DNA of 64,000 bases from Desulforadius tongensis. GTDB lineage: Bacteria; Bacillota; Desulfotomaculia; Desulfotomaculales; Desulfohalotomaculaceae. Numbering within the stretch: the first letter of the stretch is position 1; each line of letters begins with the position of its first letter. Below, in pieces: positions 1 through 64,000 of the stretch. The DNA is taken from contig NZ_JAFBCW010000005.1 of NCBI RefSeq assembly GCF_016907915.1, positions 1-64,000 on the forward strand. The letters run 5' to 3'. The notes under the pieces were generated by a model that saw only the letters and a list, made by a program, of their open reading frames with translations, was not told where the DNA came from and searched no databases. A program made the position numbers and the translations under genes.

Positions 1-95
1 TGAGGTTTATCAGGAGCCGTATACGAGGCCCGTACGTACGGTTCTGTGAGAGGGATAACGCCGTAGCAAATTACTGCGGCGTTACCCTACTCGAT
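1..95 (+). mobile_element. 3' end of a group II intron (domains V and VI)
   Basis: Bases 14-46 have the pattern of group II intron domain V: GAGCCGTA on the 5' side and TACGGTTC on the 3' side of a short hairpin. Bases 51-87 form a second GC-rich hairpin (AACGCCG pairing with CGGCGTT), as expected for domain VI. The element ends in CTACTCGAT at base 95. The next base begins the YitT-gene tail that, in the two complete copies (1922 and 7822), directly follows the T-run of an intrinsic terminator. Insertion just after a terminator hairpin is the habit of bacterial class C introns. The catalytic upstream domains and any intron-encoded reverse transcriptase lie outside the window. Confidence 0.75.
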
Positions 96-225
96 CTGCA
101 GTTGTTTGCCGTGGATGGCTTTCTTTTTTAAACCTGCTGCCATGTACATCGTGCACTTCTTCAATAGCCATAAAGGCTTCCGGGTCAATATCAAAGATAA
201 TACTTCTAAGTTTTCCGGCTCCAAT
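96..225 (-). pseudogene. 3'-terminal fragment of a YitT-family gene
   Basis: On the minus strand this encodes KLRSIIFDIDPEAFMAIEE and the following HDVHG, the end of the DUF2179 domain that closes the two complete YitT copies further right. It is more diverged than those copies are from each other, and an extra T near base 150 shifts the frame of its last residues. Homology stops near base 225, where unrelated sequence begins, so only the last 40 or so codons remain. It abuts the group II intron end. It is a relic, not an expressed gene. Confidence 0.7.
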
Positions 226-1028
226 TATGGTTATAAAAGGGATTTTCTCAAAATCTCCATGGCATGATAGCGAAATTCTGCCAGCCCGCTGATAAATATT
301 GCGCTGCCTAACAGCTGGTTTGATTAGGGCTAATTGACCTAACTTCATATAATGTTGGCATTTTCGAGAGAAATCTGCCGGGGACCAGGTATGGTCAGGG
401 AACTGCACGGCATGCTTTTTGGAATGCTGCAGGAAATAGACGCTGGAGGAGGCCTCCAGGGTATTTTTGCATTGATTATTATTTCGCTGTTAAAATCGAG
501 CACCCTGGGCTGTGCAAAAAAACCTGGGTTGCTCGCAAAAATATTTTTTTAAAGCTATGACAGGAAAACCCTTGTCAATAGCGAAATCCAGAGGTGGAAT
601 ATTTTTCATGCCCTATTTTACTTTATTTGATTAAAGCCAAATTATGGATAAATTTTGTCCTTTTCAAAGAAGTGCTCGCAACCGCCTTCGGACCTGTTGA
701 GTACCAAGGCCTGAGGCTCCTTACTGTCAAAACAAAAATAATTCCCTTTGGGAACTGAAACGCCCGTTTTGCGCCTTGTGGGGGTCCGGCTTGAGTGGTG
801 CCAGCTTGCTCATGCTGCTGCCCGAAGGTTTACGCCGGGAACTGAGAGACGCTTTGTTCGAGACTCGCGGGGAGTTTGCCTTCCCCAAATCACGCCGGGC
901 AATTGTGGATGGTAATATGCCTCGCTGGCCTTTAGGGTGGGTTGCGCGGGAGAAGGATTATTATGAAAGTTGAGGTTTTAAGGTATTTCTTTGGGTTTAC
1001 TTTTTAAGTAAAAGCATGAAGCAATTGG
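226..1028. other. Stretch without a recognisable gene
   Basis: About 800 bases between the YitT fragment and cas6. I see no gene I can name. An open frame on the plus strand at 776-976 gives a 65-residue product rich in Arg, Leu and Glu that resembles nothing I know and has no clear ribosome binding site. Around 740-762 there is a small palindrome (TTCCCTTTGGGAA) followed by CTGAAAC, which recalls the 3' end of some CRISPR repeats, but it occurs once only. The stretch is probably decayed mobile DNA. Confidence 0.4.
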
Positions 1029-1055
1029 ATGAAAAAGATATGGAGGAAAATTGTT

Positions 1056-1880
1056 TTGCTGACTAGTTGTGTAGTTTTTTTGAAGACAAAGAAAGAAGTG
1101 CTGGTACCTCCCTCAATGGGTCAGGTACTGCACGCTTTTTTTCTGGACAGGGTCAGAGCTTTAGAGCCAAAGCTGGCGGAGGATCTGCACCGGCCTGCAT
1201 CTATAAAGCCATTTACCGTTTCCCCGCTGTGGGGGAAAGTTTCTTTTGAGGATAACAGGTGGAGGCTGTTTCCCGGTGAAGAGTATACCTTCCGGATAAC
1301 ATCTATGTCTCCTGTGCTTTCCCGGTGGCTGCATGATGTATGGGCGCCTTCCCTGCCCGGGGAAATAATACTGGCCGGGGCGGAGCTTGTGGTATGCGAC
1401 TTTACCTTTGATCATGCCCGGCATCCATGGGCCGGCAGCTCATCCTATGCAGAAATTTATAACTCTGCCGTATCCCGCACCCGGGTGGATTACAGGCTTA
1501 CTTTGGAATTTTATTCACCCACAACTTTTCGAACCCGGGGCATCAACTACCCGCTGCCGGATCCCCGGAAGGTGTTTTTGAATTTATTACAAAAATGGAA
1601 TTATTACTCACCAATAAACTTAGGAGATAACTTTATTGATTTTATTGCAGAAAATGTATTCCCAAGCGCCTGCAGATTAACCAGTCGGATCATGCATTTC
1701 GATAAATACAAACAAGTCGGTTTTACCGGCATGTGCAGCTACGGTATCCGTCGGCAGGGCGAAGACATTATGGCCAGGGTTCTGCACATGCTGGCGGAAT
1801 ATACCCTGTACGCCGGTGTGGGGTACAAGACCACAATGGGTATGGGACAGGTTAGAAGTGTCAGGCACCTAACTTATTAA
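1056..1880 (+). CDS. cas6: CRISPR-associated endoribonuclease Cas6
   Basis: Cas6 cuts CRISPR precursor RNA within each repeat to give guide RNAs for type I and type III systems. The product has the family's ferredoxin-like layout: an N-terminal strand followed by PPSMGQVLHAFFLDRVR, whose His is a candidate catalytic residue, a central LTLEFYSPTTFR segment, and the C-terminal glycine-rich loop YAGVGYKTTMGMGQVR. An open frame begins at ATG 1029, but TTG 1056 lies 9 bases after GGAGG (1042-1046) and gives an N-terminus typical of the family, so I prefer it. The last residues and the stop codon come from a short interspersed repeat (1857-1880). No other cas gene and no CRISPR array are in the window, so it is an orphan here. 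Confidence 0.85.
   Translation: MLTSCVVFLKTKKEVLVPPSMGQVLHAFFLDRVRALEPKLAEDLHRPASIKPFTVSPLWGKVSFEDNRWRLFPGEEYTFRITSMSPVLSRWLHDVWAPSLPGEIILAGAELVVCDFTFDHARHPWAGSSSYAEIYNSAVSRTRVDYRLTLEFYSPTTFRTRGINYPLPDPRKVFLNLLQKWNYYSPINLGDNFIDFIAENVFPSACRLTSRIMHFDKYKQVGFTGMCSYGIRRQGEDIMARVLHMLAEYTLYAGVGYKTTMGMGQVRSVRHLTY
1857..1880 (+). repeat. Short interspersed repeat R1
   Basis: AGTGTCAGGCACC followed by TAACTTATTAA. It is one of seven copies with a GTGCCAGGCAC-type quasi-palindrome and an AACTTATT tail, all in the same orientation. It lies inside the 3' end of cas6 and supplies its last codons and stop. Confidence 0.85.
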
Positions 1881-1887
1881 CTTATGC

Positions 1888-1921
1888 TAAAAAGCCGCTG
1901 GTTTTAAAAGCGGCTTTTTTT
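1888..1921. terminator. Intrinsic terminator between cas6 and yitT copy A
   Basis: AAGCCGCT pairs with AGCGGCTT across a short T/A-rich loop, and a run of seven T follows on the plus strand. The minus-strand yitT gene ends inside the hairpin, so the terminator serves cas6 and probably yitT as well. Confidence 0.85.
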
Positions 1922-2788
1922 CTGCAGCTGTTTGCCGTGGATGGCTTTCTTTTTAAACCTGCCCCCATGTACATCGTGCACTTCTTCAATAGCCATAAAG
2001 GCTTCCGGGTCAATATCAAAGACGATGCTTCTAAGTTTTGCTATCTCCAACCTGGTAACTACGCAGTACAGCACTTCCTTGTAATTTTGAGTATAACCGC
2101 CTTTGGCATGAAAATGAGTAACCCCTCTGCCCAAGCGGTTTAAAATGGCATCAGATATCTCTTCGGAATTGTCTGATATAATCATTACCGACCTTGATTT
2201 ATCTAAACCATCTATAACCAGGTCTATGGTTTTAAAAGCAACAAAATAGGCTATCATGGAATACATGGCATTGACCCAGCCGAAAACAAACCCAGCACTT
2301 CCTAAAATAAAGATGTTTGCAAACATAATTATTTCGCCCACCGAAAATGATAGCTTTGGCCCCAGCATCAGGGCCACAATTTCTGTGCCGTCCAGTGAAC
2401 CGCCGTAACGCAGTATTAGCCCGACACCAATGCCCAGGATGATGCCGCCAAAAATGGTGGCCAGCAGCAAATCTTCATTAAAAGCAGGTGCGTGATGAAG
2501 GACGGTGGTGAAGTAGGCCAGGGCAGACACGGCATATAATGTTAGCAGGGCAAATGTTTTTCCTATATGCAGGTAACCGAGAATTAAAAAAGGAATGTTT
2601 AACCCCACAATAAACCAGGCCAGCGGCAGGCTGCTCAAATGACTGGATAAAATAGAAATGCCAATAATACCACCATCTATTAATTGGTTAGGTATCAGAA
2701 ACAACTCCAAACTTACTGCTGTAATTGCTGCCCCTAAAGTTATAAAAATAATTCTTTTAATTAACCTTAGCCAATGCTTTTTTCTCAA
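1904..2788 (-). CDS. YitT-family membrane protein (copy A)
   Basis: An integral membrane protein of unknown transport or sensing role, with an N-terminal DUF161-type region of about five to six hydrophobic helices (to about residue 195) and a C-terminal cytosolic DUF2179 domain ending near FDIDPEAFMAIEEVHDVHG. The protein is identical to copy B over nearly its full length. An upstream GTG at 2809 would start inside a short repeat. TTG at 2788, six bases after GGTG, matches the start inferred for copy B, so I use it. It converges on cas6 across a shared terminator. The family is known; the substrate is not. Confidence 0.85.
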   Translation of the reverse strand: MRKKHWLRLIKRIIFITLGAAITAVSLELFLIPNQLIDGGIIGISILSSHLSSLPLAWFIVGLNIPFLILGYLHIGKTFALLTLYAVSALAYFTTVLHHAPAFNEDLLLATIFGGIILGIGVGLILRYGGSLDGTEIVALMLGPKLSFSVGEIIMFANIFILGSAGFVFGWVNAMYSMIAYFVAFKTIDLVIDGLDKSRSVMIISDNSEEISDAILNRLGRGVTHFHAKGGYTQNYKEVLYCVVTRLEIAKLRSIVFDIDPEAFMAIEEVHDVHGGRFKKKAIHGKQLQKKSRF

Positions 2789-2798
2789 TATTATCACC

Positions 2799-2817
2799 GT
2801 GCCGGGCACCTAACTTA
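2799..2817 (+). repeat. Short interspersed repeat R2
   Basis: GTGCCGGGCACC followed by TAACTTA. It lies immediately upstream of the ribosome binding site of yitT copy A and has replaced whatever preceded that gene, since copy B differs here. Confidence 0.8.
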
Positions 2818-2907
2818 CAAAACACCAGCTTCAGTCATGAAAGGGAGAAGGAAAATTGTGAAATTATATGAAAGAGATAGTTAATTAACGCTAGTGTCCA
2901 AAATTGA

Positions 2908-3153
2908 GTGGTTAGCCCGTTACTCGGAGACCCAACAGTAGCTACTGTCATATTAGATAGAATTATCCACAGGAGTGAGGTGATAAACCTTACTGGCGAC
3001 AGCTGCAGAATTATTAACCGAAAAACCATTAAATTTTATTTGCTAAAATTTGTTCAAAATCACTTGACAGTCACAGCGTGTTATGCTCATCGGGGGTTAG
3101 AACACTTTAAGGAAAGATTTGTCAGTAGGCGTTGGCGGAAACAACTGGGTTAG
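2908..3153 (+). pseudogene. IS21-family istB remnant with a possible recombinase tail
   Basis: Bases 2926-3020 encode GDPTVATVILDRIIHRSE, then VINLTGDSCRI, which is the C-terminal end of IstB, the AAA+ helper ATPase of IS21-family transposition. The ATPase core and IstA are gone. The same open frame ends with ACYAHRGLEHFKERF (about 3076-3120), which resembles the segment around the catalytic Tyr of phage-type tyrosine recombinases; that second match is weak. The reading frame is probably an accident of fused debris and not a gene. The rest of 2819-3386 is AT-rich with no gene I can identify. Confidence 0.6.
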
Positions 3154-3325
3154 ACAAAGAAATAATTTTGAAATTAAAAAATGAATTAAAAAACTAAGAT
3201 AATTCGATAAATTTCAGTTTCAAGTGAGTCGTATTTAATATCACTGGATAATAATTTTAATAATTTGGTATAATTTTCTCAATATAAAGAAGGATTTTGC
3301 TATTTATTCTAGAAATGTACCCAAA

Positions 3326-3345
3326 AATAGGACAAAAGTCCTATT
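3326..3345. promoter_or_regulatory. Perfect inverted repeat upstream of the 157-residue protein gene
   Basis: AATAGGAC, AAAA, GTCCTATT: eight perfectly paired bases with a 4-base spacer, and CCAA/TTGG can extend it with a bulge. No T-run follows, so it is a possible operator or an RNA hairpin and not a terminator. It lies 42 bases before the first start codon of the next gene. The protein that would bind it is unknown; the XRE regulator encoded at 3866-4267 is one candidate. Confidence 0.35.
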
Positions 3346-3386
3346 GGGTTAAAAATATTTAAGTATTGGTGCTGGCTTATTGCTGA

Positions 3387-3860
3387 ATGATAATGTTATT
3401 GATAAGCAGGGAGGGAATGGGTCTGGGAGATTTTACATATATAAACCAGCTAGTTAATATAACAATACCCCAGATTTCTAAATCAATGAACAAGACTGAT
3501 ATGAAAGTTCTTATTGAACTATTAACAAACAGTGAATCTTTATATAAAGATATTCACCCACTGGAAAAAATTAATTTTAGTACCGATAATGAAAACCTAT
3601 TTTTAAGTGAAGATGAAAAGAAGAACTTTAAACAACTAGAAGAAAAAATTGAAGGTATAAGATCGGAATTACTTAATAACTTGGAGGATTCCCACCTACA
3701 GGATCTTATTAACCAGCTAGAAGAGAATTGTAATAATATTAATGCGCTGTCCATGTGTGCCGTTTTCAGAGAAGGTATGCTTAATGGTTTTAGGTTAGGC
3801 CAATTTTTTCTACAGGGAACACTGGAACCGTTAGCTAATTTGCGAAAAGTAAAGATATAA
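3387..3860 (+). CDS. Hypothetical protein, 157 residues
   Basis: I do not recognise a family. The product is acidic and mostly helical, with a Glu/Lys/Asn-rich middle (about residues 60-115) that may form a coiled coil, and no signal peptide or membrane segment. The AT-rich composition differs from the flagellar genes and suggests recent arrival. ATG 3387 lacks an obvious ribosome binding site; an internal ATG at 3417 has GGGAGG almost touching it. It converges on the XRE regulator gene, only 5 bases from it. Whether the two act together cannot be told. Confidence 0.5.
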   Translation: MIMLLISREGMGLGDFTYINQLVNITIPQISKSMNKTDMKVLIELLTNSESLYKDIHPLEKINFSTDNENLFLSEDEKKNFKQLEEKIEGIRSELLNNLEDSHLQDLINQLEENCNNINALSMCAVFREGMLNGFRLGQFFLQGTLEPLANLRKVKI

Positions 3861-3865
3861 TAATA

Positions 3866-4267
3866 TTAACCTAGTTTGTTAAGAGTATTACTAACTTCAA
3901 AAATCTTGTCCCATATTTCTTTTATTCTATCAGGAGAGAATCCTTTTTCCTGCCACTTCCTTATAAGCTTCATATAGTCTTTAAGTGCTTTTTTTAATGC
4001 CTCAGGATTTCCACCTTCTTTTTCCCATTCCTGAATTATTTCCAAATAAACAGGATTCAACTTTGTATCACTATTGGTTCTGCCCAGTAAATAGTCTGTA
4101 CTTACATTAAAAAAATCAGCAATTTTATTTAAAGTTTCCAAGTCCGGTTCTCGCTGTCCAATCTCATAAAGAGATAAAGCCCCCCTACCAATGTTTAATT
4201 TAGCAGCCAATTCTTTTTGGGTAAATTTTGCTTTTTTGCGCAGGCTAACCAGTCTTGCAGCGAACAT
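3866..4267 (-). CDS. XRE-family (HTH_3) transcriptional regulator
   Basis: A 133-residue protein with an N-terminal helix-turn-helix of the Cro/CI type: LRKKAKFTQKELAAKLNIG, then GALSLYEIGQREPDLETL and DFFNVSTDYLLGR (residues 7-63). The C-terminal half is helical and charged, perhaps for dimer formation. It converges with the 157-residue protein gene. Such regulators often control mobile-element or stress genes; the target here is unknown. The AT-rich sequence fits the accessory nature of the region. Confidence 0.85.
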   Translation of the reverse strand: MFAARLVSLRKKAKFTQKELAAKLNIGRGALSLYEIGQREPDLETLNKIADFFNVSTDYLLGRTNSDTKLNPVYLEIIQEWEKEGGNPEALKKALKDYMKLIRKWQEKGFSPDRIKEIWDKIFEVSNTLNKLG

Positions 4268-4414
4268 AAGTCATACCTCATTTAATTCAATTTCAACATA
4301 AAATTATACACTAAATGTCAGGTTGCAGGACTGTTTGCAACAAAAAGTAGCATTTATTATAAACGGAATTGGTCTGGTTAATGTAAATAAAAATTATTTT
4401 TTACCTTAAATGCC

Positions 4415-4443
4415 TAAAGTATTAGTAATAAGAAACCGATTAT
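4415..4443 (+). promoter_or_regulatory. Candidate sigma-28 (SigD/FliA) promoter for csrA-flagellin
   Basis: TAAA at 4415-4418, 16 bases, then ACCGATTAT. This is close to the motility sigma factor consensus TAAA-N15-GCCGATAT, with one extra base in the spacer. It lies about 120 bases before csrA, and the sigma factor gene itself (fliA) is at 33818. Confidence 0.5.
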
Positions 4444-4560
4444 ATTATAAATGCTTCATATTGAAGCAAACTTGTGCGCCACCAACGTTAACATCGTTTT
4501 GAAGCAATTTGTGTGATTGTTGGTATACAAGGGATTAAAGCACGAGGGAAGGTGTAATAA

Positions 4561-4746
4561 ATGTTAGTTCTTACAAGAAAAGAAAAACAATCTGTAATTA
4601 TTGATAAAAAAGTAGAAGTGGTAGTACTTGAAGTGATCGGCAGTACGGTAAAAATTGGCATTAAAGCCCCCAACGGTGTGAATATTGTACGAAAGGAACT
4701 GCTGGAAATAAAAGAAGAAAAAAATGAACTCATAGAGCTTCAATAA
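4561..4746 (+). CDS. csrA: Carbon storage regulator / translational repressor CsrA
   Basis: A small RNA-binding protein that represses translation by covering GGA motifs at ribosome binding sites. The 61-residue product starts MLVLTRKEKQSVIID and keeps the VEVVVLEV, VKIGIKAP and VRKELLEI strands of the swapped dimer. It is shorter than B. subtilis CsrA, with little C-terminal helix. The ribosome binding site is GAAGGTG. It lies 108 bases before flagellin, as in B. subtilis, where CsrA represses flagellin (hag) translation and is held off by FliW. No fliW is in this window. Confidence 0.93.
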   Translation: MLVLTRKEKQSVIIDKKVEVVVLEVIGSTVKIGIKAPNGVNIVRKELLEIKEEKNELIELQ

Positions 4747-4792
4747 AGTTTAGGGGCATTGGAACGGAGGCCATCTGCCCTACTATAAAAAA

Positions 4793-4850
4793 TTACAAGG
4801 AGGTGGCCCATGTTCTGGAGACTAGGGAGAGATTCCAGTTACAAGGGTAA
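4793..4850 (+). promoter_or_regulatory. Paired CsrA-like binding sites in the flagellin leader
   Basis: TTACAAGGAGGT at 4793-4804 matches 10 of 12 positions of the CsrA consensus RUACARGGAUGU. A second TTACAAGGG lies at 4839-4847. Each overlaps a Shine-Dalgarno sequence: the first that of a 14-codon leader frame, the second that of flagellin. A CTGGA/TCCAG hairpin (4815-4838) lies between them. Binding of the neighbouring CsrA is inferred. Confidence 0.6.
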
Positions 4851-4854
4851 TTAA
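4810..4854 (+). CDS. Possible 14-codon leader peptide coupled to flagellin
   Basis: The frame MFWRLGRDSSYKGN follows AAGGAGGTG, the strongest Shine-Dalgarno in the area, by 5 bases. Its stop TAA directly abuts the flagellin ATG, so translation of the two could be coupled. It contains the flagellin ribosome binding site. It could also be a chance frame in a CsrA-bound leader. Confidence 0.4.
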   Translation: MFWRLGRDSSYKGN

Positions 4855-6654
4855 ATGAGAATTAACCACAATATTGCAGCGCTTAACACCTATCGTCAGT
4901 TGAGCAGCAACAACACTATTGCTTCAAAGTCACTGGAGAAACTGTCCTCGGGACTGCGTATCAACCGCGCTGGTGACGATGCTGCGGGGCTTGCTATCAG
5001 TGAAAAGATGCGTGGGCAGATCCGTGGTCTGAACCAGGCGGCGCGTAACGCCCAGGATGGTATCTCTATGATCCAGACTGCCGAGGGCGCGCTCAATGAA
5101 GTGCATTCCATTCTGCAACGCATGCGGGAACTGGCGGTGCAGGCGGCCAACGACACCAACACGGAAACCGACAGAGATGAAATACAGAAAGAAATAAACC
5201 AATTGACATCAGAAATTAACAGAATTGGGAACACCACCGAGTTTAACACCCAGAAGTTACTTAAAGGTGGAACTCAGGTAGATGCAGCTATTGATACTGC
5301 TGGTGTTACTTATGATACTACTAATATGACAGACTTAAAAATTAGTGCCACATCTACACTTGCGGTTGGGGATTATACTATTAATGTTACTTCCGGAAAA
5401 ACTACTTCAAATGTAAGTGGTGGCGATGCTTCTGCCGTAAATATTGATTCTGCATCTTCTTTGACAGATGGAAACTATAAGATTAAAGTTACTGAAGATG
5501 TTGCCACAGGTTCTGTATCTAATTTATCAGCAGGTGGCACTGGCGTAACTGCATTAACTTATGATGGAAGTGGGACTAATGCAAATATAAAAGTTGCTGC
5601 CGGTTTTAAAATTGAAGTAACACATAATGGTGATGATAATAATGATATTGTTATTAAGGATGCAAGTGATAATACTATAACTTCTAAGACTGGTGTTGCA
5701 GATGACCAAACAGGTGGTCTTGATCTAGGCGAAGGGTTTACAATTACAGGTAATTTTACTGCCTCAGCTGCTGACGGCACCTTTGATCTTGCTGGTGCAG
5801 GAACTTATAAAGCTCAGTTACTAACTGCTGCAGATGCTACTGTAGCAGGTTCATCAGCGGTAGCAGTAGCTGCTGATGATACTAGCATAAATTTAGGGAA
5901 TGGAATCACTGCTGATTTTGATTCTGAGTTAATAAATGACTCAGAAACAACTTTTACTGTTGGTACAGGCTATACGGCTACGGTAAAAGATGGTAATGGC
6001 GATGCGGTAACCGGAGGAACACAAACTTTAACAGCTAATCAAGATGATTTAGCAATTGGTACTACCGGATTAACAGTTGATACAGCAGCATTAGCTGAGG
6101 GCACTGTTTCATTTTCTGTAACAACCGCTTATGATGCTGGAGATAAATTTACCTCTGATTACCAAATTGGAGCAAATACTGCTCAAAAGTTTAACATTGA
6201 AGTGAACGACATGCGGGCAGATGCACTTGATATTAGTACTACTGATAATACTGAAGTAAAGACTGTCACAGTGGACGGACAATCCTATACTGTAGCTTGG
6301 ACATCTAGTCAAGACGTAACTAACGGTACTGATAATAATGGGGTTGAATATGCTTTGGACGTTTCATCTCATGATAATGCGACAGCCGCCATTGGTGTTC
6401 TCGACGAAGCAATTAACAGTGTTTCCGCTGAGCGTTCTAAGCTGGGTGCCTACCAAAACCGTTTAGAACATACCATCAACAACCTTGGAACTTCTGCCGA
6501 AAACCTCACCGCAGCCGAGTCCCGCATTCGCGACGTAGACATGGCCAAGGAGATGATGGAATTCACCAAGATGAACATCCTCTCTCAGGCCGCCCAGGCT
6601 ATGCTGGCCCAGGCCAACCAGCTGCCCCAGGGAGTGCTGCAGCTCCTGCGGTAG
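4855..6654 (+). CDS. hag: Flagellin
   Basis: Filament subunit exported by the flagellar type III apparatus. Residues 1-140 ([20 protein letters not shown] onwards) and about the last 85 ([20 protein letters not shown] to the end [10 protein letters not shown]) are the conserved D0/D1 helices. The roughly 370 residues between form a long variable surface region rich in Thr, Ala, Asp and Gly, with repeated beta-type segments and hardly any Lys or Arg. At 599 residues it is about twice the length of B. subtilis Hag. The middle is clearly more AT-rich than the ends, which suggests exchange of the surface domain. It follows csrA and has its own terminator. Confidence 0.97.
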
Positions 6655-6668
6655 TGCTTTCAACAAAC

Positions 6669-6709
6669 AAGAGGTCTCAGGTCATCCCTGGGGCCTCTTT
6701 TCTATTTTG
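6669..6709 (+). terminator. Intrinsic terminator of flagellin
   Basis: AGAGGTCTCAGG pairs along all 12 positions (two G-T pairs) with CCTGGGGCCTCT across a 5-base loop, followed by TTTTCTATTTT. Confidence 0.85.
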
Positions 6710-7685
6710 TTAGTCAATCATCTAATCTATCAGTTAAGTTATTAGCGGTACTGCCGCCTGTGGCTGGAGCATATAAAAAGCAGGGGTGCCGGCACCAGAG
6801 GGATTCACCAGGCTTATGATACCAATCCTGAACTGCTAAAAAAGTATCTTGATAATGTGTTAAGTGCCATTGATCAGCTTCCCTGTGTGCAGGAAACTGA
6901 TAACAGCTTCCGATACCAGCGCCTGCCACTGTTTGCCAGCAAAATAGCTAAAGACCCCCACGGCTTTGACCTCAACACCGAGCAGGGCAGGTTTTTAATT
7001 TCTGCCCTGCAGTTTTTACGAAGTCATCAAGAGAAGAATTACAAACCGAGTTCCGTTCCTTCTGCGGAAGAAATAACGGATCTTTTAGCTTACTTCGGCA
7101 TTATCCGTGATGATCTGCTTAATTTTACCACCTGCATAAGCATACTGGGCTGCGAGGAAGGGAAAACCGAGCCGGCACCGGTGTGGGAAAGTGCCTGCCG
7201 GGATGGTGTTGTGCTCAACGTGCCGCTGCGGGAAGTGGTGAAAATGGCTGCTTATAAGCCGGCTGGTTCTTCGAAAAAGGTTTTTGTACTGGAAAACTCA
7301 GGGGTATTTTCGGCCATATTAGATTGCTTTACCGGTTTAACAGCACCGCCCCTCATCTGTACCCACGGCCAGCTTAAACTGGCCGCTTTAATTATGCTGG
7401 ACAAACTGGTAGAAAACGGTGCGACAATATATTACTCCGGAGATTTTGACCCCGAGGGCCTGCAGATGGCCCAACGCCTTGTTGACCGCTATGCTGATAA
7501 ATTAGTTTTGTGGCATTATACAGCGGATGACTATAAAAGGTGCTTATCAGATGTGGTAATTAGTGAAACAAGGTTGAAGAAATTAGATGCCATAACAGCT
7601 GAAGAGTTAAAACCGATAAAAGAAGAAATAAAGCGGCAAAAGAAAGCCGGATACCAGGAATACCTGATAGAAAAGTTAGTTAAAG

Positions 7686-7705
7686 AGTGCCAGGTACCTA
7701 ACTTA
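7686..7705 (+). repeat. Short interspersed repeat R3
   Basis: AGTGCCAGGTACC followed by TAACTTA. It marks the exact junction between the JetD-like gene and the duplicated cas6 tail, which begins at 7706. Confidence 0.85.
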
Positions 7706-7756
7706 CTGTACGCCGGTGTGGGGTACAAGATCACAATGGGTATGGGGCAGGTTAGA

Positions 7757-7780
7757 AGTGTCAGGCACCTAACTTATTAA
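7757..7780 (+). repeat. Short interspersed repeat R4
   Basis: Identical to R1 and carried inside the long duplication. It gives the chimeric JetD/Cas6 frame its last codons and stop. Confidence 0.85.
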
Positions 7781-7787
7781 CTTATGC

Positions 7788-7821
7788 TAAAAAGCCGCTG
7801 GCTTTAAAAGCGGCTTTTTTT
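7788..7821. terminator. Intrinsic terminator before yitT copy B
   Basis: Duplicate of the 1888-1921 hairpin: AAGCCGCT/AGCGGCTT and seven T. One base differs in the loop. Confidence 0.85.
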
Positions 7822-8688
7822 CTGCAGCTGTTTGCCGTGGATGGCTTTCTTTTTAAACCTGCCCCCATGTACATCGTGCACTTCTTCAATAGCCATAAAG
7901 GCTTCCGGGTCAATATCAAAGACGATGCTTCTAAGTTTTGCTATCTCCAACCTGGTAACTACGCAGTACAGCACTTCCTTGTAATTTTGAGTATAACCAC
8001 CTTTGGCATGAAAATGAGTAACCCCTCTGCCCAAGCGGTTTAAAATGGCATCAGATATCTCTTCGGAATTGTCTGATATAATCATTACTGACCTTGATTT
8101 ATCTAAACCATCTATAACCAGGTCTATGGTTTTGAAAGCAACAAAATAGGCTATCATGGAATACATGGCATTGACCCAGCCGAAAACAAACCCAGCACTT
8201 CCTAAAATAAAGATGTTTGCAAACATAATTATTTCGCCCACCGAAAATGATAGCTTTGGCCCCAGCATCAGGGCCACAATTTCTGTGCCGTCCAGTGAAC
8301 CGCCGTAACGCAGTATTAGCCCGACACCAATACCCAGGATGATGCCGCCAAAAATGGTGGCCAGCAGCAAATCTTCATTAAAAGCAGGTGCGTGATGAAG
8401 GACGGTGGTGAAGTAGGCCAGGGCAGACACGGCATATAATGTTAGCAGGGCAAATGTTTTTCCTATATGCAGGTAACCGAGAATTAAAAAAGGAATGTTT
8501 AACCCCACAATAAACCAGGCCAGCGGCAGGCTGCTCAAATGACTGGATAAAATAGAAATGCCAATAATACCACCATCTATTAATTGGTTAGGTATCAGAA
8601 ACAACTCCAAACTTACTGCTGTAATTGCTGCCCCTAAAGTTATAAAAATAATTCTTTTAATTAACCTTACCCAATATTTTTTCTTCAA
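7804..8688 (-). CDS. YitT-family membrane protein (copy B)
   Basis: Same protein as copy A (DUF161 membrane region plus C-terminal DUF2179 domain); the differences are confined to the first few residues (KKKYWVRLIKR here, RKKHWLRLIKR in copy A). TTG 8688 is preceded by AAAGGTG at a reasonable distance, and this upstream sequence looks native, unlike copy A where a repeat abuts the site. A longer frame from GTG 8700 is possible. Two near-identical copies imply a recent duplication or gene conversion. The role is unknown beyond the family. Confidence 0.85.
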   Translation of the reverse strand: MKKKYWVRLIKRIIFITLGAAITAVSLELFLIPNQLIDGGIIGISILSSHLSSLPLAWFIVGLNIPFLILGYLHIGKTFALLTLYAVSALAYFTTVLHHAPAFNEDLLLATIFGGIILGIGVGLILRYGGSLDGTEIVALMLGPKLSFSVGEIIMFANIFILGSAGFVFGWVNAMYSMIAYFVAFKTIDLVIDGLDKSRSVMIISDNSEEISDAILNRLGRGVTHFHAKGGYTQNYKEVLYCVVTRLEIAKLRSIVFDIDPEAFMAIEEVHDVHGGRFKKKAIHGKQLQKKSRF

Positions 8689-8714
8689 TGTATATATCAC
8701 CTTTCAATAATAAT

Positions 8715-8736
8715 AGTGCCGGGCATCTAACTTATT
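8715..8736 (+). repeat. Short interspersed repeat R5
   Basis: AGTGCCGGGCATC followed by TAACTTATT. It lies upstream of yitT copy B, at the place where R2 lies in copy A. Confidence 0.8.
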
Positions 8737-8809
8737 GGTGCCGGCTGTGGACTTCCATGGTGTTTCATGATATTTATTCATTTTATCAGCTAATAATATC
8801 ATATTCAAG

Positions 8810-8833
8810 AGTACCGGGCGCCTAACTTATTAG
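8810..8833 (+). repeat. Short interspersed repeat R6
   Basis: AGTACCGGGCGCC followed by TAACTTATTAG. Second of three copies clustered before fliD. Confidence 0.8.
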
Positions 8834-8873
8834 TTTGTTGAATTTTGAACATTTTAGAGGGAAAATGCTTAAA

Positions 8874-8897
8874 AGTGCCAGGCACCTAACTTATTAA
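8874..8897 (+). repeat. Short interspersed repeat R7
   Basis: AGTGCCAGGCACC followed by TAACTTATTAA. It ends 24 bases before the predicted fliD promoter and matches the consensus of the family exactly. Confidence 0.85.
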
Positions 8898-8920
8898 CTT
8901 ATTTAAATTTTAGCTTAATA

Positions 8921-8947
8921 TAAAGAATTTTTTTCAGCAACCGATAT
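8921..8947 (+). promoter_or_regulatory. Sigma-28 (SigD/FliA) promoter for fliD
   Basis: TAAA (8921-8924), 15 bases, ACCGATAT (8940-8947). Spacing and seven of eight -10 bases match the motility sigma factor consensus. It lies 35 bases before the fliD start. Confidence 0.75.
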
Positions 8948-8982
8948 TAGGTAATAGAATCCCAGAGAAAGGCGGGAAAGTG

Positions 8983-10854
8983 ATGTCTTTTAACATGCGT
9001 ATCGGTGGTTTGGCCAGCGGTATGGATATTGACCAAATAGTTAGCGATTTGATGAAGGCCGAACGTATAAAAGTGGATAAACTGGAACAGGAAAAGCAGA
9101 TACTGGAGTGGCAGCAGGAAGATTATAGAACGATAAATTCGTTATTGAGAAGCTTTAGGGACAATTTTGCTTTTAAAATGAAGCTGCAGTCCACCTATTT
9201 GGTGTACAACACCACTTCCAGCGATGAAGGTATAGTTACTGCAGCGGCAAGCAGTACCGCCATTGAAGGCAGTCACTCAATAAGGGTAGACCAGCTGGCC
9301 CGGGGGGCCTCTCTAACGGGTGGTACAATGGGGTCTGCCGGTAAGCTGACCACGCTGGATGATCAATTTAACAATCCCGGCTATGGTGATTTAAAGTTAG
9401 TGATCAATGATGTGGAGTTTATTATCGACACCCAGGCTAAAAGCATCTATGACCTGGTGCAGAAAATTAACCGTCACAGCGCCGCAGGGGTTTCGCTTAA
9501 CACCACCCAGGAAGCCTCTACCACAGCTGCCCAGGTACAAAAGTTAAAACTTGCAGACAGTGCTTTAACCGAAGGGCTTACCATAACTGTGGGAGACAAG
9601 AAAATTGCTTTGTGGGATAGTTCAAGCTCCACTTATGAGAGTGAACAAGCGGCTAAGTCTGCTTTGGGTGCCGACTATCTTTATGACATTGCCGATGCCA
9701 GTTATGATACCGCGGATGAAATTATGGCTGCCATTGCGGCAGATGCGGCAGTTACCGGGGCGTCATTGTCATATGACGGTACAGCCAAAGAAATAACTAT
9801 TACCTCCAACGAGGCCGGTGCAGAAAATGCTGTTTCCGCTGCGGTATCGGGAGGTAAGAGCTGGGATGTGCGGGCCTCGTATGATGAAACATTGGACCGC
9901 TTTTTCTTATTTACCAACAAAACGGGAGCGGACCAGCACTTAAAAGTTAAAGACTCTACTTTAGCCCAACTTTTAAAGATCACCGATGGAACTGATATTG
10001 ATACCGCCACATTAAACGGTGGAGATGGCACCTTGGGGTCAGCTATAGCAGCCGATGGCAGAAATGCAGATGTAACCATAGATAATCTGCGCGTAACCGA
10101 TTATACAAGCAATCAGTTTACATTAAACGGTGTAACTTATAATTTACAAAACGCTGACCCGGCAAAAACCGTTTATGTAAACGTTCAGCGCAGCACCGAC
10201 AGTGTATTTGATGCCATTAAGTCTTTAGTAGATGAATATAATAAAATTGTTGAAGCTATAGAAAACAAACTTTCGGAAAAACGTTATAAAGATTATAATT
10301 GGCCTTTAAGCGACTGGCAGAAGGAAAACCTCACTGACAAGCAGGTTGATCAGTGGCAGGAAAAGGCCCGCAGCGGTATGCTGCGCAACGATTACACGTT
10401 GAGGAGCATCCGCGACAAGCTGCGTTATACCATGGCTGGTCTGGCCAAAATCGGCATTACAACCACTAAAGACTATTTTTCCAGTAAGCTGGAAGTAGAT
10501 GAAGATAAGCTGCGTAAAGCTGTTCAGCAGGATTCCCAAGGGGTAATGGAGTTATTTACAAAGGAATCTGATGAATACAGCGGTAAAGGTGTAGCCCAAA
10601 GGCTTTCTGACGATCTTACCGATGCCATCAGCACCATTATTGACAAGGCCGGTACCAGCGGCAGTAAAATTGACGATAAAAGTTTTATCGGCAGGCATAT
10701 CGGCCGCATTGAAAAGGATATAGACCGCTGGGAAGAACGTTTAAAGGAAATAGAGGACCGCTACTGGCGGCAGTTTACCGCCATGGAAAAGGCCATTAAC
10801 CAGATGAACCAGCAGAGCATGTGGCTGATGCAGCAGTTTGGTATGGGAATGTAA
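8983..10854 (+). CDS. fliD: Flagellar filament cap protein FliD
   Basis: Forms the cap at the filament tip that guides flagellin assembly. The N-terminus MRIGGLASGMDIDQIVSDLM is the classic FliD_N signature; FliD_C covers about residues 370-610, with DNLRVTDYTSNQFTLNGVTY before it and a heptad-rich end (RIEKDIDRWEERLKEIEDRY). At 623 residues it is longer than B. subtilis FliD because of an expanded middle domain. GTG 8980 is possible, but ATG 8983 sits 6 bases after AAAGGCGGG. It heads a unit with fliS, a FliT-like gene and flaG, behind its own SigD-type promoter. Confidence 0.95.
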   Translation: MSFNMRIGGLASGMDIDQIVSDLMKAERIKVDKLEQEKQILEWQQEDYRTINSLLRSFRDNFAFKMKLQSTYLVYNTTSSDEGIVTAAASSTAIEGSHSIRVDQLARGASLTGGTMGSAGKLTTLDDQFNNPGYGDLKLVINDVEFIIDTQAKSIYDLVQKINRHSAAGVSLNTTQEASTTAAQVQKLKLADSALTEGLTITVGDKKIALWDSSSSTYESEQAAKSALGADYLYDIADASYDTADEIMAAIAADAAVTGASLSYDGTAKEITITSNEAGAENAVSAAVSGGKSWDVRASYDETLDRFFLFTNKTGADQHLKVKDSTLAQLLKITDGTDIDTATLNGGDGTLGSAIAADGRNADVTIDNLRVTDYTSNQFTLNGVTYNLQNADPAKTVYVNVQRSTDSVFDAIKSLVDEYNKIVEAIENKLSEKRYKDYNWPLSDWQKENLTDKQVDQWQEKARSGMLRNDYTLRSIRDKLRYTMAGLAKIGITTTKDYFSSKLEVDEDKLRKAVQQDSQGVMELFTKESDEYSGKGVAQRLSDDLTDAISTIIDKAGTSGSKIDDKSFIGRHIGRIEKDIDRWEERLKEIEDRYWRQFTAMEKAINQMNQQSMWLMQQFGMGM

Positions 10855-10877
10855 AATAAAGCTGGAGGTTATAAAAT

Positions 10878-11279
10878 ATGCAGATGCAAAACCCTTACGC
10901 CCAGTACCGGCAGAACGCGGTAAACAGTGCGGAGCCGGGGGAGTTAACCCTGATGCTTTATAACGGGGCGGTTAAGTTTAATAAACTGGCAGTTAAACAG
11001 CTGGAAGATAAGAATCTAGAGAAAGCCAACTATTATATCCAGCGGGTGGAGGATATTATCACCGAATTAATGGTTACCCTAAACCGGGATTACGAAATAT
11101 CCAACAATTTATTTAGCTTATATGATTACATTAAGCGGCGGCTGGTGGAAGCCAATGTAAAAAAAGACCGGCAGATTCTTTTAGAGGTGCAGGATTTTTT
11201 GGAAGAACTGCGCAGCACCTGGGCGGAAGCGTTAAAGCAGGTTAAAAGCAGCGGGGTTAGTGGCAGCGGTGGTAAATAA
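10878..11279 (+). CDS. fliS: Flagellin export chaperone FliS
   Basis: Binds the C-terminus of flagellin in the cytosol, prevents early polymerisation and guides it to the export gate. The 133-residue helical protein shows the family start NPYAQYRQNAVNSAEPGELT, followed by LMLYNGAVKFNKLA, and a helical bundle to about residue 120; the Ser/Gly tail is probably disordered. Good ribosome binding site (GGAGG) 24 bases after fliD. Its end overlaps the next gene by 20 bases. Confidence 0.95.
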   Translation: MQMQNPYAQYRQNAVNSAEPGELTLMLYNGAVKFNKLAVKQLEDKNLEKANYYIQRVEDIITELMVTLNRDYEISNNLFSLYDYIKRRLVEANVKKDRQILLEVQDFLEELRSTWAEALKQVKSSGVSGSGGK

Positions 11280-11739
11280 TTTACTGGTCAAGCTGCTGGA
11301 GATGTCCCGGCAGAAAGAAAAGCTGATGCATGAGATACTTCAAACCGGTGAGCGGCTTGCCGGGGCCGGTGACGATTGGGAACTTGTAGATAAACTTTTG
11401 GCCGCCAGGCAGAAGTATATGGATGAAATAGATGGGCTGGATAGGCAGATAGAAAATTTAAAGCAGAAAATAGCTGCTTTTGCTGGTGCCGGCAGCTGGA
11501 AAGACGTGGGGGTAAGACATGCTGAGGCGGTAAATATGCTGGAGGATACCTGGCGGCGCAGTGCTGAAATGGCGGTGGAGGCTAAAAGGCTCACTGATAA
11601 AAGCCGGGAGCAGGTGGAAAAGAAGTTAAAGGAACTGCAGCAGAATATGAAAAAACTGCAGTCATCCAAGCCCGGGCTGGCAGCTTACCATAAAAAGCCA
11701 AAACAAAACAGCGGGTATTTTTTAGATCAAAAAAAATAA
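11260..11739 (+). CDS. FliT/FlgN-like flagellar chaperone candidate
   Basis: A 159-residue, strongly helical, charged protein with predicted coiled coils (DGLDRQIENLKQKIAAFAG; REQVEKKLKELQQNMKKLQS). Sequence alone does not place it in a family I can name with certainty, but size, coiled coils and position directly after fliS are those of FliT-type export chaperones. GTG 11260 overlaps the fliS end; GTG 11269 is an alternative. It is translationally coupled to fliS. Confidence 0.6.
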   Translation: MAAVVNNLLVKLLEMSRQKEKLMHEILQTGERLAGAGDDWELVDKLLAARQKYMDEIDGLDRQIENLKQKIAAFAGAGSWKDVGVRHAEAVNMLEDTWRRSAEMAVEAKRLTDKSREQVEKKLKELQQNMKKLQSSKPGLAAYHKKPKQNSGYFLDQKK

Positions 11740-11760
11740 ACTGGGCGGGGAGGAATAAAA

Positions 11761-12132
11761 TTGAAAATATCATGTATTGCCCCCGCGGCATATGACCGGC
11801 AGGTGCCGCAAAGGGAAGATAATCAGGCCGGTGAAGCGGTTGGTGAAAAAAGATTCCCGGAAAAGGCCTTAGATATGAACCGGCCTTGGGAAGAGCGGGA
11901 AGAGATTACAAGGGAAGAACTGGATAAAGCTGTGGAACAGGCCAACGAAACAATGAAACTGTATAAAACAAGTATTCTCTTTAAAATTCATGAAAAAAGC
12001 GGTGAGTATTATGCCCAGGTTATAAATGCCGATACCAAAGAAGTTATTAGGGAAGTGCCCCCGGAGTGGGTGCTGGATCTGGTGGCCCACATCCGGGAAA
12101 TGGTGGGGCTGATAGTGGATGAACTGGTGTAA
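11761..12132 (+). CDS. flaG: FlaG family protein
   Basis: FlaG proteins are small and flagellum-linked, with effects on filament length; the mechanism is unclear. The C-terminal half carries the family pattern: LKFKIHEKSG-type LFKIHEKSGEYYAQVINADT followed by KEVIREVPPEWVLDL (residues 73-105). The N-terminal half is polar and probably disordered. Translation starts at TTG 11761 after GGGGAGG. Last gene of the fliD unit, followed by a terminator. Confidence 0.88.
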   Translation: MKISCIAPAAYDRQVPQREDNQAGEAVGEKRFPEKALDMNRPWEEREEITREELDKAVEQANETMKLYKTSILFKIHEKSGEYYAQVINADTKEVIREVPPEWVLDLVAHIREMVGLIVDELV

Positions 12133-12174
12133 AAAGGCTTAAAACCCTTGGGGGGTTCAAGCCTTTTTCTTTTT
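12131..12174. terminator. Bidirectional terminator between flaG and the cNMP-binding gene
   Basis: AAAAAGGCTT pairs with AAGCCTTTTT, with an inner ACCC/GGGT stem. A-rich on one side and T-rich on the other, so it can end both converging transcripts. Confidence 0.85.
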
Positions 12175-13449
12175 CATTTCTGCCCGGATATCCTGCCAGC
12201 GGTCTCTGGCTTTTTTTACAATGGCGGGGTACTGGTCTTTTTTAGGGTGCATCACTAATTTATTAAACCACTGGACGGCCATTTTAGCATTGCCCAGCCT
12301 GTTGTAAAGTTCTCCCACCAGGTAGGTTAACTGCAGTTCGTTTTTAATTTCAAATTTTTCTTTTTTAAAGGCAGATTCATACTTTTCCAGTGCCACCTGC
12401 AGGTAGGTGTGTTCCTTTTCTTTATTTTTTTGGTACCTGTACAGCCAGGCCATACGCAGGTAAAGGCGGGCAATCAGTGAATCTTTATTTTCGTAAGCTG
12501 TTTGGCATAATATGGCCAAAATAAAAGTTTCAACGGCCAGGTTGATATCCCTGACCAGGCAGTAGTCTTTTTTAGGCAGTGTTTCCAGCACCGCTTTCAC
12601 ACCTTTTAAAGCTGTTGGCCCCAGTTTATCCTGGCTGTCGTCGGTAAAGGCGTAATTGCACCGGGGGCACACTGCCACTTCGTAAAATATTGGGTTTATA
12701 CCATCGTAATAACTGCAAAAGTCATCGTCGGTTTTGGTTATTTTTAGGTATTTAGACAAAACCCTGGGCGTGATAAACTTGGATTTACAATAGGGACAGC
12801 TAAAATTCCGGTCATAGAGCATTTTTTCCACCGGAACCTCTTCACCGGGTGTTTCTTTTTCCGTTTTGCAATCCTTTGCCTTTAAGGGGTCTTCCTTTTT
12901 GGGGTTTAATGTTTCCTCAATATGCTTGGACAGCAGTGAGTCGTCAATGGTGATTTTGGCGCCGGCCTTTTCGGACAGGGTATTTAAATGGTGCTTTGAA
13001 TTTTCGGCTGCGGAAACGGCTGCCAGCTTGGTGTACACCTTTCTCTGCCTGACGTTCATGGCTTTGATCAAGTTATATGAAACACTGCTGTTCTGCTGGA
13101 TTAAGACTAAAAAAGCGTGGGGTATTTTAAACAGCACCGTATGGGCGTGTACCTTTGCGGATACCGTCCTGGATCCGGTCTGGTTGAAGTATGCCATTTC
13201 ACCAAAGTAGTCCCCTTTTTCCAGGGTGTAAAGGGGCACCATTTTGTCTTCCACCCGTTTATAAAGGGTTACCCTGCCGATGGCAATAACGTAAAAAGAA
13301 TCTCCGTAATCCCCTTCTTTGTAAAGTGTGGTATCTTCCTGGTAAGTTTGTATCTGGGTTTTTTCCACCAGGGCCTTCAGGGAGTTATGGGAAAAATTTT
13401 TAAATAATGGTGAACTTTTAAGTATTTGCAGCTTGATGTTGATGTCCAA
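12157..13449 (-). CDS. cNMP-binding domain protein with DUF2225 zinc-binding region
   Basis: Residues 1-130 form a Crp-type cyclic-nucleotide-binding barrel (LFKNFSHNSLKALVEKTQ, GDYGDSFYVIAIGRVTLYKR, EKGDYFGEMAYF), but no helix-turn-helix follows. After a charged linker, residues 215-275 hold two Cys pairs (CPYCKSKF; VCPRCNYAFTDD), typical of DUF2225, probably a zinc site, and then TPR-like helices to the end. So it is a possible nucleotide-sensing scaffold and not a transcription factor. It is on the opposite strand to its flagellar neighbours. The ligand is unknown; the arginine and glutamate typical of cAMP binding are only partly present. Confidence 0.8.
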   Translation of the reverse strand: MDINIKLQILKSSPLFKNFSHNSLKALVEKTQIQTYQEDTTLYKEGDYGDSFYVIAIGRVTLYKRVEDKMVPLYTLEKGDYFGEMAYFNQTGSRTVSAKVHAHTVLFKIPHAFLVLIQQNSSVSYNLIKAMNVRQRKVYTKLAAVSAAENSKHHLNTLSEKAGAKITIDDSLLSKHIEETLNPKKEDPLKAKDCKTEKETPGEEVPVEKMLYDRNFSCPYCKSKFITPRVLSKYLKITKTDDDFCSYYDGINPIFYEVAVCPRCNYAFTDDSQDKLGPTALKGVKAVLETLPKKDYCLVRDINLAVETFILAILCQTAYENKDSLIARLYLRMAWLYRYQKNKEKEHTYLQVALEKYESAFKKEKFEIKNELQLTYLVGELYNRLGNAKMAVQWFNKLVMHPKKDQYPAIVKKARDRWQDIRAEMKKKKA

Positions 13450-13490
13450 GATGCAGCACCCCTGGTATCTGGTAATATATTTTTAACATT

Positions 13491-13521
13491 TTGCACCTAA
13501 CAGGCTAAAATGTGTTATACT
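13491..13521 (+). promoter_or_regulatory. Weak candidate sigma-A promoter
   Basis: TTGCAC (13491) and TATACT (13516) separated by 19 bases. The spacing is long. It would serve the DegT-family gene, 190 bases downstream. No other feature is seen in this gap. Confidence 0.25.
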
Positions 13522-13709
13522 TTTTAAACTGAATAAAGTTATATTACTAACCAGATTATACCAAGGTCCTGGGACTAATTAAAGAACTTTTTGTAAAATA
13601 GTTGGTATAGCTGGATGCTTCTGTTAAAATAAAAATACCTTGGAGTGAAAGTAATTATGGTCAATAATTGAGTAAGCCAGTGTGGTTTTAATTTAGGGGG
13701 ATATGTCAG

Positions 13710-14861
13710 ATGAAGATATTTTCTGCGGAAGATCAACGGGCGTTAATGAAAGTGCTGCAGAGCGGCAAATTACATATGGGTGAACAGGTGAGAAAATTTG
13801 AACAGGCCTTTGCCCGGTATGCCGGGGTTAAACATGCTGTGGCCGTTTCCAGCGGCACTGCCGGTATGCATATTGCCCTCCGGGCTGCTGCGGTGGGTCC
13901 CAAGGAAGAAGTTATCGTTCCGCCTTTGGCACCGGTGGCAGGTCCCAATGCGGTATTTTACCAGGGAGCGGTAAATATATTTGCCGATGTGGACCCGGCC
14001 ACCGGTAATGTGGATCCAAATGATATTGAACCGCGTATTAATTCCAATACCAGGGCTATCATACTGCACCACTATGCCGGGCAGCCCTGCCATATTCAGC
14101 CGGTGCTGGATATGGTAAAGGGGAAGGATATAGCGGTAATAGTTGACGCTGCCCACGCCCTGGGGGCCCGGTATGAGCAAAAATCTGTAGCCGGTTTGGG
14201 TGATATGGTAGTGTTCGATTTTGGCCCGGGTAATCACATCTATACCGGTGACGGGGGCATGATTACCACCAATTCAGATGAAACGGCCCAATGGCTGAGG
14301 ATATTCAGAGATGAGGGCTTTGTCAAGAATAAGCAGCTGCTTACTAAAGATGAAGGTCCCTGGTACTATGAGATGCAGGATCTGGGTTATCCTTACCGAA
14401 TGACAGAGCTGCAGGCCGCCCTGGGCTTGTCACAATTGAGCCGTGTGGAGCAGGTGCTGGCCAGGCGCGAAGAAATAGCCGGGCGGTATAATGAGGCCTT
14501 TGCAGGCCTGGAACAGGTAACAATTCCCCACCGGCAGCCCGGCAGCAAATGTGCCTGGGGGATGTATGTGCTGCAGTTAAACTCTGAGCGGTTAATACCT
14601 GAGCGCAGGAAGATATTTGTGGCTTTGAAAACCAGGGGGGTTGAAGTGGAGGTACGGCACTACCCGGTATTTTTACACCCTTATTATATATGGGCGGGGC
14701 ACCCCGATGTTTGTACTTTGGAAGGGAGCCGGGCGCCAAAAGCAGAGGTTTTTTACCGGCGTGTACTTGTTTTACCCATCGGTGAGGATCTCACCGATGA
14801 CGCGGTGGAGGATATTATCGAAAAAGTACGGGAAGTTCTGTCATTAAATGGCAGGGTATGA
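13710..14861 (+). CDS. DegT/DnrJ/EryC1-family protein lacking the PLP lysine
   Basis: The fold is that of sugar aminotransferases: SSGTAGMHIALRAAA (cofactor phosphate contact), Asp146 in DAAHALGA (pyridine nitrogen contact) and the GYPYRMTELQAALGLSQL helix. In the family the cofactor-binding Lys occurs in a HPxKxxTTGEGG motif; here the motif reads FGPGNHIYTGDGG, with Asn175 in the Lys position. It therefore cannot form the normal internal aldimine. ColD-type dehydratases in this fold have His there, so altered chemistry is possible, as is a regulatory or sugar-binding role. It lies between flagellar units, where a link to flagellin glycosylation is conceivable but unproven. 383 residues, full length. 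Confidence 0.85.
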   Translation: MKIFSAEDQRALMKVLQSGKLHMGEQVRKFEQAFARYAGVKHAVAVSSGTAGMHIALRAAAVGPKEEVIVPPLAPVAGPNAVFYQGAVNIFADVDPATGNVDPNDIEPRINSNTRAIILHHYAGQPCHIQPVLDMVKGKDIAVIVDAAHALGARYEQKSVAGLGDMVVFDFGPGNHIYTGDGGMITTNSDETAQWLRIFRDEGFVKNKQLLTKDEGPWYYEMQDLGYPYRMTELQAALGLSQLSRVEQVLARREEIAGRYNEAFAGLEQVTIPHRQPGSKCAWGMYVLQLNSERLIPERRKIFVALKTRGVEVEVRHYPVFLHPYYIWAGHPDVCTLEGSRAPKAEVFYRRVLVLPIGEDLTDDAVEDIIEKVREVLSLNGRV

Positions 14862-15128
14862 TGGAACTTAGGACTATAGTCTGTGAAAAAATAAGCCTGC
14901 AGCCCTATGACGGCGGTGTTATAATCTGATAAATTAGCAATATGTAGCAGTTTGGAGATAAATTATAAATTTGTTTTGACTATTCCTATGATAAACAGAA
15001 TAAATGTTACAAATTTAGGCAGGAAAATTTTTTGCCGTGTTGAAATATTACGAAATAGTTGAAAGCGGGCTGCGATTGTAAACTTATGACAAATAAGGGA
15101 TATATTTGAAACTGGGGGTTTTAAAACG

Positions 15129-15536
15129 GTGGTTATTATAAATAACCCAACGGTAATGGCGCTGAAGCGCGATTTGGATGTGGGTACGTTAAGACAAAGG
15201 GTAATTGCCGACAACCTGGCCAATATCAATACACCGGGTTTTAAAAAATCGGTGGTTTCTTTTGAAGAACAGCTGCAGCGGGCGTTAAACAGCGGTGATA
15301 TTCCGCTGCGCGCCACCCACCCGCGGCACATAGGGATGGGTAAGCACCCGATGGAGGTGCAGCCAAAGGTGGAACGGGTGACCAATACCAGTTTGCGGCC
15401 CGACGGCAATAACGTCAGCATAGATGAAGAAATGGTTAATTCCGCTGCTGTGGAATTAAAGTATAACACTTCTGTACAGGCTTTAAATGAATATTATTCT
15501 TTAATCAGTTACGTAATTACTGCTTCCAGGAGGTAA
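15129..15536 (+). CDS. flgB: Flagellar basal-body rod protein FlgB
   Basis: Proximal rod subunit, exported and assembled on FliE. The 135-residue product has the rod-protein signature LRQRVIADNLANINTPGFKK near the N-terminus and the C-terminal helix AAVELKYNTSVQALNEYYSL. GTG start at 15129 after GGGGG. First gene of the long flg/fli operon. The 267 bases before it show no gene; TTGACT at about 14978 may belong to a promoter, but no convincing -10 partner is seen. Confidence 0.95.
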   Translation: MVIINNPTVMALKRDLDVGTLRQRVIADNLANINTPGFKKSVVSFEEQLQRALNSGDIPLRATHPRHIGMGKHPMEVQPKVERVTNTSLRPDGNNVSIDEEMVNSAAVELKYNTSVQALNEYYSLISYVITASRR

Positions 15537-15545
15537 TTGATAATT

Positions 15546-15989
15546 ATGGGATTATTTGATTCCTTTGCCATAAGTGCTTCCGGGATGTCTGCCGAGCGGC
15601 TGAGGCTGGATATTATAGCCAATAACCTGGCCAATATCGATACGGCAGGTAAGCCCGGTGATCCGAAGCTGGCCCCGTACCGGCGGCAGGTGCCGCTGTT
15701 TGCCCGGCAGTTAAAAAAGGCGGTTGACAGCCGGAACAATGTTTCGTTATTTAGCGGTGCCGGGGTAAGGGTGGCAGGGATTGTGCAGGATCCCGCTCCC
15801 CCGCGGATGGTTTATGATCCGTCGCATCCCTATGCCGATGATAAGGGTTATGTGGCTTATCCCAACATTAACGTGTTAAATGAAATGGTTGATATGATTA
15901 CCGCTGCCAGGGCCTATGAAGCCAATGTAACCGCCCTCAATGCCGCTAAAGGGATGGCTTTGAAGGCTTTGGAAATAGGTAGGGGTTAG
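15546..15989 (+). CDS. flgC: Flagellar basal-body rod protein FlgC
   Basis: Rod subunit, partner of FlgB. It shows SFAISASGMSAERLRLDI, then ANNLANIDTAG, and the end NEMVDMITAARAYEANVTAL. ATG 15546 gives the usual N-terminus MGLFDSFAIS; TTG 15537 directly after the flgB stop is an alternative because AGGAGG (15528-15533) lies between the two optimal distances. 147 residues. Confidence 0.95.
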   Translation: MGLFDSFAISASGMSAERLRLDIIANNLANIDTAGKPGDPKLAPYRRQVPLFARQLKKAVDSRNNVSLFSGAGVRVAGIVQDPAPPRMVYDPSHPYADDKGYVAYPNINVLNEMVDMITAARAYEANVTALNAAKGMALKALEIGRG

Positions 15990-16000
15990 GAGGAGTTTGG

Positions 16001-16297
16001 ATGCAGATTAAGTTGTTTCCCCAGCCGGTGGGTGTAGTGGGGCCGGAACAGTCAATGCTGAAAAAGACAGATAGTAAAATGTCATTTGGAGAAGTGCTCA
16101 ATGACGCTATTAGTAAATTGAATGAAATACAGTTGCATGCCGATGAAGTAAAGTTGAAATTTGTAACCGGTGAAGTTCAGGATATTCACCAGGTCACCAT
16201 TGCCATGCAGGAAGCTAAGATAGCTATGCAGCTGGCGGTGGAGGTGCGCAATAAACTTTTGGAAGCATACCAGGAAGTATCTCGCATGCCACTGTAA
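16001..16297 (+). CDS. fliE: Flagellar hook-basal body complex protein FliE
   Basis: Small adaptor that joins the MS ring to the rod and is needed for rod export. 98 residues; the C-terminal half (TGEVQDIHQVTIAMQEAKIA and LAVEVRNKLLEAYQEVSRM) is the conserved part. Ribosome binding site GGAGG 8 bases before ATG. Eleven bases after flgC in the same operon. Confidence 0.95.
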   Translation: MQIKLFPQPVGVVGPEQSMLKKTDSKMSFGEVLNDAISKLNEIQLHADEVKLKFVTGEVQDIHQVTIAMQEAKIAMQLAVEVRNKLLEAYQEVSRMPL

Positions 16298-16325
16298 TTT
16301 AACCTGCTAGTGGGGAGTGGTTTGT

Positions 16326-17861
16326 TTGAACCTGCGTGACCTGCCGGCCAGGTGGAAGGAGCGGTGGCAAAATTTTACTCAGGCGCAAAAAATAGCCGCG
16401 GTGTTAATTAGTGTTAGCATTGCAGTGTGTTTGTTTTACCTGACGTCTTTTCTGGTACGACCCAATTATGCCCCTCTTTTTAAACACCTAGAAGTGCAGG
16501 AAGCCGGCAAAATAGCTGAGACTTTAAAAGCGCAAAATATTGACTACAGGATTACAGACCAGGGGCGCACCATTGAAGTGCCCGAGGAAAAGGTTTATGA
16601 CCTGCGCATGCAGCTGGCCAGTGAGGGAATTCTGCCCGGAAGCGGCCAGGGTTTTGAGCTTTTTGATCAAACAAAGCTGGCTCAAACCGATTTTGAGCAG
16701 CAGGTGGTTTACCAGCGGGCGCTGCAGGAGGAGCTGAGGCGCAGTATTACTGCCCTTGATGCCGTGGAAGAGGCCCGGGTGCATCTGGTTTTACCGACCA
16801 AAAGTGTTTTTATTGAAGAGGAAGGTACAGCTTCTGCTTCGGTGGTATTGAAGTTAAAGCCCCTGAGCAAATTGACGCCTTCCCAGGTGCGGGGGATTAA
16901 TGACCTGTTAATCGGCAGTGTGGAAGGTTTATCTCCCGAGAATATACATATTATAGATACCCGTGGTAACGTACTGAACGATTTTTTGAAAAACGGTTCA
17001 GACCCTGAACAAATGGCCAACAGCGCAGTTGAGCAGCAGCAGCTGCTGCGCGAAAATATCCAAAGAAGTTACGAAAAAAGATTGAAGCAGTTTCTAACCC
17101 CGGTGTATGGTCCCGGCAAAACGGTGGCCATGGTGTCGGTGGAGCTTGATTTCAGCAAGGCGAAAACCACCAGGACCGAAGTGCTGGCGGGACAGCTGGT
17201 CAGCGAACAGACTGAAAGCTCCAGCGGCAGCAGTGCCGGGAGTGCGGGGGCTGCGGGCACTACTTCGCAGCTGCCGGGCAGTGACTATCCCTTTATGGGC
17301 GGCAGTTCCGGTGAGTACAGCCAGGAAAAGGAAATTAAAAACTATGAAAACGGTAAGGAAGTAACCGTTATAGAACAGCCGCCCGGGGCTATCAAGCGGG
17401 TAACCACCTCTGTAATTGTGGACAGCAGCGTGGAAACGGTGGACCGGGAAGCTATTCAACGGATAGTGGCTGCTGCCATTGGTTACCAGCCGGAGCGCGG
17501 CGATGAAATCATAGTACAAACAATGCCCTTTGATACCAGTGCCCAGGATGCCTTGGACGCCCAGGAAGCCGAGCTGCAGAAACAGCAGGAGCAGAAGCGT
17601 CTTTATACTTTAATCGGCATTGGAGCGGCATTATTAATACTTTTAATTATTGGTTTAAGATTTTTTATCAGCAGAAGACGCCGGGCGAAAATGGCAGAAC
17701 CCGAACCGGTGGTGCCTGTGCCGGTGGGGGATATTGAAGAACAGGCCCAGCAGGAAGTGGCGGCTGCAGATGCCGCCGACCGTACCAAGGACCTGAAAGA
17801 AATGGCCAAGCAAAACCCCAGCGATGTTGCCCAGATTATAAAACTTTGGCTGAAGGAGTAG
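16326..17861 (+). CDS. fliF: Flagellar MS-ring protein FliF
   Basis: Membrane ring that houses the export gate and carries the FliG rotor. A hydrophobic segment at about residues 25-45 (IAAVLISVSIAVCLFYLTSF) and another near 440-460 (LYTLIGIGAALLILLIIGLR) bracket the periplasmic ring-building domains (YRITDQGRTIEVPEEKVYDL in the first). The C-terminal tail binds FliG. TTG 16326 is 9 bases after GGGGAG; a longer GTG start at 16317 overlaps that site. 511 residues, normal length. Confidence 0.95.
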   Translation: MNLRDLPARWKERWQNFTQAQKIAAVLISVSIAVCLFYLTSFLVRPNYAPLFKHLEVQEAGKIAETLKAQNIDYRITDQGRTIEVPEEKVYDLRMQLASEGILPGSGQGFELFDQTKLAQTDFEQQVVYQRALQEELRRSITALDAVEEARVHLVLPTKSVFIEEEGTASASVVLKLKPLSKLTPSQVRGINDLLIGSVEGLSPENIHIIDTRGNVLNDFLKNGSDPEQMANSAVEQQQLLRENIQRSYEKRLKQFLTPVYGPGKTVAMVSVELDFSKAKTTRTEVLAGQLVSEQTESSSGSSAGSAGAAGTTSQLPGSDYPFMGGSSGEYSQEKEIKNYENGKEVTVIEQPPGAIKRVTTSVIVDSSVETVDREAIQRIVAAAIGYQPERGDEIIVQTMPFDTSAQDALDAQEAELQKQQEQKRLYTLIGIGAALLILLIIGLRFFISRRRRAKMAEPEPVVPVPVGDIEEQAQQEVAAADAADRTKDLKEMAKQNPSDVAQIIKLWLKE

Positions 17862-17867
17862 GTTTTT

Positions 17868-18875
17868 ATGGCCAGTAATTTAAGCGGAGAGCAAAAGGCA
17901 GCGGTGCTGCTGATGAGCTTAGGTTCCGACCTGTCGTCAAAGGTGCTGAAGCACGGCTTTTCCGATGAAGAGATTGAGCTGATCACCAGTGTAATTACTG
18001 ACATGGATCATATATCCAGTGAAGAAACCAGTGCGGTGATAGAAGAGTTTTACCAGCTGCACCAAGCCAGGAGTTACGTGCTCAGCGGCGGTTTGGATTA
18101 CGCCAAAGACCTGCTGGAAAAAACTGTGGGACCGGTAAAAACGCAGGAAATTTTGGAAAAAATATCCCAAAGCTTACAGAAGGTTCCCTTTCAAAATCTG
18201 CGTAAGAGCGACCCCAGGCAGCTGATAAGCTTTATCCGGGACGAGAACCCGCAGACCATTGCCTTCGTGCTGGCTCATCTTAAGCCGGATCAAGCTGCCG
18301 CGGTGCTGTCTGAGCTGCCCCCTGAAGTTCAGGCCGATGTATCCCGCAGGGTGGCGGTACTTGACCGCACCTCGCCGGACATTGCTAAAGAAATAGAGCA
18401 GGTGCTGGAGCGCAAGCTGTCCACTGTGGTCAGCACCGAGGAGACCGTTGTCGGCGGAATTAAGAGTTTGGTTAATATTCTAAACAAGGTTGACCGCTCC
18501 ACAGAAAAAGCTATTTTTGAGCACCTGGAAGCAACGTACCCGGACTTAGCCGAGGAAGTACGCCGCTTGATGTTCATCTTCGAGGACATTGTCAAGCTGC
18601 ATGACGTGTCTATCCAAAAGGTGCTGCGTGAAGTGGATACCAAGGACCTGGCGCTGGCCATGCGCGGTGCCAACAGTGAAGTGAACGAGCGCATATTCAA
18701 GAACATGTCCAAACGGGCCTCTGAAATGCTGAGGGAAGAAATAGACTACATGGGCCCGGTACGCCTGCGGGATGTGGAACAAGCGCAGCAGAAGATTGTA
18801 AATGTTATTCGCAAACTGGAGGAAAGCGGCGAGATTGTTATTTCCCGGGGTGGGGAGGATGCCTTGATTGTCTAG
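17868..18875 (+). CDS. fliG: Flagellar motor switch protein FliG
   Basis: Rotor protein that couples stator torque to rotation. 335 residues with the expected N domain (LSGEQKAAVLLMSLGSDLSS), middle domain (QLISFIRDENPQTIAFVLAH) and charged C-terminal torque helix (LALAMRGANSEVNERIFKNM). Six bases after fliF; its end overlaps fliH. Confidence 0.97.
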   Translation: MASNLSGEQKAAVLLMSLGSDLSSKVLKHGFSDEEIELITSVITDMDHISSEETSAVIEEFYQLHQARSYVLSGGLDYAKDLLEKTVGPVKTQEILEKISQSLQKVPFQNLRKSDPRQLISFIRDENPQTIAFVLAHLKPDQAAAVLSELPPEVQADVSRRVAVLDRTSPDIAKEIEQVLERKLSTVVSTEETVVGGIKSLVNILNKVDRSTEKAIFEHLEATYPDLAEEVRRLMFIFEDIVKLHDVSIQKVLREVDTKDLALAMRGANSEVNERIFKNMSKRASEMLREEIDYMGPVRLRDVEQAQQKIVNVIRKLEESGEIVISRGGEDALIV

Positions 18876-19569
18876 GATAATAAAGGGTGCTGTGGTGGAT
18901 GGTGCCCCGCTGGTTTTGGAATTAAAGAAAAAATTTAACCAAACACCGGATGAAGAAAACACCATCACCCCGGAGGAACAGGCTGACGCCCTGCTGGAGG
19001 AAGCAAACCGCCGGGCAGCGGAAATAGTAAACGAAGCCCGGCGGGAAGCAGATGAGCTGCTGGAAAAAGCCAGGGCGGAAGCGGAAGAAATAAAGGTCGC
19101 GGCCCAGCAGCAGGGATATCAGGATGCCCTGCAGCAGGCCGAGGATGAAGCGGCAGAAATTCGCCGCCGGGCCCGGGAAGTATTAAACCAGGCAGAAGAA
19201 TTCCGCCGCCAGACCCTGGAAGCGATGGAGCAGGAAATTATTTCCCTGGGGGTGGAAATTGCGGAAAAGTACATTGCCGCCCAGCTGAAGCTGGAACCGG
19301 ATACAATAGTGGCGGTGGCCCAGGAAGCCATTCAGCTGGTTAAGGACCGGGAAAGGGTGACTGTATATGTAAACCCCGATGAGCTGCCGGTGTACATGGA
19401 AAAAAAGCAGCAGCTGGAACAATCCCTGTCCGACCGGACCACCCTGGTTATCATTGCCGCCCCCCAGGTTAAACCGGGGGGCTGCCTGGTGGATACCGAC
19501 CGGGGGACGGTGGATGCCACCGCCGATGCCCGATGGCAGGAAATATTGAAAGCTATTTATCCCTCGTAA
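18868..19569 (+). CDS. fliH: Flagellar assembly protein FliH
   Basis: Stator-like regulator of the FliI export ATPase. A long Glu/Ala/Arg coiled coil (about residues 30-110) leads to a C-terminal domain related to the ATP-synthase delta/b subunits ([20 protein letters not shown]). TTG start overlapping the fliG stop by 8 bases, behind GGGGAGG, so the two are coupled. 233 residues. Confidence 0.93.
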
Positions 19570-19579
19570 AGGGGTGACA

Positions 19580-20908
19580 GTGTTGGACCGAACAGTTGAC
19601 TTAACTGCAGTGCGCCAGCGGGTGCAGAGGGCAAAACCCATTAAACTGCTTGGACAAGTTACCCGGGTGGTGGGGTTAACTGTGGAAGTGCAGGGAATTA
19701 CCGCCCGCATAGGGGAAGTGTGTGAAATCAGGGTGCCGGGTGAGGAGCAGGCTGTTTATGCCGAGGTGGTGGGTTTTAAGGAACGCAACTCGCTTTTAAT
19801 GCCGCTGGGGGAACTGCGGGGTATTTACCCCGGCTGTTCGGTGCTGCCCACCGGGCAGGCGTTTTCCGTGCGGGTGGGGGAGCATCTGCTGGGGCAGGTG
19901 TTGGACGGCCTGGGCCGGCCCATAGAAGGCCGGTTTGACCCGGAAGCGGGGGAGCTTTACCCGGTGGACAATGAACCGCCCAACCCGCTGCAGCGCCGGC
20001 GCATTACCACCGTGCTGCCCACCGGGGTGCGGGCCATTGACGCGCTGCTGACCTGCGGGTGCGGCCAGCGTATCGGCATCTTTGCCGGCAGCGGTGTGGG
20101 TAAAAGTACCCTTTTGGGTATGGTGGCCAAGCACGGCAGTGCCGATGTCAACGTTATTGCGCTGATCGGTGAGCGGGGGCGGGAGGTGCTGGATTTTATA
20201 GAATCGGACCTGGGTTCCCAGGGGTTGGCCAAATCGGTGGTGGTAGCCGCCACCTCCGATCAACCGGCCTTGGTTCGCCTGAAGGGAGCCTTTGTGGCCA
20301 CCGCCATAGCGGAATATTTCAGAGATCAGGGCAAAGATGTAATGCTGATGATGGATTCCGTAACCCGCTTTGCTATGGCCCAGAGGGAAGTGGGCCTGGC
20401 AGTGGGAGAACCGCCGGCCACCAGGGGGTACACCCCTTCGGTGTTTGCGCTGCTGCCCAAACTTTTGGAGCGCTCCGGTATGGGTAAACACGGTTCCATT
20501 ACCGCCTTCTATACCGTGCTGGTGGACGGCGATGATATGAATGAACCCATTGCCGATGCAGTGCGCGGTATACTGGACGGTCATATAGTGTTATCCAGAA
20601 AACTGGCTGCCAGCAACCATTACCCGTCCATTGATGTACTGCAGAGTGTCAGCCGGGTGATGCCGGATATTGCAGAACCGGAGCACATAGACAGTGCCGG
20701 CAGGGTAAGGGATTTAATGGCCGCCTACCGGGAATCTGAGGATCTAATAAACATCGGGGCCTATGTAATGGGTTCCAACCCCAGGGTGGATTTGGCTATT
20801 AAGAAAAATGAAGAAATAAATAACTTTTTAAAGCAAAAACCCGATGAATACAGCCAGTACAGCCAGACAATAGAAACACTGTACCAGCTGGTTGCGGAGG
20901 TTGATTAA
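19580..20908 (+). CDS. fliI: Flagellum-specific ATPase FliI
   Basis: Hexameric ATPase of the type III export apparatus, related to F1-beta. Walker A is [14 protein letters not shown] (about residue 165), followed by [12 protein letters not shown] and Walker [20 protein letters not shown]. Starts GTG 19574, GTG 19580 and TTG 19583 are in frame; AAAGGGG overlaps the first, so 19580 is preferred. The stop overlaps the fliJ ATG (TAATG). Confidence 0.97.
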
Positions 20909-21348
20909 TGAAAAAATTTAGCTTTCGCCTGGAAGCAGTGTTAGATCAGCGGAAAAAAAAGGAACAACAAGCGTTAGTGGCCCAAAGTGAGGCTGAAAAG
21001 ATGTATCAGGAGCAGCTGGCGGCTCTGGAGCACACCAGAAGACTTTTAAACGAATCTCTGCAGGCTCCAGGATGCCGGGATTTGGCCGGTGAATTACACC
21101 GGGTGCTGTACCGGGAACACCTGAAATCAAAGATTGCCCGGCAGAGCTGCCGGGTACAGCAGGCGAAAGAAAAATTGGATGAAGCCCGGCGGGCGGCCAT
21201 GCTGGCCAGGCAGGAACGCCTGGTAATAGAAAAATTAAAGGAGCGGCAGCTTGAAGAATACCTGCAGCATATGCGCGTGATGGAAGAAAAGCTGGCCGAT
21301 GAGCTGGCCACCGGGCTTTACAACCGCAAGCAGCACTCTGTGGGGTGA
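20908..21348 (+). CDS. fliJ: Flagellar export protein FliJ
   Basis: Coiled-coil stalk that links the FliI hexamer to FlhA. 146 residues, nearly all charged heptads, starting [20 protein letters not shown], the usual FliJ start. Overlaps fliI by one base and reaches the fliK reading frame. Sequence conservation is low in this family; the position makes the call secure. Confidence 0.93.
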   Translation: MKKFSFRLEAVLDQRKKKEQQALVAQSEAEKMYQEQLAALEHTRRLLNESLQAPGCRDLAGELHRVLYREHLKSKIARQSCRVQQAKEKLDEARRAAMLARQERLVIEKLKERQLEEYLQHMRVMEEKLADELATGLYNRKQHSVG

Positions 21349-21386
21349 TGCTATATATTATTACGTGGAAAGGAGGTGTTTTCAGG

Positions 21387-22796
21387 GTGCAGGTAAACGG
21401 GAATCTGCCGCAAATAACCACCGGTAAAGCCCCTGCTGATTCTAAAGCAATTGACAAGGGTGATAATGGCGGCTTTTTAATGTTCCTTTTTGGGGGGGCG
21501 CAAAACCAGGGCGGTAAATCCATGCGGGCGGAAGAAGAAAAGCCCGCGGGGCAGCAGGCGGCAGGCATGCTGATACCGGTTCCGCTGCCCGGCGTTGATT
21601 TTCAGCTTGACGGGGGCGGGCAGGCAGGAGAGGGCCGGGATTTATCCCTCCGCCAGCTGTTTGGGGAAATAAAAATGCTGCTGGCCGGTATGCAGGATGG
21701 CTTACCCGCTGATGCGGCCAAAATACTGAAAGATATTCAAAACCGGCTGGAAGCTCAGCTGGCCCGGGCTGATGTACAGAGCCGGCCGAACCCGGAACTG
21801 GCGGCTCAGCTGAAGGAGCTGGTGCAAATTTTACAGGCCGGGCAGCGGGATGAACTGCTGCCAAAATTAACCGCTTTTCAAAGCCGTTTAGAGCAGTTTT
21901 TTTCCGAACAGTTAGAAAATCATCGTTTGGTAAAATTGGATACCGCAGGTGCCGGGACCGGCAGGCCGGGTGAAGCAGTGCCTCTGCCGGAAACGCTTGG
22001 TAAAAGCAGGCCGGCGGCTGCAGGGGAAGAGATGGATCCCGTGCTGTCTAAAGTGGGGAAGAATGAACAGCCGGGTGATATTAATAAACAGGGCGCGGTA
22101 TTGAAAGCGGTGAAAACAGAAAACCGCCCCAACGGCGGCCAATTGATGAAAGATATTTCTGCCAAACAGGTAGAGCAGCCGGCAGATAACCGGCAGCAGA
22201 GTGACAGGGCCGGGGTAAACAGCGCGGTGGAAACAAGGGCTGCAGCAAATACAGCTCCAACTGGGGAAAGCAGTCAAAACCGGACCGTTCAAAACTTTAC
22301 AGCGCATGTAATACCCGGCGGCACACCCGCTCCAGGGGCCAAACCCGATGGCGATGTGCAGGTCAGCCAATTGGGTTCCCGCCTGGCGGAACTGGTTAAG
22401 GAGATGTCTGTAAAACAGCAGCCCAATCAAACCAGCATTCGCTTGAAGCTGGAGCCGAAACACCTGGGTGAAATCACTGTCCACCTGTCCTGCAATCGGG
22501 GGGAGGTCAGTGCCCGGTTTTACGCCGCCACCATCCAGGCTAAAGAGGCACTGGAAGCATCTATGCCCCAAATTCGCGACGCGCTGTTTCAGCAGCAGGT
22601 GAGGTTGAGCGAGGCCAGTGTCTTTTGGGGGCAGGGAAGCGGTCAGTGGGAAAGACAGCAGCAGCAGAACCGCTCCCGGGGCCGCGGCGGAAGCGGCGGT
22701 TTATACAGGGATAGAGCGGTGGAAGTAATTCAGGAAACTGCCGGGGCGGGCAGTGAAAGCAAAACAGGTGCCGATGGACTGAACCTGCTTGTTTAA
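21387..22796 (+). CDS. fliK: Flagellar hook-length control protein FliK
   Basis: Exported molecular ruler that sets hook length and switches export specificity. The N-terminal two thirds is long, Gln/Ala/Gly-rich and probably disordered; the C-terminal Flg_hook domain is clear at about residues 345-420 (TSIRLKLEPKHLGEITVHLS; LFQQQVRLSEASVFWGQG). GTG 21387 sits 8 bases after AAAGGAGGTG; an upstream ATG at 21345 overlapping fliJ has no such site. 469 residues. Confidence 0.93.
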   Translation: MQVNGNLPQITTGKAPADSKAIDKGDNGGFLMFLFGGAQNQGGKSMRAEEEKPAGQQAAGMLIPVPLPGVDFQLDGGGQAGEGRDLSLRQLFGEIKMLLAGMQDGLPADAAKILKDIQNRLEAQLARADVQSRPNPELAAQLKELVQILQAGQRDELLPKLTAFQSRLEQFFSEQLENHRLVKLDTAGAGTGRPGEAVPLPETLGKSRPAAAGEEMDPVLSKVGKNEQPGDINKQGAVLKAVKTENRPNGGQLMKDISAKQVEQPADNRQQSDRAGVNSAVETRAAANTAPTGESSQNRTVQNFTAHVIPGGTPAPGAKPDGDVQVSQLGSRLAELVKEMSVKQQPNQTSIRLKLEPKHLGEITVHLSCNRGEVSARFYAATIQAKEALEASMPQIRDALFQQQVRLSEASVFWGQGSGQWERQQQQNRSRGRGGSGGLYRDRAVEVIQETAGAGSESKTGADGLNLLV

Positions 22797-22823
22797 TTAC
22801 TACCGGGGAAGGGAGAGATAAAG

Positions 22824-23225
22824 GTGTCTGTTAACCCGGTGTCCAATGATTTGTACCTGCCGGAAAAACAGGTAACAAAACCGAAAAAGGAACTGGATAA
22901 GGATGCTTTTTTGCGCATCATGATTGAGCAGCTGAAAAATCAAGACCCCACTTCGCCGATGGATTCCGACAAGTTTATCAGTCAAATGGCTCAGTTTACA
23001 ATGATGGAGCAGTTAACCAATATGAACAGCAGGTTTGAAGACCTGCTGCAGTGGCAGCAGTTGAATTACGGCAGCAGCTTGATTGGTAGAAAGGTTTTAC
23101 TGGTGGACGGCGAAGGGACTGTAACGGGACCGGTGGATAAGGTGCAGGTGACAAATGGTTCCGTAAAAGTGGTGGTAGGCGGTACCGCCTATGATATTAA
23201 CAAAATTGTTTCTGTAGAAGCTTAA
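22824..23225 (+). CDS. flgD: Flagellar hook assembly scaffold FlgD
   Basis: Hook cap that guides FlgE assembly. 133 residues: conserved N domain LDKDAFLRIMIEQLKNQDPT, SPMDSDKFISQMAQFTMMEQ, then a small C-terminal beta domain (SLIGRKVLLVDGEGTVTG). It is shorter than proteobacterial FlgD because the tudor-like insertion is missing, as is usual in Firmicutes. GTG start after GGGAGAG. Confidence 0.94.
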   Translation: MSVNPVSNDLYLPEKQVTKPKKELDKDAFLRIMIEQLKNQDPTSPMDSDKFISQMAQFTMMEQLTNMNSRFEDLLQWQQLNYGSSLIGRKVLLVDGEGTVTGPVDKVQVTNGSVKVVVGGTAYDINKIVSVEA

Positions 23226-23254
23226 TTATATGATTGGCAGTAGAGGTGTAGAAA

Positions 23255-23641
23255 GTGGTTGGTAAAATTAATTATATTCCGCAGCCCCGGGTGGAGCCGG
23301 CTGGAACTCCCAACGCCCGGAATAATATCCCGGCTGCAGGTTCAAGCTTTGCGGAACTGCTGCGGGAGAAGACTGCCAGGCAGCAGCCGGTAAAGCTATC
23401 GGCCCACGCCCAAAAAAGGCTGCAGCAGAGAAACATTGTACTGGGTGCCGCTGAAATGGCCAAAATCAGCCGGGCCATGCAGAGGGCTGAGACTAAGGGA
23501 GCAAAGGATTCGCTGCTGATGTATGGTGATTTGGCGCTGATAGCCAATATAAAGAATAAAACGGTGGTTACCGCTGTGGATGGGCATAGTTTAAAGGACT
23601 ATGTTTTTACCAACATAGACAGCGCGGTAATTATAAAGTAG
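23255..23641 (+). CDS. TIGR02530-family flagellar operon protein
   Basis: Small protein found between flgD and flgE in many Firmicutes; the role is not settled. The family core is KLSAHAQKRLQQRNIVLGAA, then MYGDLALIANIKNKTVVTAV and DGHSLKDYVFTNIDSAVIIK. The first 30 residues are Pro-rich. 128 residues, GTG start. Position and sequence both support the call. Confidence 0.9.
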   Translation: MVGKINYIPQPRVEPAGTPNARNNIPAAGSSFAELLREKTARQQPVKLSAHAQKRLQQRNIVLGAAEMAKISRAMQRAETKGAKDSLLMYGDLALIANIKNKTVVTAVDGHSLKDYVFTNIDSAVIIK

Positions 23642-23736
23642 AAGGACAGAATAAGCAGCCGGCCCGCAAGGAGGCTGCCCGGCCGCTGACCGACTGATGC
23701 GGCCTGCTGATTAAAAAACAGGGAGGGCAATTTGAT

Positions 23737-24696
23737 ATGCTGCGTTCATTGTACAGTGGTATTGCTGGATTGGGTACCCACCGCACCAAAATGGATGTTA
23801 TCGGCAATAACATTGCCAATGTTAATACTACCGGTTTTAAAAGTTCCAGGACCAACTTTCAGGATGTTTTATATCAAAAAATAAAATCGGGCGGTAACAG
23901 CAGAAATGCTGCCTTTATTGGTACCGGTGTAGATGTGGCCGGTATCAGTACGGATTTCGGCCAGGGTGCAACCCAGAATACCGGCCGGACACTGGACCTG
24001 GCTATTAACGGCAATGGCTTTTTTGTGGTTTCCGATGCTGATTTGGTGGACGCATCGGGCGCTATAAAGACTTTTACAAATGATGGGACCGGCGTTGATG
24101 GTATTAAGGGTAAATACACCCGGGACGGTATCATGTTTATAGATAAGGACGGTTATATTGTCAACTCCAACGGCTTGAAGCTCATTGGCAGAATTGACGA
24201 TGGGAATGGCAGCAGCGACCCCAAAGATGACCAGTACGGTGCGATAAGAATTTTATTAACGGATCATAATGGGGATAAGCTCACGGTGGAATCAATTAAT
24301 ATCGGGCCTGACGGGACAATTACCGGCACTTATACCAATGGCGACAGGATACAGTTTGATGACGGCAGCGGAACCTACCGGGATCCCAGCGGTGCCGGCC
24401 CCTTTAAAAACTCGGTGCAAATAGCCATTGCCTCTTTCGGCAATAATGAAGGCCTGGATAAAATCGGCAGCAACCTGTATGCCGAGGCTAAAGATGTGTC
24501 CGGTAAAGCTGTGTACAGTACCGCTGCCGATATGGAATCTGTTTCCGTTGCCTCCGGCTACCTGGAAATGTCCAATGTGGACTTATCCAACGAGTTTGTA
24601 AATATGATTACCACCCAGCGGGGGTTCCAGGCCAACGCCCGCACCATTACCGTTTCAGACCAGATGCTTGAAGAATTGGTTAACTTAAAGCGTTAG
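23737..24696 (+). CDS. flgE: Flagellar hook protein FlgE
   Basis: Subunit of the hook, the universal joint of the flagellum. N-terminal rod/hook motif MLRSLYSGIAGLGTHRTKMD, VIGNNIANVNTTGFKSSRTN, the LDLAINGNGFFVVSD segment, and the C-terminal VDLSNEFVNMITTQRGFQAN. At 319 residues it is small for FlgE, with a short outer domain. GGGAGGG precedes ATG. The 95 bases before it contain a GC-rich imperfect hairpin (23657-23690) without a T-run. FlbD, often encoded next, is absent. Confidence 0.93.
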   Translation: MLRSLYSGIAGLGTHRTKMDVIGNNIANVNTTGFKSSRTNFQDVLYQKIKSGGNSRNAAFIGTGVDVAGISTDFGQGATQNTGRTLDLAINGNGFFVVSDADLVDASGAIKTFTNDGTGVDGIKGKYTRDGIMFIDKDGYIVNSNGLKLIGRIDDGNGSSDPKDDQYGAIRILLTDHNGDKLTVESINIGPDGTITGTYTNGDRIQFDDGSGTYRDPSGAGPFKNSVQIAIASFGNNEGLDKIGSNLYAEAKDVSGKAVYSTAADMESVSVASGYLEMSNVDLSNEFVNMITTQRGFQANARTITVSDQMLEELVNLKR

Positions 24697-24731
24697 TTAA
24701 ATAATTAAAACAGAAAACAAAGGTGAGGTTA

Positions 24732-25184
24732 ATGCCCAAAGGAAATGCTGAACAAGGTAAAAAGTCTAATAAAATAATAATTATTGCCTTACTGGCTTTA
24801 AATCTGCTGATAGGTGGGGCTGTTGCCGGTTACTTCATATTTTTAAAGCCTTCGCCAGGAGAGCCCCAGCCTCCTAAATTAACCAGCGCAGAGTTGGGGG
24901 AGATGCTGGTTAATTTGGCAGACCCCAGCGGTGTGCATTACCTGCGCTTCACCGCTGTGATGGTATACCCGGAAAAAGAAAAGGAATTAGCTGAAGAATT
25001 GAATGAGAAGAGTCATATCATCAAGCATACTGTAATTACCCTGCTTCGCGATAAGAAACTGGAAGATGTACAGCCCCCCGACAGCATTGAAAAGGTTCAG
25101 CGTGAGATGACCGAGGCAATTAACAAGAAACTTGAACACGGCAAGATAACTAGAATTTATTTTACCGAATACCTCACCCAGTAG
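24732..25184 (+). CDS. fliL: Flagellar basal body-associated protein FliL
   Basis: Single-pass membrane protein near the stator that supports torque. A membrane helix at about residues 15-35 (IIIIALLALNLLIGGAVAGY) is followed by a periplasmic domain (SGVHYLRFTAVMVYPEKEKE; HIIKHTVITLLRDKKLEDVQ). ATG 24732 follows GGTGAGG; GTG 24723 lies upstream in frame. 150 residues. motAB are not nearby. Confidence 0.93.
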   Translation: MPKGNAEQGKKSNKIIIIALLALNLLIGGAVAGYFIFLKPSPGEPQPPKLTSAELGEMLVNLADPSGVHYLRFTAVMVYPEKEKELAEELNEKSHIIKHTVITLLRDKKLEDVQPPDSIEKVQREMTEAINKKLEHGKITRIYFTEYLTQ

Positions 25185-25192
25185 GTGATAAC

Positions 25193-25606
25193 ATGATGAC
25201 CCAGGAAGAAATTCAAGCCTTTATGGAAAAACTGCAGCAGTCAAAGGATGAATCTAGGGAAGAAGAAAAGGGGGAAGGCGCCGTTAAACCGGTGCGCTTC
25301 CCTCCCATTAAACCTGAAGGTATTCGAGAAATTAAGTCCAGTTTAGTTCATTTTGAAGATATTACGGTAAAAATTTATGCTGAGCTGGGGCAGACCAGTA
25401 TAAAAATTAAGGACCTGTTAAATCTTGAAGCCGGGTCGGTGCTGGAGCTGAACAAAGCTGCCGGTGAGTCGGTGGATGTGTATATCAATGACAGGCACTT
25501 TGCCCGGGGTGAAATTCTGGTTACCAATGATTACTTTGCGGTGCGTTTAAATAAGATTCTGCGGCCCGGTCACAAATTGTCTGAAAGGGTTCAGGAAGGT
25601 AAATAA
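25193..25606 (+). CDS. fliN: Short FliN-type motor switch protein
   Basis: The C-terminal SpoA domain (about residues 55-130) shows the FliN pattern: VKIYAELGQTSIKIKDLLNL, EAGSVLELNKAAGESVDVYI, NDRHFARGEILVTNDYFAVR. The first 50 residues begin with a FliN/FliM-type EEIQAFMEKLQ helix. Bacteria of this type usually encode fliM and fliY at this place; here they lie at 38576-40748 and this short paralogue holds the old site, so the genome has two SpoA-type FliN proteins. The C-ring stoichiometry of the two cannot be told. 137 residues. Confidence 0.88.
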   Translation: MMTQEEIQAFMEKLQQSKDESREEEKGEGAVKPVRFPPIKPEGIREIKSSLVHFEDITVKIYAELGQTSIKIKDLLNLEAGSVLELNKAAGESVDVYINDRHFARGEILVTNDYFAVRLNKILRPGHKLSERVQEGK

Positions 25607-25613
25607 TATTATT

Positions 25614-26012
25614 ATGGATAAAGAAGTTCTGTATGCCTTTGTTAGAACGCTGCTGGCCCTGCCGCTGGTTTTGGTGCTGGCCTATTTGTTAATTAAGTAC
25701 GGTATTGCCCGCCGGGGAACGGTTTATACCGGGGGACACCGCCGCAGGATGCGGGTGGTGGAACAGATGCCGCTGGGGGCTAAGGGCTGGCTCAGCCTGG
25801 TGGAGGTGGGCGGGAGGTATTACCTGCTGGCCCATTCTGAAAATGGATTTACGCTGGTAAAAGAGTATGATTCTTTACCGGAGGTCATAGAAAGGGGCGG
25901 GCTGAACCATTCGCTGCCCAGTTTTCACCAAATTTTAAAGGGTAAATTAAAACCGGGTGCCGGCCGGACAAGGAAAGAAGAAACAGAAGGAGATAATGGC
26001 CGTGAGGGTTAA
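25614..26012 (+). CDS. fliO: Flagellar biosynthetic protein FliO
   Basis: Membrane protein that helps FliP assemble. One hydrophobic helix at residues 7-28 (YAFVRTLLALPLVLVLAYLL) and then a small cytosolic domain (MRVVEQMPLGAKGWLSLVEV). 132 residues. Overlaps the fliP start by 17 bases, and the order fliO-P-Q-R is the usual one. Confidence 0.9.
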   Translation: MDKEVLYAFVRTLLALPLVLVLAYLLIKYGIARRGTVYTGGHRRRMRVVEQMPLGAKGWLSLVEVGGRYYLLAHSENGFTLVKEYDSLPEVIERGGLNHSLPSFHQILKGKLKPGAGRTRKEETEGDNGREG

Positions 26013-26751
26013 GCTGCTGGTTTTATTGGTGCTTGTGGCTGTAATTAATTTCATTTCGCTGCCGGTGGAGGCTGCGCCGCTGCCGGGTGTTGATTTAACT
26101 ATTCAACCAACGGATCAACCGGAAGAGGTTGTGGGAACGGTAAAACTGCTGCTGCTTTTAACGGTTTTGTCGCTGGTTCCGGCATTTTTAATGATGCTCA
26201 CTTCTTTCACCCGCATAGTGGTGGTGCTTTCTTTTCTGCGGCAGGGCCTGGGTACGCAGCAGACTCCTCCCAACCAGGTATTAATTGGCCTGGCACTGTT
26301 TTTAACCGTCTTTATCATGGCACCGGTATACAATGAAATAAATGAACGGGCAGTGCAGCCTTTTTTGAACAATGAAATTAATCAGCAGCAGGCGGCGGAA
26401 AGGGCCGCTGAACCTTTAAAGGAATTTATGGCCAAACAGACCAGGGAAAAGGATTTGGCTTTGTTTGTAAGCCTGTCGGGCATGGATAGACCGAAGAACA
26501 TAAGCGACGTACCCCTCACCACATTGGTTCCGGCTTTTATTATCAGTGAATTGAAGACAGCTTTTTTAATCGGTTTCCTGCTGTATGTACCTTTTCTGGT
26601 TATCGATATGGTAATTGCCAGTACGCTGATGTCTATGGGGATGTTTATGCTGCCGCCGGTGATGATATCCCTGCCCTTTAAACTGCTTTTGTTTGTGATG
26701 GTGGATGGCTGGTATCTGGTGGTTAAATCGCTGGTGGAGAGCTTTAGGTGA
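25996..26751 (+). CDS. fliP: Flagellar export gate protein FliP
   Basis: Core of the export channel with FliQ and FliR. It has a cleavable signal peptide (residues 1-23, ending VEAAP), a family helix LLTVLSLVPAFLMMLTSFTR, and the end MSMGMFMLPPVMISLPFKLL. ATG 25996 lies 3 bases after GGAG; GTG 26002 is better spaced and possible. About 251 residues, normal length. Confidence 0.96.
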   Translation: MAVRVKLLVLLVLVAVINFISLPVEAAPLPGVDLTIQPTDQPEEVVGTVKLLLLLTVLSLVPAFLMMLTSFTRIVVVLSFLRQGLGTQQTPPNQVLIGLALFLTVFIMAPVYNEINERAVQPFLNNEINQQQAAERAAEPLKEFMAKQTREKDLALFVSLSGMDRPKNISDVPLTTLVPAFIISELKTAFLIGFLLYVPFLVIDMVIASTLMSMGMFMLPPVMISLPFKLLLFVMVDGWYLVVKSLVESFR

Positions 26752-26785
26752 TGCCGGCGGGAATTAGGCAGGGAGGTAGCTGGAT

Positions 26786-27055
26786 ATGAGTGAAACGGAG
26801 ATTATCCATATTACCCGGGAAGCACTGATGATGGTGGTTATTTTGGCCGCCCCGGGTTTGGCTGTGGCTATGCTGGTGGGTTTGTTCGTGGGCATATTTC
26901 AGGCCACCACCCAAATCCAGGAACAAACGCTGGCCTTTGTACCTAAAATTATTGCTGTGTTTGTGACTTTAATCATTATCTCCGGTTGGTTGATGAAGGT
27001 TATGGCCGGTTATACCCACCAGCTGTACGCTCAAATACCTAACATCGTGCGCTAG
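26786..27055 (+). CDS. fliQ: Flagellar export gate protein FliQ
   Basis: Two-helix membrane protein of the export channel. 89 residues with VVILAAPGLAVAMLVGLFVG, then FQATTQIQEQTLAFVPKI, the family signature, and a second helix. GGGAGG precedes ATG. Two bases before fliR. Confidence 0.96.
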   Translation: MSETEIIHITREALMMVVILAAPGLAVAMLVGLFVGIFQATTQIQEQTLAFVPKIIAVFVTLIIISGWLMKVMAGYTHQLYAQIPNIVR

Positions 27056-27057
27056 GG

Positions 27058-27834
27058 GTGAATGTTTTGCCCGATTTGTCAATTTTGCCGGTTTTTATGC
27101 TGGTATTTACCCGCTGTTCCGCTTTTTTGGTTGCCAGTCCATTGTTTGCCATTCCCGGTATCCCGCCGGTGGTAAAAAGCGGCTTTGCATTTATACTGGC
27201 GGTTATAATTTATCCTTTGGCCGCCCGGCCGGGGCTGACCGCGGCCGACAGCCTGTGGGGTTACGGTTTGATGGTTCTCAGTGAGGCGGCGGTGGGCTTG
27301 GCCATGGGAATTGTTTGTACAATGGTTTTTAATGCCCTGCGCATGGCCGGTCAAATGATTGACCTGCAGATTGGTTATGCCATGTCTCAAATGATGGACC
27401 CGGTGAGCGGGTCGATGAACACTCTTTTGGGACGTTTTTTATACTTTTTATCACTGGCTGCCCTTCTTTGTATGGACGGCCATCACGGGCTGATATGGGG
27501 ACTGGCTAAAAGTTATCAGGTGCTGCCGTTAAATTCCGCGGAGATGAGCGGTGATGTGGCGGTTTTTGTCATCCGGGTGTTTGCCGACACCATTACCATG
27601 GCTTTAAAGGTGGCCATCCCGGTAATCAGCGTTCTTTTAATGACTGACATAGCTTTGGGTGTAATGGGGCGCACCGCTCCCCAGATGAATATTTTTATGC
27701 TTGGTTTTCCCTTTAAAATTATGCTGGGCTTGGTTTCTTTAGCGGTGTTATTACCCTTAATGGGGTCAATTTTGGCAGCGGTTTTTGACCGCATGCAGAA
27801 GGATTTAATACTACTGGTGAAAGGGTTGTCCTGA
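27058..27834 (+). CDS. fliR: Flagellar export gate protein FliR
   Basis: Six-helix membrane protein completing the FliPQR channel. Family features include FTRCSAFLVASPLFAIPGIP, the RMAGQMIDLQIGYAMSQMMD segment and GRTAPQMNIFMLGFPFKIML. GTG 27058 or TTG 27067 (spacing of 6 to AGGGGTG) can start it. The stop overlaps the flhB start (TGATGG). 258 residues. Confidence 0.96.
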   Translation: MNVLPDLSILPVFMLVFTRCSAFLVASPLFAIPGIPPVVKSGFAFILAVIIYPLAARPGLTAADSLWGYGLMVLSEAAVGLAMGIVCTMVFNALRMAGQMIDLQIGYAMSQMMDPVSGSMNTLLGRFLYFLSLAALLCMDGHHGLIWGLAKSYQVLPLNSAEMSGDVAVFVIRVFADTITMALKVAIPVISVLLMTDIALGVMGRTAPQMNIFMLGFPFKIMLGLVSLAVLLPLMGSILAAVFDRMQKDLILLVKGLS

Positions 27835-28901
27835 TGGCATCATCTTCCGGCGGCCAGGAAAAAACGGAAAAGGCCACGCCCAAGAAACTGCAAGATGCCC
27901 GCAAAAAGGGTCAGGTACCCAAAAGTGCCGATTTTAATGCCGCGCTGTGCCTGTTGGCCGGTGTAATATATTTTTACATTTCCCGGGATACTTTGGCCCA
28001 GCAGGTCCAGGAGATGCTGAACCACTACTTTCATAATTATATTGTGGCTCCTCCCAGTGTGAACAGGTTAATGGATATATTTATCGGCACCATAGCAGGC
28101 GTTTTTGGCTTACTGGCACCGCTGTTTATTGTGCTGGTGGTGATTGCCCTGGGGGCCAATGTGGCCCAGTTTGGTTTTCTGTTTGCTCCCGAAGCCATTA
28201 AGCCAAAGATGTCTAAGTTAAATCCCATTGAGGGTTTAAAGAAAAAGTTCAGCACCCGCACCCTTTTTGAACTGCTCAAGGCTCTGCTGAAGGTGTTTGT
28301 GATGGGTGTGGTGGTGTTTTGCGTGGCCAAAGTGAAATACGGCCAGATGCTGAAATTGTTTTACGGGCCGCCGGTGTATCTTTTCCACAAGGTATTGGAG
28401 GCCCTGCTGGCAGTTCTGCTGTGGGGGGGAATAGCTTACCTGGCTATTGGTATTATAGATTTGATTTACCAGCGCTATGCCTTTCAAAAAGAAATGCGGA
28501 TGACCAAACAGGAAGTAAAGGATGAGTACAAGCAGACGGAAGGTGACCCCCAGGTTAAAGCCTGGTTAAGGCGGCGCCAGCGGGAAATGCTGATGAACCT
28601 GGTGCAGCAGGAAGTGCCCAATGCCACAGTGGTGGTAACAAACCCCACTCACTACGCGGTGGCGCTGCGCTATGAAGCGGAGAAAGGAGATACAGCGCCC
28701 AAAGTGGTGGCCAAGGGGGCGGACTTCATGGCCAGGAAGATTAAAGAAATAGCAGAGGAAAATAACGTGCCGGTACAGGAAAATAAAGAAGTGGCCCGTT
28801 TTTTGTACCATAACGTGGAAATAGGCCAGGAAATACCGCCGCAGTTATACCAGGCGGTGGCGGAAATCCTGGCGGCGGTATACAGGTTAAATAGGTCATA
28901 A
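27834..28901 (+). CDS. flhB: Flagellar export switch protein FlhB
   Basis: Switches export from rod/hook to filament substrates by cutting itself. Charged start EKTEKATPKKLQDARKKGQV, four membrane helices, and the cleavage motif N270-P-T-H in TVVVTNPTHYAVALRY. 355 residues, standard. Couples to fliR by a one-base overlap and to flhA by a 2-base gap. Confidence 0.97.
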   Translation: MASSSGGQEKTEKATPKKLQDARKKGQVPKSADFNAALCLLAGVIYFYISRDTLAQQVQEMLNHYFHNYIVAPPSVNRLMDIFIGTIAGVFGLLAPLFIVLVVIALGANVAQFGFLFAPEAIKPKMSKLNPIEGLKKKFSTRTLFELLKALLKVFVMGVVVFCVAKVKYGQMLKLFYGPPVYLFHKVLEALLAVLLWGGIAYLAIGIIDLIYQRYAFQKEMRMTKQEVKDEYKQTEGDPQVKAWLRRRQREMLMNLVQQEVPNATVVVTNPTHYAVALRYEAEKGDTAPKVVAKGADFMARKIKEIAEENNVPVQENKEVARFLYHNVEIGQEIPPQLYQAVAEILAAVYRLNRS

Positions 28902-28918
28902 AGATGAGGTTGTTAATC

Positions 28919-30994
28919 ATGCCAATGCCCAACTCCGTTCAGGTTAAGGATACTTTGAAAAGGAATAATGATATTGTAATTGCCGGCCTGATAATCGGCA
29001 TTATTTTGCTGATTATTATTCCGCTGGGGCCCAATATGCTGGACTTTTTCTTAACTATCAGCATTACACTGGGCCTGGTAATTCTATTGATTACCATGTT
29101 TACCACCGAGCCGCTGCAGTTTTCTGTTTTTCCCAGTTTGCTGCTGGTGACCACATTATACCGGCTGGCCTTAAACATATCTTCCACCCGTTTAATTCTC
29201 GGTGATGCCGCTGCCGGTAAAGTAATTCAAGCCTTCGGCAGCTTTGTGGTGGGCGGCAGTTATGTTGTGGGGGCAGTGGTATTTATAATTATTACGGTAA
29301 TTCAGTTTGTGGTTATTACCAACGGTTCCGGCCGGGTGGCCGAAGTAACCGCCCGTTTTACGCTGGATGCCATGCCCGGTAAACAAATGAGTATTGATGC
29401 CGATCTCAATTCCGGCTTGATTAGTGAAGATGAGGCCCGGGCCCGCAGGGAAAGGCTGCAGCGGGAGGCAGATTTCTTCGGGGCGATGGACGGTGCCAGT
29501 AAATTTGTCAAGGGTGATGCCATAGCCGGCATTGTAATAATTTTTATTAACATCATCGGCGGCTTGATAATTGGGATGGTGCAGCATGACATGACTTTAA
29601 GTGATGCCCTGACCACATATATAAAACTGACCATTGGTGATGGACTGGTGAGTCAAATCCCGGCCCTGCTGATTTCCACCGCTGCCGGTATATTGATTAC
29701 CAGGGCCACATCGGAAAACAGTTTTGGTAAGGATTTATCCAGGCAGATTTTTAGCTTTCCGAAGGTTCTCGGCCTGGGGGCGGGGATACTTTTTGTCATC
29801 GGCCTGGTGCCGGCAATGCCCAGCTTTTTATTCTGGGCCCTTTCCGCCGGGTTGGGCTACAGTGCCTATGTCCTGCATAAAGAGAAAAAGCAAAAAGAAG
29901 CGGAAAAACAAGAAAGGGAGGCCCAGCAGGCGCAGGAACAAAGGCGTCAGCCGGAGAATGTATTAAACTACTTCCAGGTGGACCCGCTGGAAGTAGAAAT
30001 TGGCTACAATTTGATCGCCCTGACCGATGAAAGCCAGGGGGGGGATCTGCTGCAGCGCCTGGCAGCGGTGCGGCGCCAGTGTGCCTCAGAACTGGGGATT
30101 TTGGTGCGCCCCATCCGCATTCGCGACAATATGCAGCTGCATCACAACCGGTACGAGATAAAAATTAGGGGAGTACCGGTGGCCGGGGGGGAACTGATGC
30201 CGGGACATTACCTGGCCATGGACCCCATAGGCCAAGCCGTTGATATAAAGGGTATAGAAACCACGGAACCCACATTTAACCTGCCGGCCTGGTGGATAGA
30301 TGAAGCGGAGCGGGAAAAGGCAGAACTAAATGGGTTAACTGTTGTTGACTGCAGCACTGTGCTGGTTACTCACCTCACTGAAGTGATTAAATCCCATTCC
30401 GATGAACTGCTCGGCCGCCAGGAAGTTAAAGAACTGGTGGATATGGTGAAAGAAAGTTCACCGGCAGTGGTGGAGGAACTGGTGCCTGATTTAATGACCC
30501 TGGGCGAGATACAAAAGGTGCTGCAGAATCTGCTGCGCGAAAGGGTGCCGATTAAAGACCTGGTTACCATACTGGAAGCATTATCCGACGGGGCCCGTCT
30601 GAACAAAGATCCGGATTTTCTTACTGAGCACGTGCGCCAGTGCCTGGCCCGTACCATTACCCAGATGTATACCGGGCCGGATAAAAAATTAACGGTAATT
30701 ACTTTACATCCTCACTGGGAGCAAAAAGTAGCCGATTCCATACAGCAAACCCAGCTGGGGCATTACCCGGTGCTGGAACCCGGTGCAGCTAATGATTTGC
30801 TGGATAAGCTGCAGAAAACACTGGAGAGAACAAACATGAAAGGTTTAAACCCGGTGCTGCTCTGCTCACCTAAAATAAGGCTGCCGCTGAGAAGAATGTT
30901 GGAGAGGTACCTGCCTAATTTGGCGGTAATATCGCTCAATGAAGTGATTTCAGGGGTTGAAGTTGAAGCGGTAGGGACGGTGAATCCTGATTAA
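28919..30994 (+). CDS. flhA: Flagellar export gate protein FlhA
   Basis: Nine-membered ring whose membrane part uses the proton gradient and whose cytosolic part docks chaperone-substrate complexes. The membrane half (to about residue 310) contains YRLALNISSTRLIL, the FHIPEP-loop region MSIDADLNSGLISEDEARAR, and helices on either side; the cytosolic half covers the rest. ATG 28919 is 7 bases after GAGGT; an upstream ATG (28904) is also in frame. 691 residues. Overlaps flhF by one base. Confidence 0.97.
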   Translation: MPMPNSVQVKDTLKRNNDIVIAGLIIGIILLIIIPLGPNMLDFFLTISITLGLVILLITMFTTEPLQFSVFPSLLLVTTLYRLALNISSTRLILGDAAAGKVIQAFGSFVVGGSYVVGAVVFIIITVIQFVVITNGSGRVAEVTARFTLDAMPGKQMSIDADLNSGLISEDEARARRERLQREADFFGAMDGASKFVKGDAIAGIVIIFINIIGGLIIGMVQHDMTLSDALTTYIKLTIGDGLVSQIPALLISTAAGILITRATSENSFGKDLSRQIFSFPKVLGLGAGILFVIGLVPAMPSFLFWALSAGLGYSAYVLHKEKKQKEAEKQEREAQQAQEQRRQPENVLNYFQVDPLEVEIGYNLIALTDESQGGDLLQRLAAVRRQCASELGILVRPIRIRDNMQLHHNRYEIKIRGVPVAGGELMPGHYLAMDPIGQAVDIKGIETTEPTFNLPAWWIDEAEREKAELNGLTVVDCSTVLVTHLTEVIKSHSDELLGRQEVKELVDMVKESSPAVVEELVPDLMTLGEIQKVLQNLLRERVPIKDLVTILEALSDGARLNKDPDFLTEHVRQCLARTITQMYTGPDKKLTVITLHPHWEQKVADSIQQTQLGHYPVLEPGAANDLLDKLQKTLERTNMKGLNPVLLCSPKIRLPLRRMLERYLPNLAVISLNEVISGVEVEAVGTVNPD

Positions 30995-32298
30995 TGATCA
31001 TTAAGAAGTATATTGTTGACGAAATGCAGCAGGCCATTCAGCAGATTAAAAGGGAATTGGGCCCGGAAGCAATTATTGTCAGCAGCCATAAAATTCGCGG
31101 CCGGGGAATAACAGGTTTTTTAAAAAGAAAAATTGAAGTTACAGCGGTATTGGATAAAAAAGAAAAAGAAGAAGATCTGAAAATTAAGGCAGTGAAGGAA
31201 TTACCGCCCTCTACCCAGGTGCGGCCGGTGAAGGAAACAGCTGCACCGGCATCAAATGCAGGTATGAAGTCAGCGGGTAAAGAAGAAACCGGTGCGGTGG
31301 TTTACGATAACAGGGGTTTAGTGCGCAGCCGGCCAAAGGCTGAGGGCGGTGATTTGGCCCCCGGTCCCCTTCTGCCCACTGAATTTAAGCCGCTGCTGGA
31401 AGAAGAAATTATGAAATCCATGGAACAAAGGGAAAAGGGAATGCTGTTGAACATGCTGGAACAGCAGTTGGAGGAAATGGGTACTGTACAGGATAAGGAA
31501 TTTAACCGGCGGTGGCTGAAAATTTTAACTGCCATTGATATTGACCGGGGTATTGCCCAGCAGCTTTTGAAGGACCTGGAGGGAATGGTGGCGGGGAGTG
31601 CCGCCGGCCGTTCCGATGATATGGCCCAGGTGGCATTAATTAACCGGGTGGCTGAGCTGTTAAAACCGGCTTATGAAAATTATGAGCGATCTAAAATTTT
31701 AGCTTTTGTAGGCCCGCCGGGAGTTGGTAAAACCACCACGCTGGCTAAGCTGGCCACCCGTTATAAACTGCTGGAGAATAAAAAGATTGCTTTGATTACC
31801 GTTTATACCTACCGTTACGGAACTGCCGAGCAGCTTAAAGTTTACGGCGATGCCATTGATGTGCCGGTGGAAGTGGTGATGACCCCTGCAGAATTGAGGC
31901 AGGCGGTGGAAAGCCACCGGGACAAGGATTATATTTTAATCGATACTGTAGGGCGTTCTTCTAAGAATACCGGGCAGGTGTTAGAATTAAAGGGGTTTCT
32001 TGAGGCCGTTAACGGGCCGAAAGAAATTTACCTGGTAATGGGTGCCGGTATCAAGGATAGAGATTTAATGAGGTTTATAAAGGATTTTCAAATGGTGCAT
32101 TATACCGGGTACATTTTTACCAAGGTTGATGAAACTGAAACGCTGGGCTCAATGCTCAATGTGGTGTTGAGAACCGGTATACCGGTTTGTTATTATACCG
32201 GCGGGCAGAGTATTCCCGATGATATAGAGGATTTGCAGCCGCGGAAAATGGCGCAGCTGGTGTTCAGGAGTGTAGATAGTTATGCTGGGGATAATTAA
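30994..32298 (+). CDS. flhF: Flagellar biosynthesis GTPase FlhF
   Basis: SRP-type GTPase that helps place flagella. The B domain is basic and variable (to about residue 140), then N domain, then G domain with P-loop FVGPPGVGKTTTLAKLA (about residue 237), ALITVYTYRYGTAEQLKVY, DYILIDTVGRSSKN and TKVDETETLGS. 434 residues. The TAA stop lies inside the A-run that precedes flhG; the flhG coding frame continues in the same frame as flhF. Confidence 0.96.
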   Translation: MIIKKYIVDEMQQAIQQIKRELGPEAIIVSSHKIRGRGITGFLKRKIEVTAVLDKKEKEEDLKIKAVKELPPSTQVRPVKETAAPASNAGMKSAGKEETGAVVYDNRGLVRSRPKAEGGDLAPGPLLPTEFKPLLEEEIMKSMEQREKGMLLNMLEQQLEEMGTVQDKEFNRRWLKILTAIDIDRGIAQQLLKDLEGMVAGSAAGRSDDMAQVALINRVAELLKPAYENYERSKILAFVGPPGVGKTTTLAKLATRYKLLENKKIALITVYTYRYGTAEQLKVYGDAIDVPVEVVMTPAELRQAVESHRDKDYILIDTVGRSSKNTGQVLELKGFLEAVNGPKEIYLVMGAGIKDRDLMRFIKDFQMVHYTGYIFTKVDETETLGSMLNVVLRTGIPVCYYTGGQSIPDDIEDLQPRKMAQLVFRSVDSYAGDN

Positions 32299-33138
32299 AA
32301 AAAAAAGGTTAAATCTCAAAACAGCATTCCCACCGCCGGCCCCAGGGTTATTGCTGTCACCAGCGGTAAGGGAGGGGTGGGGAAAAGCAATGCTGCTTTA
32401 AATCTGGCCATAGCCCTGTCCTCCCTGGGGCAGAGGGTGGTTATCATAGATGCTGACCTGGGCATGGCTAACGTGGAAGTGCTGCTGGGAATAACTCCCC
32501 GCTACACTCTTTATGATTTTTTGTATCATAAAAAAGATTTAAATGAAATTTTAACCCCCGGTCCCGGGAATATAAGGATTATTTCCGGGGGCGTGGGACT
32601 GCTGGAGCTGGCTAATTTAGACAACAGGGCCATAAAAAGATTAAGGGATTCCATGTATCATTTTGACAGCGGTGTTGACGTGGTGCTGGTGGATACCGGT
32701 GCCGGGATTAATAAAAATGTGCTGGCCTTCGTGGGGGCGGCCCAGGAAGTGATAATAGTGGTCACTCCCGAACCCACTTCTATTACCGATGCTTACGGTT
32801 TAATAAAGGTGCTGGCCAGTTACAATGTGCACAATGAAGTTAATGTACTGGTAAACAGGGCTGCTAAACGGCAGGAAGCCGGCGATACCTTTTATAAACT
32901 AAAAATAACGGCCCAGCACTATTTACCAAATGTTGATATTAAATACCTGGGGTCTATACCGGAGGACAAAAATGTAATTAGAGCAGTAAAGGATCAACGA
33001 CCCTTTGTGTTATACCAACCAGCCACCCCGGCCAGCAGGGCGGTGAGGGCGGTGGCGGAACAGCTTGCTGGCGGGGTTCAGAAAGAAAGGGGCGGCTTTT
33101 TCGACTTTTTCAGCCGCCTAACCCGGTTATTCAACTAG
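32282..33138 (+). CDS. flhG: FlhG (YlxH) MinD-like ATPase, needing frame correction at an A10 run
   Basis: Partner of FlhF that limits flagellar number. P-loop VTSGKGGVGKSNAALNLAIA, switch I/II (IDADLGMANVEVLLG; VLVDTGAGINKNVLAF) are intact. The frame upstream of the P-loop has no ATG, GTG, TTG or CTG back to the flhF stop at 32296. ATG 32282, behind AGGAG, is in another frame; it reads MLGIIKKK into a run of ten A (32297-32306) and then stops after 39 codons. One extra A, or a -1 shift on the run, joins it to the ATPase. The DQAxxLR activator motif usual at the FlhG N-terminus is not seen. A sequencing error in the run is possible. Confidence 0.75.
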
Positions 33139-33148
33139 GGGGTAACTG

Positions 33149-33802
33149 ATGAATATCGAGCAATATAAAATCGGGCAGAAAATAACAGTGGTGAGAAAAA
33201 GTGATACCAAAGGGGTTGAATATAACTCAACCATTCAAAATATAAAAAATGATTTTTTGTACATAAGCGTACCTTACAATGAGGAAAGACCGCTGATACT
33301 GATACGCAATGAGAAAGTATTGATAAAGTATGTGGCTAAAAGTGCAGCCTACAGGTTTACTTCCAGTTATGCCGGCACTTACAAGGAGAGTGAATCTCTC
33401 CGGTTATACAAATTTACCGCACCCAGGGAAGAGGATATTGAAAGAATTCAAATGCGGGGATTTGTACGGGTACCGGTATCTATGGAGGTGCAGTACCTGC
33501 TGCCTGACAGTGAAGAACCCCGGAAGGGATTGTCAGTGGATCTCAGCGCCGGTGGCATGAAACTGGCCACTAAAAGCAGGTTGGAGGTTAATACCGAGTT
33601 AGATTTATACTTTCAACTGCCCAGTAAGAAACAGGTGCTGCACATGCCGGTGAGAGCCAAGGTGCTGAGATGTGAGCTGGTTAATGATGAAACCAAGGTT
33701 TACCATGCCGGTTTAAAATTCCTCAACGTGCATCGTAAAATGGAAGATACAATTTGTTCCTTTGTATTTGAGAAGCAGATGGAACAACGCCGCAGGCGGT
33801 AA
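33149..33802 (+). CDS. PilZ-domain flagellar brake protein (YcgR/YpfA-like)
   Basis: Binds cyclic di-GMP and slows the flagellar motor. An N-terminal YcgR-type domain (IGQKITVVRKSDTKGVEYNS) precedes PilZ (residues 97-205) with the ligand motif RGFVR (R-x-x-x-R) and DLSAGGM (D-x-S-x-x-G). 217 residues. It lies in the flagellar operon between flhG and fliA, which supports a motility role. Confidence 0.92.
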   Translation: MNIEQYKIGQKITVVRKSDTKGVEYNSTIQNIKNDFLYISVPYNEERPLILIRNEKVLIKYVAKSAAYRFTSSYAGTYKESESLRLYKFTAPREEDIERIQMRGFVRVPVSMEVQYLLPDSEEPRKGLSVDLSAGGMKLATKSRLEVNTELDLYFQLPSKKQVLHMPVRAKVLRCELVNDETKVYHAGLKFLNVHRKMEDTICSFVFEKQMEQRRRR

Positions 33803-33817
33803 ACTGGAAGTGAGGCC

Positions 33818-34567
33818 ATGGAACTGGATAAACTGTGGAAAGAGTTTTTAACTGGCCGCAATGACGAAGCCAGAAAAAAATTAATATTAAACTACCTGCC
33901 GCTGGTAAAAAATATTGCCGGGCGGTTGGCGGTGAGAACACCGTACTTTATGCAGCAGGATGACCTGGAAAGCTGCGGGGTAATAGGCTTGATGGAGGCG
34001 GTTGATAAATACGACCCGTCTTTAGGGGTAAACTTTGAAACCTTTGCCTACCAGCGTATCAGAGGGGCTATGATTGACGAGCTGCGCCGTCAAAGCTGGG
34101 TTCCCCGCACGCTGTGGCAGCGTCAGCAGGCTGTTAAAGCAGCCAGGGAAAGATTGGAAAGCAGCGGGCAAACCGTTACTGAAGAAACACTGGCCAGGGC
34201 TGCCGGCTTATCCCTGAATGAACTGAGGCAGATATTAAGGCAGTCCAGTGCCGTTCAAGTTTGCTCGCTGGATGATGAAATATACACCAGTGAAGGGGAT
34301 GTCACCCGCCGCTGTGAGCTGGTGGAAGATATTAACAGCCCGGATCCGCTGAAAATGATTAATGATTTGGAAGACAAGGAAATGCTGGTACGGGCCATCG
34401 AAGCCTTAAGGGAAAGGGATAAGCTGGTTCTGGCTTTATACTATCAAGAGGGCTTAACCCTGAAAGAAATTGGCAAAGTAATGTCCGTTTCAGAATCCAG
34501 GGTTTGCCAGCTGCACAGCGCGGCGATAAAAAAGTTACGGCAGCAGCTGGAGAAAATACAGAATTAA
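33818..34567 (+). CDS. fliA: RNA polymerase sigma-28 factor for motility (FliA/SigD)
   Basis: Directs transcription of late flagellar and chemotaxis genes. Regions 2 (LESCGVIGLMEAVDKYDPSL, FETFAYQRIRGAMIDELRRQ), 3 (TVTEETLARAAGLSLNELRQ) and 4 (YYQEGLTLKEIGKVMSVSES) are complete in 249 residues. Candidate targets in this window are the TAAA-N15/16-CCGAT promoters before csrA and fliD. The anti-sigma gene flgM is not in the window. Confidence 0.96.
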   Translation: MELDKLWKEFLTGRNDEARKKLILNYLPLVKNIAGRLAVRTPYFMQQDDLESCGVIGLMEAVDKYDPSLGVNFETFAYQRIRGAMIDELRRQSWVPRTLWQRQQAVKAARERLESSGQTVTEETLARAAGLSLNELRQILRQSSAVQVCSLDDEIYTSEGDVTRRCELVEDINSPDPLKMINDLEDKEMLVRAIEALRERDKLVLALYYQEGLTLKEIGKVMSVSESRVCQLHSAAIKKLRQQLEKIQN

Positions 34568-34591
34568 TTTTCAAAACCGGTGGTGAAAATA

Positions 34592-35368
34592 TTGTTTAGA
34601 GGAATATACACCACACTCAGTGGTATGGATGTCCAGCAGGCCAGATTAAACGTGATAACCAACAACCTGGCCAATATAAACAGCAACGGTTATAAGCGAG
34701 AACATTTAATATCAAAAACCTTTGGCGAATATTTACTTGGCTACCAAAGCCCCCATACCCGGGGGACGACCCCTGTTGGTAATTTAAACATGGGAAGTGC
34801 CGTTTCCCAGGTGGTTACCAGGATGGACCAGGGGCCGCTGGTAAACACCGGCAGGTTTACAGATATTGCCCTGGACGGGGAGGGATATTATGTAGTGAAA
34901 GTTGTTTCCGGCCCGGGAGGAGAGCAGCAGTTATATACCAGGGAAAGCTCTTTTGCCGTGGACAATGAAGGCTATTTAATTACCTCCCGGGGGGACCGGG
35001 TGCTGGGAAAATCGGGAGAAATAAAAATTGGCAGCGGTGAGTTTGCCGCTGCCGCTGACGGGACAATAACAAAAGATGGTAAAACTATTGATCAGCTGCA
35101 AATTGTGGAATTTGTCGATAGCGGTAAGTTAAGGAAAGTGGGAGAAGAATACTTTTCCGCCACCGCTGATGCGGAAATTAAAAATGAAAGCCAGCTCACC
35201 ACGCAGGTGAGGCAGGGCTTTGTAGAAAAATCCAATGTGGATGTGGTTAAAGAAATAACTGATATGATAACGGTGCTGCGAACCTATGAAGCTAATCAAA
35301 AAATGATTCAAACCCAGGATGAACTGCTGGGTAAAGCAGTTAACCAGGTGGGCAGATTAAGGGGATAA
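34592..35368 (+). CDS. flgF: Flagellar hook-basal body protein FlgF (FlhO-like)
   Basis: Rod protein. It carries the Flg_bb_rod start MFRGIYTTLSGMDVQQARLN, NNLANINSNGYKRE, the FTDIALDGEGYYVV central segment and the end FVEKSNVDVVKEITDMITVL. TTG 34592 gives the typical MFRG start and lies 7 bases after GGTGGTG. It is the first of a tandem pair of rod genes after fliA. Confidence 0.9.
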   Translation: MFRGIYTTLSGMDVQQARLNVITNNLANINSNGYKREHLISKTFGEYLLGYQSPHTRGTTPVGNLNMGSAVSQVVTRMDQGPLVNTGRFTDIALDGEGYYVVKVVSGPGGEQQLYTRESSFAVDNEGYLITSRGDRVLGKSGEIKIGSGEFAAAADGTITKDGKTIDQLQIVEFVDSGKLRKVGEEYFSATADAEIKNESQLTTQVRQGFVEKSNVDVVKEITDMITVLRTYEANQKMIQTQDELLGKAVNQVGRLRG

Positions 35369-35406
35369 CTTATTGATTAGCGAAGAATAAACTGGGAGTG
35401 AATGCG

Positions 35407-36198
35407 GTGCTTAAAACAATACAATCCGGCCGCTCGGGGCTGCTGGCCCAGCAGCTGCAGATGGCGGCCATAGGCAATAACCTGGCCAACATCAATACCA
35501 GCGGTTACAAAAGGGATGAAACAAAATTTGCAGAATTGGTGCGCCAAAAGATGGGTAACACCGGAATTCCGGTACTGCCCGGCGGTGAAGAACAGATACC
35601 GGAAGTGGGCGGCGGTGTTCAGCTGGTGGAAATGGGAAAGGCGTTTGAACAGGGAGATTTACAAAAAACCGGCCGCCCCCTGGATTTGGCCATTGAAGGT
35701 GAGGGCTTTTTTGGTTTGAAAAAACCGGGCGGTGAAACTGTTTATACCAGGAGCGGGTCCTTTTCACTAATTGACGGGCGCATTGTCAATGCCGCCGGCT
35801 GTGAACTTTTAATGACCAAAGATGGTAAACCGGTAAAAGAAAAGGACCTGGAAAAATTAAAAACCGCCGGTGAGATATTAGTGGAAAGGGATGGCCGGGT
35901 AACCGCTGTGAACAGTAAAGGACAGCGGGAAGTGGTGGGTGAAATTAAACTGTACCGTTTTGAGAACCCTCGGGCTTTAATTCCGGCAGGGCAGAACATG
36001 TTTACAGCGCAGCCGGGCGGTGAAGTACCCAAGGAAATAACCGGTAAGATACACCAGGGTTACCTGGAAAAATCTAATGTTGATATAATTAAAGAGATGA
36101 CTAAATTAATTGAAGCGCAAAAGGCATACTCTTTTAATGCCCGGTCTATAAAAACAGCTGATCAGATGTGGAGTATGGCCAATAACTTACGCAGGTAA
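35407..36198 (+). CDS. flgG: Flagellar hook-basal body protein FlgG (FlhP-like)
   Basis: Second rod protein of the pair: LKTIQSGRSGLLAQQLQMAA, NNLANINTSGYKRDETKF, PLDLAIEGEGFFGLKKPG, and the end SNVDIIKEMTKLIEAQKAYS. GTG 35407 is 8 bases after GGGAG; an upstream GTG (35398) overlaps it. 263 residues. Assignment as FlgG and not FlgF rests on order and on the conserved end. Confidence 0.88.
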   Translation: MLKTIQSGRSGLLAQQLQMAAIGNNLANINTSGYKRDETKFAELVRQKMGNTGIPVLPGGEEQIPEVGGGVQLVEMGKAFEQGDLQKTGRPLDLAIEGEGFFGLKKPGGETVYTRSGSFSLIDGRIVNAAGCELLMTKDGKPVKEKDLEKLKTAGEILVERDGRVTAVNSKGQREVVGEIKLYRFENPRALIPAGQNMFTAQPGGEVPKEITGKIHQGYLEKSNVDIIKEMTKLIEAQKAYSFNARSIKTADQMWSMANNLRR

Positions 36199-36225
36199 AA
36201 TAAAAAATGGTGAAGGAGTCCGTTA

Positions 36226-36726
36226 ATGCAGCCAGCAAAAGCATTAAGAGAGATACAGGTTGGCATAGCTGATTACAAAGTAGCAGCAGCCCCCAATAAA
36301 ATAATCACTTTAGGCCTTGGTTCTTGTGTGGGTGTAACACTTTACGATCCCAAAATCAAGGTGGGGGGATTATTACATATTATGCTTCCGGACAGTACGC
36401 AGTTTAAAAATGTGAATAAGCCGGCTAAATTTGCAGACCTGGGAATCCCTTTAATACTGGAGGAGTTAGAACGAAAGGGGGCAGTTAAAACCCGCCTGCA
36501 GGCTAAACTGGCCGGAGGAGCCCAAATGTTTTCCGGGATGGATAAAAAATTTATACTAAATATTGGCCAGAGAAATGCGGAAATGACCCGTAAAATTTTA
36601 AAATCCCTAGGAATTAAAATACTGGCTGAAGAACTGGGAGGCAACCGCGGCCGAACCATGATATTGGATTTAAACAGCGGCGTGGTAACCATTCGCACCA
36701 TAGGTTCCCCAATTAAAGAGATATAA
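36226..36726 (+). CDS. cheD: Chemoreceptor glutamine deamidase CheD
   Basis: Deamidates receptor glutamines and activates CheC. The catalytic Cys34 lies in LGLGSCVGVTLYD, the His in GGLLHIMLPDS, and GGAQMF follows. 166 residues. The receptor genes are not in the window. Start ATG after AAGGAG. In the cheD-cheR-cheC-cheY block. Confidence 0.95.
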   Translation: MQPAKALREIQVGIADYKVAAAPNKIITLGLGSCVGVTLYDPKIKVGGLLHIMLPDSTQFKNVNKPAKFADLGIPLILEELERKGAVKTRLQAKLAGGAQMFSGMDKKFILNIGQRNAEMTRKILKSLGIKILAEELGGNRGRTMILDLNSGVVTIRTIGSPIKEI

Positions 36727-36746
36727 CAGGACAAGGAGATATCAGC

Positions 36747-37523
36747 ATGGATTTTATGGAATTTAAAAACCGGGTATATAAAACATTTGGCCTCGATTTA
36801 CACAGTTACAAGGAAAACCAGCTGCAGAGAAGATTAAATAACCTGCTGGTTAGAAAAAAATTATCCGGTTTTGGGGAGTATTTTAATATCATATCCCAAA
36901 ACAGGCAGGAATATACCAATTTTTTAGATTACCTAACCATCAATGTGTCGGAGTTTTTTCGCGATGTTAAAATGTTTAAAATATTGGAAGATAAGGTACT
37001 GCCGGAACTGCTTCTTCGGAACAGTAAATTAAAAATATGGAGTGCGGCCTGCTCCATTGGTGCTGAGCCGTACTCGGTGGCAATTATACTGGATGAGCTG
37101 ACTCCCGGTAGAGTACATCAAATAGAGGCCACCGATTTGGATCAAAACATTTTGCAGCGGGCAAAGGAAGGTAAATACAATGCTGATGCTGTTAAAAATG
37201 TTACCGCTGACCGGTTAAGCAAGTATTTTGTAAAACAGGGGGATAAATATTTAATTAGTCCACAAATTAAAAATAAAGTTCAGTTCCGCCAGCATGACCT
37301 GCTGAAGGATAATTATCCCAGGGGGTATGACTTAATCCTCTGCCGGAATGTAACCATTTATTTTACCCGGCAGGCGCAGGAAAAAGTAAACCGGAGATTT
37401 GTGCAGTCATTAAAGCCGGGAGGATGCCTGTTCATCGGTGGAAGTGAAACCATTTTTAACTATGCCGAGCTGGGACTGGACAAAATATCCCCGTGCTTTT
37501 ATAGAAAGGTAACCCGTGTATAA
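36747..37523 (+). CDS. cheR: Chemotaxis protein methyltransferase CheR
   Basis: Methylates chemoreceptor glutamates with S-adenosylmethionine. N-terminal helical domain (FKNRVYKTFGLDLHSYKENQ, RRLNNLL), then the methyltransferase fold with IWSAACSIGAEPYSVAIIL, IEATDLDQNILQRAKEG and YDLILCRNVTIYFT. 258 residues. The opposing methylesterase cheB is not here. Confidence 0.95.
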   Translation: MDFMEFKNRVYKTFGLDLHSYKENQLQRRLNNLLVRKKLSGFGEYFNIISQNRQEYTNFLDYLTINVSEFFRDVKMFKILEDKVLPELLLRNSKLKIWSAACSIGAEPYSVAIILDELTPGRVHQIEATDLDQNILQRAKEGKYNADAVKNVTADRLSKYFVKQGDKYLISPQIKNKVQFRQHDLLKDNYPRGYDLILCRNVTIYFTRQAQEKVNRRFVQSLKPGGCLFIGGSETIFNYAELGLDKISPCFYRKVTRV

Positions 37524-37544
37524 AAGGGAAAAGGGGTTGAGTTA

Positions 37545-38168
37545 GTGGTAGATAACGACAACAAGTTAACAGCCGATCAGTTGGATGTGTTAAAGGAAAT
37601 TGGTAATATTGGGCTTGGTAATGCGGCCACCTCGCTGGCACAAATGTTAAACAAACGCATAGATATGAGCGTGCCGGAAACAAAGTTTGTATCGCTGGAA
37701 GAGGCGATGAATCTTGTCGGCGGGTTGGAAGAAATAGTTGCCTGTGCTACACTACGTATTGAAGGGGATGTGCCGGCGCAAGTTTTATTTGTTTTCAACA
37801 ATGACAGTGCCCTGTATTTGGTTGATATGCTGATGGGTATGGAAAAGGGTACCACCAAGCAGTTGGATGAGATGGGAGAGTCGGTGGTAAAGGAAATAGC
37901 CAATGTTTTAACCGGGTCTTTTCTTAATGCCATTGGTACCATGACTCAGTTAAACATGGTGCCCCAAGTTCCCATGTTTGCATATGATATGCTGGGTGCC
38001 GTTTTAAGTACTTCACTGGTGGCAGGTGGCTATATTGAAGAAAACATTTTAATGATAGAAACAGTGTTATTTGAGGAGTATAACTACATTAAGGGGCATT
38101 TCTTTTTCATAACCGAAGAGCAGTCATTAAACAAACTTTTTAACGCGCTTGGACTAACAATCAATTAA
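37545..38168 (+). CDS. cheC: CheY-P phosphatase CheC
   Basis: Removes phosphate from CheY in chemotaxis adaptation. Two copies of the phosphatase helix pattern E-x2-N: VLKEIGNIGLGNAATSLAQM and SVVKEIANVLTGSFLNAIGT. 207 residues. GTG start after GGGGTTGAG. Placed next to its partner gene cheD and its substrate gene cheY. Confidence 0.94.
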   Translation: MVDNDNKLTADQLDVLKEIGNIGLGNAATSLAQMLNKRIDMSVPETKFVSLEEAMNLVGGLEEIVACATLRIEGDVPAQVLFVFNNDSALYLVDMLMGMEKGTTKQLDEMGESVVKEIANVLTGSFLNAIGTMTQLNMVPQVPMFAYDMLGAVLSTSLVAGGYIEENILMIETVLFEEYNYIKGHFFFITEEQSLNKLFNALGLTIN

Positions 38169-38182
38169 TAGGGGGAAGAACA

Positions 38183-38548
38183 GTGAGTAAGAAAATTCTT
38201 ATTGTAGACGACGCATCCTTTATGAGAATGATGATTAAAAATATTGTTACCAAAGCAGGATTTGAAGTGGTGGCAGAGGCAGAAAACGGTGCTGTGGCTG
38301 TGGAAATGTATAAAAAACATAACCCGGACTTGGTAACGATGGATATTACCATGCCGGAAATGGACGGTATACAGGCCGTTAAGGCCATTCGGCAGATAGA
38401 CCCCAACGCCAACATTATTATGTGTAGTGCCATGGGACAGCAGTCCATGGTTATGGAGGCTATTCAGGCGGGAGCTAAAGATTTCATAGTAAAACCGTTC
38501 CAGCAGGATCGTATTTTACAAGCTGTGGAAAGGGTATTGAACAGGTAG
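38183..38548 (+). CDS. cheY: Chemotaxis response regulator CheY
   Basis: Single receiver domain that acts on the motor switch when phosphorylated by CheA. Asp54 in VTMDITMPEMDGI is the phosphate site; the acidic pair is in ILIVDDASFMRM, the Ser in MCSAMGQ, and the Lys in IVKPF. 121 residues. GTG start. It precedes fliM, its likely target. Confidence 0.96.
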   Translation: MSKKILIVDDASFMRMMIKNIVTKAGFEVVAEAENGAVAVEMYKKHNPDLVTMDITMPEMDGIQAVKAIRQIDPNANIIMCSAMGQQSMVMEAIQAGAKDFIVKPFQQDRILQAVERVLNR

Positions 38549-38575
38549 GTTTACCGGGAAAAAGGGGGGAGCTCT

Positions 38576-39571
38576 GTGAAGGATGTACTGTCACAGGCAG
38601 AAATAGACTCCCTGTTAGAAGGTTTGTCAAGGGGAGATTTTACAGCAGAACAGATAGAAGAGGATACCGAACAGCAGAAGCTGAAAACCTATGACTTCCG
38701 GCGTCCCAACAAGTTCTCTAAAGAGCATCTGCGGACGCTGCAGGTGCTGCATGAAAGCTATGCCCGGTTGATCAGCAACTACCTGTCAGGAATTTTAAAC
38801 TCTGACATTAACGTTGAAGTGGCATCGGTGGGACAGTTTACATATGAGGAGTTTACTCGCTCGGTGGTAACACCTACCCTGTTAACGGTATTTAAGTTCA
38901 GCGCCCATAAGGGGAATGCGGTAATGGAAACCAACCCGCATTTCTTGATGCCGTTAATTGACCTGCAGCTTGGCGGAGCTGGGGAAATGCCCGCCAATTT
39001 AAGGGAACTTACCGACATTGAACTTTCAGTGGCTGTTAAAATCATTGAGAAGCTGCTTAATCAATTAACTGTCATTTGGAAGGATATTATAAAAGGTGAA
39101 CCTGAAATTGTATCCACAGAAACTAACCCTCACTTACACCAGCTTTTATCGCCCAATGACATTGTACTGGTGATAACTTTTTCCACCGTTGTGGGAGAAG
39201 AAAACAGGGGGCTTGTAAACTTATGCCTGCCCTATAACTTTTTAGAGCCGGTGTTATCCAAGTTTTCAGTAAATCAATTTACTCAAATATTTAACGAGCG
39301 GGAGCAGGAGGATATTAATGCCCTGGAGTACTGGCTTAAGTCATCCGATGTGGAATTAAATGTAACGGTGGGTGATGGAAGTATTTCCGTGCGGCAGTTT
39401 TTGGACCTGGATGTGGGGGATGTAATACTGCTGGATAGGCAGCAGGGACAGGATTTTGACCTGTACGTTCAGGACCGGCTGAAATTTAAAGTACAGCCGG
39501 GCCGAATAGGAAATAAAATGGCAGCCCAGGTTGTATCACTGGCGGAGGAGGCGTGGGAGTTTGACGAATGA
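38576..39571 (+). CDS. fliM: Flagellar motor switch protein FliM
   Basis: C-ring protein that receives CheY-P. N-terminal CheY-binding segment (DVLSQAEIDSLLEGLSRGDF), the CheC-like middle domain (FLMPLIDLQLGGAGEMPANL) and the SpoA domain at the end (SISVRQFLDLDVGDVILLDR). 331 residues. GTG start after GGGGGGAG. Its end overlaps fliY. Confidence 0.96.
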   Translation: MKDVLSQAEIDSLLEGLSRGDFTAEQIEEDTEQQKLKTYDFRRPNKFSKEHLRTLQVLHESYARLISNYLSGILNSDINVEVASVGQFTYEEFTRSVVTPTLLTVFKFSAHKGNAVMETNPHFLMPLIDLQLGGAGEMPANLRELTDIELSVAVKIIEKLLNQLTVIWKDIIKGEPEIVSTETNPHLHQLLSPNDIVLVITFSTVVGEENRGLVNLCLPYNFLEPVLSKFSVNQFTQIFNEREQEDINALEYWLKSSDVELNVTVGDGSISVRQFLDLDVGDVILLDRQQGQDFDLYVQDRLKFKVQPGRIGNKMAAQVVSLAEEAWEFDE

Positions 39572-40748
39572 TAATCTGTTGAACCAGGAAGAAATTGATA
39601 TGCTGATGAAGGCCCAGATGGATGATGAAGTGGAAGGTGAAAATGAGGTTTTGTCCGCTGGGGAGACGGCAGCTGATAAAACGGGGTCCAAGGAAGATGT
39701 GTTAACAATAGAAGAGAAGGACGCCCTGGGGGAAATCGGCAATATATCCATGGGATCCGCCTCCACTACCCTATCTGAGCTGCTGGGTCAAAAGGTTAAT
39801 ATAACCAGTCCCCGGGTGTGGGTGGCCAGTAAAAGGGAGCTTATTGAAGGGTTTACCGTACCTTACCTGTCCATTAAGGTGGACTTTATAGAAGGTATAG
39901 AAGGTTTTAATTTATTGATTATGAAACTTCCCGATGCCCTGGTAATTGCCAACCTGATGATGGGCGGAGACGGCAGCCCGGAGCACGAGGAACTGACGGA
40001 AATGGAAGTCAGCGCTGCTTCAGAGGCAATGAACATGATGATAGGTGCTGCTTCCACTTCTTTATCCCAAATGTTTGATAAAACGATTAATATCTCCCCG
40101 CCGGAACCCGCCGTGTTAAAGGATCAAAATGATGCCAAGATCAGGGAACCGCTGAACCAAATAAGTGATGATACAAATTTGGTGATTGTTTCTTTTAAGA
40201 TGACCATTGGTGATCTGGTTGATACCGAAATAATGCAGATTATGGGGGTGGAAACGGCCCGGGAGCAGGCGTCACTTCTGCTGCAGAGTTTAGGCGGCAC
40301 GGAGATGGAAAACCCGGAACCGCCGGCGGAAAAGACAGAAATAGACAGCAGTGAACTGAATGAAATAATTGATTCTTTACCCGCTGAACAAGAAAAACAG
40401 CCCGGTGCCGCGCAGCCCGCAGCAGCACCGCAGCCGGCAGCCCAGGTGCCCGGGCCGGGCCAGTACGCGGGAGAGGTTCCCCGCAATTTGGACTTGATAC
40501 TGGATATTCCCCTTAAGGTGCAGGTGATACTGGGGCGAACCAAAAAACCTATTAAAGAGGTATTAAATGTTGGTCCCGGTACAGTGTTAGAGCTGGATTC
40601 CCTGGCCGATGAACCGGTGGAGATTCTGGTTAACGGGACACTGGTGGCTGAAGGGGAAGTGGTGGTGGTGAACGAAAATTTTGGTGTTAAAATTACCAAT
40701 ATAATCAGCCCCACCGAGCGGATACAGAGGCTGGCCGGCAGAAATTAG
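39561..40748 (+). CDS. fliY: Flagellar motor switch phosphatase FliY
   Basis: C-ring protein that also removes phosphate from CheY. After a FliM-like start (LLNQEEIDMLM), two CheC-type helices appear (EKDALGEIGNISMGSASTTL; EVSAASEAMNMMIGAASTSL), then a Pro/Ala/Gln linker and a C-terminal FliN/SpoA domain (DIPLKVQVILGRTKKPIKEV to the end). TTG 39561 overlaps the fliM stop and lies after GGAGGCGTGGGAG. 395 residues. Last gene of the flagellar block. Confidence 0.93.
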   Translation: MTNDNLLNQEEIDMLMKAQMDDEVEGENEVLSAGETAADKTGSKEDVLTIEEKDALGEIGNISMGSASTTLSELLGQKVNITSPRVWVASKRELIEGFTVPYLSIKVDFIEGIEGFNLLIMKLPDALVIANLMMGGDGSPEHEELTEMEVSAASEAMNMMIGAASTSLSQMFDKTINISPPEPAVLKDQNDAKIREPLNQISDDTNLVIVSFKMTIGDLVDTEIMQIMGVETAREQASLLLQSLGGTEMENPEPPAEKTEIDSSELNEIIDSLPAEQEKQPGAAQPAAAPQPAAQVPGPGQYAGEVPRNLDLILDIPLKVQVILGRTKKPIKEVLNVGPGTVLELDSLADEPVEILVNGTLVAEGEVVVVNENFGVKITNIISPTERIQRLAGRN

Positions 40749-40787
40749 GGTAAAATAATGAAAATGTTAATACATAAGGAAAACTAA

Positions 40788-40830
40788 GGCTCACGCTTTG
40801 TTAATAAGTTAACGTGAGCCAAGTTTTTTT
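40788..40830 (+). terminator. Intrinsic terminator of the flagellar supercluster
   Basis: GGCTCACG (40788-40795) pairs with CGTGAGCC (40813-40820) across a 17-base loop, which can itself pair partly (TTAA/TTAA), followed by seven T. Confidence 0.85.
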
Positions 40831-40833
40831 AGC

Positions 40834-42183
40834 TTACAATTTATTTATCACCAGCCCGGTAATTAATTTCGGGTAGAAATATGTGCTTTTGGGAGGCATT
40901 TTTTCCCCGCCGATGGCTATGGCGGTGAACTCATCCAGCAGGGTGGGGTTCATAAAGAATACCGCCTGGTATTTTCCGCTGTCTACTAATTCTAAAGCTT
41001 CAATTTCATTTCTGGTATAAGTGATATTTTTTTCGTCGGCCAGCTGTTCCCCGCCGATGTTTAAAAGACGTTCTAGAATTGCTTTATGCAGCACCGATAC
41101 GTCCAGTCCCTGCCAGGCCGGTGATTTTTCCCGGGGCATTAACCTATCCCATGCTGTTTCGTTTTCCAGTGTAATGACATATCCCTGTCCTTTTCCGGCG
41201 TACAGGCCGAAGGCCCAGCGGTGGTCGATACCCATTCCCCGTGCCAATCCGCCTTTTTGAAAAACTAAATCGATAAATGCCTGCAGGTTATCCCCGCCGG
41301 GATGTACGGCAAATTCTTCAACAGTAAAGTCTTTTTTCAATTCCTTAATTAGTTTGGAAAGGTTAAAATGTTCCACGTTTTTAATCAAACGATGGGTGGG
41401 CTGTATTACCAGGCCCGGGTCGTATAAATTAACCAGCGTCATCATTACGTAATCGAAGGGTTTATCTCCCGGTTCCCCGGTTAACCCCAGTTCTTCCCGC
41501 TGGTGGTTGCGGTAGTTTAATGCCGTTTCGTAGCGGTGGTGCCCGTCGGCAATGAAAATGCGCTGCCGCTGCATGTTTTCCTGCACCTGTTTTATAACCC
41601 CGGCATCACTAATTACTGTTAAACGGTGGGTTATTTTTTCTTCGTCGACGAATTCTATATCCGGGGTGCTGCCTGCTGCTTTTTGTAGAATGCTGTCTAC
41701 AGTGAACCCGGCATCGTTATAGAGACCGAAAATAGGGCTGAAGTTGGCCCGGCAGGCCTTCATCAAAGCCAGGCGGTCTTCCTTGTACTTGGGCATGGTT
41801 TCCTCGTGGGGCAGTACGATTCCCTTTTCGTAGGGTTCAATTTTTACAGCACAGATAAAGCCGCTGCGCACTTTCCTTTCCCCGTTAATTATGAATTCCT
41901 GCTGGTAGAGGTACAGTGCGGGCTTATCCTCCGGCACCAGCACTTTTTGCTGCAGCCAGCTGTTGAAGGCTGCAGAGGCCCGGGTATAACGGTTGTTTGT
42001 TTCGTCGTCGGTGGGGTAAGTTTTACCGCATTCCAAGCGGATGATGTTGTATGGATGCCTGTGGTAGTACCGCTGCTGGGCGGCGGGGCTGATTACGTCA
42101 TAGGGCGGCGCAACCACTTTTGATAAATCATCTATTTTTTCCGGGTTGTAACGGATGCCCCGGATGGGTATGATTTTGGCCAC
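40834..42183 (-). CDS. DUF1015 family protein
   Basis: Family of unknown function, widespread in anaerobes. Recognised by the start IIPIRGIRYNPEKIDDLSKV, VAPPYDVISPA, YNIIRLECGK and the central FIADGHHRYETALNYRNHQR motif with its conserved His pair. 449 residues, full length, cytosolic. ATG 42183 follows a GGAGGGATC site. It converges on fliY and is 66 bases downstream of the pyrophosphohydrolase gene, so the two may form a small operon. Confidence 0.9.
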   Translation of the reverse strand: MAKIIPIRGIRYNPEKIDDLSKVVAPPYDVISPAAQQRYYHRHPYNIIRLECGKTYPTDDETNNRYTRASAAFNSWLQQKVLVPEDKPALYLYQQEFIINGERKVRSGFICAVKIEPYEKGIVLPHEETMPKYKEDRLALMKACRANFSPIFGLYNDAGFTVDSILQKAAGSTPDIEFVDEEKITHRLTVISDAGVIKQVQENMQRQRIFIADGHHRYETALNYRNHQREELGLTGEPGDKPFDYVMMTLVNLYDPGLVIQPTHRLIKNVEHFNLSKLIKELKKDFTVEEFAVHPGGDNLQAFIDLVFQKGGLARGMGIDHRWAFGLYAGKGQGYVITLENETAWDRLMPREKSPAWQGLDVSVLHKAILERLLNIGGEQLADEKNITYTRNEIEALELVDSGKYQAVFFMNPTLLDEFTAIAIGGEKMPPKSTYFYPKLITGLVINKL

Positions 42184-42249
42184 TGCTGAGATCCCTCCTA
42201 AATATATTATTTACCTCCTGCTGAGCCCGGCAGCATCTGCCGGGTTTTT

Positions 42250-42603
42250 TCATTCCCTGGTATTATCCTCTGCGGAGGGGCCGGCATTGCTTTTCTTGGT
42301 CCACCGGTTTATATCCCGGTGATAATACTTTTGCATGGTATCTTTAAAGGCCTCCTCCAAATCTATATTCAGGGAATTGGCCATGCAGGCGACGATGAAC
42401 AATATGTCGCCCAGTTCCAATGCCAGGCTGCCTTCTTCTTCAGTGGGCTTTTTAGGCTTTTCACCGTAGCGGTGATTAATTTCCCTGGCCAGTTCTCCCA
42501 CTTCCTCGGTCATGCGGGCCAGCATGGACAGGGGGTGCCAGTAACCCTCTTCGAATTGGCTGATCCATTTGTGCACATCCCTTTGTACATCTTTAATTTC
42601 CAC
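42250..42603 (-). CDS. MazG-like nucleotide pyrophosphohydrolase
   Basis: Probably hydrolyses (deoxy)nucleoside triphosphates to monophosphates with metal. The all-alpha motif is complete: EEVGELAREI (E-E-x-x-E) and later LELGDILFIV (E-x-x-D). 117 residues. GGAGG lies just before the ATG. Its exact substrate cannot be read from sequence. Confidence 0.85.
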   Translation of the reverse strand: MEIKDVQRDVHKWISQFEEGYWHPLSMLARMTEEVGELAREINHRYGEKPKKPTEEEGSLALELGDILFIVACMANSLNIDLEEAFKDTMQKYYHRDINRWTKKSNAGPSAEDNTRE

Positions 42604-42789
42604 CGGGGTTCCTCCTTAATTGCTTAATTAAAATTAACATATCAAAGAATGCAGGTTTTTGCAAATTTGGCAGCCTTTGCCCTTCCCCCTGCTGCTGTAT
42701 TGTACCGCTGCGGAGCTGTTAAAACGGTCATAAACATTGAATCCGGCTAATAATATTTAATTAAATTGCTAAAATGGGAGGAGTGTGGG

Positions 42790-43497
42790 TTGAGGTTGCC
42801 GCAATTTAGTTTAAACAGGTTCGGGGTAAATAAAAAAGTTGTGCTGCTGGCACTGGCTTTGGCAGTGATTGGAGCGGTGGTTTGGGGGGCTGCAGGTAGG
42901 AAAAGTTCTGCTCCGGTGGATCCCCAGCAGCTGCTGAACACCAGTCTGCAAAAAACACTGGCCAGTAAAAGCTACCGTTTTGAAATTTCCTGCCAGTTGG
43001 GTGCTAAGAAAGAACCGATCAGTAAAATAAAAGGGGAAAGGGTGGGGGAAGACCGGGTACATATAAAGGGTTCGCTGATCAACTCACCGGTGGAATTTGT
43101 GCAGTACAATGACAGCACCTTTATGAAAGACCCCTTTTCCGGCAGATGGCTGACTCTGCAGGGAAACCAGCTGGCTAAGGCGGAGTCCTTTATTATTGAG
43201 TTCAATCCCCTGGCCAATTTTAACTTTAAGGATGTACCGGAATTGAAATATGTGGGATGCCAGGAATTAGACGGGGAAAAATACCAGGTTTTGGAACTGG
43301 TGCCCAACGTAGAGCTGCCTTTTTTGGAAAACCAATTCAATACCTTTAAATATAAGCTGTGGATTAATCCCCGGGACCAGCGGATAAGCAGAGCGGTAAT
43401 AAATGCCAGCCACAGCGGTAACGATCGTGCTTTAATGCAGATAGATTTAAAATTATATGATTACGATCAGGAAATAGATATTAAACCGCCGGTATGA
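42790..43497 (+). CDS. Membrane-anchored exported protein of unknown function
   Basis: An uncleaved or cleaved signal helix at about residues 15-35 (KVVLLALALAVIGAVVWGAA) is followed by a beta-rich extracytoplasmic domain (YRFEISCQLGAKKEPISKIK; YQVLELVPNVELPFLENQF) that recalls the LolA/LppX half-barrel fold; no lipobox Cys is seen at the cut site. TTG 42790 lies 9 bases after GGGAGGAG. 235 residues. Monocistronic, with its own terminator. The function is unknown. Confidence 0.65.
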   Translation: MRLPQFSLNRFGVNKKVVLLALALAVIGAVVWGAAGRKSSAPVDPQQLLNTSLQKTLASKSYRFEISCQLGAKKEPISKIKGERVGEDRVHIKGSLINSPVEFVQYNDSTFMKDPFSGRWLTLQGNQLAKAESFIIEFNPLANFNFKDVPELKYVGCQELDGEKYQVLELVPNVELPFLENQFNTFKYKLWINPRDQRISRAVINASHSGNDRALMQIDLKLYDYDQEIDIKPPV

Positions 43498-43520
43498 TAC
43501 CCGGCCTAAAATAAAGTTAT

Positions 43521-43548
43521 AAGAGGCTCATAACCGGGTCTCTTTTTT
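43521..43548 (+). terminator. Intrinsic terminator after the exported protein gene
   Basis: AAGAGGCTC pairs with GGGTCTCTT (two G-T pairs) across ATAACC, followed by TTTTT. The remaining bases to 43800 hold no gene I can see, apart from the ribosome binding site AAAGGAGGG of the next gene. Confidence 0.75.
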
Positions 43549-43800
43549 AGTTTGTGATAGGCATTCTGCGGATTTACCGCCTTAACCAGCTGGCCATTAA
43601 ACCGGGGGAAGGGCACAAGAGCATTACTGCCGTATAGATATTTAAGAGGTTCCCAAATTTCAAAAAGCACAACAAATTCTGGGGGTTTGGATTGGTTTTA
43701 CGCGCGACCCTATAAAAAATTATTAAAACAATGAACCAAAATCCCATGAGCTGTCTCTTATTATATAGAGGGTGCACCCAAAGAAAAAGGAGGGAATGGA

Positions 43801-44406
43801 TTGGATGAACTTGAAATCATTCTAAGATCAAAAGCCGGCGACTTAGAAGCTTTTGAAGATTTATATAAATTATACAGCCCACAAGCATTAAGAACAGTTT
43901 ACTTAATGACTTATAACAAGGAATTAAGTGAAGACATAGTACAGGAAGCTTTTGTGGAATGCTTTAATAATTTAAAAAACATTAAAAATCCCCGAGCTTT
44001 TAAATCATGGTTATATAAAATTCTTAAAAGAATTTGCTGGCGTTATAGCAATAAAGAGAAAAAATTAATACCTATGGAAAATATATTTGATAAATACCAA
44101 GATAACCGCAGCCAAAAAAACTTGTCTGAAAGCATTGAACAAAGTGAAACAAGAATGTTTATGTTGGAGCTGCTTAACAAATTAAGTTTGCCGCTAAAAA
44201 CTACAATGATTCTTTATTACTATAACGAAATGTCAGTAAGTGAGATTGCAAAGGTTTTAGGTTGTTTTGAAGGAACTGTAAAGTCACGGCTTCATAAAGC
44301 AAGAAAACAAATAGAAAGAGAAATTTTAAAAACAAATGAGCAATTTTATGTTCAAGAGGTATTAGGGAAGGGGTGGATTAAAAATGAAAAACCAGAAACA
44401 ATTTGA
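43801..44406 (+). CDS. ECF-type RNA polymerase sigma factor
   Basis: Region 2 is LYKLYSPQALRTVYLMTYNK with DIVQEAFVECFNNLKN; region 4 is LPLKTTMILYYYNEMSVSEI and GCFEGTVKSRLHKARKQIER. 201 residues, TTG start. Overlaps the next gene by 23 bases. Both genes are strongly AT-rich and Lys/Asn-rich, unlike their neighbours, which suggests import as a unit. Target promoters are not identifiable here. Confidence 0.92.
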   Translation: MDELEIILRSKAGDLEAFEDLYKLYSPQALRTVYLMTYNKELSEDIVQEAFVECFNNLKNIKNPRAFKSWLYKILKRICWRYSNKEKKLIPMENIFDKYQDNRSQKNLSESIEQSETRMFMLELLNKLSLPLKTTMILYYYNEMSVSEIAKVLGCFEGTVKSRLHKARKQIEREILKTNEQFYVQEVLGKGWIKNEKPETI

Positions 44407-45232
44407 GGACCTTCTTAAATCAGAATTGAATATAAAAGCTAGTGATATAACTCCCTCTTCAGATTTATTTCAAAATATTAAAAAGAGAATTCTTGAAAAA
44501 GAGAGGACTGAAAATAATATGTTAAAGAAATATCTTTTTAAAAGTAATAAACTTAGGAAAACAGCAGCGGCTGCCATGCTGTGTATGACATTTTTAACAG
44601 GTATTTGTATCGTTTCCGGTGATATGAGCGCATTTGCAAATTCTATAATAAGTAAATTTGTGAAAGGCTATGATTCAAATAAGACATATGATAAATTACC
44701 TGAAAAAGCTAAACTTGAAAAAGAGTTAGGGTTTAAAGCTAAAGTACCTGAAACCCTATTAGATGATTTTAAATTTGTTGATGGTACTACTGCAGTATAT
44801 GTAGATGGGTCTTCCAAGAAAATATATGATCCGAATAGAAAAGAATTTGGGGCAACCTACGAAAAAGCTTCTGACAATTCCGATGCATATTTGAGTTTAA
44901 CTATTTGTAATCATAAATTTGATTCGGATACTTATAAAAATGCAAAAGAAATAACTTGTGAAAATAAAGCGTTTTTATATAAAAAGTTTAAATTTCATGT
45001 AGTTCCATCTGACTACAAGCAATCTCAAAAAGAATTAGAAGATGAAAAAAATGGATATGTTAGTACCCTATGGGTTGGCAGTAAATCTTCAGGTTTCAAA
45101 GATAAATATATTGATGCTCAATCTTTAATATGGCAGGATAATGGTATATACTACCAGTTAATAGATAATGGATACAATCTATCAACTGAAGATATGATAA
45201 AAATGGCAAAAGAAATTATAAAAATGAATTAG
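44384..45232 (+). CDS. Membrane-bound regulator with DUF4367 domain (probable anti-sigma)
   Basis: A cytosolic N-terminal segment of about 60 residues, one membrane helix (TAAAAMLCMTFLTGICIVSG, about residues 64-83), and an extracytoplasmic domain ending YQLIDNGYNLSTEDMIKMAK, the DUF4367 pattern. Co-translated with the ECF sigma factor, so it is probably its anti-sigma factor and sensor; no zinc-binding HxxxCxxC motif is present. 282 residues, AT-rich. Confidence 0.8.
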   Translation: MKNQKQFEDLLKSELNIKASDITPSSDLFQNIKKRILEKERTENNMLKKYLFKSNKLRKTAAAAMLCMTFLTGICIVSGDMSAFANSIISKFVKGYDSNKTYDKLPEKAKLEKELGFKAKVPETLLDDFKFVDGTTAVYVDGSSKKIYDPNRKEFGATYEKASDNSDAYLSLTICNHKFDSDTYKNAKEITCENKAFLYKKFKFHVVPSDYKQSQKELEDEKNGYVSTLWVGSKSSGFKDKYIDAQSLIWQDNGIYYQLIDNGYNLSTEDMIKMAKEIIKMN

Positions 45233-45250
45233 GTTAAAACATATTTAAAA

Positions 45251-45290
45251 CAAACCTACACGACTCAACTGCAGCGTGTAGGTTTGTTTA
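45251..45290 (+). terminator. Intrinsic terminator of the ECF sigma operon
   Basis: CAAACCTACACG pairs perfectly over 12 bases with CGTGTAGGTTTG (45274-45285), then TTTATTTG. Confidence 0.85.
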
Positions 45291-45349
45291 TTTGTATAAA
45301 CAGGAGATCACCTCTTTTGGTAAAATTAGAGTAACAACAGGTTGAGTTG

Positions 45350-45484
45350 AGTCTGTATAATTGTGTAAAATGGGTTTCATAAGCCAGATCACAGAAGAGC
45401 TGTGCGGCACCGAATTCTCAAAGCCCACCGTTTCCGGCTTGTGCAAGAAGCAGGAAGTTGGACCCGCCGGTAAGCGCCTGGAAT
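45350..45484 (+). mobile_element. IS256-family transposase remnant
   Basis: TCTGTATAATTGTGTAAA (45353-45370) is the typical IS256-family terminal sequence. The frame from ATG 45370 reads ISQITEELCGTEFSKPTVSG and LCKK, an internal segment of the transposase, then drifts and stops at 45483. Only a small internally deleted piece remains. It lies between the ECF terminator and the hpt promoter. Confidence 0.7.
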
Positions 45485-45534
45485 AACCGGGACCTGCGTG
45501 ATATACAATACTCCTTCGTTCTACATCCTTTTCT

Positions 45535-45564
45535 TTGACAAAAATCTTGAAATCTTGATATAAT
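45535..45564 (+). promoter_or_regulatory. Sigma-A promoter of hpt-guaA
   Basis: TTGACA (45535-45540), 18-base spacer, TATAAT (45559-45564): perfect consensus hexamers, 64 bases before the hpt start. No riboswitch fits between. Confidence 0.85.
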
Positions 45565-45628
45565 AAACCGTATTTATATAGAAAAATGAACCAAAATACT
45601 GCAATACTAATTACCGGGAGGTTGTACA

Positions 45629-46168
45629 ATGCACCCTGATGTGCAAAAGGTATTGTTGACTGAAGAAGAAATTAGAGATCGGGTAAAGCAGCTGGGACAG
45701 CAGATATCCCGGGATTACCAGGGAAAAAAAGTGCTGGTGGTGGGCATATTAAAAGGCGCCATGATATTCCTGGCTGACCTGGTGCGCAACATTTCCATTC
45801 CTACATATTTTGACTTTATGGCGGTATCAAGTTACGGTTCATCCACCCAGTCCTCCGGCGCGGTGCGGATATTAAAGGATTTGGATAGAAGCATTGAAGG
45901 TAAGCATGTATTAATTGTGGAGGACATTGTGGACACCGGGCTTACCCTTAAGTATTTGGTGGAAAACCTCAATTCAAGGGGGCCTGAAAGCCTGAAAATT
46001 TGTACGCTGTTGGACAAGCCTGAAAGACGTACCGTGGATATAAATGCCCATTACAAAGGCTTTACCATTCCCAACGAATTTGTGGTGGGCTACGGTTTGG
46101 ACTTTAACGAGCGCTACCGCAATCTGCCCTATGTGGCTGTACTAAAGCCGGAAATATATCAGGGTTAA
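45629..46168 (+). CDS. hpt: Hypoxanthine-guanine phosphoribosyltransferase
   Basis: Salvages hypoxanthine and guanine with PRPP to IMP and GMP. The PRPP-binding motif [17 protein letters not shown] is intact, with [16 protein letters not shown] before it and [20 protein letters not shown] at the end. 179 residues. GGGAGG before ATG. It forms a salvage pair with guaA, 32 bases downstream. Confidence 0.96.
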
Positions 46169-46200
46169 GCCCTTTTAATGTTTGGAGGGATAAAAAAACT

Positions 46201-47739
46201 ATGTCTGTGGGACAAGAAATGGTTGTTGTGCTGGACTTTGGCGGCCAGTACACTCAATTGATTGCCCGGCGCATTAGAGAGTGCCAGGTATTTTGTGAGA
46301 TTCTACCTTACAACACACCGGTGGAAGAATTAAAGCAGAAGAAGCCCAAGGGGATAATATTTTCCGGCGGTCCTTCCAGTGTATACGAGGAAAATGCCCC
46401 CGCTGTGGACACCGGTATTTACGATTTAGACATACCTATTTTAGGTATTTGTTATGGTATGCAGATGATGGCCCACCAGCTGGGAGGAAAAGTGGCCCGG
46501 GGTACCCAGCGGGAATACGGCAAAACTATGATTGAAGTGCTGGAGCGCAGCGGCCTGCTGGAAGGTTGGGAAGCCCGGGAACACTGCTGGATGAGCCATA
46601 CCGACCGGGTGGAAGAAGCGCCGGGAGGATTTACAGTGGCCGCCCGCAGCAGCTACACCCCGGTGGTAACCATGCACTGCCCGGAACGCAAACTTTATGC
46701 CGTGCAGTTCCATCCCGAGGTGGTGCATACCCCCAAAGGAAAGCGGGTATTAGAAAACTTCCTGTATAATATCTGCGGCTGCAGTGCCTCCTGGACCATG
46801 GGGTCTTTCTTGGAAGAAGCGGTGAAGGAAGTGCGGGCCAAGGCCGGCGGTAAAAAAGTGCTCTGTGCTTTGAGCGGCGGGGTTGATTCTTCGGTGGCTG
46901 CGGTGCTGGTGCACAAAGCGGTGGGGGATGATCTAACCTGTGTGTTTGTAGACCACGGGCTGCTGCGTAAAGGCGAGGCAGAGCAGGTGGTAAAAACATT
47001 CCGGGAAAAGTTTGCTATAAATTTAGTCCATGTTGACGCCCGGGAAAGATTTTTGAAGAAACTGGCCGGGGTTACTGATCCCGAACAGAAGCGCAAAATC
47101 ATCGGCAACGAGTTTATCCGGGTATTTGAAGAAGAAGCCGGCAAACTGGGACAAATTGACTTTTTAGTGCAGGGAACGTTGTACCCCGATGTGGTGGAGA
47201 GCGGTACTGCCACCGCTGCCACAATCAAGTCTCACCACAATGTGGGCGGTTTGCCCGAAGATATGCAGTTTGAATTAATTGAGCCGTTAAAATGGCTGTT
47301 TAAAGATGAGGTTCGCCTGCTGGGTGAAGAAATGGGCCTGCCGGAAGAAGTGGTGTGGAGGCAGCCTTTCCCCGGCCCGGGGCTGGCGGTGCGCATTTTA
47401 GGTGAGATAACAGAGGAAAAATTGGCCGTATTAAGTGAAGCCGATGCCATCGTAAGGGAAGAAATTAAAAATGCCGGGCTGGAAAGGGAAATTTGGCAGT
47501 ATTTTGCGGTGCTGCCCAACTTCAAGACGGTGGGTGTAATGGGTGACGAGCGCACCTATGCCTGGACCATCGGCATCAGGGCCATTCACAGCAATGATGG
47601 TATGACTGCCGACTGGGTACGCCTGCCCTATGAAGTTTTAGAAAAAATCTCCTCCCGTATTGTCAATGAGCTGGATCAGGTTAACAGGGTAGTGTACGAC
47701 ATTACCTCCAAGCCGCCATCCACCATTGAGTGGGAATAG
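46201..47739 (+). CDS. guaA: GMP synthase (glutamine-hydrolysing)
   Basis: Converts XMP to GMP with glutamine and ATP. Class I amidotransferase domain (residues 1-195) with nucleophile Cys in [12 protein letters not shown] and the His-Glu pair in [13 protein letters not shown]-pyrophosphatase motif [18 protein letters not shown]-terminal dimer domain ending [12 protein letters not shown]. 512 residues, full length. The 3' end of guaA is a known integration site for mobile elements, and mobile debris follows here. Confidence 0.98.
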
Positions 47740-47744
47740 AAACA

Positions 47745-47796
47745 AAAAACCCTGAATACCTTGATTTTATAAGGTTTTCGGGGTTTTGTTTTTATT
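47745..47796 (+). terminator. Intrinsic terminator of hpt-guaA
   Basis: AAAACCC-GAA-ACCTT pairs with AAGGT-TTC-GGGTTTT (two mismatches) across an AT loop, then TGTTTTTA. Confidence 0.75.
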
Positions 47797-47917
47797 GACC
47801 GTACTAAAAACGTACTATTTTTTAAGGTGATAAACCAATTTCTGTTCTCAGGTCTGTAATATTTTCCCTGGTACATGCCATATCCTTGAAAGTGTTATTT
47901 TTCTGTTGAAAGTAAAT

Positions 47918-48097
47918 TTAAGCTGGAGTTTGATAGTTCAATGATTGATGCGGTCTTGAATAATTATAAAATTGCAGATAACGGTTTATCTCCCTGCGGC
48001 CTTCTTTGGGGCTGATGTATTCTTTGAGATATACTTCTTCGTACTTGAGGCTGCGCCAGAGGCGCTCTGTAAAGATAAAACCATTAGAACAACTTAA
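47918..48097 (-). pseudogene. IS3-family transposase (OrfB) C-terminal remnant
   Basis: Minus-strand frame SNGFIFTERLWRSLKYEEVY, LKEYISPKEGRREINRYLQF, YNYSRPHQSLNYQTPA and stop. This is the end of the DDE integrase domain of IS3/IS150-type transposases, including the last catalytic region. No start and no upstream part remain. The other bases of 47797-48184 show nothing else, apart from the antitoxin ribosome binding site AAAGAGGTGATG. Confidence 0.8.
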
Positions 48098-48184
48098 TGA
48101 TGAAAAGTAACTTTTATAACCTTATTGATGGTTTATCATGATTATGATAAAATTATGATAAGCTAATAAAGAGGTGATGAGTGT

Positions 48185-48472
48185 ATGCCGCATATCAGAC
48201 CGGTTTCAGATTTAAGAAATAATTTTGCAGATATATCGAGGATTGTCCATGAAACTAAAGAACCAGTATTTTTGACCAAGAATGGTTATGGTGACATGGT
48301 TGTGATGAGTATAGAAACTTATGAACGCAAACTGTTTGAAAGTGAAATCTACTTTAAGCTGAAGGAAGCGGAACTGGAAGCAAAATCAACCGATAAACGT
48401 TTTTCCCATGAAGAAGTATTTAACGAATTAAGGGCAGGGATTGCGGATAAGGCGGAATCTGATGAAGTATGA
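48185..48472 (+). CDS. Phd/YefM-family antitoxin
   Basis: DNA-binding antitoxin that neutralises a RelE/ParE-type toxin. The N-terminal fold is clear: RPVSDLRNNFADISRIVHET, KEPVFLTKNGYGDMVVMSIE; the charged C-terminal half would bind the toxin. 95 residues, ATG start. It overlaps the toxin gene by 11 bases, the usual layout. The toxin is frameshifted, so the antitoxin may no longer be under selection. Confidence 0.92.
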   Translation: MPHIRPVSDLRNNFADISRIVHETKEPVFLTKNGYGDMVVMSIETYERKLFESEIYFKLKEAELEAKSTDKRFSHEEVFNELRAGIADKAESDEV

Positions 48473-48769
48473 AATTAGATACCTGCCTTTGACAAGTAAA
48501 GATTTATCTAATATTGTGTCTTATATTGCAGAGGAGTTAAAAGCACCAAAGGCAGCAGGGGATTTAATTGATGCATTGGATACTTCTATATTAAGGCTTG
48601 CACAGTTTCGTATTCATGCCGGGTATATCATCCCGAAAAATCCCTTGAAAATGAATATAGAGTATTACCTGTAAAAAACTATTTAGTATTTTATGTGGTT
48701 AAAGAACAGGTTGTTGAAATTCACCGAATTATCAATTCAAGAATAGATTTAACCAGGGTTATAAAATGA
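48462..48769 (+). pseudogene. RelE/ParE-family toxin, frameshifted
   Basis: Starts MKYEIRYLPLTSKDLSNIVS, a typical ParE/RelE start. After LRLAQF (near 48609) the original frame runs into a stop at 48674, while the next frame continues as SYSCRVYHPEKSLENEYRVL, PVKNYLVFYVVKEQVVEIHR and IINSRIDLTRVIK, the normal C-terminal half. Loss of one base at a FPYS-type codon explains it. The intact protein would have about 102 residues and act as an mRNA interferase or gyrase inhibitor. It may be a real mutation or a base-calling error. Confidence 0.85.
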
Positions 48770-48805
48770 TATGCTAAACTTTGTACCGTTTTTTCAAACT
48801 AATTG

Positions 48806-48835
48806 TTGACAACCTTTGACAACCTTTGCTATTAT
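48806..48835 (+). promoter_or_regulatory. Promoter of the purine operon
   Basis: TTGACA (48806-48811), 18 bases, TATTAT (48830-48835). A tandem copy of TTGACAACCTTT follows the first at a 10-base step, so the -35 is duplicated. Transcription would start just before the guanine aptamer. Confidence 0.75.
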
Positions 48836-48857
48836 GAAGGTGCAACAAGTGGATATT

Positions 48858-48928
48858 GTCACGTATATCCTCGGGAATATGGCTCGAGAGTATCTACCGG
48901 GCAACCGTAAATTGCCCGACTACGTGGG
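48858..48928 (+). ncRNA. Guanine (purine) riboswitch aptamer
   Basis: P1 is CACGTA/TACGTG (48860-48865 with 48921-48926). P2 is CTCG/CGAG with the loop GGGAATATGG, P3 is CGGGCAA/TTGCCCG with the loop CCGTAAA; the junction contains TATCTACC and GACTACG. These are the conserved purine-aptamer positions. The C at 48923 is the base that pairs with the ligand and specifies guanine over adenine. No expression platform of its own follows; the next aptamer starts at once. Confidence 0.93.
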
Positions 48929-49032
48929 GAAGTGTACCTAGGGTTCCACGCCTTTGCAGGCGGTTCGGTCCGAGCGGTACAGGTTGGTTATTAGTTAACC
49001 AGCTACACCGGCAGGGATAAAAGCCCAGGCGG
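48929..49032 (+). ncRNA. ykkC-type riboswitch aptamer, probably the PRPP class
   Basis: Shows the ykkC core CTAGGGTTCC (48939), GGTCCGAGCGGTAC (48968) and GGGATAAAAGCCC (49013-49025). ykkC RNAs divide into guanidine, ppGpp and PRPP binders. The guanine aptamer placed directly before it and the purine genes after it are the known arrangement of tandem guanine-PRPP riboswitches, so PRPP is the best ligand call. The last conserved segment (AAGCCCAGGCG) is also the 5' arm of the terminator, so ligand binding would prevent termination. Confidence 0.88.
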
Positions 49033-49085
49033 TAGGTTTCACACGCTCTAATGTGAAACCTACGCGCCTGGGCTTCTTAATTTTC
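49021..49085 (+). terminator. Riboswitch-controlled intrinsic terminator
   Basis: AAGCCCAGGCG (49021) and TAGGTTTCACA pair with TGTGAAACCTA and CGCCTGGGCTT (ending 49075), with one bulge, followed by CTTAATTTT. The 5' arm overlaps the ykkC aptamer, making the two structures exclusive. Confidence 0.85.
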
Positions 49086-49177
49086 AGCAGGGGGTGTTTC
49101 ATTGACCTGATTTTTACATGGTGCCCAAAGAACGCTATAAGCAGTTTGTGGAAGTATTTAAGGAGGAATAATAAGGG

Positions 49178-50545
49178 ATGTTTGAAAAGTTATTTCAGCT
49201 CAAAAAATATAATACCGATGTTAAAACTGAAGTAATTGCCGGCTTAACAACTTTTATGACCATGGCTTACATTCTGTTCTTGAACCCGGCCATCCTTTCT
49301 TCCACCGGGATGGAAAGGGATGCGGTATTCTTTGCCACGGCCGCCGCCGCCGGCATTGTAACCATGGCCATGGGCCTGTTTGTTAACTTTCCCGTTGCTT
49401 TGGCACCGGGAATGGGATTAAACGCTTATTTTGCTGCCGTGGTGGCCGGGGGGTTGGGTATGCCCTGGCAGGTGGCCCTGGGTGCGGTATTTATTTCCGG
49501 TATTATATTTATCATTTTGACGGTTACCCAAGTACGCCAACTGCTGGTGGATGCAGTACCCGATTCTATGAAGCGGGCCATTACTGTCGGGATTGGGCTT
49601 TTTATCACCATTATCGGTGTGAAGATGGCTGAAATTATGGTCATACAGGCTGTTCCCATTCCCTCTACAGTGGAAAAGATGGCTGAAGGGCCGGCTGTAC
49701 TGAAGTTTTTTGAGTGGAACATCGTACTGGGCAGCTTTAGCAATCCGGCTACACTGCTGGCTTTAATAGGCCTGGCCATCACCGGGATATTAATGGCCAG
49801 GGGAGTTAAGGGAGCCCTTTTAATTGGTATCCTTGCCGCCACCGCCGTGGGGATTCCTTTGGGTGTGACCCAAATTCCGGAGCATTTTACCCCCTTTGCG
49901 CTGCCGGACTTCAGCAAGCTGGCGGTGGGCGCCCTGGATATAAAAGGGGCCTTTGAAATGGGTATCTGGACCGTTGTATTTACCTTTACCTTTGTGGAAC
50001 TTTTTGATACCTTTGGCACCTTGGTTGGTACAGCCAACAAGGCCGGGCTGCTGGATAAACATGGCAAGAGTCCCCGCCTGGGTAGGGCCATGCTGGTGGA
50101 TGCCTTTGGTGTTTCCTTCGGGGCTTTAATGGGTACCAGCACCGTTACCGCCTTTGTAGAGAGCAGTGCCGGTGTCAGTGAGGGCGGCCGCACCGGTTTA
50201 ACCGCTGTCACCGTTGGAGTGCTCTTCCTGCTGGCTCTGGTGCTGGCCCCGGTGGCCGGTTTGATTCCCGGTGCCGCCACAGCCCCGGCGCTGATCATCG
50301 TGGGTGTATTAATGGCTTCAGCAGTGCGGGAAATAAACTTTGATGATTTTACAGAAAGTTTTCCGGCCTTTTTAACCTTTACATTGATGCCCTTTACTTA
50401 CAGTATTGCCAACGGTATTGCTGCCGGTATTGTTTCTTACGTTATACTGAAAGCGGCAGCAGGCCGGGCCAAAGATGTACACTGGTTAATGTGGATTCTG
50501 GCTGTGCTGGTTGTGGTACGTTACGCGTTTTTGGGAGGAGAGTAA
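49178..50545 (+). CDS. NCS2-type guanine/hypoxanthine permease (PbuG/AzgA family)
   Basis: Purine base uptake across the cell membrane. About 12-14 hydrophobic segments; family motifs KTEVIAGLTTFMTMAYILFL, ALAPGMGLNAYF, the TFVELFDTFGTLVGTANKAG segment and FGALMGTSTVTAFVESSAGV. 455 residues. AAGGAGG before ATG. It is first in the purine operon behind the riboswitches, so uptake and synthesis are controlled together. Confidence 0.94.
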   Translation: MFEKLFQLKKYNTDVKTEVIAGLTTFMTMAYILFLNPAILSSTGMERDAVFFATAAAAGIVTMAMGLFVNFPVALAPGMGLNAYFAAVVAGGLGMPWQVALGAVFISGIIFIILTVTQVRQLLVDAVPDSMKRAITVGIGLFITIIGVKMAEIMVIQAVPIPSTVEKMAEGPAVLKFFEWNIVLGSFSNPATLLALIGLAITGILMARGVKGALLIGILAATAVGIPLGVTQIPEHFTPFALPDFSKLAVGALDIKGAFEMGIWTVVFTFTFVELFDTFGTLVGTANKAGLLDKHGKSPRLGRAMLVDAFGVSFGALMGTSTVTAFVESSAGVSEGGRTGLTAVTVGVLFLLALVLAPVAGLIPGAATAPALIIVGVLMASAVREINFDDFTESFPAFLTFTLMPFTYSIANGIAAGIVSYVILKAAAGRAKDVHWLMWILAVLVVVRYAFLGGE

Positions 50546-50566
50546 ACAGTATATTTCGCTTCAACT

Positions 50567-50612
50567 GCAGCACCGGTTTTTCACCAACAGGAACCTGGTG
50601 CTGCTTTGGTTC
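50567..50612 (+). other. Hairpin between permease and purE
   Basis: GCAGCACCGG (50567-50576) pairs with CCTGGTGCTGC (50594-50604), followed by a weak TTTGGTTCT. It could partly terminate or stabilise the transcript between permease and purE. Confidence 0.4.
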
Positions 50613-50664
50613 TACCCCTGTTTATAACCATAAAAAAACGATAAAAAAAGGAGGCTAATATATA

Positions 50665-51186
50665 ATGGCTCAACCGTTGGTTGGTATTGTGATGGGCAGT
50701 GATTCAGATTTGACTGTTATGAAGGGTGCTGCTGATATTCTGGACCGGTTTGGGATACCATACGAAGTGATTATTTCATCGGCTCACCGGGTGCCGGAAA
50801 AAACCGCCGGTTATGCCCGCACTGCCAAAGAGCGGGGATTAAAAGTGATTATTGCCGGTGCCGGCATGGCGGCTCACCTGCCGGGGGTTATTGCGGCATT
50901 AACGCCGCTGCCGGTGATAGGAGTACCCATCAAGTCCGGTGCCCTGGAAGGTGTAGATGCCCTTTACGCCATTGTGCAGATGCCCCCGGGAATCCCGGTG
51001 GCCACCGTTGGTATTAACGGGGCCAAAAATGCGGGCATACTGGCAGTACAGATTATCGGGGTATCAGATCAAGAAATACAGCAAAAGATACTGGATTATA
51101 AGGAAGAAATGGCACGGGACGTGGAAAAGAAAGCTGACAAGTTAAATGAACTGGGTATAGAAGGTTATTTAAATAAAAAGAAATAA
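50665..51186 (+). CDS. purE: 5-(carboxyamino)imidazole ribonucleotide mutase PurE
   Basis: Step in IMP synthesis that yields CAIR. Motifs [30 protein letters not shown] (catalytic His), [15 protein letters not shown] and [15 protein letters not shown]. The AAHLPG segment is as in the class I mutase that needs N5-CAIR from PurK, yet no purK is in the operon. 173 residues, slightly long at the C-terminus. AAAGGAGG precedes ATG. Confidence 0.96.
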
Positions 51187-51269
51187 AGGATTTTATAGGG
51201 GGTGCAACAAATAAAACGTAATGTTTGAAATAAACACTGGTTTAGCAGGACAGAGGAGGCTGTTTAGAC

Positions 51270-52562
51270 ATGATTGAGCGTTACACACTGCCGGAAATGA
51301 AACGGATTTGGTCTGAGGAAAACAAATTTAGAAAGTGGTTGGATGTAGAAATATATGCCTGCGAAGCGCTGGCTGAACTGGGCAGAATACCGGCCGCAGC
51401 GGTGGAAGTGATCAAACAAAAGGCAGATTTCAACGTTAAGCGCATTCTGGAAATAGAAGAAGTGGTACACCATGACGTGATAGCCTTTACCACCTGCGTA
51501 GCTGAATACGTGGGTGAGGAGAGCAAGTACATCCACCTGGGGCTGACATCTTCAGATGTGGTTGATACAGCCCAAAGCGTGCGCATGAAAGAAGCGGGGG
51601 AGCAGATACTTTCCCGGCTGCAAAAACTGCATCAAATACTGTTGGAAAAAGCTCAAGAACACCGGTTTACCATAATGATCGGGCGTACCCACGGCATTCA
51701 TGCCGAACCGATGACCTTTGGCTTAAAAATGCTGCTGTGGGCTTCGGAAACAGAGCGAAACATTGAAAGAATGAAAAAAGCCATTGACGTTATCAGCGTG
51801 GGTAAAATTTCCGGTGCCGTTGGTACCTATGCCAACATCGATCCCCGGGTGGAAGCCCATGTCTGCAGGCGTTTAGGTTTAAAACCCGCGGCCCTGTCCA
51901 CCCAGGTGCTGCAGCGGGACCGCCACGCCGAGTATATGAGCACTCTAGCAGTGATTGGATGCACATTGGAAAAAATAGCCACGGAAATCCGGGCGCTGCA
52001 GCGCACCGATATCCGGGAAGCGGAAGAATTCTTTGCCCAAGGGCAGAAAGGTTCCTCTGCCATGCCCCATAAGAGAAACCCCATTATAACCGAACGCATA
52101 ACCGGTATGGCCCGCCTGCTGCGGGGCAACGCGTTAACAGCCATGGAAAATGTGGCGCTGTGGCACGAGCGGGACATTTCCCACTCTTCGGTGGAACGGG
52201 TAATTATCCCCGACAGCACCACGATTTTAGATTATATGCTGAAGAAAATGATCGACATTATCAGCAACCTGCTGGTTTACCCGGAAAAGATGAAGCACAA
52301 TATGGAGCGCACCAGGGGGTTAATTTTCTCCCAGCGGGTGCTGCTGGCGTTGGTAGATAAAGGCATTAGCAGGGAAAAAGCCTATGAACTGGTACAGCGC
52401 AGCGCCATGGAATGCTGGCGCACCGGAAAACAGTTTAAAGCCCTGCTGGCAGCGGATCAGGAGGTAAGTGAACTGCTCAGCGGCGAAGAACTGGATAGTA
52501 TTTTTGAATACAGCCATTACCTGAGGCATATTGATCAAATCTATGCCCGGTTTGGATTGTAG
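51270..52562 (+). CDS. purB: Adenylosuccinate lyase PurB
   Basis: Acts twice: SAICAR to AICAR, and adenylosuccinate to AMP. Signature GSSAMPHKRNPIITERI with the mobile catalytic loop, HLGLTSSDVVDTAQSVRMKE and the His in IGRTHGIHAEPMTFG. 430 residues. ATG after GGAGG. Confidence 0.97.
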   Translation: MIERYTLPEMKRIWSEENKFRKWLDVEIYACEALAELGRIPAAAVEVIKQKADFNVKRILEIEEVVHHDVIAFTTCVAEYVGEESKYIHLGLTSSDVVDTAQSVRMKEAGEQILSRLQKLHQILLEKAQEHRFTIMIGRTHGIHAEPMTFGLKMLLWASETERNIERMKKAIDVISVGKISGAVGTYANIDPRVEAHVCRRLGLKPAALSTQVLQRDRHAEYMSTLAVIGCTLEKIATEIRALQRTDIREAEEFFAQGQKGSSAMPHKRNPIITERITGMARLLRGNALTAMENVALWHERDISHSSVERVIIPDSTTILDYMLKKMIDIISNLLVYPEKMKHNMERTRGLIFSQRVLLALVDKGISREKAYELVQRSAMECWRTGKQFKALLAADQEVSELLSGEELDSIFEYSHYLRHIDQIYARFGL

Positions 52563-52657
52563 AACTGGAACAGTACCTTTATACCGCAAACGGCACCACC
52601 GGGGGATGAAAAGCAGGCGGCTTTAGAACCGCAATATTTTTCAGGGTAGAAAGGAGC

Positions 52658-53386
52658 GTGCAGGCTGTGGAAAAATTAGCACTGCTTTATGAAGGCAAGG
52701 CCAAAAAAGTATATAAAACTGATAATCAAGACCTGCTGTGGGTGGAATATAAAGACGACGCCACCGCCTTCAATGGGGCTAAAAAAGGCACCATTGTGGG
52801 CAAAGGTGTACTAAACAATCTAATCAGCGCCCACTTTTTTGAACTGCTGGCTGAAAACGGTGTACCGAACCACTTTGTAAAATTGATAAATGAACGGGGA
52901 CAATTGGTTAAATCGTTAGAAATCATCCCGGTGGAAGTTATTGTACGCAACCTGGCTGCCGGCAGCATGGCCAAGCGTTTAGGCTTGGAAGAAGGCATGG
53001 ATTTAGGCGGCCCGGTGGTGGATTACTGCTATAAAAGTGACGAGCTGGGTGACCCGCTGATTAACGACGATCACATCCGGGCACTGAAACTGGCCACGCC
53101 GGAACAGTTAAAAACCATCCGGGAAATGGCGTTGAAAGTTAATGCCGTATTATCTAAATATTTAGCTGAAAAAAATATTATCCTGGTGGATTACAAATTG
53201 GAGTTTGGCTTCCACAAAGGCGAAATTCTGCTGGGGGATGAAATTTCCCCGGACACCTGCCGCTTCTGGGACAGTGAAACAAGACAAAAGCTGGATAAAG
53301 ACCGCTTCCGCCGGGATTTAGGCGATGTGGAAGAAGCGTACAAGGAAGTATACCGCCGCCTGACCGGGAAAGAAGTAACATTTTAA
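52658..53386 (+). CDS. purC: SAICAR synthase PurC
   Basis: Joins CAIR and aspartate with ATP. ATP-grasp-like fold with [51 protein letters not shown] and [29 protein letters not shown]. 242 residues. GTG 52658 almost touches AGGAG; GTG 52667 is an alternative start. Confidence 0.97.
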
Positions 53387-53420
53387 AAATGAATAATAAT
53401 TAAAAAACCGGAGGTGCGAA

Positions 53421-53669
53421 ATGTACCAGGCTAAAATTTACATCACATTACGCCAAAGCGTGTTAGATCCCCAGGGTTCCGCGGTTACCAGATCGCTGCA
53501 TGCCATGGGTTATGAAAATATTAAAGATGTGCGGGTGGGCCGCTACCTGGTGGTGGAGGTGGATGCTGCCGGCAGAGAGGCTGCCGAAGAACAGGTGCAC
53601 GATATGTGCAAAAAACTGCTGGCCAACCCGGTAATTGAAGACTACACCTTTGAACTGGTGGAGGTATAA
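53421..53669 (+). CDS. purS: FGAM synthase subunit PurS
   Basis: Small bridging subunit of the PurSQL complex. 82 residues: AKIYITLRQSVLDPQGSAVT, DVRVGRYLVVEVDA, NPVIEDYTFELVEV. GGAGGTG before ATG. Three bases before purQ. Confidence 0.95.
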   Translation: MYQAKIYITLRQSVLDPQGSAVTRSLHAMGYENIKDVRVGRYLVVEVDAAGREAAEEQVHDMCKKLLANPVIEDYTFELVEV

Positions 53670-53672
53670 AAT

Positions 53673-54374
53673 ATGAAATTCGGAGTGGTTGTATTCCCCG
53701 GCTCAAACTGTGATGCGGATTGTTTTAATGCGGTGAAAGCTGTTTTAGACCAGCCGGTGGAATATATTTGGCACAAGTCCAACAGTGTTGAGGGTTTTGA
53801 CTGCATTATTTTGCCGGGGGGCTTTTCCTACGGTGACTACCTGCGCGCTGGGGCCATTGCCCGGTTTTCACCGGTGATGGAGGCGGTGATAGAGTTTGCT
53901 CACCGCGGCGGGTTGGTTATCGGTATCTGCAACGGCTTTCAGGTGCTGCTGGAGGCGGGTCTGCTGCCCGGTGCCATGAGGCGCAATGACAGCCTGCAGT
54001 TTATCTGTGATGACACTTACCTGAAAGTGGAAAATGCCGACACTGCCTTTACCGCATTATGGCAGCCGGGCCAGGTAATTAAAATTCCGGTGGCCCATGG
54101 TGACGGCAACTATTACTGCGATGAAAACACATTGAAAGAGCTGCAGCAGAACAATCAGGTGGTGTTTAGGTACTGCAGCCCCGCGGGTGAAGTTACTGCC
54201 CAGGCCAATCCCAACGGATCAATAGATAACATTGCCGGTGTTTGTAATAAACAGGGTAATGTGCTGGGGATGATGCCGCACCCGGAACGCTGTGCCGAGA
54301 AAATCCTTGGTAACGATGACGGGGCGATGCTGTTTAAATCCATCCTGGCAGCCTGGCAAAGGAGAGTGAAATAG
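53673..54374 (+). CDS. purQ: FGAM synthase glutaminase subunit PurQ
   Basis: Supplies ammonia from glutamine to PurL. Class I amidotransferase with [40 protein letters not shown], nucleophile Cys in [15 protein letters not shown] and the His-Glu pair in [11 protein letters not shown]. 233 residues. Its TAG directly precedes the purL ATG. Confidence 0.97.
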
Positions 54375-56624
54375 ATGGAGCCGCGCAATAACGAAGGTTT
54401 AAAACCGGGTATCTGGCGGGAAATGGGCTTAACGGATGCGGAATTTGAAAAAGTTAAAAATATTTTGGGCCGGGAACCCAATTACGTAGAGCTGGGTATA
54501 TTTGCGGTAATGTGGTCTGAACACTGCAGTTACAAAACTTCCCGGCCGGTGTTAAAGTTTTTTCCCACCAGGGGCGAGCACATTCTGCAGGGCCCCGGCG
54601 AGAATGCCGGTATTGTAGACATCGGCGACGGCCAGGCGGTGGTCTTTAAAATTGAAAGCCACAACCACCCCTCAGCCATTGAACCGTACCAGGGAGCGGC
54701 CACCGGGGTTGGCGGCATCCTGAGGGATGTGTTTACCATGGGGGCCCGCCCCATCGCACTGCTGGACTCGCTGCGCTTTGGCAGCCTGCAAAACCCGCGC
54801 ACCCGCTACCTTTTCGGCGGGGTGGTGTCCGGTATATCCGGTTACGGCAACTGCGTCGGTGTACCCACCGTGGGTGGTGAAGTGTACTTTGCACCCAGTT
54901 ATGAAGAAAATCCCCTGGTTAACGTAATGTGTGTAGGCCTGATAGACCATAAAGACATCAAAAAAGGAACGGCCTCCGGGATAGGTAACCCGGTAATGGT
55001 GGTGGGAGCCCGCACCGGCCGGGACGGCATCCACGGTGCCACCTTTGCCTCGGAAGAACTGTCTGAGGAATCGGCAGAAAAGCGCCCGGCGGTGCAGGTG
55101 GGTGACCCCTTTATGGAAAAACTGCTGCTGGAGGCCTGCCTGGAGGTAATTAAGAGCGGTTACGTTGTGGGTATTCAAGACATGGGGGCCGCCGGGTTAA
55201 CCAGTTCTTCCTGTGAAATGGCCAGCCGGGCCGGCACCGGTATAGAGATGGACCTTTCGCTGGTGCCCCGCCGGGAAGAGGGAATGACCCCCTATGAACT
55301 GATGCTCTCTGAATCCCAGGAACGGATGCTGGTGGTGGTTAAGAAGGGCACCGCTGAAAAAGTAAAAGAAATTTTTGCCCGGTGGGATTTAGAAGCGGTG
55401 GTGGTGGGCCGGGTAACGGGTGACGGTATGCTGCGCCTTACCGAGGGAGAACAGGTGGTGGCGGAAATTCCGGCCCAGGCCCTTACCGATGAAGCACCGG
55501 TTTATGAACGCCCCTACAGTGAACCGGAATACTTGAGTGCGGTACAGGAATTACCGGTGGCGAAGATTCCTCAACCGGTGGATTATGAGCGGGTATTAAT
55601 GGACCTCTTATCTTCGCCCAACATAGCCAGCAAAGAATGGGTTTACCGGCAGTACGACCATATGGTGGGCACCAATACCGTGGTGCGTCCCGGTTCCGAC
55701 GCCGCTGTGCTGCGGGTGAAAGGAACCAAAAAGGGTATTGCCCTTACCACAGACTGCAACGGCCGCTACTGTTACCTGGATCCTTATACGGGCGGCATGA
55801 TAGCGGTGGCAGAAGCGGCCCGCAACCTGGTGTGTGCCGGGGCCAAACCGCTGGCCGTTACCAACTGCTTAAATTTCGGCAACCCGGAGAAGCCGGCAGT
55901 AATGTGGCAGTTTCGCCGGGCTGTGGAGGGAATGAGTGAAGCCTGCCGCAGCTTAAACACCCCGGTTACCGGCGGCAATGTGAGTTTTTACAATGAAACC
56001 AGGGAGACTGCGGTGTACCCCACCCCCACCGTGGGAATGGTGGGCTTAATTGAAGACTTGGACTACCGCTGCACCCAGGACTTTAAGGACGAGGGCGACA
56101 TTATCATTATGGTGGGAGAAACCAGGATGGAGCTGGGCGGCAGTGAATACCTGCGCGTGGCCCACGGCTTAGAAGCCAAGGGCAGGCCTCCCAAGATGGA
56201 CTTGGAACTGGAGAAAAAGGTGCAGCAGGCGGTGCTGGAATCCATTAAAAGGGGTCTGGTAAAATCTGCCCACGACTGTTCCGAAGGCGGTTTGGCGGTG
56301 GCGCTGGCGGAAAGCTGTATTTCCGGCGGTATTGGTGCTGAAATTTACAGCGTAGAAAATATCCGGGGAGATGCCCTGCTCTTTGGCGAATCCCAGTCCC
56401 GCATTATTATCACCACCGCTGAAAACAATGTGGCTGAGTTAATCCGCTATCTTACAGTAATGGAGGTGCCCTTTACCCGCCTGGGAACGGTGGGAGGCAG
56501 GGAATTAAAAATTAACCTGCTGGATCCGGGCTGTGCTGCCGGGCGCCCGCGCGCCGTTATTAATCTTCCGGTATCAGAGATGGAGAAAAGATGGCGGGGG
56601 GCAATAGAATGCTTAATGAAGTAA
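54375..56624 (+). CDS. purL: FGAM synthase large subunit PurL
   Basis: Converts FGAR to FGAM. Small-type PurL (749 residues) that works with PurS and PurQ. Motifs [60 protein letters not shown], the second-half [10 protein letters not shown] and [18 protein letters not shown]. Start adjoins the purQ stop. Its 3' end overlaps the longest possible purF frame. Confidence 0.97.
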
Positions 56625-58036
56625 GGAATTATTCGGCCTGGTGGCAGAGGGACAAAATGCGGGAGGAATGCGGCGTATTTGGCATTTACGCTCCCGGTAT
56701 GGATGTAGCCCAGCTGACCTATTTCGGGTTGTACGCGCTGCAGCACCGGGGACAGGAAAGTGCCGGCATTGCCGCTGCCAGCGGCAGCGGTATAAAACTG
56801 TATAAAAACATGGGCCTGGTGCCGGAGGTGTTTGGCAGCGGCGTTATAAAAACCCTTGCCGGACATGCCGCCATTGGGCATGTGCGTTATTCCACCACCG
56901 GTTCCAGTGAACTGGCCAACGCCCAGCCGCTGGTGTTTAGGCACAGTAAGGGAATGCTCAGCCTGGCCCACAACGGCAACCTTACCAATGTCAGTGCCTT
57001 AAGGGAGATGCTGTACAATAATGGGGCGATATTCCAGTCTACCACTGACAGTGAAGTAATTGTTAACCTTATCGCCCGCTACAGCCAGCAAAGCCTGGAA
57101 GCGGCCATCATGAAGGCGATGATCGACATTGAAGGAGCCTATTCCCTGGTTATATTAACGGCAGAAGCACTGTATGCTGTGCGGGACCCATACGGTTTTC
57201 GCCCGCTCTGTTTGGGACGCGTGGGCAGGGGATGGGTGGTGGCTTCGGAAAGCTGTGCCCTGGACACCATTGGGGCGGAGTTTATACGTGATGTAATGCC
57301 CGGGGAAATTGTGCGCCTGGACAAAGACGGTTTAACTTCACTGCAGACCATGGCCGCTTCCAAACCGGCCCACTGTATTTTTGAATACATTTATTTTGCC
57401 CGGCCGGACAGCACCATAGACGGTTTTCACGTCAATAAGGTGCGCCGGGAGATGGGCCGCCGGTTGGCCAGGGAGTACCAGGTGGAAGCGGATATAGTAA
57501 TTCCGGTGCCGGACAGCGGCACCGCGGCGGCCAGGGGGTATGCCCAGGAGGCGGGAATACCCTTTGAAGAGGGATTGATGAAAAACCGCTACATCGGCCG
57601 TACCTTTATCCAACCCACCCAGCAGATGCGGGATTTGGGAGTGCGCCTGAAGATCAACCCCATGCGTGAGGTGCTGGCCGGTAAACGGGTAATTATGGTG
57701 GACGACTCGCTGGTCCGGGGCACCACCAGTAGAAAAATAGTTAAAATGCTGCGGGACGCGGGGGTGGTGGAGGTGCACCTGTGCTTGAGTTCACCGCCGG
57801 TGGTGGCCGGCTGCCATTACGGCATTGACACCAGCGACAGAAAGGAACTGATTGCCGCTGCCAAGTCGGTGGAAGAGATACGCCAGGCGGTGGGGGCCGA
57901 CGGTTTGTATTACCTCAGCCAGGAGGGCCTGCTGGACATATTCGGTGAACGGGGTCAAAACTTCTGCTGTGCCTGTTTTGATAAGAAATACCCGGTACAG
58001 GTGCCAAAGGATGCGGGTAAGTTTAGTTTGGAATAG
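56609..58036 (+). CDS. purF: Amidophosphoribosyltransferase PurF
   Basis: First committed step: PRPP and glutamine to phosphoribosylamine. The mature N-terminal Cys lies in [11 protein letters not shown], so a propeptide is cut off; starts at 56591, 56609 and 56657 are in frame and give propeptides of different length. The PRPP loop is [18 protein letters not shown]. Cys residues in HCIFEYIYF and [11 protein letters not shown] mark the oxygen-sensitive 4Fe-4S type of B. subtilis. 476 residues from 56609. Feedback by purine nucleotides is expected from the family. Confidence 0.95.
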
Positions 58037-58050
58037 ACCGGGAGGTTATT

Positions 58051-59097
58051 ATGGATAAACAAGACAAACAACCACTGACCTATGCCGGTGCCGGGGTGGA
58101 TATAGATGCCGGGAACAGGGCGGTGGAACTGATCAAAAAATCTGTGCAGAGCACCTACCGCCCCGGTGTGCTGGGGGGTATCGGCGGTTTCGGCGGCCTG
58201 TTCGCACCGGACATGACCAAGTACAAAGAACCGGTGCTGGTATCCGGCACCGACGGGGTGGGTACCAAGCTGAGGGTGGCTCAAATGATGAACAAGCACG
58301 ACACCATTGGCATTGATGCGGTGGCCATGTGTGTTAACGATATACTGGTGCAGGGTGCCGAACCCCTCTTTTACCTGGACTACCTGGCGCTGGGCAAACT
58401 GGTGCCGGAGCTGGTGGCCGAAATTGTAGCCGGTATTGCCGAGGGATGCCGCCGGTCCGGCTGTGCCTTAATTGGCGGAGAAACGGCAGAAATGCCCGGT
58501 TTTTACCGCCCCAATGAGTATGACATTGCCGGCTTTGTGGTTGGTGTGGTTGAAAAATCAAAGATTATAGACGGTACAAAGATTGCCCGGGGGGATGTGC
58601 TGGTGGGGCTGCCATCTTCAGGGCTGCACTCCAACGGTTATTCGCTGGTACGGAAAGCGCTGTTTGAAGCGGCCGGTTATGATATAGACACCCGGCTGCC
58701 GGAGCTGGACTGCACAGTGGGGGAAGAACTGTTAAAACCAACCCGCATTTACGTGCCGGCGGTACGGCCGCTGCTGGAGAAGTTCCACCTGAAGGGGATG
58801 GCTCACATCACCGGCGGGGGAATTACGGAAAACCTGCCCCGGGTGCTTAAGCAGGGCCAAATGGCGGTGGTGGACTGCAGTGCCTGGGAAGTGCCGGCGG
58901 TGTTCCGGGTAATTAAAGAAATTGGTCATCTATCTGAGGAAGAAATGCTGCGCACCTTCAACATGGGCATCGGCATGGTGCTGGTGGTATCACCCCAGGA
59001 GGTGGATGCGGTGTTAGCGGATTTGAAAGAACGGGGCGAGAAGGCTTGCATTATTGGGGAAGTTACCGCGGGCGAGAAGGCGGTGCGGTATAAATAA
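58051..59097 (+). CDS. purM: AIR synthase PurM
   Basis: Closes the imidazole ring: FGAM to AIR. Motifs [60 protein letters not shown], and [16 protein letters not shown]. 348 residues. GGGAGG before ATG, 14 bases after purF. Confidence 0.97.
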
Positions 59098-59116
59098 AAT
59101 ATGGGGAAGTGAAACT

Positions 59117-59740
59117 ATGGCACCGGTTTCCCTGGGTGTACTGGCCTCCGGGCGGGGTTCTAATTTACAATCTATCATTGATGCCTGCCGGCGGGGCGAT
59201 ATCAAGGCAGAGGTTAAGGTAGTAATTAGTGACCGGCAGGATGCTTATGCCCTGAAGCGGGCGGAAAAACACGGCATTGACGCCTACTATATAAATATTA
59301 AAGACTACCAGGATAAGGCAGCTTACGAAACAAAGATAGTGGAACTGCTCAGGCGGTATAACGTGCAGCTGGTGTGCCTGGCAGGATACATGCGTTTGGT
59401 GGGGCCTACGGTACTAAATGCTTTTCCCTGGCGGATTATGAATATCCACCCTTCGCTGCTGCCCTCTTTTCCCGGCCTGCACGCTCAAAAGCAGGCGCTG
59501 GACTGCGGGGTAAAAGTATCCGGCTGCACCGTTCATTTTGTGGACGAAGGGATGGATAGCGGGCCCATTATATTACAGGCCTGTGTGCCGGTATATGATG
59601 ATGATACCGAAGACAGCCTGGCAGAACGGATTTTGGAACAGGAGCACAAAATTTATCCCCGAGCTGTTGGGCTGTTTGCGGAAGGTAAGTTAATTGTGCG
59701 GGGGAAAAAAGTATTTATAAGGGAGGCTGGCAATGATTAA
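59117..59740 (+). CDS. purN: GAR transformylase PurN
   Basis: Transfers formyl from 10-formyl-tetrahydrofolate to [63 protein letters not shown] with catalytic Asn-His, and the Asp in [14 protein letters not shown]. The frame is open from 59054, but ATG 59117 after GGGGAAG gives the family start. 207 residues. Overlaps purH by 8 bases. Confidence 0.97.
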
Positions 59741-61265
59741 GCGGGCACTGATTAGTGTATCCAACAAGGATGGTTTGGTAGAATTTGGGCGCGGCCTGGC
59801 CCAGTTGGGGGTGGAAATTGTTTCCACCGGGGGTACTGCCAGGACACTGAAAGAGGCGGGAGTACCGGTGACCTATATATCCCATGTGACCGGTTTCCCG
59901 GAGATTTTAGACGGCAGGGTGAAAACGCTGCACCCCAAGGTACACGGCGGCATACTGGCCATGCGTACCGAAGAACATTTAAAACAGCTGAAAGAACTGG
60001 ACATCACCCCCATAGATTTGGTGGTGGTAAATCTGTATCCCTTTAGGGAAACGGTGGCCAAGCCCGGTGTAACTTTGGCCGAAGCCATTGAAAATATCGA
60101 CATCGGCGGTCCCACCATGGTACGGGCGGCAGCTAAAAACTACCAGAATGTACTGGTAGTGGTGAATCCCCGGCGTTACCGTGAAGTGCTGGAGGCGCTG
60201 CAGAAGAATGCCGTTTCCGCTGAGCTGCGGCTGGCACTGGCCAGGGAAGCCTTTGCCCACACCGCCGCCTATGACAGTGCCATTTCCAGCTATCTTACCG
60301 GGGTGGCCGGAGAAACCTTCCCGGTGGAACTAAGTGTAACTGCCCAATTGGTTCAAACCCTGCGCTACGGTGAGAACCCGCACCAAAAGGCGGCCTTTTA
60401 CCGTCACCGGTCAGTACAGGGGGCTTGTATAGCCAATGCGGAACAGCTGCACGGTAAGGAACTTTCATACAATAACATCCTGGATGCCAACGCGGCCCTG
60501 GAACTGGCCAGGGAATTTTCTGAGCCCACAGCGGCCATCATCAAGCACAACAATCCCTGCGGCTGTGCCAGCGCCGGTGAACTGGCAGCGGCCTATGAAA
60601 GGGCACTGGAAGGTGACCCGGTATCTGCCTTTGGCGGCATAGTGGCCTGCAATCGCCCGGTGGACGGGGCCACTGCGAAAAAAATGAGCGAAATTTTCCT
60701 GGAGGCAGTTATAGCTCCGGACTTTACCGGGGAAGCCCTGGAGGTGCTGACTAAAAAACCCAACCTGCGGCTTTTAAAGACAGGGGACCTGACCATCCAG
60801 ACCAACGACACCATGGAAATACGCAAGGTAAACGGCGGCCTGCTGCTGCAGCAAACCGACCGTCAGCTGCTGGACCCGGAACAATTAAAAGTGGTAACGG
60901 AAAAGCAGCCCACCGGGCAGGAACTGGAGGAATTGATCTTTGCCATGACCATTGTAAAACATGTGAAATCAAATGCCATCGTGGTAACCAGGGACAAGCA
61001 GTTGATTGGTGTAGGTGCCGGTCAAATGAACCGGGTGGGATCAGCCAACATTGCCTTAAACCAGGCCGGGGAGAAAGCCAGGGGTGCAGTGCTGGCATCG
61101 GACGCTTTCTTCCCCTTCCGGGATACGGTGGATGCCGCGGCTAAGGCCGGTATTAAGTCTATTATTCAACCGGGCGGCTCCAAGCGGGACAGCGAGTCAA
61201 TAGAAGCGTGCAACGAGCACGGTTTATCCATGGTATTTACCGGAATGAGGCACTTTAAGCATTAA
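59733..61265 (+). CDS. purH: Bifunctional AICAR transformylase / IMP cyclohydrolase PurH
   Basis: Last two steps to IMP. N-terminal cyclohydrolase (MGS-like) with [53 protein letters not shown]-terminal transformylase with [29 protein letters not shown] (catalytic Lys-His) and [20 protein letters not shown]. 510 residues. GGGAGG before ATG, overlapping purN. Confidence 0.98.
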
Positions 61266-61336
61266 TCACCTTAAATAATGTCCAAAGGCTCGCCAACCGG
61301 GCTGTAAATTAAAACTATACGGAGGTTTTTCGATTA

Positions 61337-62602
61337 ATGAAGGTTCTTGTGGTGGGGGGCGGCGGCCGTGAACACGCGCTGGTTTGGAAAATAGCTCAAA
61401 GCCCCAAAGTGGATAAAATATACTGTGCCCCGGGCAATGCCGGTATCGCTCAACTGGCTGCCTGTGTAGATATTAAGGCCGGTGATGTGGATGCCCTGCT
61501 TAAATTTGCGGTCAAAGAAAATATCCACCTGACGGTGGTGGGGCCCGAGGCACCGCTCATTGAAGGAATAGTTGACAAATTCAACCGGGCCGGGCTGCGC
61601 ATTTTCGGGCCCGGCAGAGATGCCGCCCAGCTGGAGGGCAGTAAGGCGCTGGCCAAACATTTCATGGCTGAGTACGGCATTCCCACCGCCAGGTATGCTG
61701 CTTTTCACGACGCCAAAGAAGCCATGGACCATGTGCGGGAAAAGAACTGTCCCCTGGTGGTTAAAGCATCCGGCCTGGCCGCCGGCAAGGGGGTTATTGT
61801 TTGTGAATACGTGGCGGACGCCCTGGATGCTGTAAGAAGGGTGATGGTGGATAAGGAATTTGGTGCAGCGGGAACGCAGGTGGTCATTGAAGAACGGCTG
61901 GAAGGGGAAGAAGTAAGCGTACTGGCCTTTACCGACGGGAAGACCATTGTACCCATGGTGCCATCCCAGGACCACAAGCGGGTATTTGACAACGACCGGG
62001 GTCCAAACACCGGCGGCATGGGAGCATATGCACCGGCACCGCTGTACACGCCGGAACTGCATCAAAGGGTGGTAAAGGAAATATTGGAGCCCACCATTAA
62101 AGGAATGGCCGAACAGGGTTGGTCCTATAAAGGGGTAATTTACGCCGGGCTGATGGTAACTAAAGACGGTCCTAAAGTGCTGGAATATAACGTGCGCTTT
62201 GGTGACCCGGAAACCCAACCGGTGCTGTCACTGCTGGACACCGACCTGGTGGAGATAATGGAGGCGGTGATAGATGAGCGCCTGGATCAAATAGAAGTGA
62301 AGTGGAAAAAGGGTGCATCCGTCTGTGTGGTAATGTCTGCTCCGGGCTATCCCGGCAGTTACCCCAAGGGCGATGTTATTACCGGGTTGGATAAAGTACC
62401 CCGGGAGGTGGTGGTATTCCACGCCGGCACCGCTGTGAAAGAGGGAGAAATTGTCACCAGCGGCGGCCGGGTGCTGGGAGTAACCGCAGTGGGTAGTGAC
62501 ATCAGCGATGCTGTAGAGAAAGCCTATCATGGGGTGGAGCAGATAAACTTCAACGGTGCCCATTACCGGAAGGACATTGGAGCAAAGGCGATAAAGAGCT
62601 AG
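61337..62602 (+). CDS. purD: GAR synthetase PurD
   Basis: Joins phosphoribosylamine and glycine with ATP. ATP-grasp: KVLVVGGGGREHALVWKIAQ, GPEAPLIEGIVDKFNRAGL, LVVKASGLAAGKGVIVCEYV, VPSQDHKRVFDNDRGPNTGG and GLMVTKDGPKVLEYNVRFGD. 421 residues. CGGAGG 11 bases before ATG. Last gene of the purine operon. Confidence 0.98.
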   Translation: MKVLVVGGGGREHALVWKIAQSPKVDKIYCAPGNAGIAQLAACVDIKAGDVDALLKFAVKENIHLTVVGPEAPLIEGIVDKFNRAGLRIFGPGRDAAQLEGSKALAKHFMAEYGIPTARYAAFHDAKEAMDHVREKNCPLVVKASGLAAGKGVIVCEYVADALDAVRRVMVDKEFGAAGTQVVIEERLEGEEVSVLAFTDGKTIVPMVPSQDHKRVFDNDRGPNTGGMGAYAPAPLYTPELHQRVVKEILEPTIKGMAEQGWSYKGVIYAGLMVTKDGPKVLEYNVRFGDPETQPVLSLLDTDLVEIMEAVIDERLDQIEVKWKKGASVCVVMSAPGYPGSYPKGDVITGLDKVPREVVVFHAGTAVKEGEIVTSGGRVLGVTAVGSDISDAVEKAYHGVEQINFNGAHYRKDIGAKAIKS

Positions 62603-62630
62603 CTGTACGGGTTAAAAATTAGGCCATAAT

Positions 62631-62675
62631 AAAACCGGTCAACCACTGATGTGGAGCGGCCGGTTTTTCTTTCTT
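62631..62675 (+). terminator. Intrinsic terminator of the purine operon
   Basis: AAAACCGG pairs with CCGGTTTT, with inner CCAC/GTGG pairing, then TTCTTTCTTTTTTT. Confidence 0.88.
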
Positions 62676-62753
62676 TTTTTAACGCATTAAAGGATTTATA
62701 ATCGTCAGCGTCGAATTGCGGGAATAATATCACCAAATGGGAGGGATACGTTT

Positions 62754-63095
62754 ATGAATCAATACGAGGGTAAACTAAAGGATCCGTTGAATGACCGGTT
62801 GTTTGAAGCGGTTCTTACCCTAGAAACAATAGATGATTGCTATCGTTTCTTTGAAGATATTTGCACCGTAGCTGAACTGCGGGCGTTGGCCCAGCGATTG
62901 GAGGTGGCCAAAATGCTGCAGGCTAACCGTACTTACAGTGAAATAGCGGAAAAAACAGGAGCCAGCACAGCCACCATCAGCCGGGTGAAGCGCTGTTTAA
63001 ATTACGGTGCCGATGGCTATAAAACGGTGCTGGAGCGTTTGGCTAAGAAAGAAAAGGGATTGGAAAAACCATTGGATGAACAAGGGAGAGATTAA
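62754..63095 (+). CDS. YerC/YecD-family TrpR-related regulator
   Basis: A 113-residue protein of the TrpR/YerC-YecD group. The helical core ELRALAQRLEVAKMLQANRT and helix-turn-helix YSEIAEKTGASTATISRVKR are clear, as in the Trp repressor fold. GGGAGGG before ATG. It is one base from hisZ, so it is probably co-transcribed with, and may regulate, histidine biosynthesis; the ligand and operator are unknown. Confidence 0.9.
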   Translation: MNQYEGKLKDPLNDRLFEAVLTLETIDDCYRFFEDICTVAELRALAQRLEVAKMLQANRTYSEIAEKTGASTATISRVKRCLNYGADGYKTVLERLAKKEKGLEKPLDEQGRD

Positions 63096-63096
63096 T

Positions 63097-64000
63097 ATGG
63101 TATCACCGAGATTCGGGCGTTTACCCGAAGGAGTAAGAGACCTGCTGCCTGCCGAAGCCAGGCGCAAGCGGCAGCTGGAACAGGGTTTTGCAGAACTGGC
63201 GGAGAACTGGGGCTACCAGGAAGTGGCCACTCCCACCTTTGAATACTTTGAAAACTTATGCTCGGGAGAAGATGACGATGATAAGCTGTATAAATTTTTA
63301 GATCGTAAAGGTCATTTAATGGCCCTGCGGCCGGACCTCACCAGGCCCATTGCCAGGCTGGTGGCCACCAGGATGCGTCATGCCCCCCTGCCCCTGCGTT
63401 TGTACTATTTATCCCACGCCTTTAACTATGAAGAACCGCTGGTGAGGCGGCAGAGGGAGTTTTACCAGGCGGGGGTGGAAATACTGGGTGCCGCCGGCCC
63501 GGCGGCGGATGCCGAAGCGGTGGCGCTGGCGGTGGAAGCACTGCAGACCTGCGGGCTGAAGGACTTTCGCTTCAGTTTAGGCAACGTGGGCATATTCCAC
63601 AGTTTAATGGAAGAATTAAACCTTCCGCCGGAGCAGGTGCAGGCCATTAAAAAGGCGGTGGAAAACAAAGATTTTGTACGATTGGGTGAACACCTGGCTG
63701 CCGGGGATATTGCGGTGGAAAAACAGCAGCGGGTGGCCCGGTTGTTATCACTGCGCGGCGGCCCCGGGGTACTGGCCCAGGCGGAGGAAATACTGGACAG
63801 TGAAGAGGCGCTGAAAGCCCTGGATAACTTAAAGCAGGTGTACCAAACCCTGGAAAGTTACGGGCTGCAGCAGCATGTGACGCTGGATTTGGGTTTGCTG
63901 CTGGGGTTGGATTATTACACCGGGGTGATTTTTGAAGGTTACACTTTATCCCTGGGCTTCCCGGTCTGCGGCGGCGGGCGGTACGACCGCCTGGTGGGGC
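63097..64000 (+). CDS. hisZ: ATP phosphoribosyltransferase regulatory subunit HisZ (partial, runs off the window)
   Basis: HisRS-like protein that with short HisG forms the first enzyme of histidine synthesis. Class II synthetase motif 2 region MALRPDLTRPIARLVATRMR, QREFYQAGVEILGA, and the GLDYYTGVIFEGYT and GGGRYDRLVG motifs near the window end. ATG 63097 follows AAGGGAGAG. No HisRS anticodon domain is visible, but the end is missing, so HisS cannot be fully excluded; the neighbour and N-terminus PRFGRLPEGVRDLLPAEARR favour HisZ. Confidence 0.88.
   Translation, partial: MVSPRFGRLPEGVRDLLPAEARRKRQLEQGFAELAENWGYQEVATPTFEYFENLCSGEDDDDKLYKFLDRKGHLMALRPDLTRPIARLVATRMRHAPLPLRLYYLSHAFNYEEPLVRRQREFYQAGVEILGAAGPAADAEAVALAVEALQTCGLKDFRFSLGNVGIFHSLMEELNLPPEQVQAIKKAVENKDFVRLGEHLAAGDIAVEKQQRVARLLSLRGGPGVLAQAEEILDSEEALKALDNLKQVYQTLESYGLQQHVTLDLGLLLGLDYYTGVIFEGYTLSLGFPVCGGGRYDRLVG

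Follow-up and report, generated by a model that had tools for sequence, protein, structure and literature searches.

Slippage of RNA polymerase occurs on A-runs of at least 9 (PMC1088944), and on runs of A7 to A11 insertion is preferred to deletion (PMC6260861). In Citrobacter rodentium tssM1, slippage on an A11 run restores the reading frame in about 20% of the product (PMC4256274). The motility genes swrA and flhA undergo phase variation through poly(A)/poly(T) runs at their 5' ends (PMC2831843). A related class, the 'pseudo pseudogenes' (Baranov et al. 2005, PMC1088944), consists of conserved genes in which an indel within a slippage-prone A-run has disrupted a frame that polymerase slippage would restore. 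The locus described here resembles each of these in part and concerns flhG, which encodes the MinD/ParA ATPase FlhG (YlxH/FleN) that regulates flagellar number.

The window analyzed is a stretch of 64,000 nt from Desulforadius tongensis (contig NZ_JAFBCW010000005.1, positions 1 to 64,000), in which the flhF-flhG junction reads, from 32265, CAGGAGTGTAGATAGTTATGCTGGGGATAATTAAAAAAAAAAGGTTAAATCTC (Table 1). The flhF stop is the TAA at 32296-32298. The FlhG frame, which is also the flhF frame, opens directly behind it and runs to the P-loop as KKKVKSQNSIPTAGPRVIAVTSGKGGVGKS. As an earlier note on this DNA had claimed, no ATG, GTG, TTG or CTG is present in the FlhG frame between the flhF stop and the P-loop. 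The first GTG of the frame (32377) is the V codon within the P-loop and was rejected as an internal start for that reason; ATT 32326 was rejected because it has no ribosome-binding site at a usable spacing. The nearby ATG, with its AGGAG, lies in another frame and reads MLGIIKKK into the A10 run (MLGIIKKKRLNLKTAFPPP...), ending at a stop at 32401. The FlhG frame is restored to this ATG by adding one A to the run, by removing two, or by a -1 shift on it. The earlier note's account of the ATG, the AGGAG, the A10 run, the shared flhF and FlhG frame and the joining of the ATG to FlhG by one inserted A or a -1 shift was thus confirmed.

Table 1. Features of the flhF-flhG junction (positions in the window).
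Feature	Position	Strand	Basis or remark
flhF	30994..32298	+	intact, 434 aa; TIGR03499 FlhF, 210 bits vs cutoff 174
AGGAG, likely flhG ribosome-binding site, within flhF	32266..32270	+	sequence; AGGAG/AGGGG at the corresponding position in congeners
ATG, most likely the real flhG start, 17-nt overlap with the flhF end	32282..32284	+	ATG and following GGGATAATTAA kept in both congeners, opening the whole flhG frame there
39-codon frame from ATG 32282 as assembled (MLGIIKKKRLNLK...), off the FlhG frame	32282..32401	+	sequence
A10 run, likeliest place of a net one-base length difference	32297..32306	+	sequence; absent from relatives
Start-less open FlhG frame: P-loop ATPase body and C-terminal segment	32299..33138	+	4rz2 alignment; congener identity

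Comparison with relatives identifies where flhG begins. In both congeners, the ATG that opens flhG lies within flhF, so that the two genes share 17 nt, and it stands in the same ATG..GGGGATAATTAA context; the N-termini are MRGIIKNFIGVGEHSPGTEGPRVIAV and MRGIIKSGSITSGGEMNSVQGPRVIAV (MRGIIKN... and MRGIIKS...). Because ATG 32282 reads MLGIIKKK, like the MRGIIK of the congeners, it is the homologous flhG start, parted from FlhG by one base of the A-run as the earlier note had supposed. Read as A11, the window gives MLGIIKKKKVKSQNSIPTAGP / MLGIIKKKKVKSQNSIPTAGPRVIAV, with 21 residues ahead of RVIAV, equal to the first congener. In four more family members, too, the FlhG N-terminus is short and opens with an in-frame ATG. 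As the start on one side of the A-run is conserved and FlhG on the other side is intact, a net one-base indel most likely lies in the run. An in-frame flhG start was present in all 49 other FlhG loci inspected across the order, and an A-run of at least 8 near that start in none of them, the congeners included; the arrangement is therefore not conserved and the one-base difference is private. The analysis demonstrates that ATG 32282 is the true flhG start, that a single-base break private to this genome separates it from FlhG, and that the ATPase frame is intact and constrained. The 49 loci all have the ordinary in-frame start that the earlier note itself had named as refuting evidence, and they do not support the suggestion that the run is a device for setting FlhG dose. 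Readthrough of the flhF stop into an FlhF-FlhG fusion, also raised earlier, found no support and was rejected as needless since the relatives have a separate flhG start.

The protein encoded by the start-less frame has a MinD/ParA ATPase body with a P-loop and adjoins flhF, which identifies it as FlhG. Over residues 13-278 it aligns with the solved FlhG 4rz2, to the last residues (E 8e-58); it shares with typical FlhG the body, the P-loop, the C-terminal end and the place behind flhF. Identity to the two congeners is 71% and 70%. Private FlhG residues number 13 in the window lineage compared to 11 and 14 in the congeners, and dN is 0.22 and dS 1.5 relative to one congener, the dS being near saturation. 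By private residues and dN/dS compared to the congeners, no relaxed selection on flhG was seen. This indicates that flhG has not been decaying and that the change either arose recently, is rescued or does not exist in the genome. A second copy of flhG was considered and rejected, as none was found in the genome; the remaining matches within it are weak and MinD/ParA-like.

To place the A10 run in its genomic context, the A/T runs of at least 9 in the genome (2.58 Mb, 61 contigs) were listed and nearly all surrounding frames were checked. Twenty-two other coding A/T runs of at least 9 (21 A, one T) lie within long intact frames, many of which are recognizable conserved genes, including those for shikimate kinase, RecX, SpoIIP, RecF, dnaX and YabG (A10). 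The flhG A10 was the sole run of this length seen to break a recognizable gene. No other frame break was found over 59 genes (16,113 aa) compared with one congener or over 33 compared with the other; frame splits flagged automatically were rejected as frameshifts, since they trace to antisense frames or to the flagellar rod genes at 34580-36198, which are tandem paralogues. The in-frame runs and the absence of another break indicate that homopolymers are not a general weakness of the assembly. With 61 contigs, and no match in a 16S search, the genome probably comes from a metagenome assembly. In the case of yabG, a sporulation peptidase gene (L049, G000:C16:30122-30131), the A10 lies in frame near codon 107 and the 292-aa frame is intact, so the gene is useful as an internal check on slippage or on the calling of run lengths.

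The occurrence of an A10 is itself unsurprising, with a mean of 2.0 in dinucleotide shuffles of the window and at least one in 75 of 100. Synonymous-codon shuffles of the window genes gave 17.2 expected A-runs of at least 7 compared to 17 observed, 7.0 of at least 8 compared to 2, and 2.9 of at least 9 compared to none in intact genes. Scaled roughly from this one window to the genome, about 117 coding A-runs of at least 9 would be expected and about 21 are seen. Depletion from A8-9 upward with A7 at expectation is what a cost of slippage in this organism would predict.

The reading favored here, at a probability of roughly one half, is that the A10 is a genuine and recent out-of-frame length allele, leaky through slippage, and not a conserved recoding switch. 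The start of flhG would be ATG 32282 over the end of flhF, as in relatives. The A-run would have grown in this lineage from the Lys codons that follow the conserved Ile-Ile-Lys and belong to the variable linker ahead of the ATPase, and the assembled length would put the ATPase off frame by a net -1 compared to an in-frame A11, or +2 compared to A8. RNA polymerase slipping on A10 would give some transcripts with A11 (or A8) and so the full-length MLGIIKKKKVKSQNS...-FlhG, and the effect of the allele is probably softened by such slippage. The outcome would be an accidental, leaky and perhaps phase-variable 'pseudo pseudogene'. That slippage rescues FlhG is inferred from its occurrence in E. coli and other bacteria.

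A consensus or assembly error, with a true A11 (or A8) and an ordinary flhG from ATG 32282, is the main competing explanation and is tentatively considered the less probable. Homopolymers of about 10 are common miscall sites, flhG is intact in all relatives and under normal constraint, and in a probable metagenome assembly a single miscalled base would look identical. However, the 22 other coding runs, the yabG A10 included, are all in frame and no further break was seen among the 59 compared genes. Together with the lack of relaxed selection, this makes a recent out-of-frame allele likelier than a general assembly fault, and we tentatively infer that the allele is real rather than miscalled. 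A dead flhG within a decaying flagellar cluster would account for the missing in-frame start codon, but is highly improbable because the FlhG frame is open and constrained and the flhA, flhF and sigma factor frames are intact, with no other break seen.

Two further explanations assign the run a role in producing FlhG. Programmed transcriptional slippage on A10, setting FlhG dose and hence flagellar number, would draw on a run that is long enough, on a constrained FlhG frame and on regulatory precedents in tssM (PMC4256274) and Thermus dnaX (discussed in PMC1088944); such long runs are depleted in coding sequence, so the retention of one in a regulator might be significant. It is nevertheless unlikely, since the run is not conserved even within the genus, the unslipped product is a 39-residue peptide and not a second protein, and mutation accounts for one private allele. 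In the broader form in which FlhG level or flagellar number is either set by polymerase slippage on A10 or switched by a change in run length, as in swrA, the proposal remains doubtful. Nothing in the sequences compared points to a control device, whether conserved or programmed. Ribosomal -1 frameshifting of the dnaX type would yield the same protein as an inserted A in the mRNA or a genomic A11, beginning MLGIIKKKKVK in each case. The slippery heptamer A_AAA_AAA (followed by AGG) lies in the proper register for translation from ATG 32282; slipping by -1 on it gives exactly the FlhG frame. However, no stimulator or close downstream structure was found at the usual spacing: for the 60 nt after the run, folding is matched by shuffled sequence (z 0.42), and the single stem, only weakly unusual at z -1.5 to -1.9, begins about 20 nt past the run and is too distant. 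The upstream GGGG is accounted for by conserved overlapping coding sequence, and the arrangement is not conserved among the 49 loci. This is the least likely of the explanations, and with no special structure in the first 60 nt and the stem too distant, polymerase slippage is the likelier leak.

As a leaky length allele, flhG can be compared individually with each described system. Like the 'pseudo pseudogenes', it has homologues that are intact in a single frame, a run of at least 9 at the break and a frame that +1 or -2 restores, and its constraint is compatible with a functional product. Here, the break stands right at the beginning of a gene that regulates flagellar number, and the slippage is putative. 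In tssM1 the interruption also lies just past an A-run and slippage gives the full-length product. However, both tssM1 products are needed and slippage was proven experimentally, whereas in flhG the slippage is predicted and the short product would be 39 residues long. In the motility genes swrA of Bacillus subtilis and flhA of Campylobacter coli (PMC2831843), the frame likewise depends on the length of a short A/T run close to the 5' end; those runs vary within a species (for swrA, at about 1e-4 to 1e-5), whereas the flhG run is known from a single assembly. The conserved run and frame that characterize programmed transcriptional slippage were not found in the 49 relatives. Should the allele be real, flhG would take its place beside swrA, flhA and fliP, motility genes that a change in homopolymer length can break and restore, and it would be a natural case in which to ask whether a cell obtains enough of a regulator of flagellar number from polymerase slippage alone. 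Should it be a miscall, flhG is a gene of the usual kind. Whichever holds, gene-finding programs will overlook flhG at this locus or call it too short.

The N-terminus of FlhG in the window also lacks the DQAxxLR helix of typical FlhG. This motif stimulates FlhF (PMC12826062). The earlier note was correct about its absence, but the motif is missing from 42 of 50 FlhG N-termini of the order, the window counted. The motif is therefore absent here as in most of the order and not as a result of the frameshift, and its absence is, judging from these N-termini, a lineage trait. A short I/V-[IFY]-[KR] motif was present in 18 of the 42 N-termini without DQAxxLR, the window (as A11) counted, compared to 1.8 expected from shuffles, with relatedness uncorrected (L003, L004, L056-L058, L083, L091, L099-L101, L103, L107, L111, L116, L118, L121, L122 and the window at 32291-32299). 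This motif may replace the FlhF-activating helix. Members of family f9 have a similar RI[FY]G at the FlhG N-terminus. One congener also encodes a second FlhG-like ATPase (L005, G001:C1:362140-362880) with a long N-terminal extension, outside the flagellar cluster, which was not found in the genome of the window. FlhF (30994-32298) carries 16 private residues here compared to 4 and 3 in the congeners, an excess that flhG does not share and that would come either from faster change in this lineage or from the two congeners having exchanged flhF.
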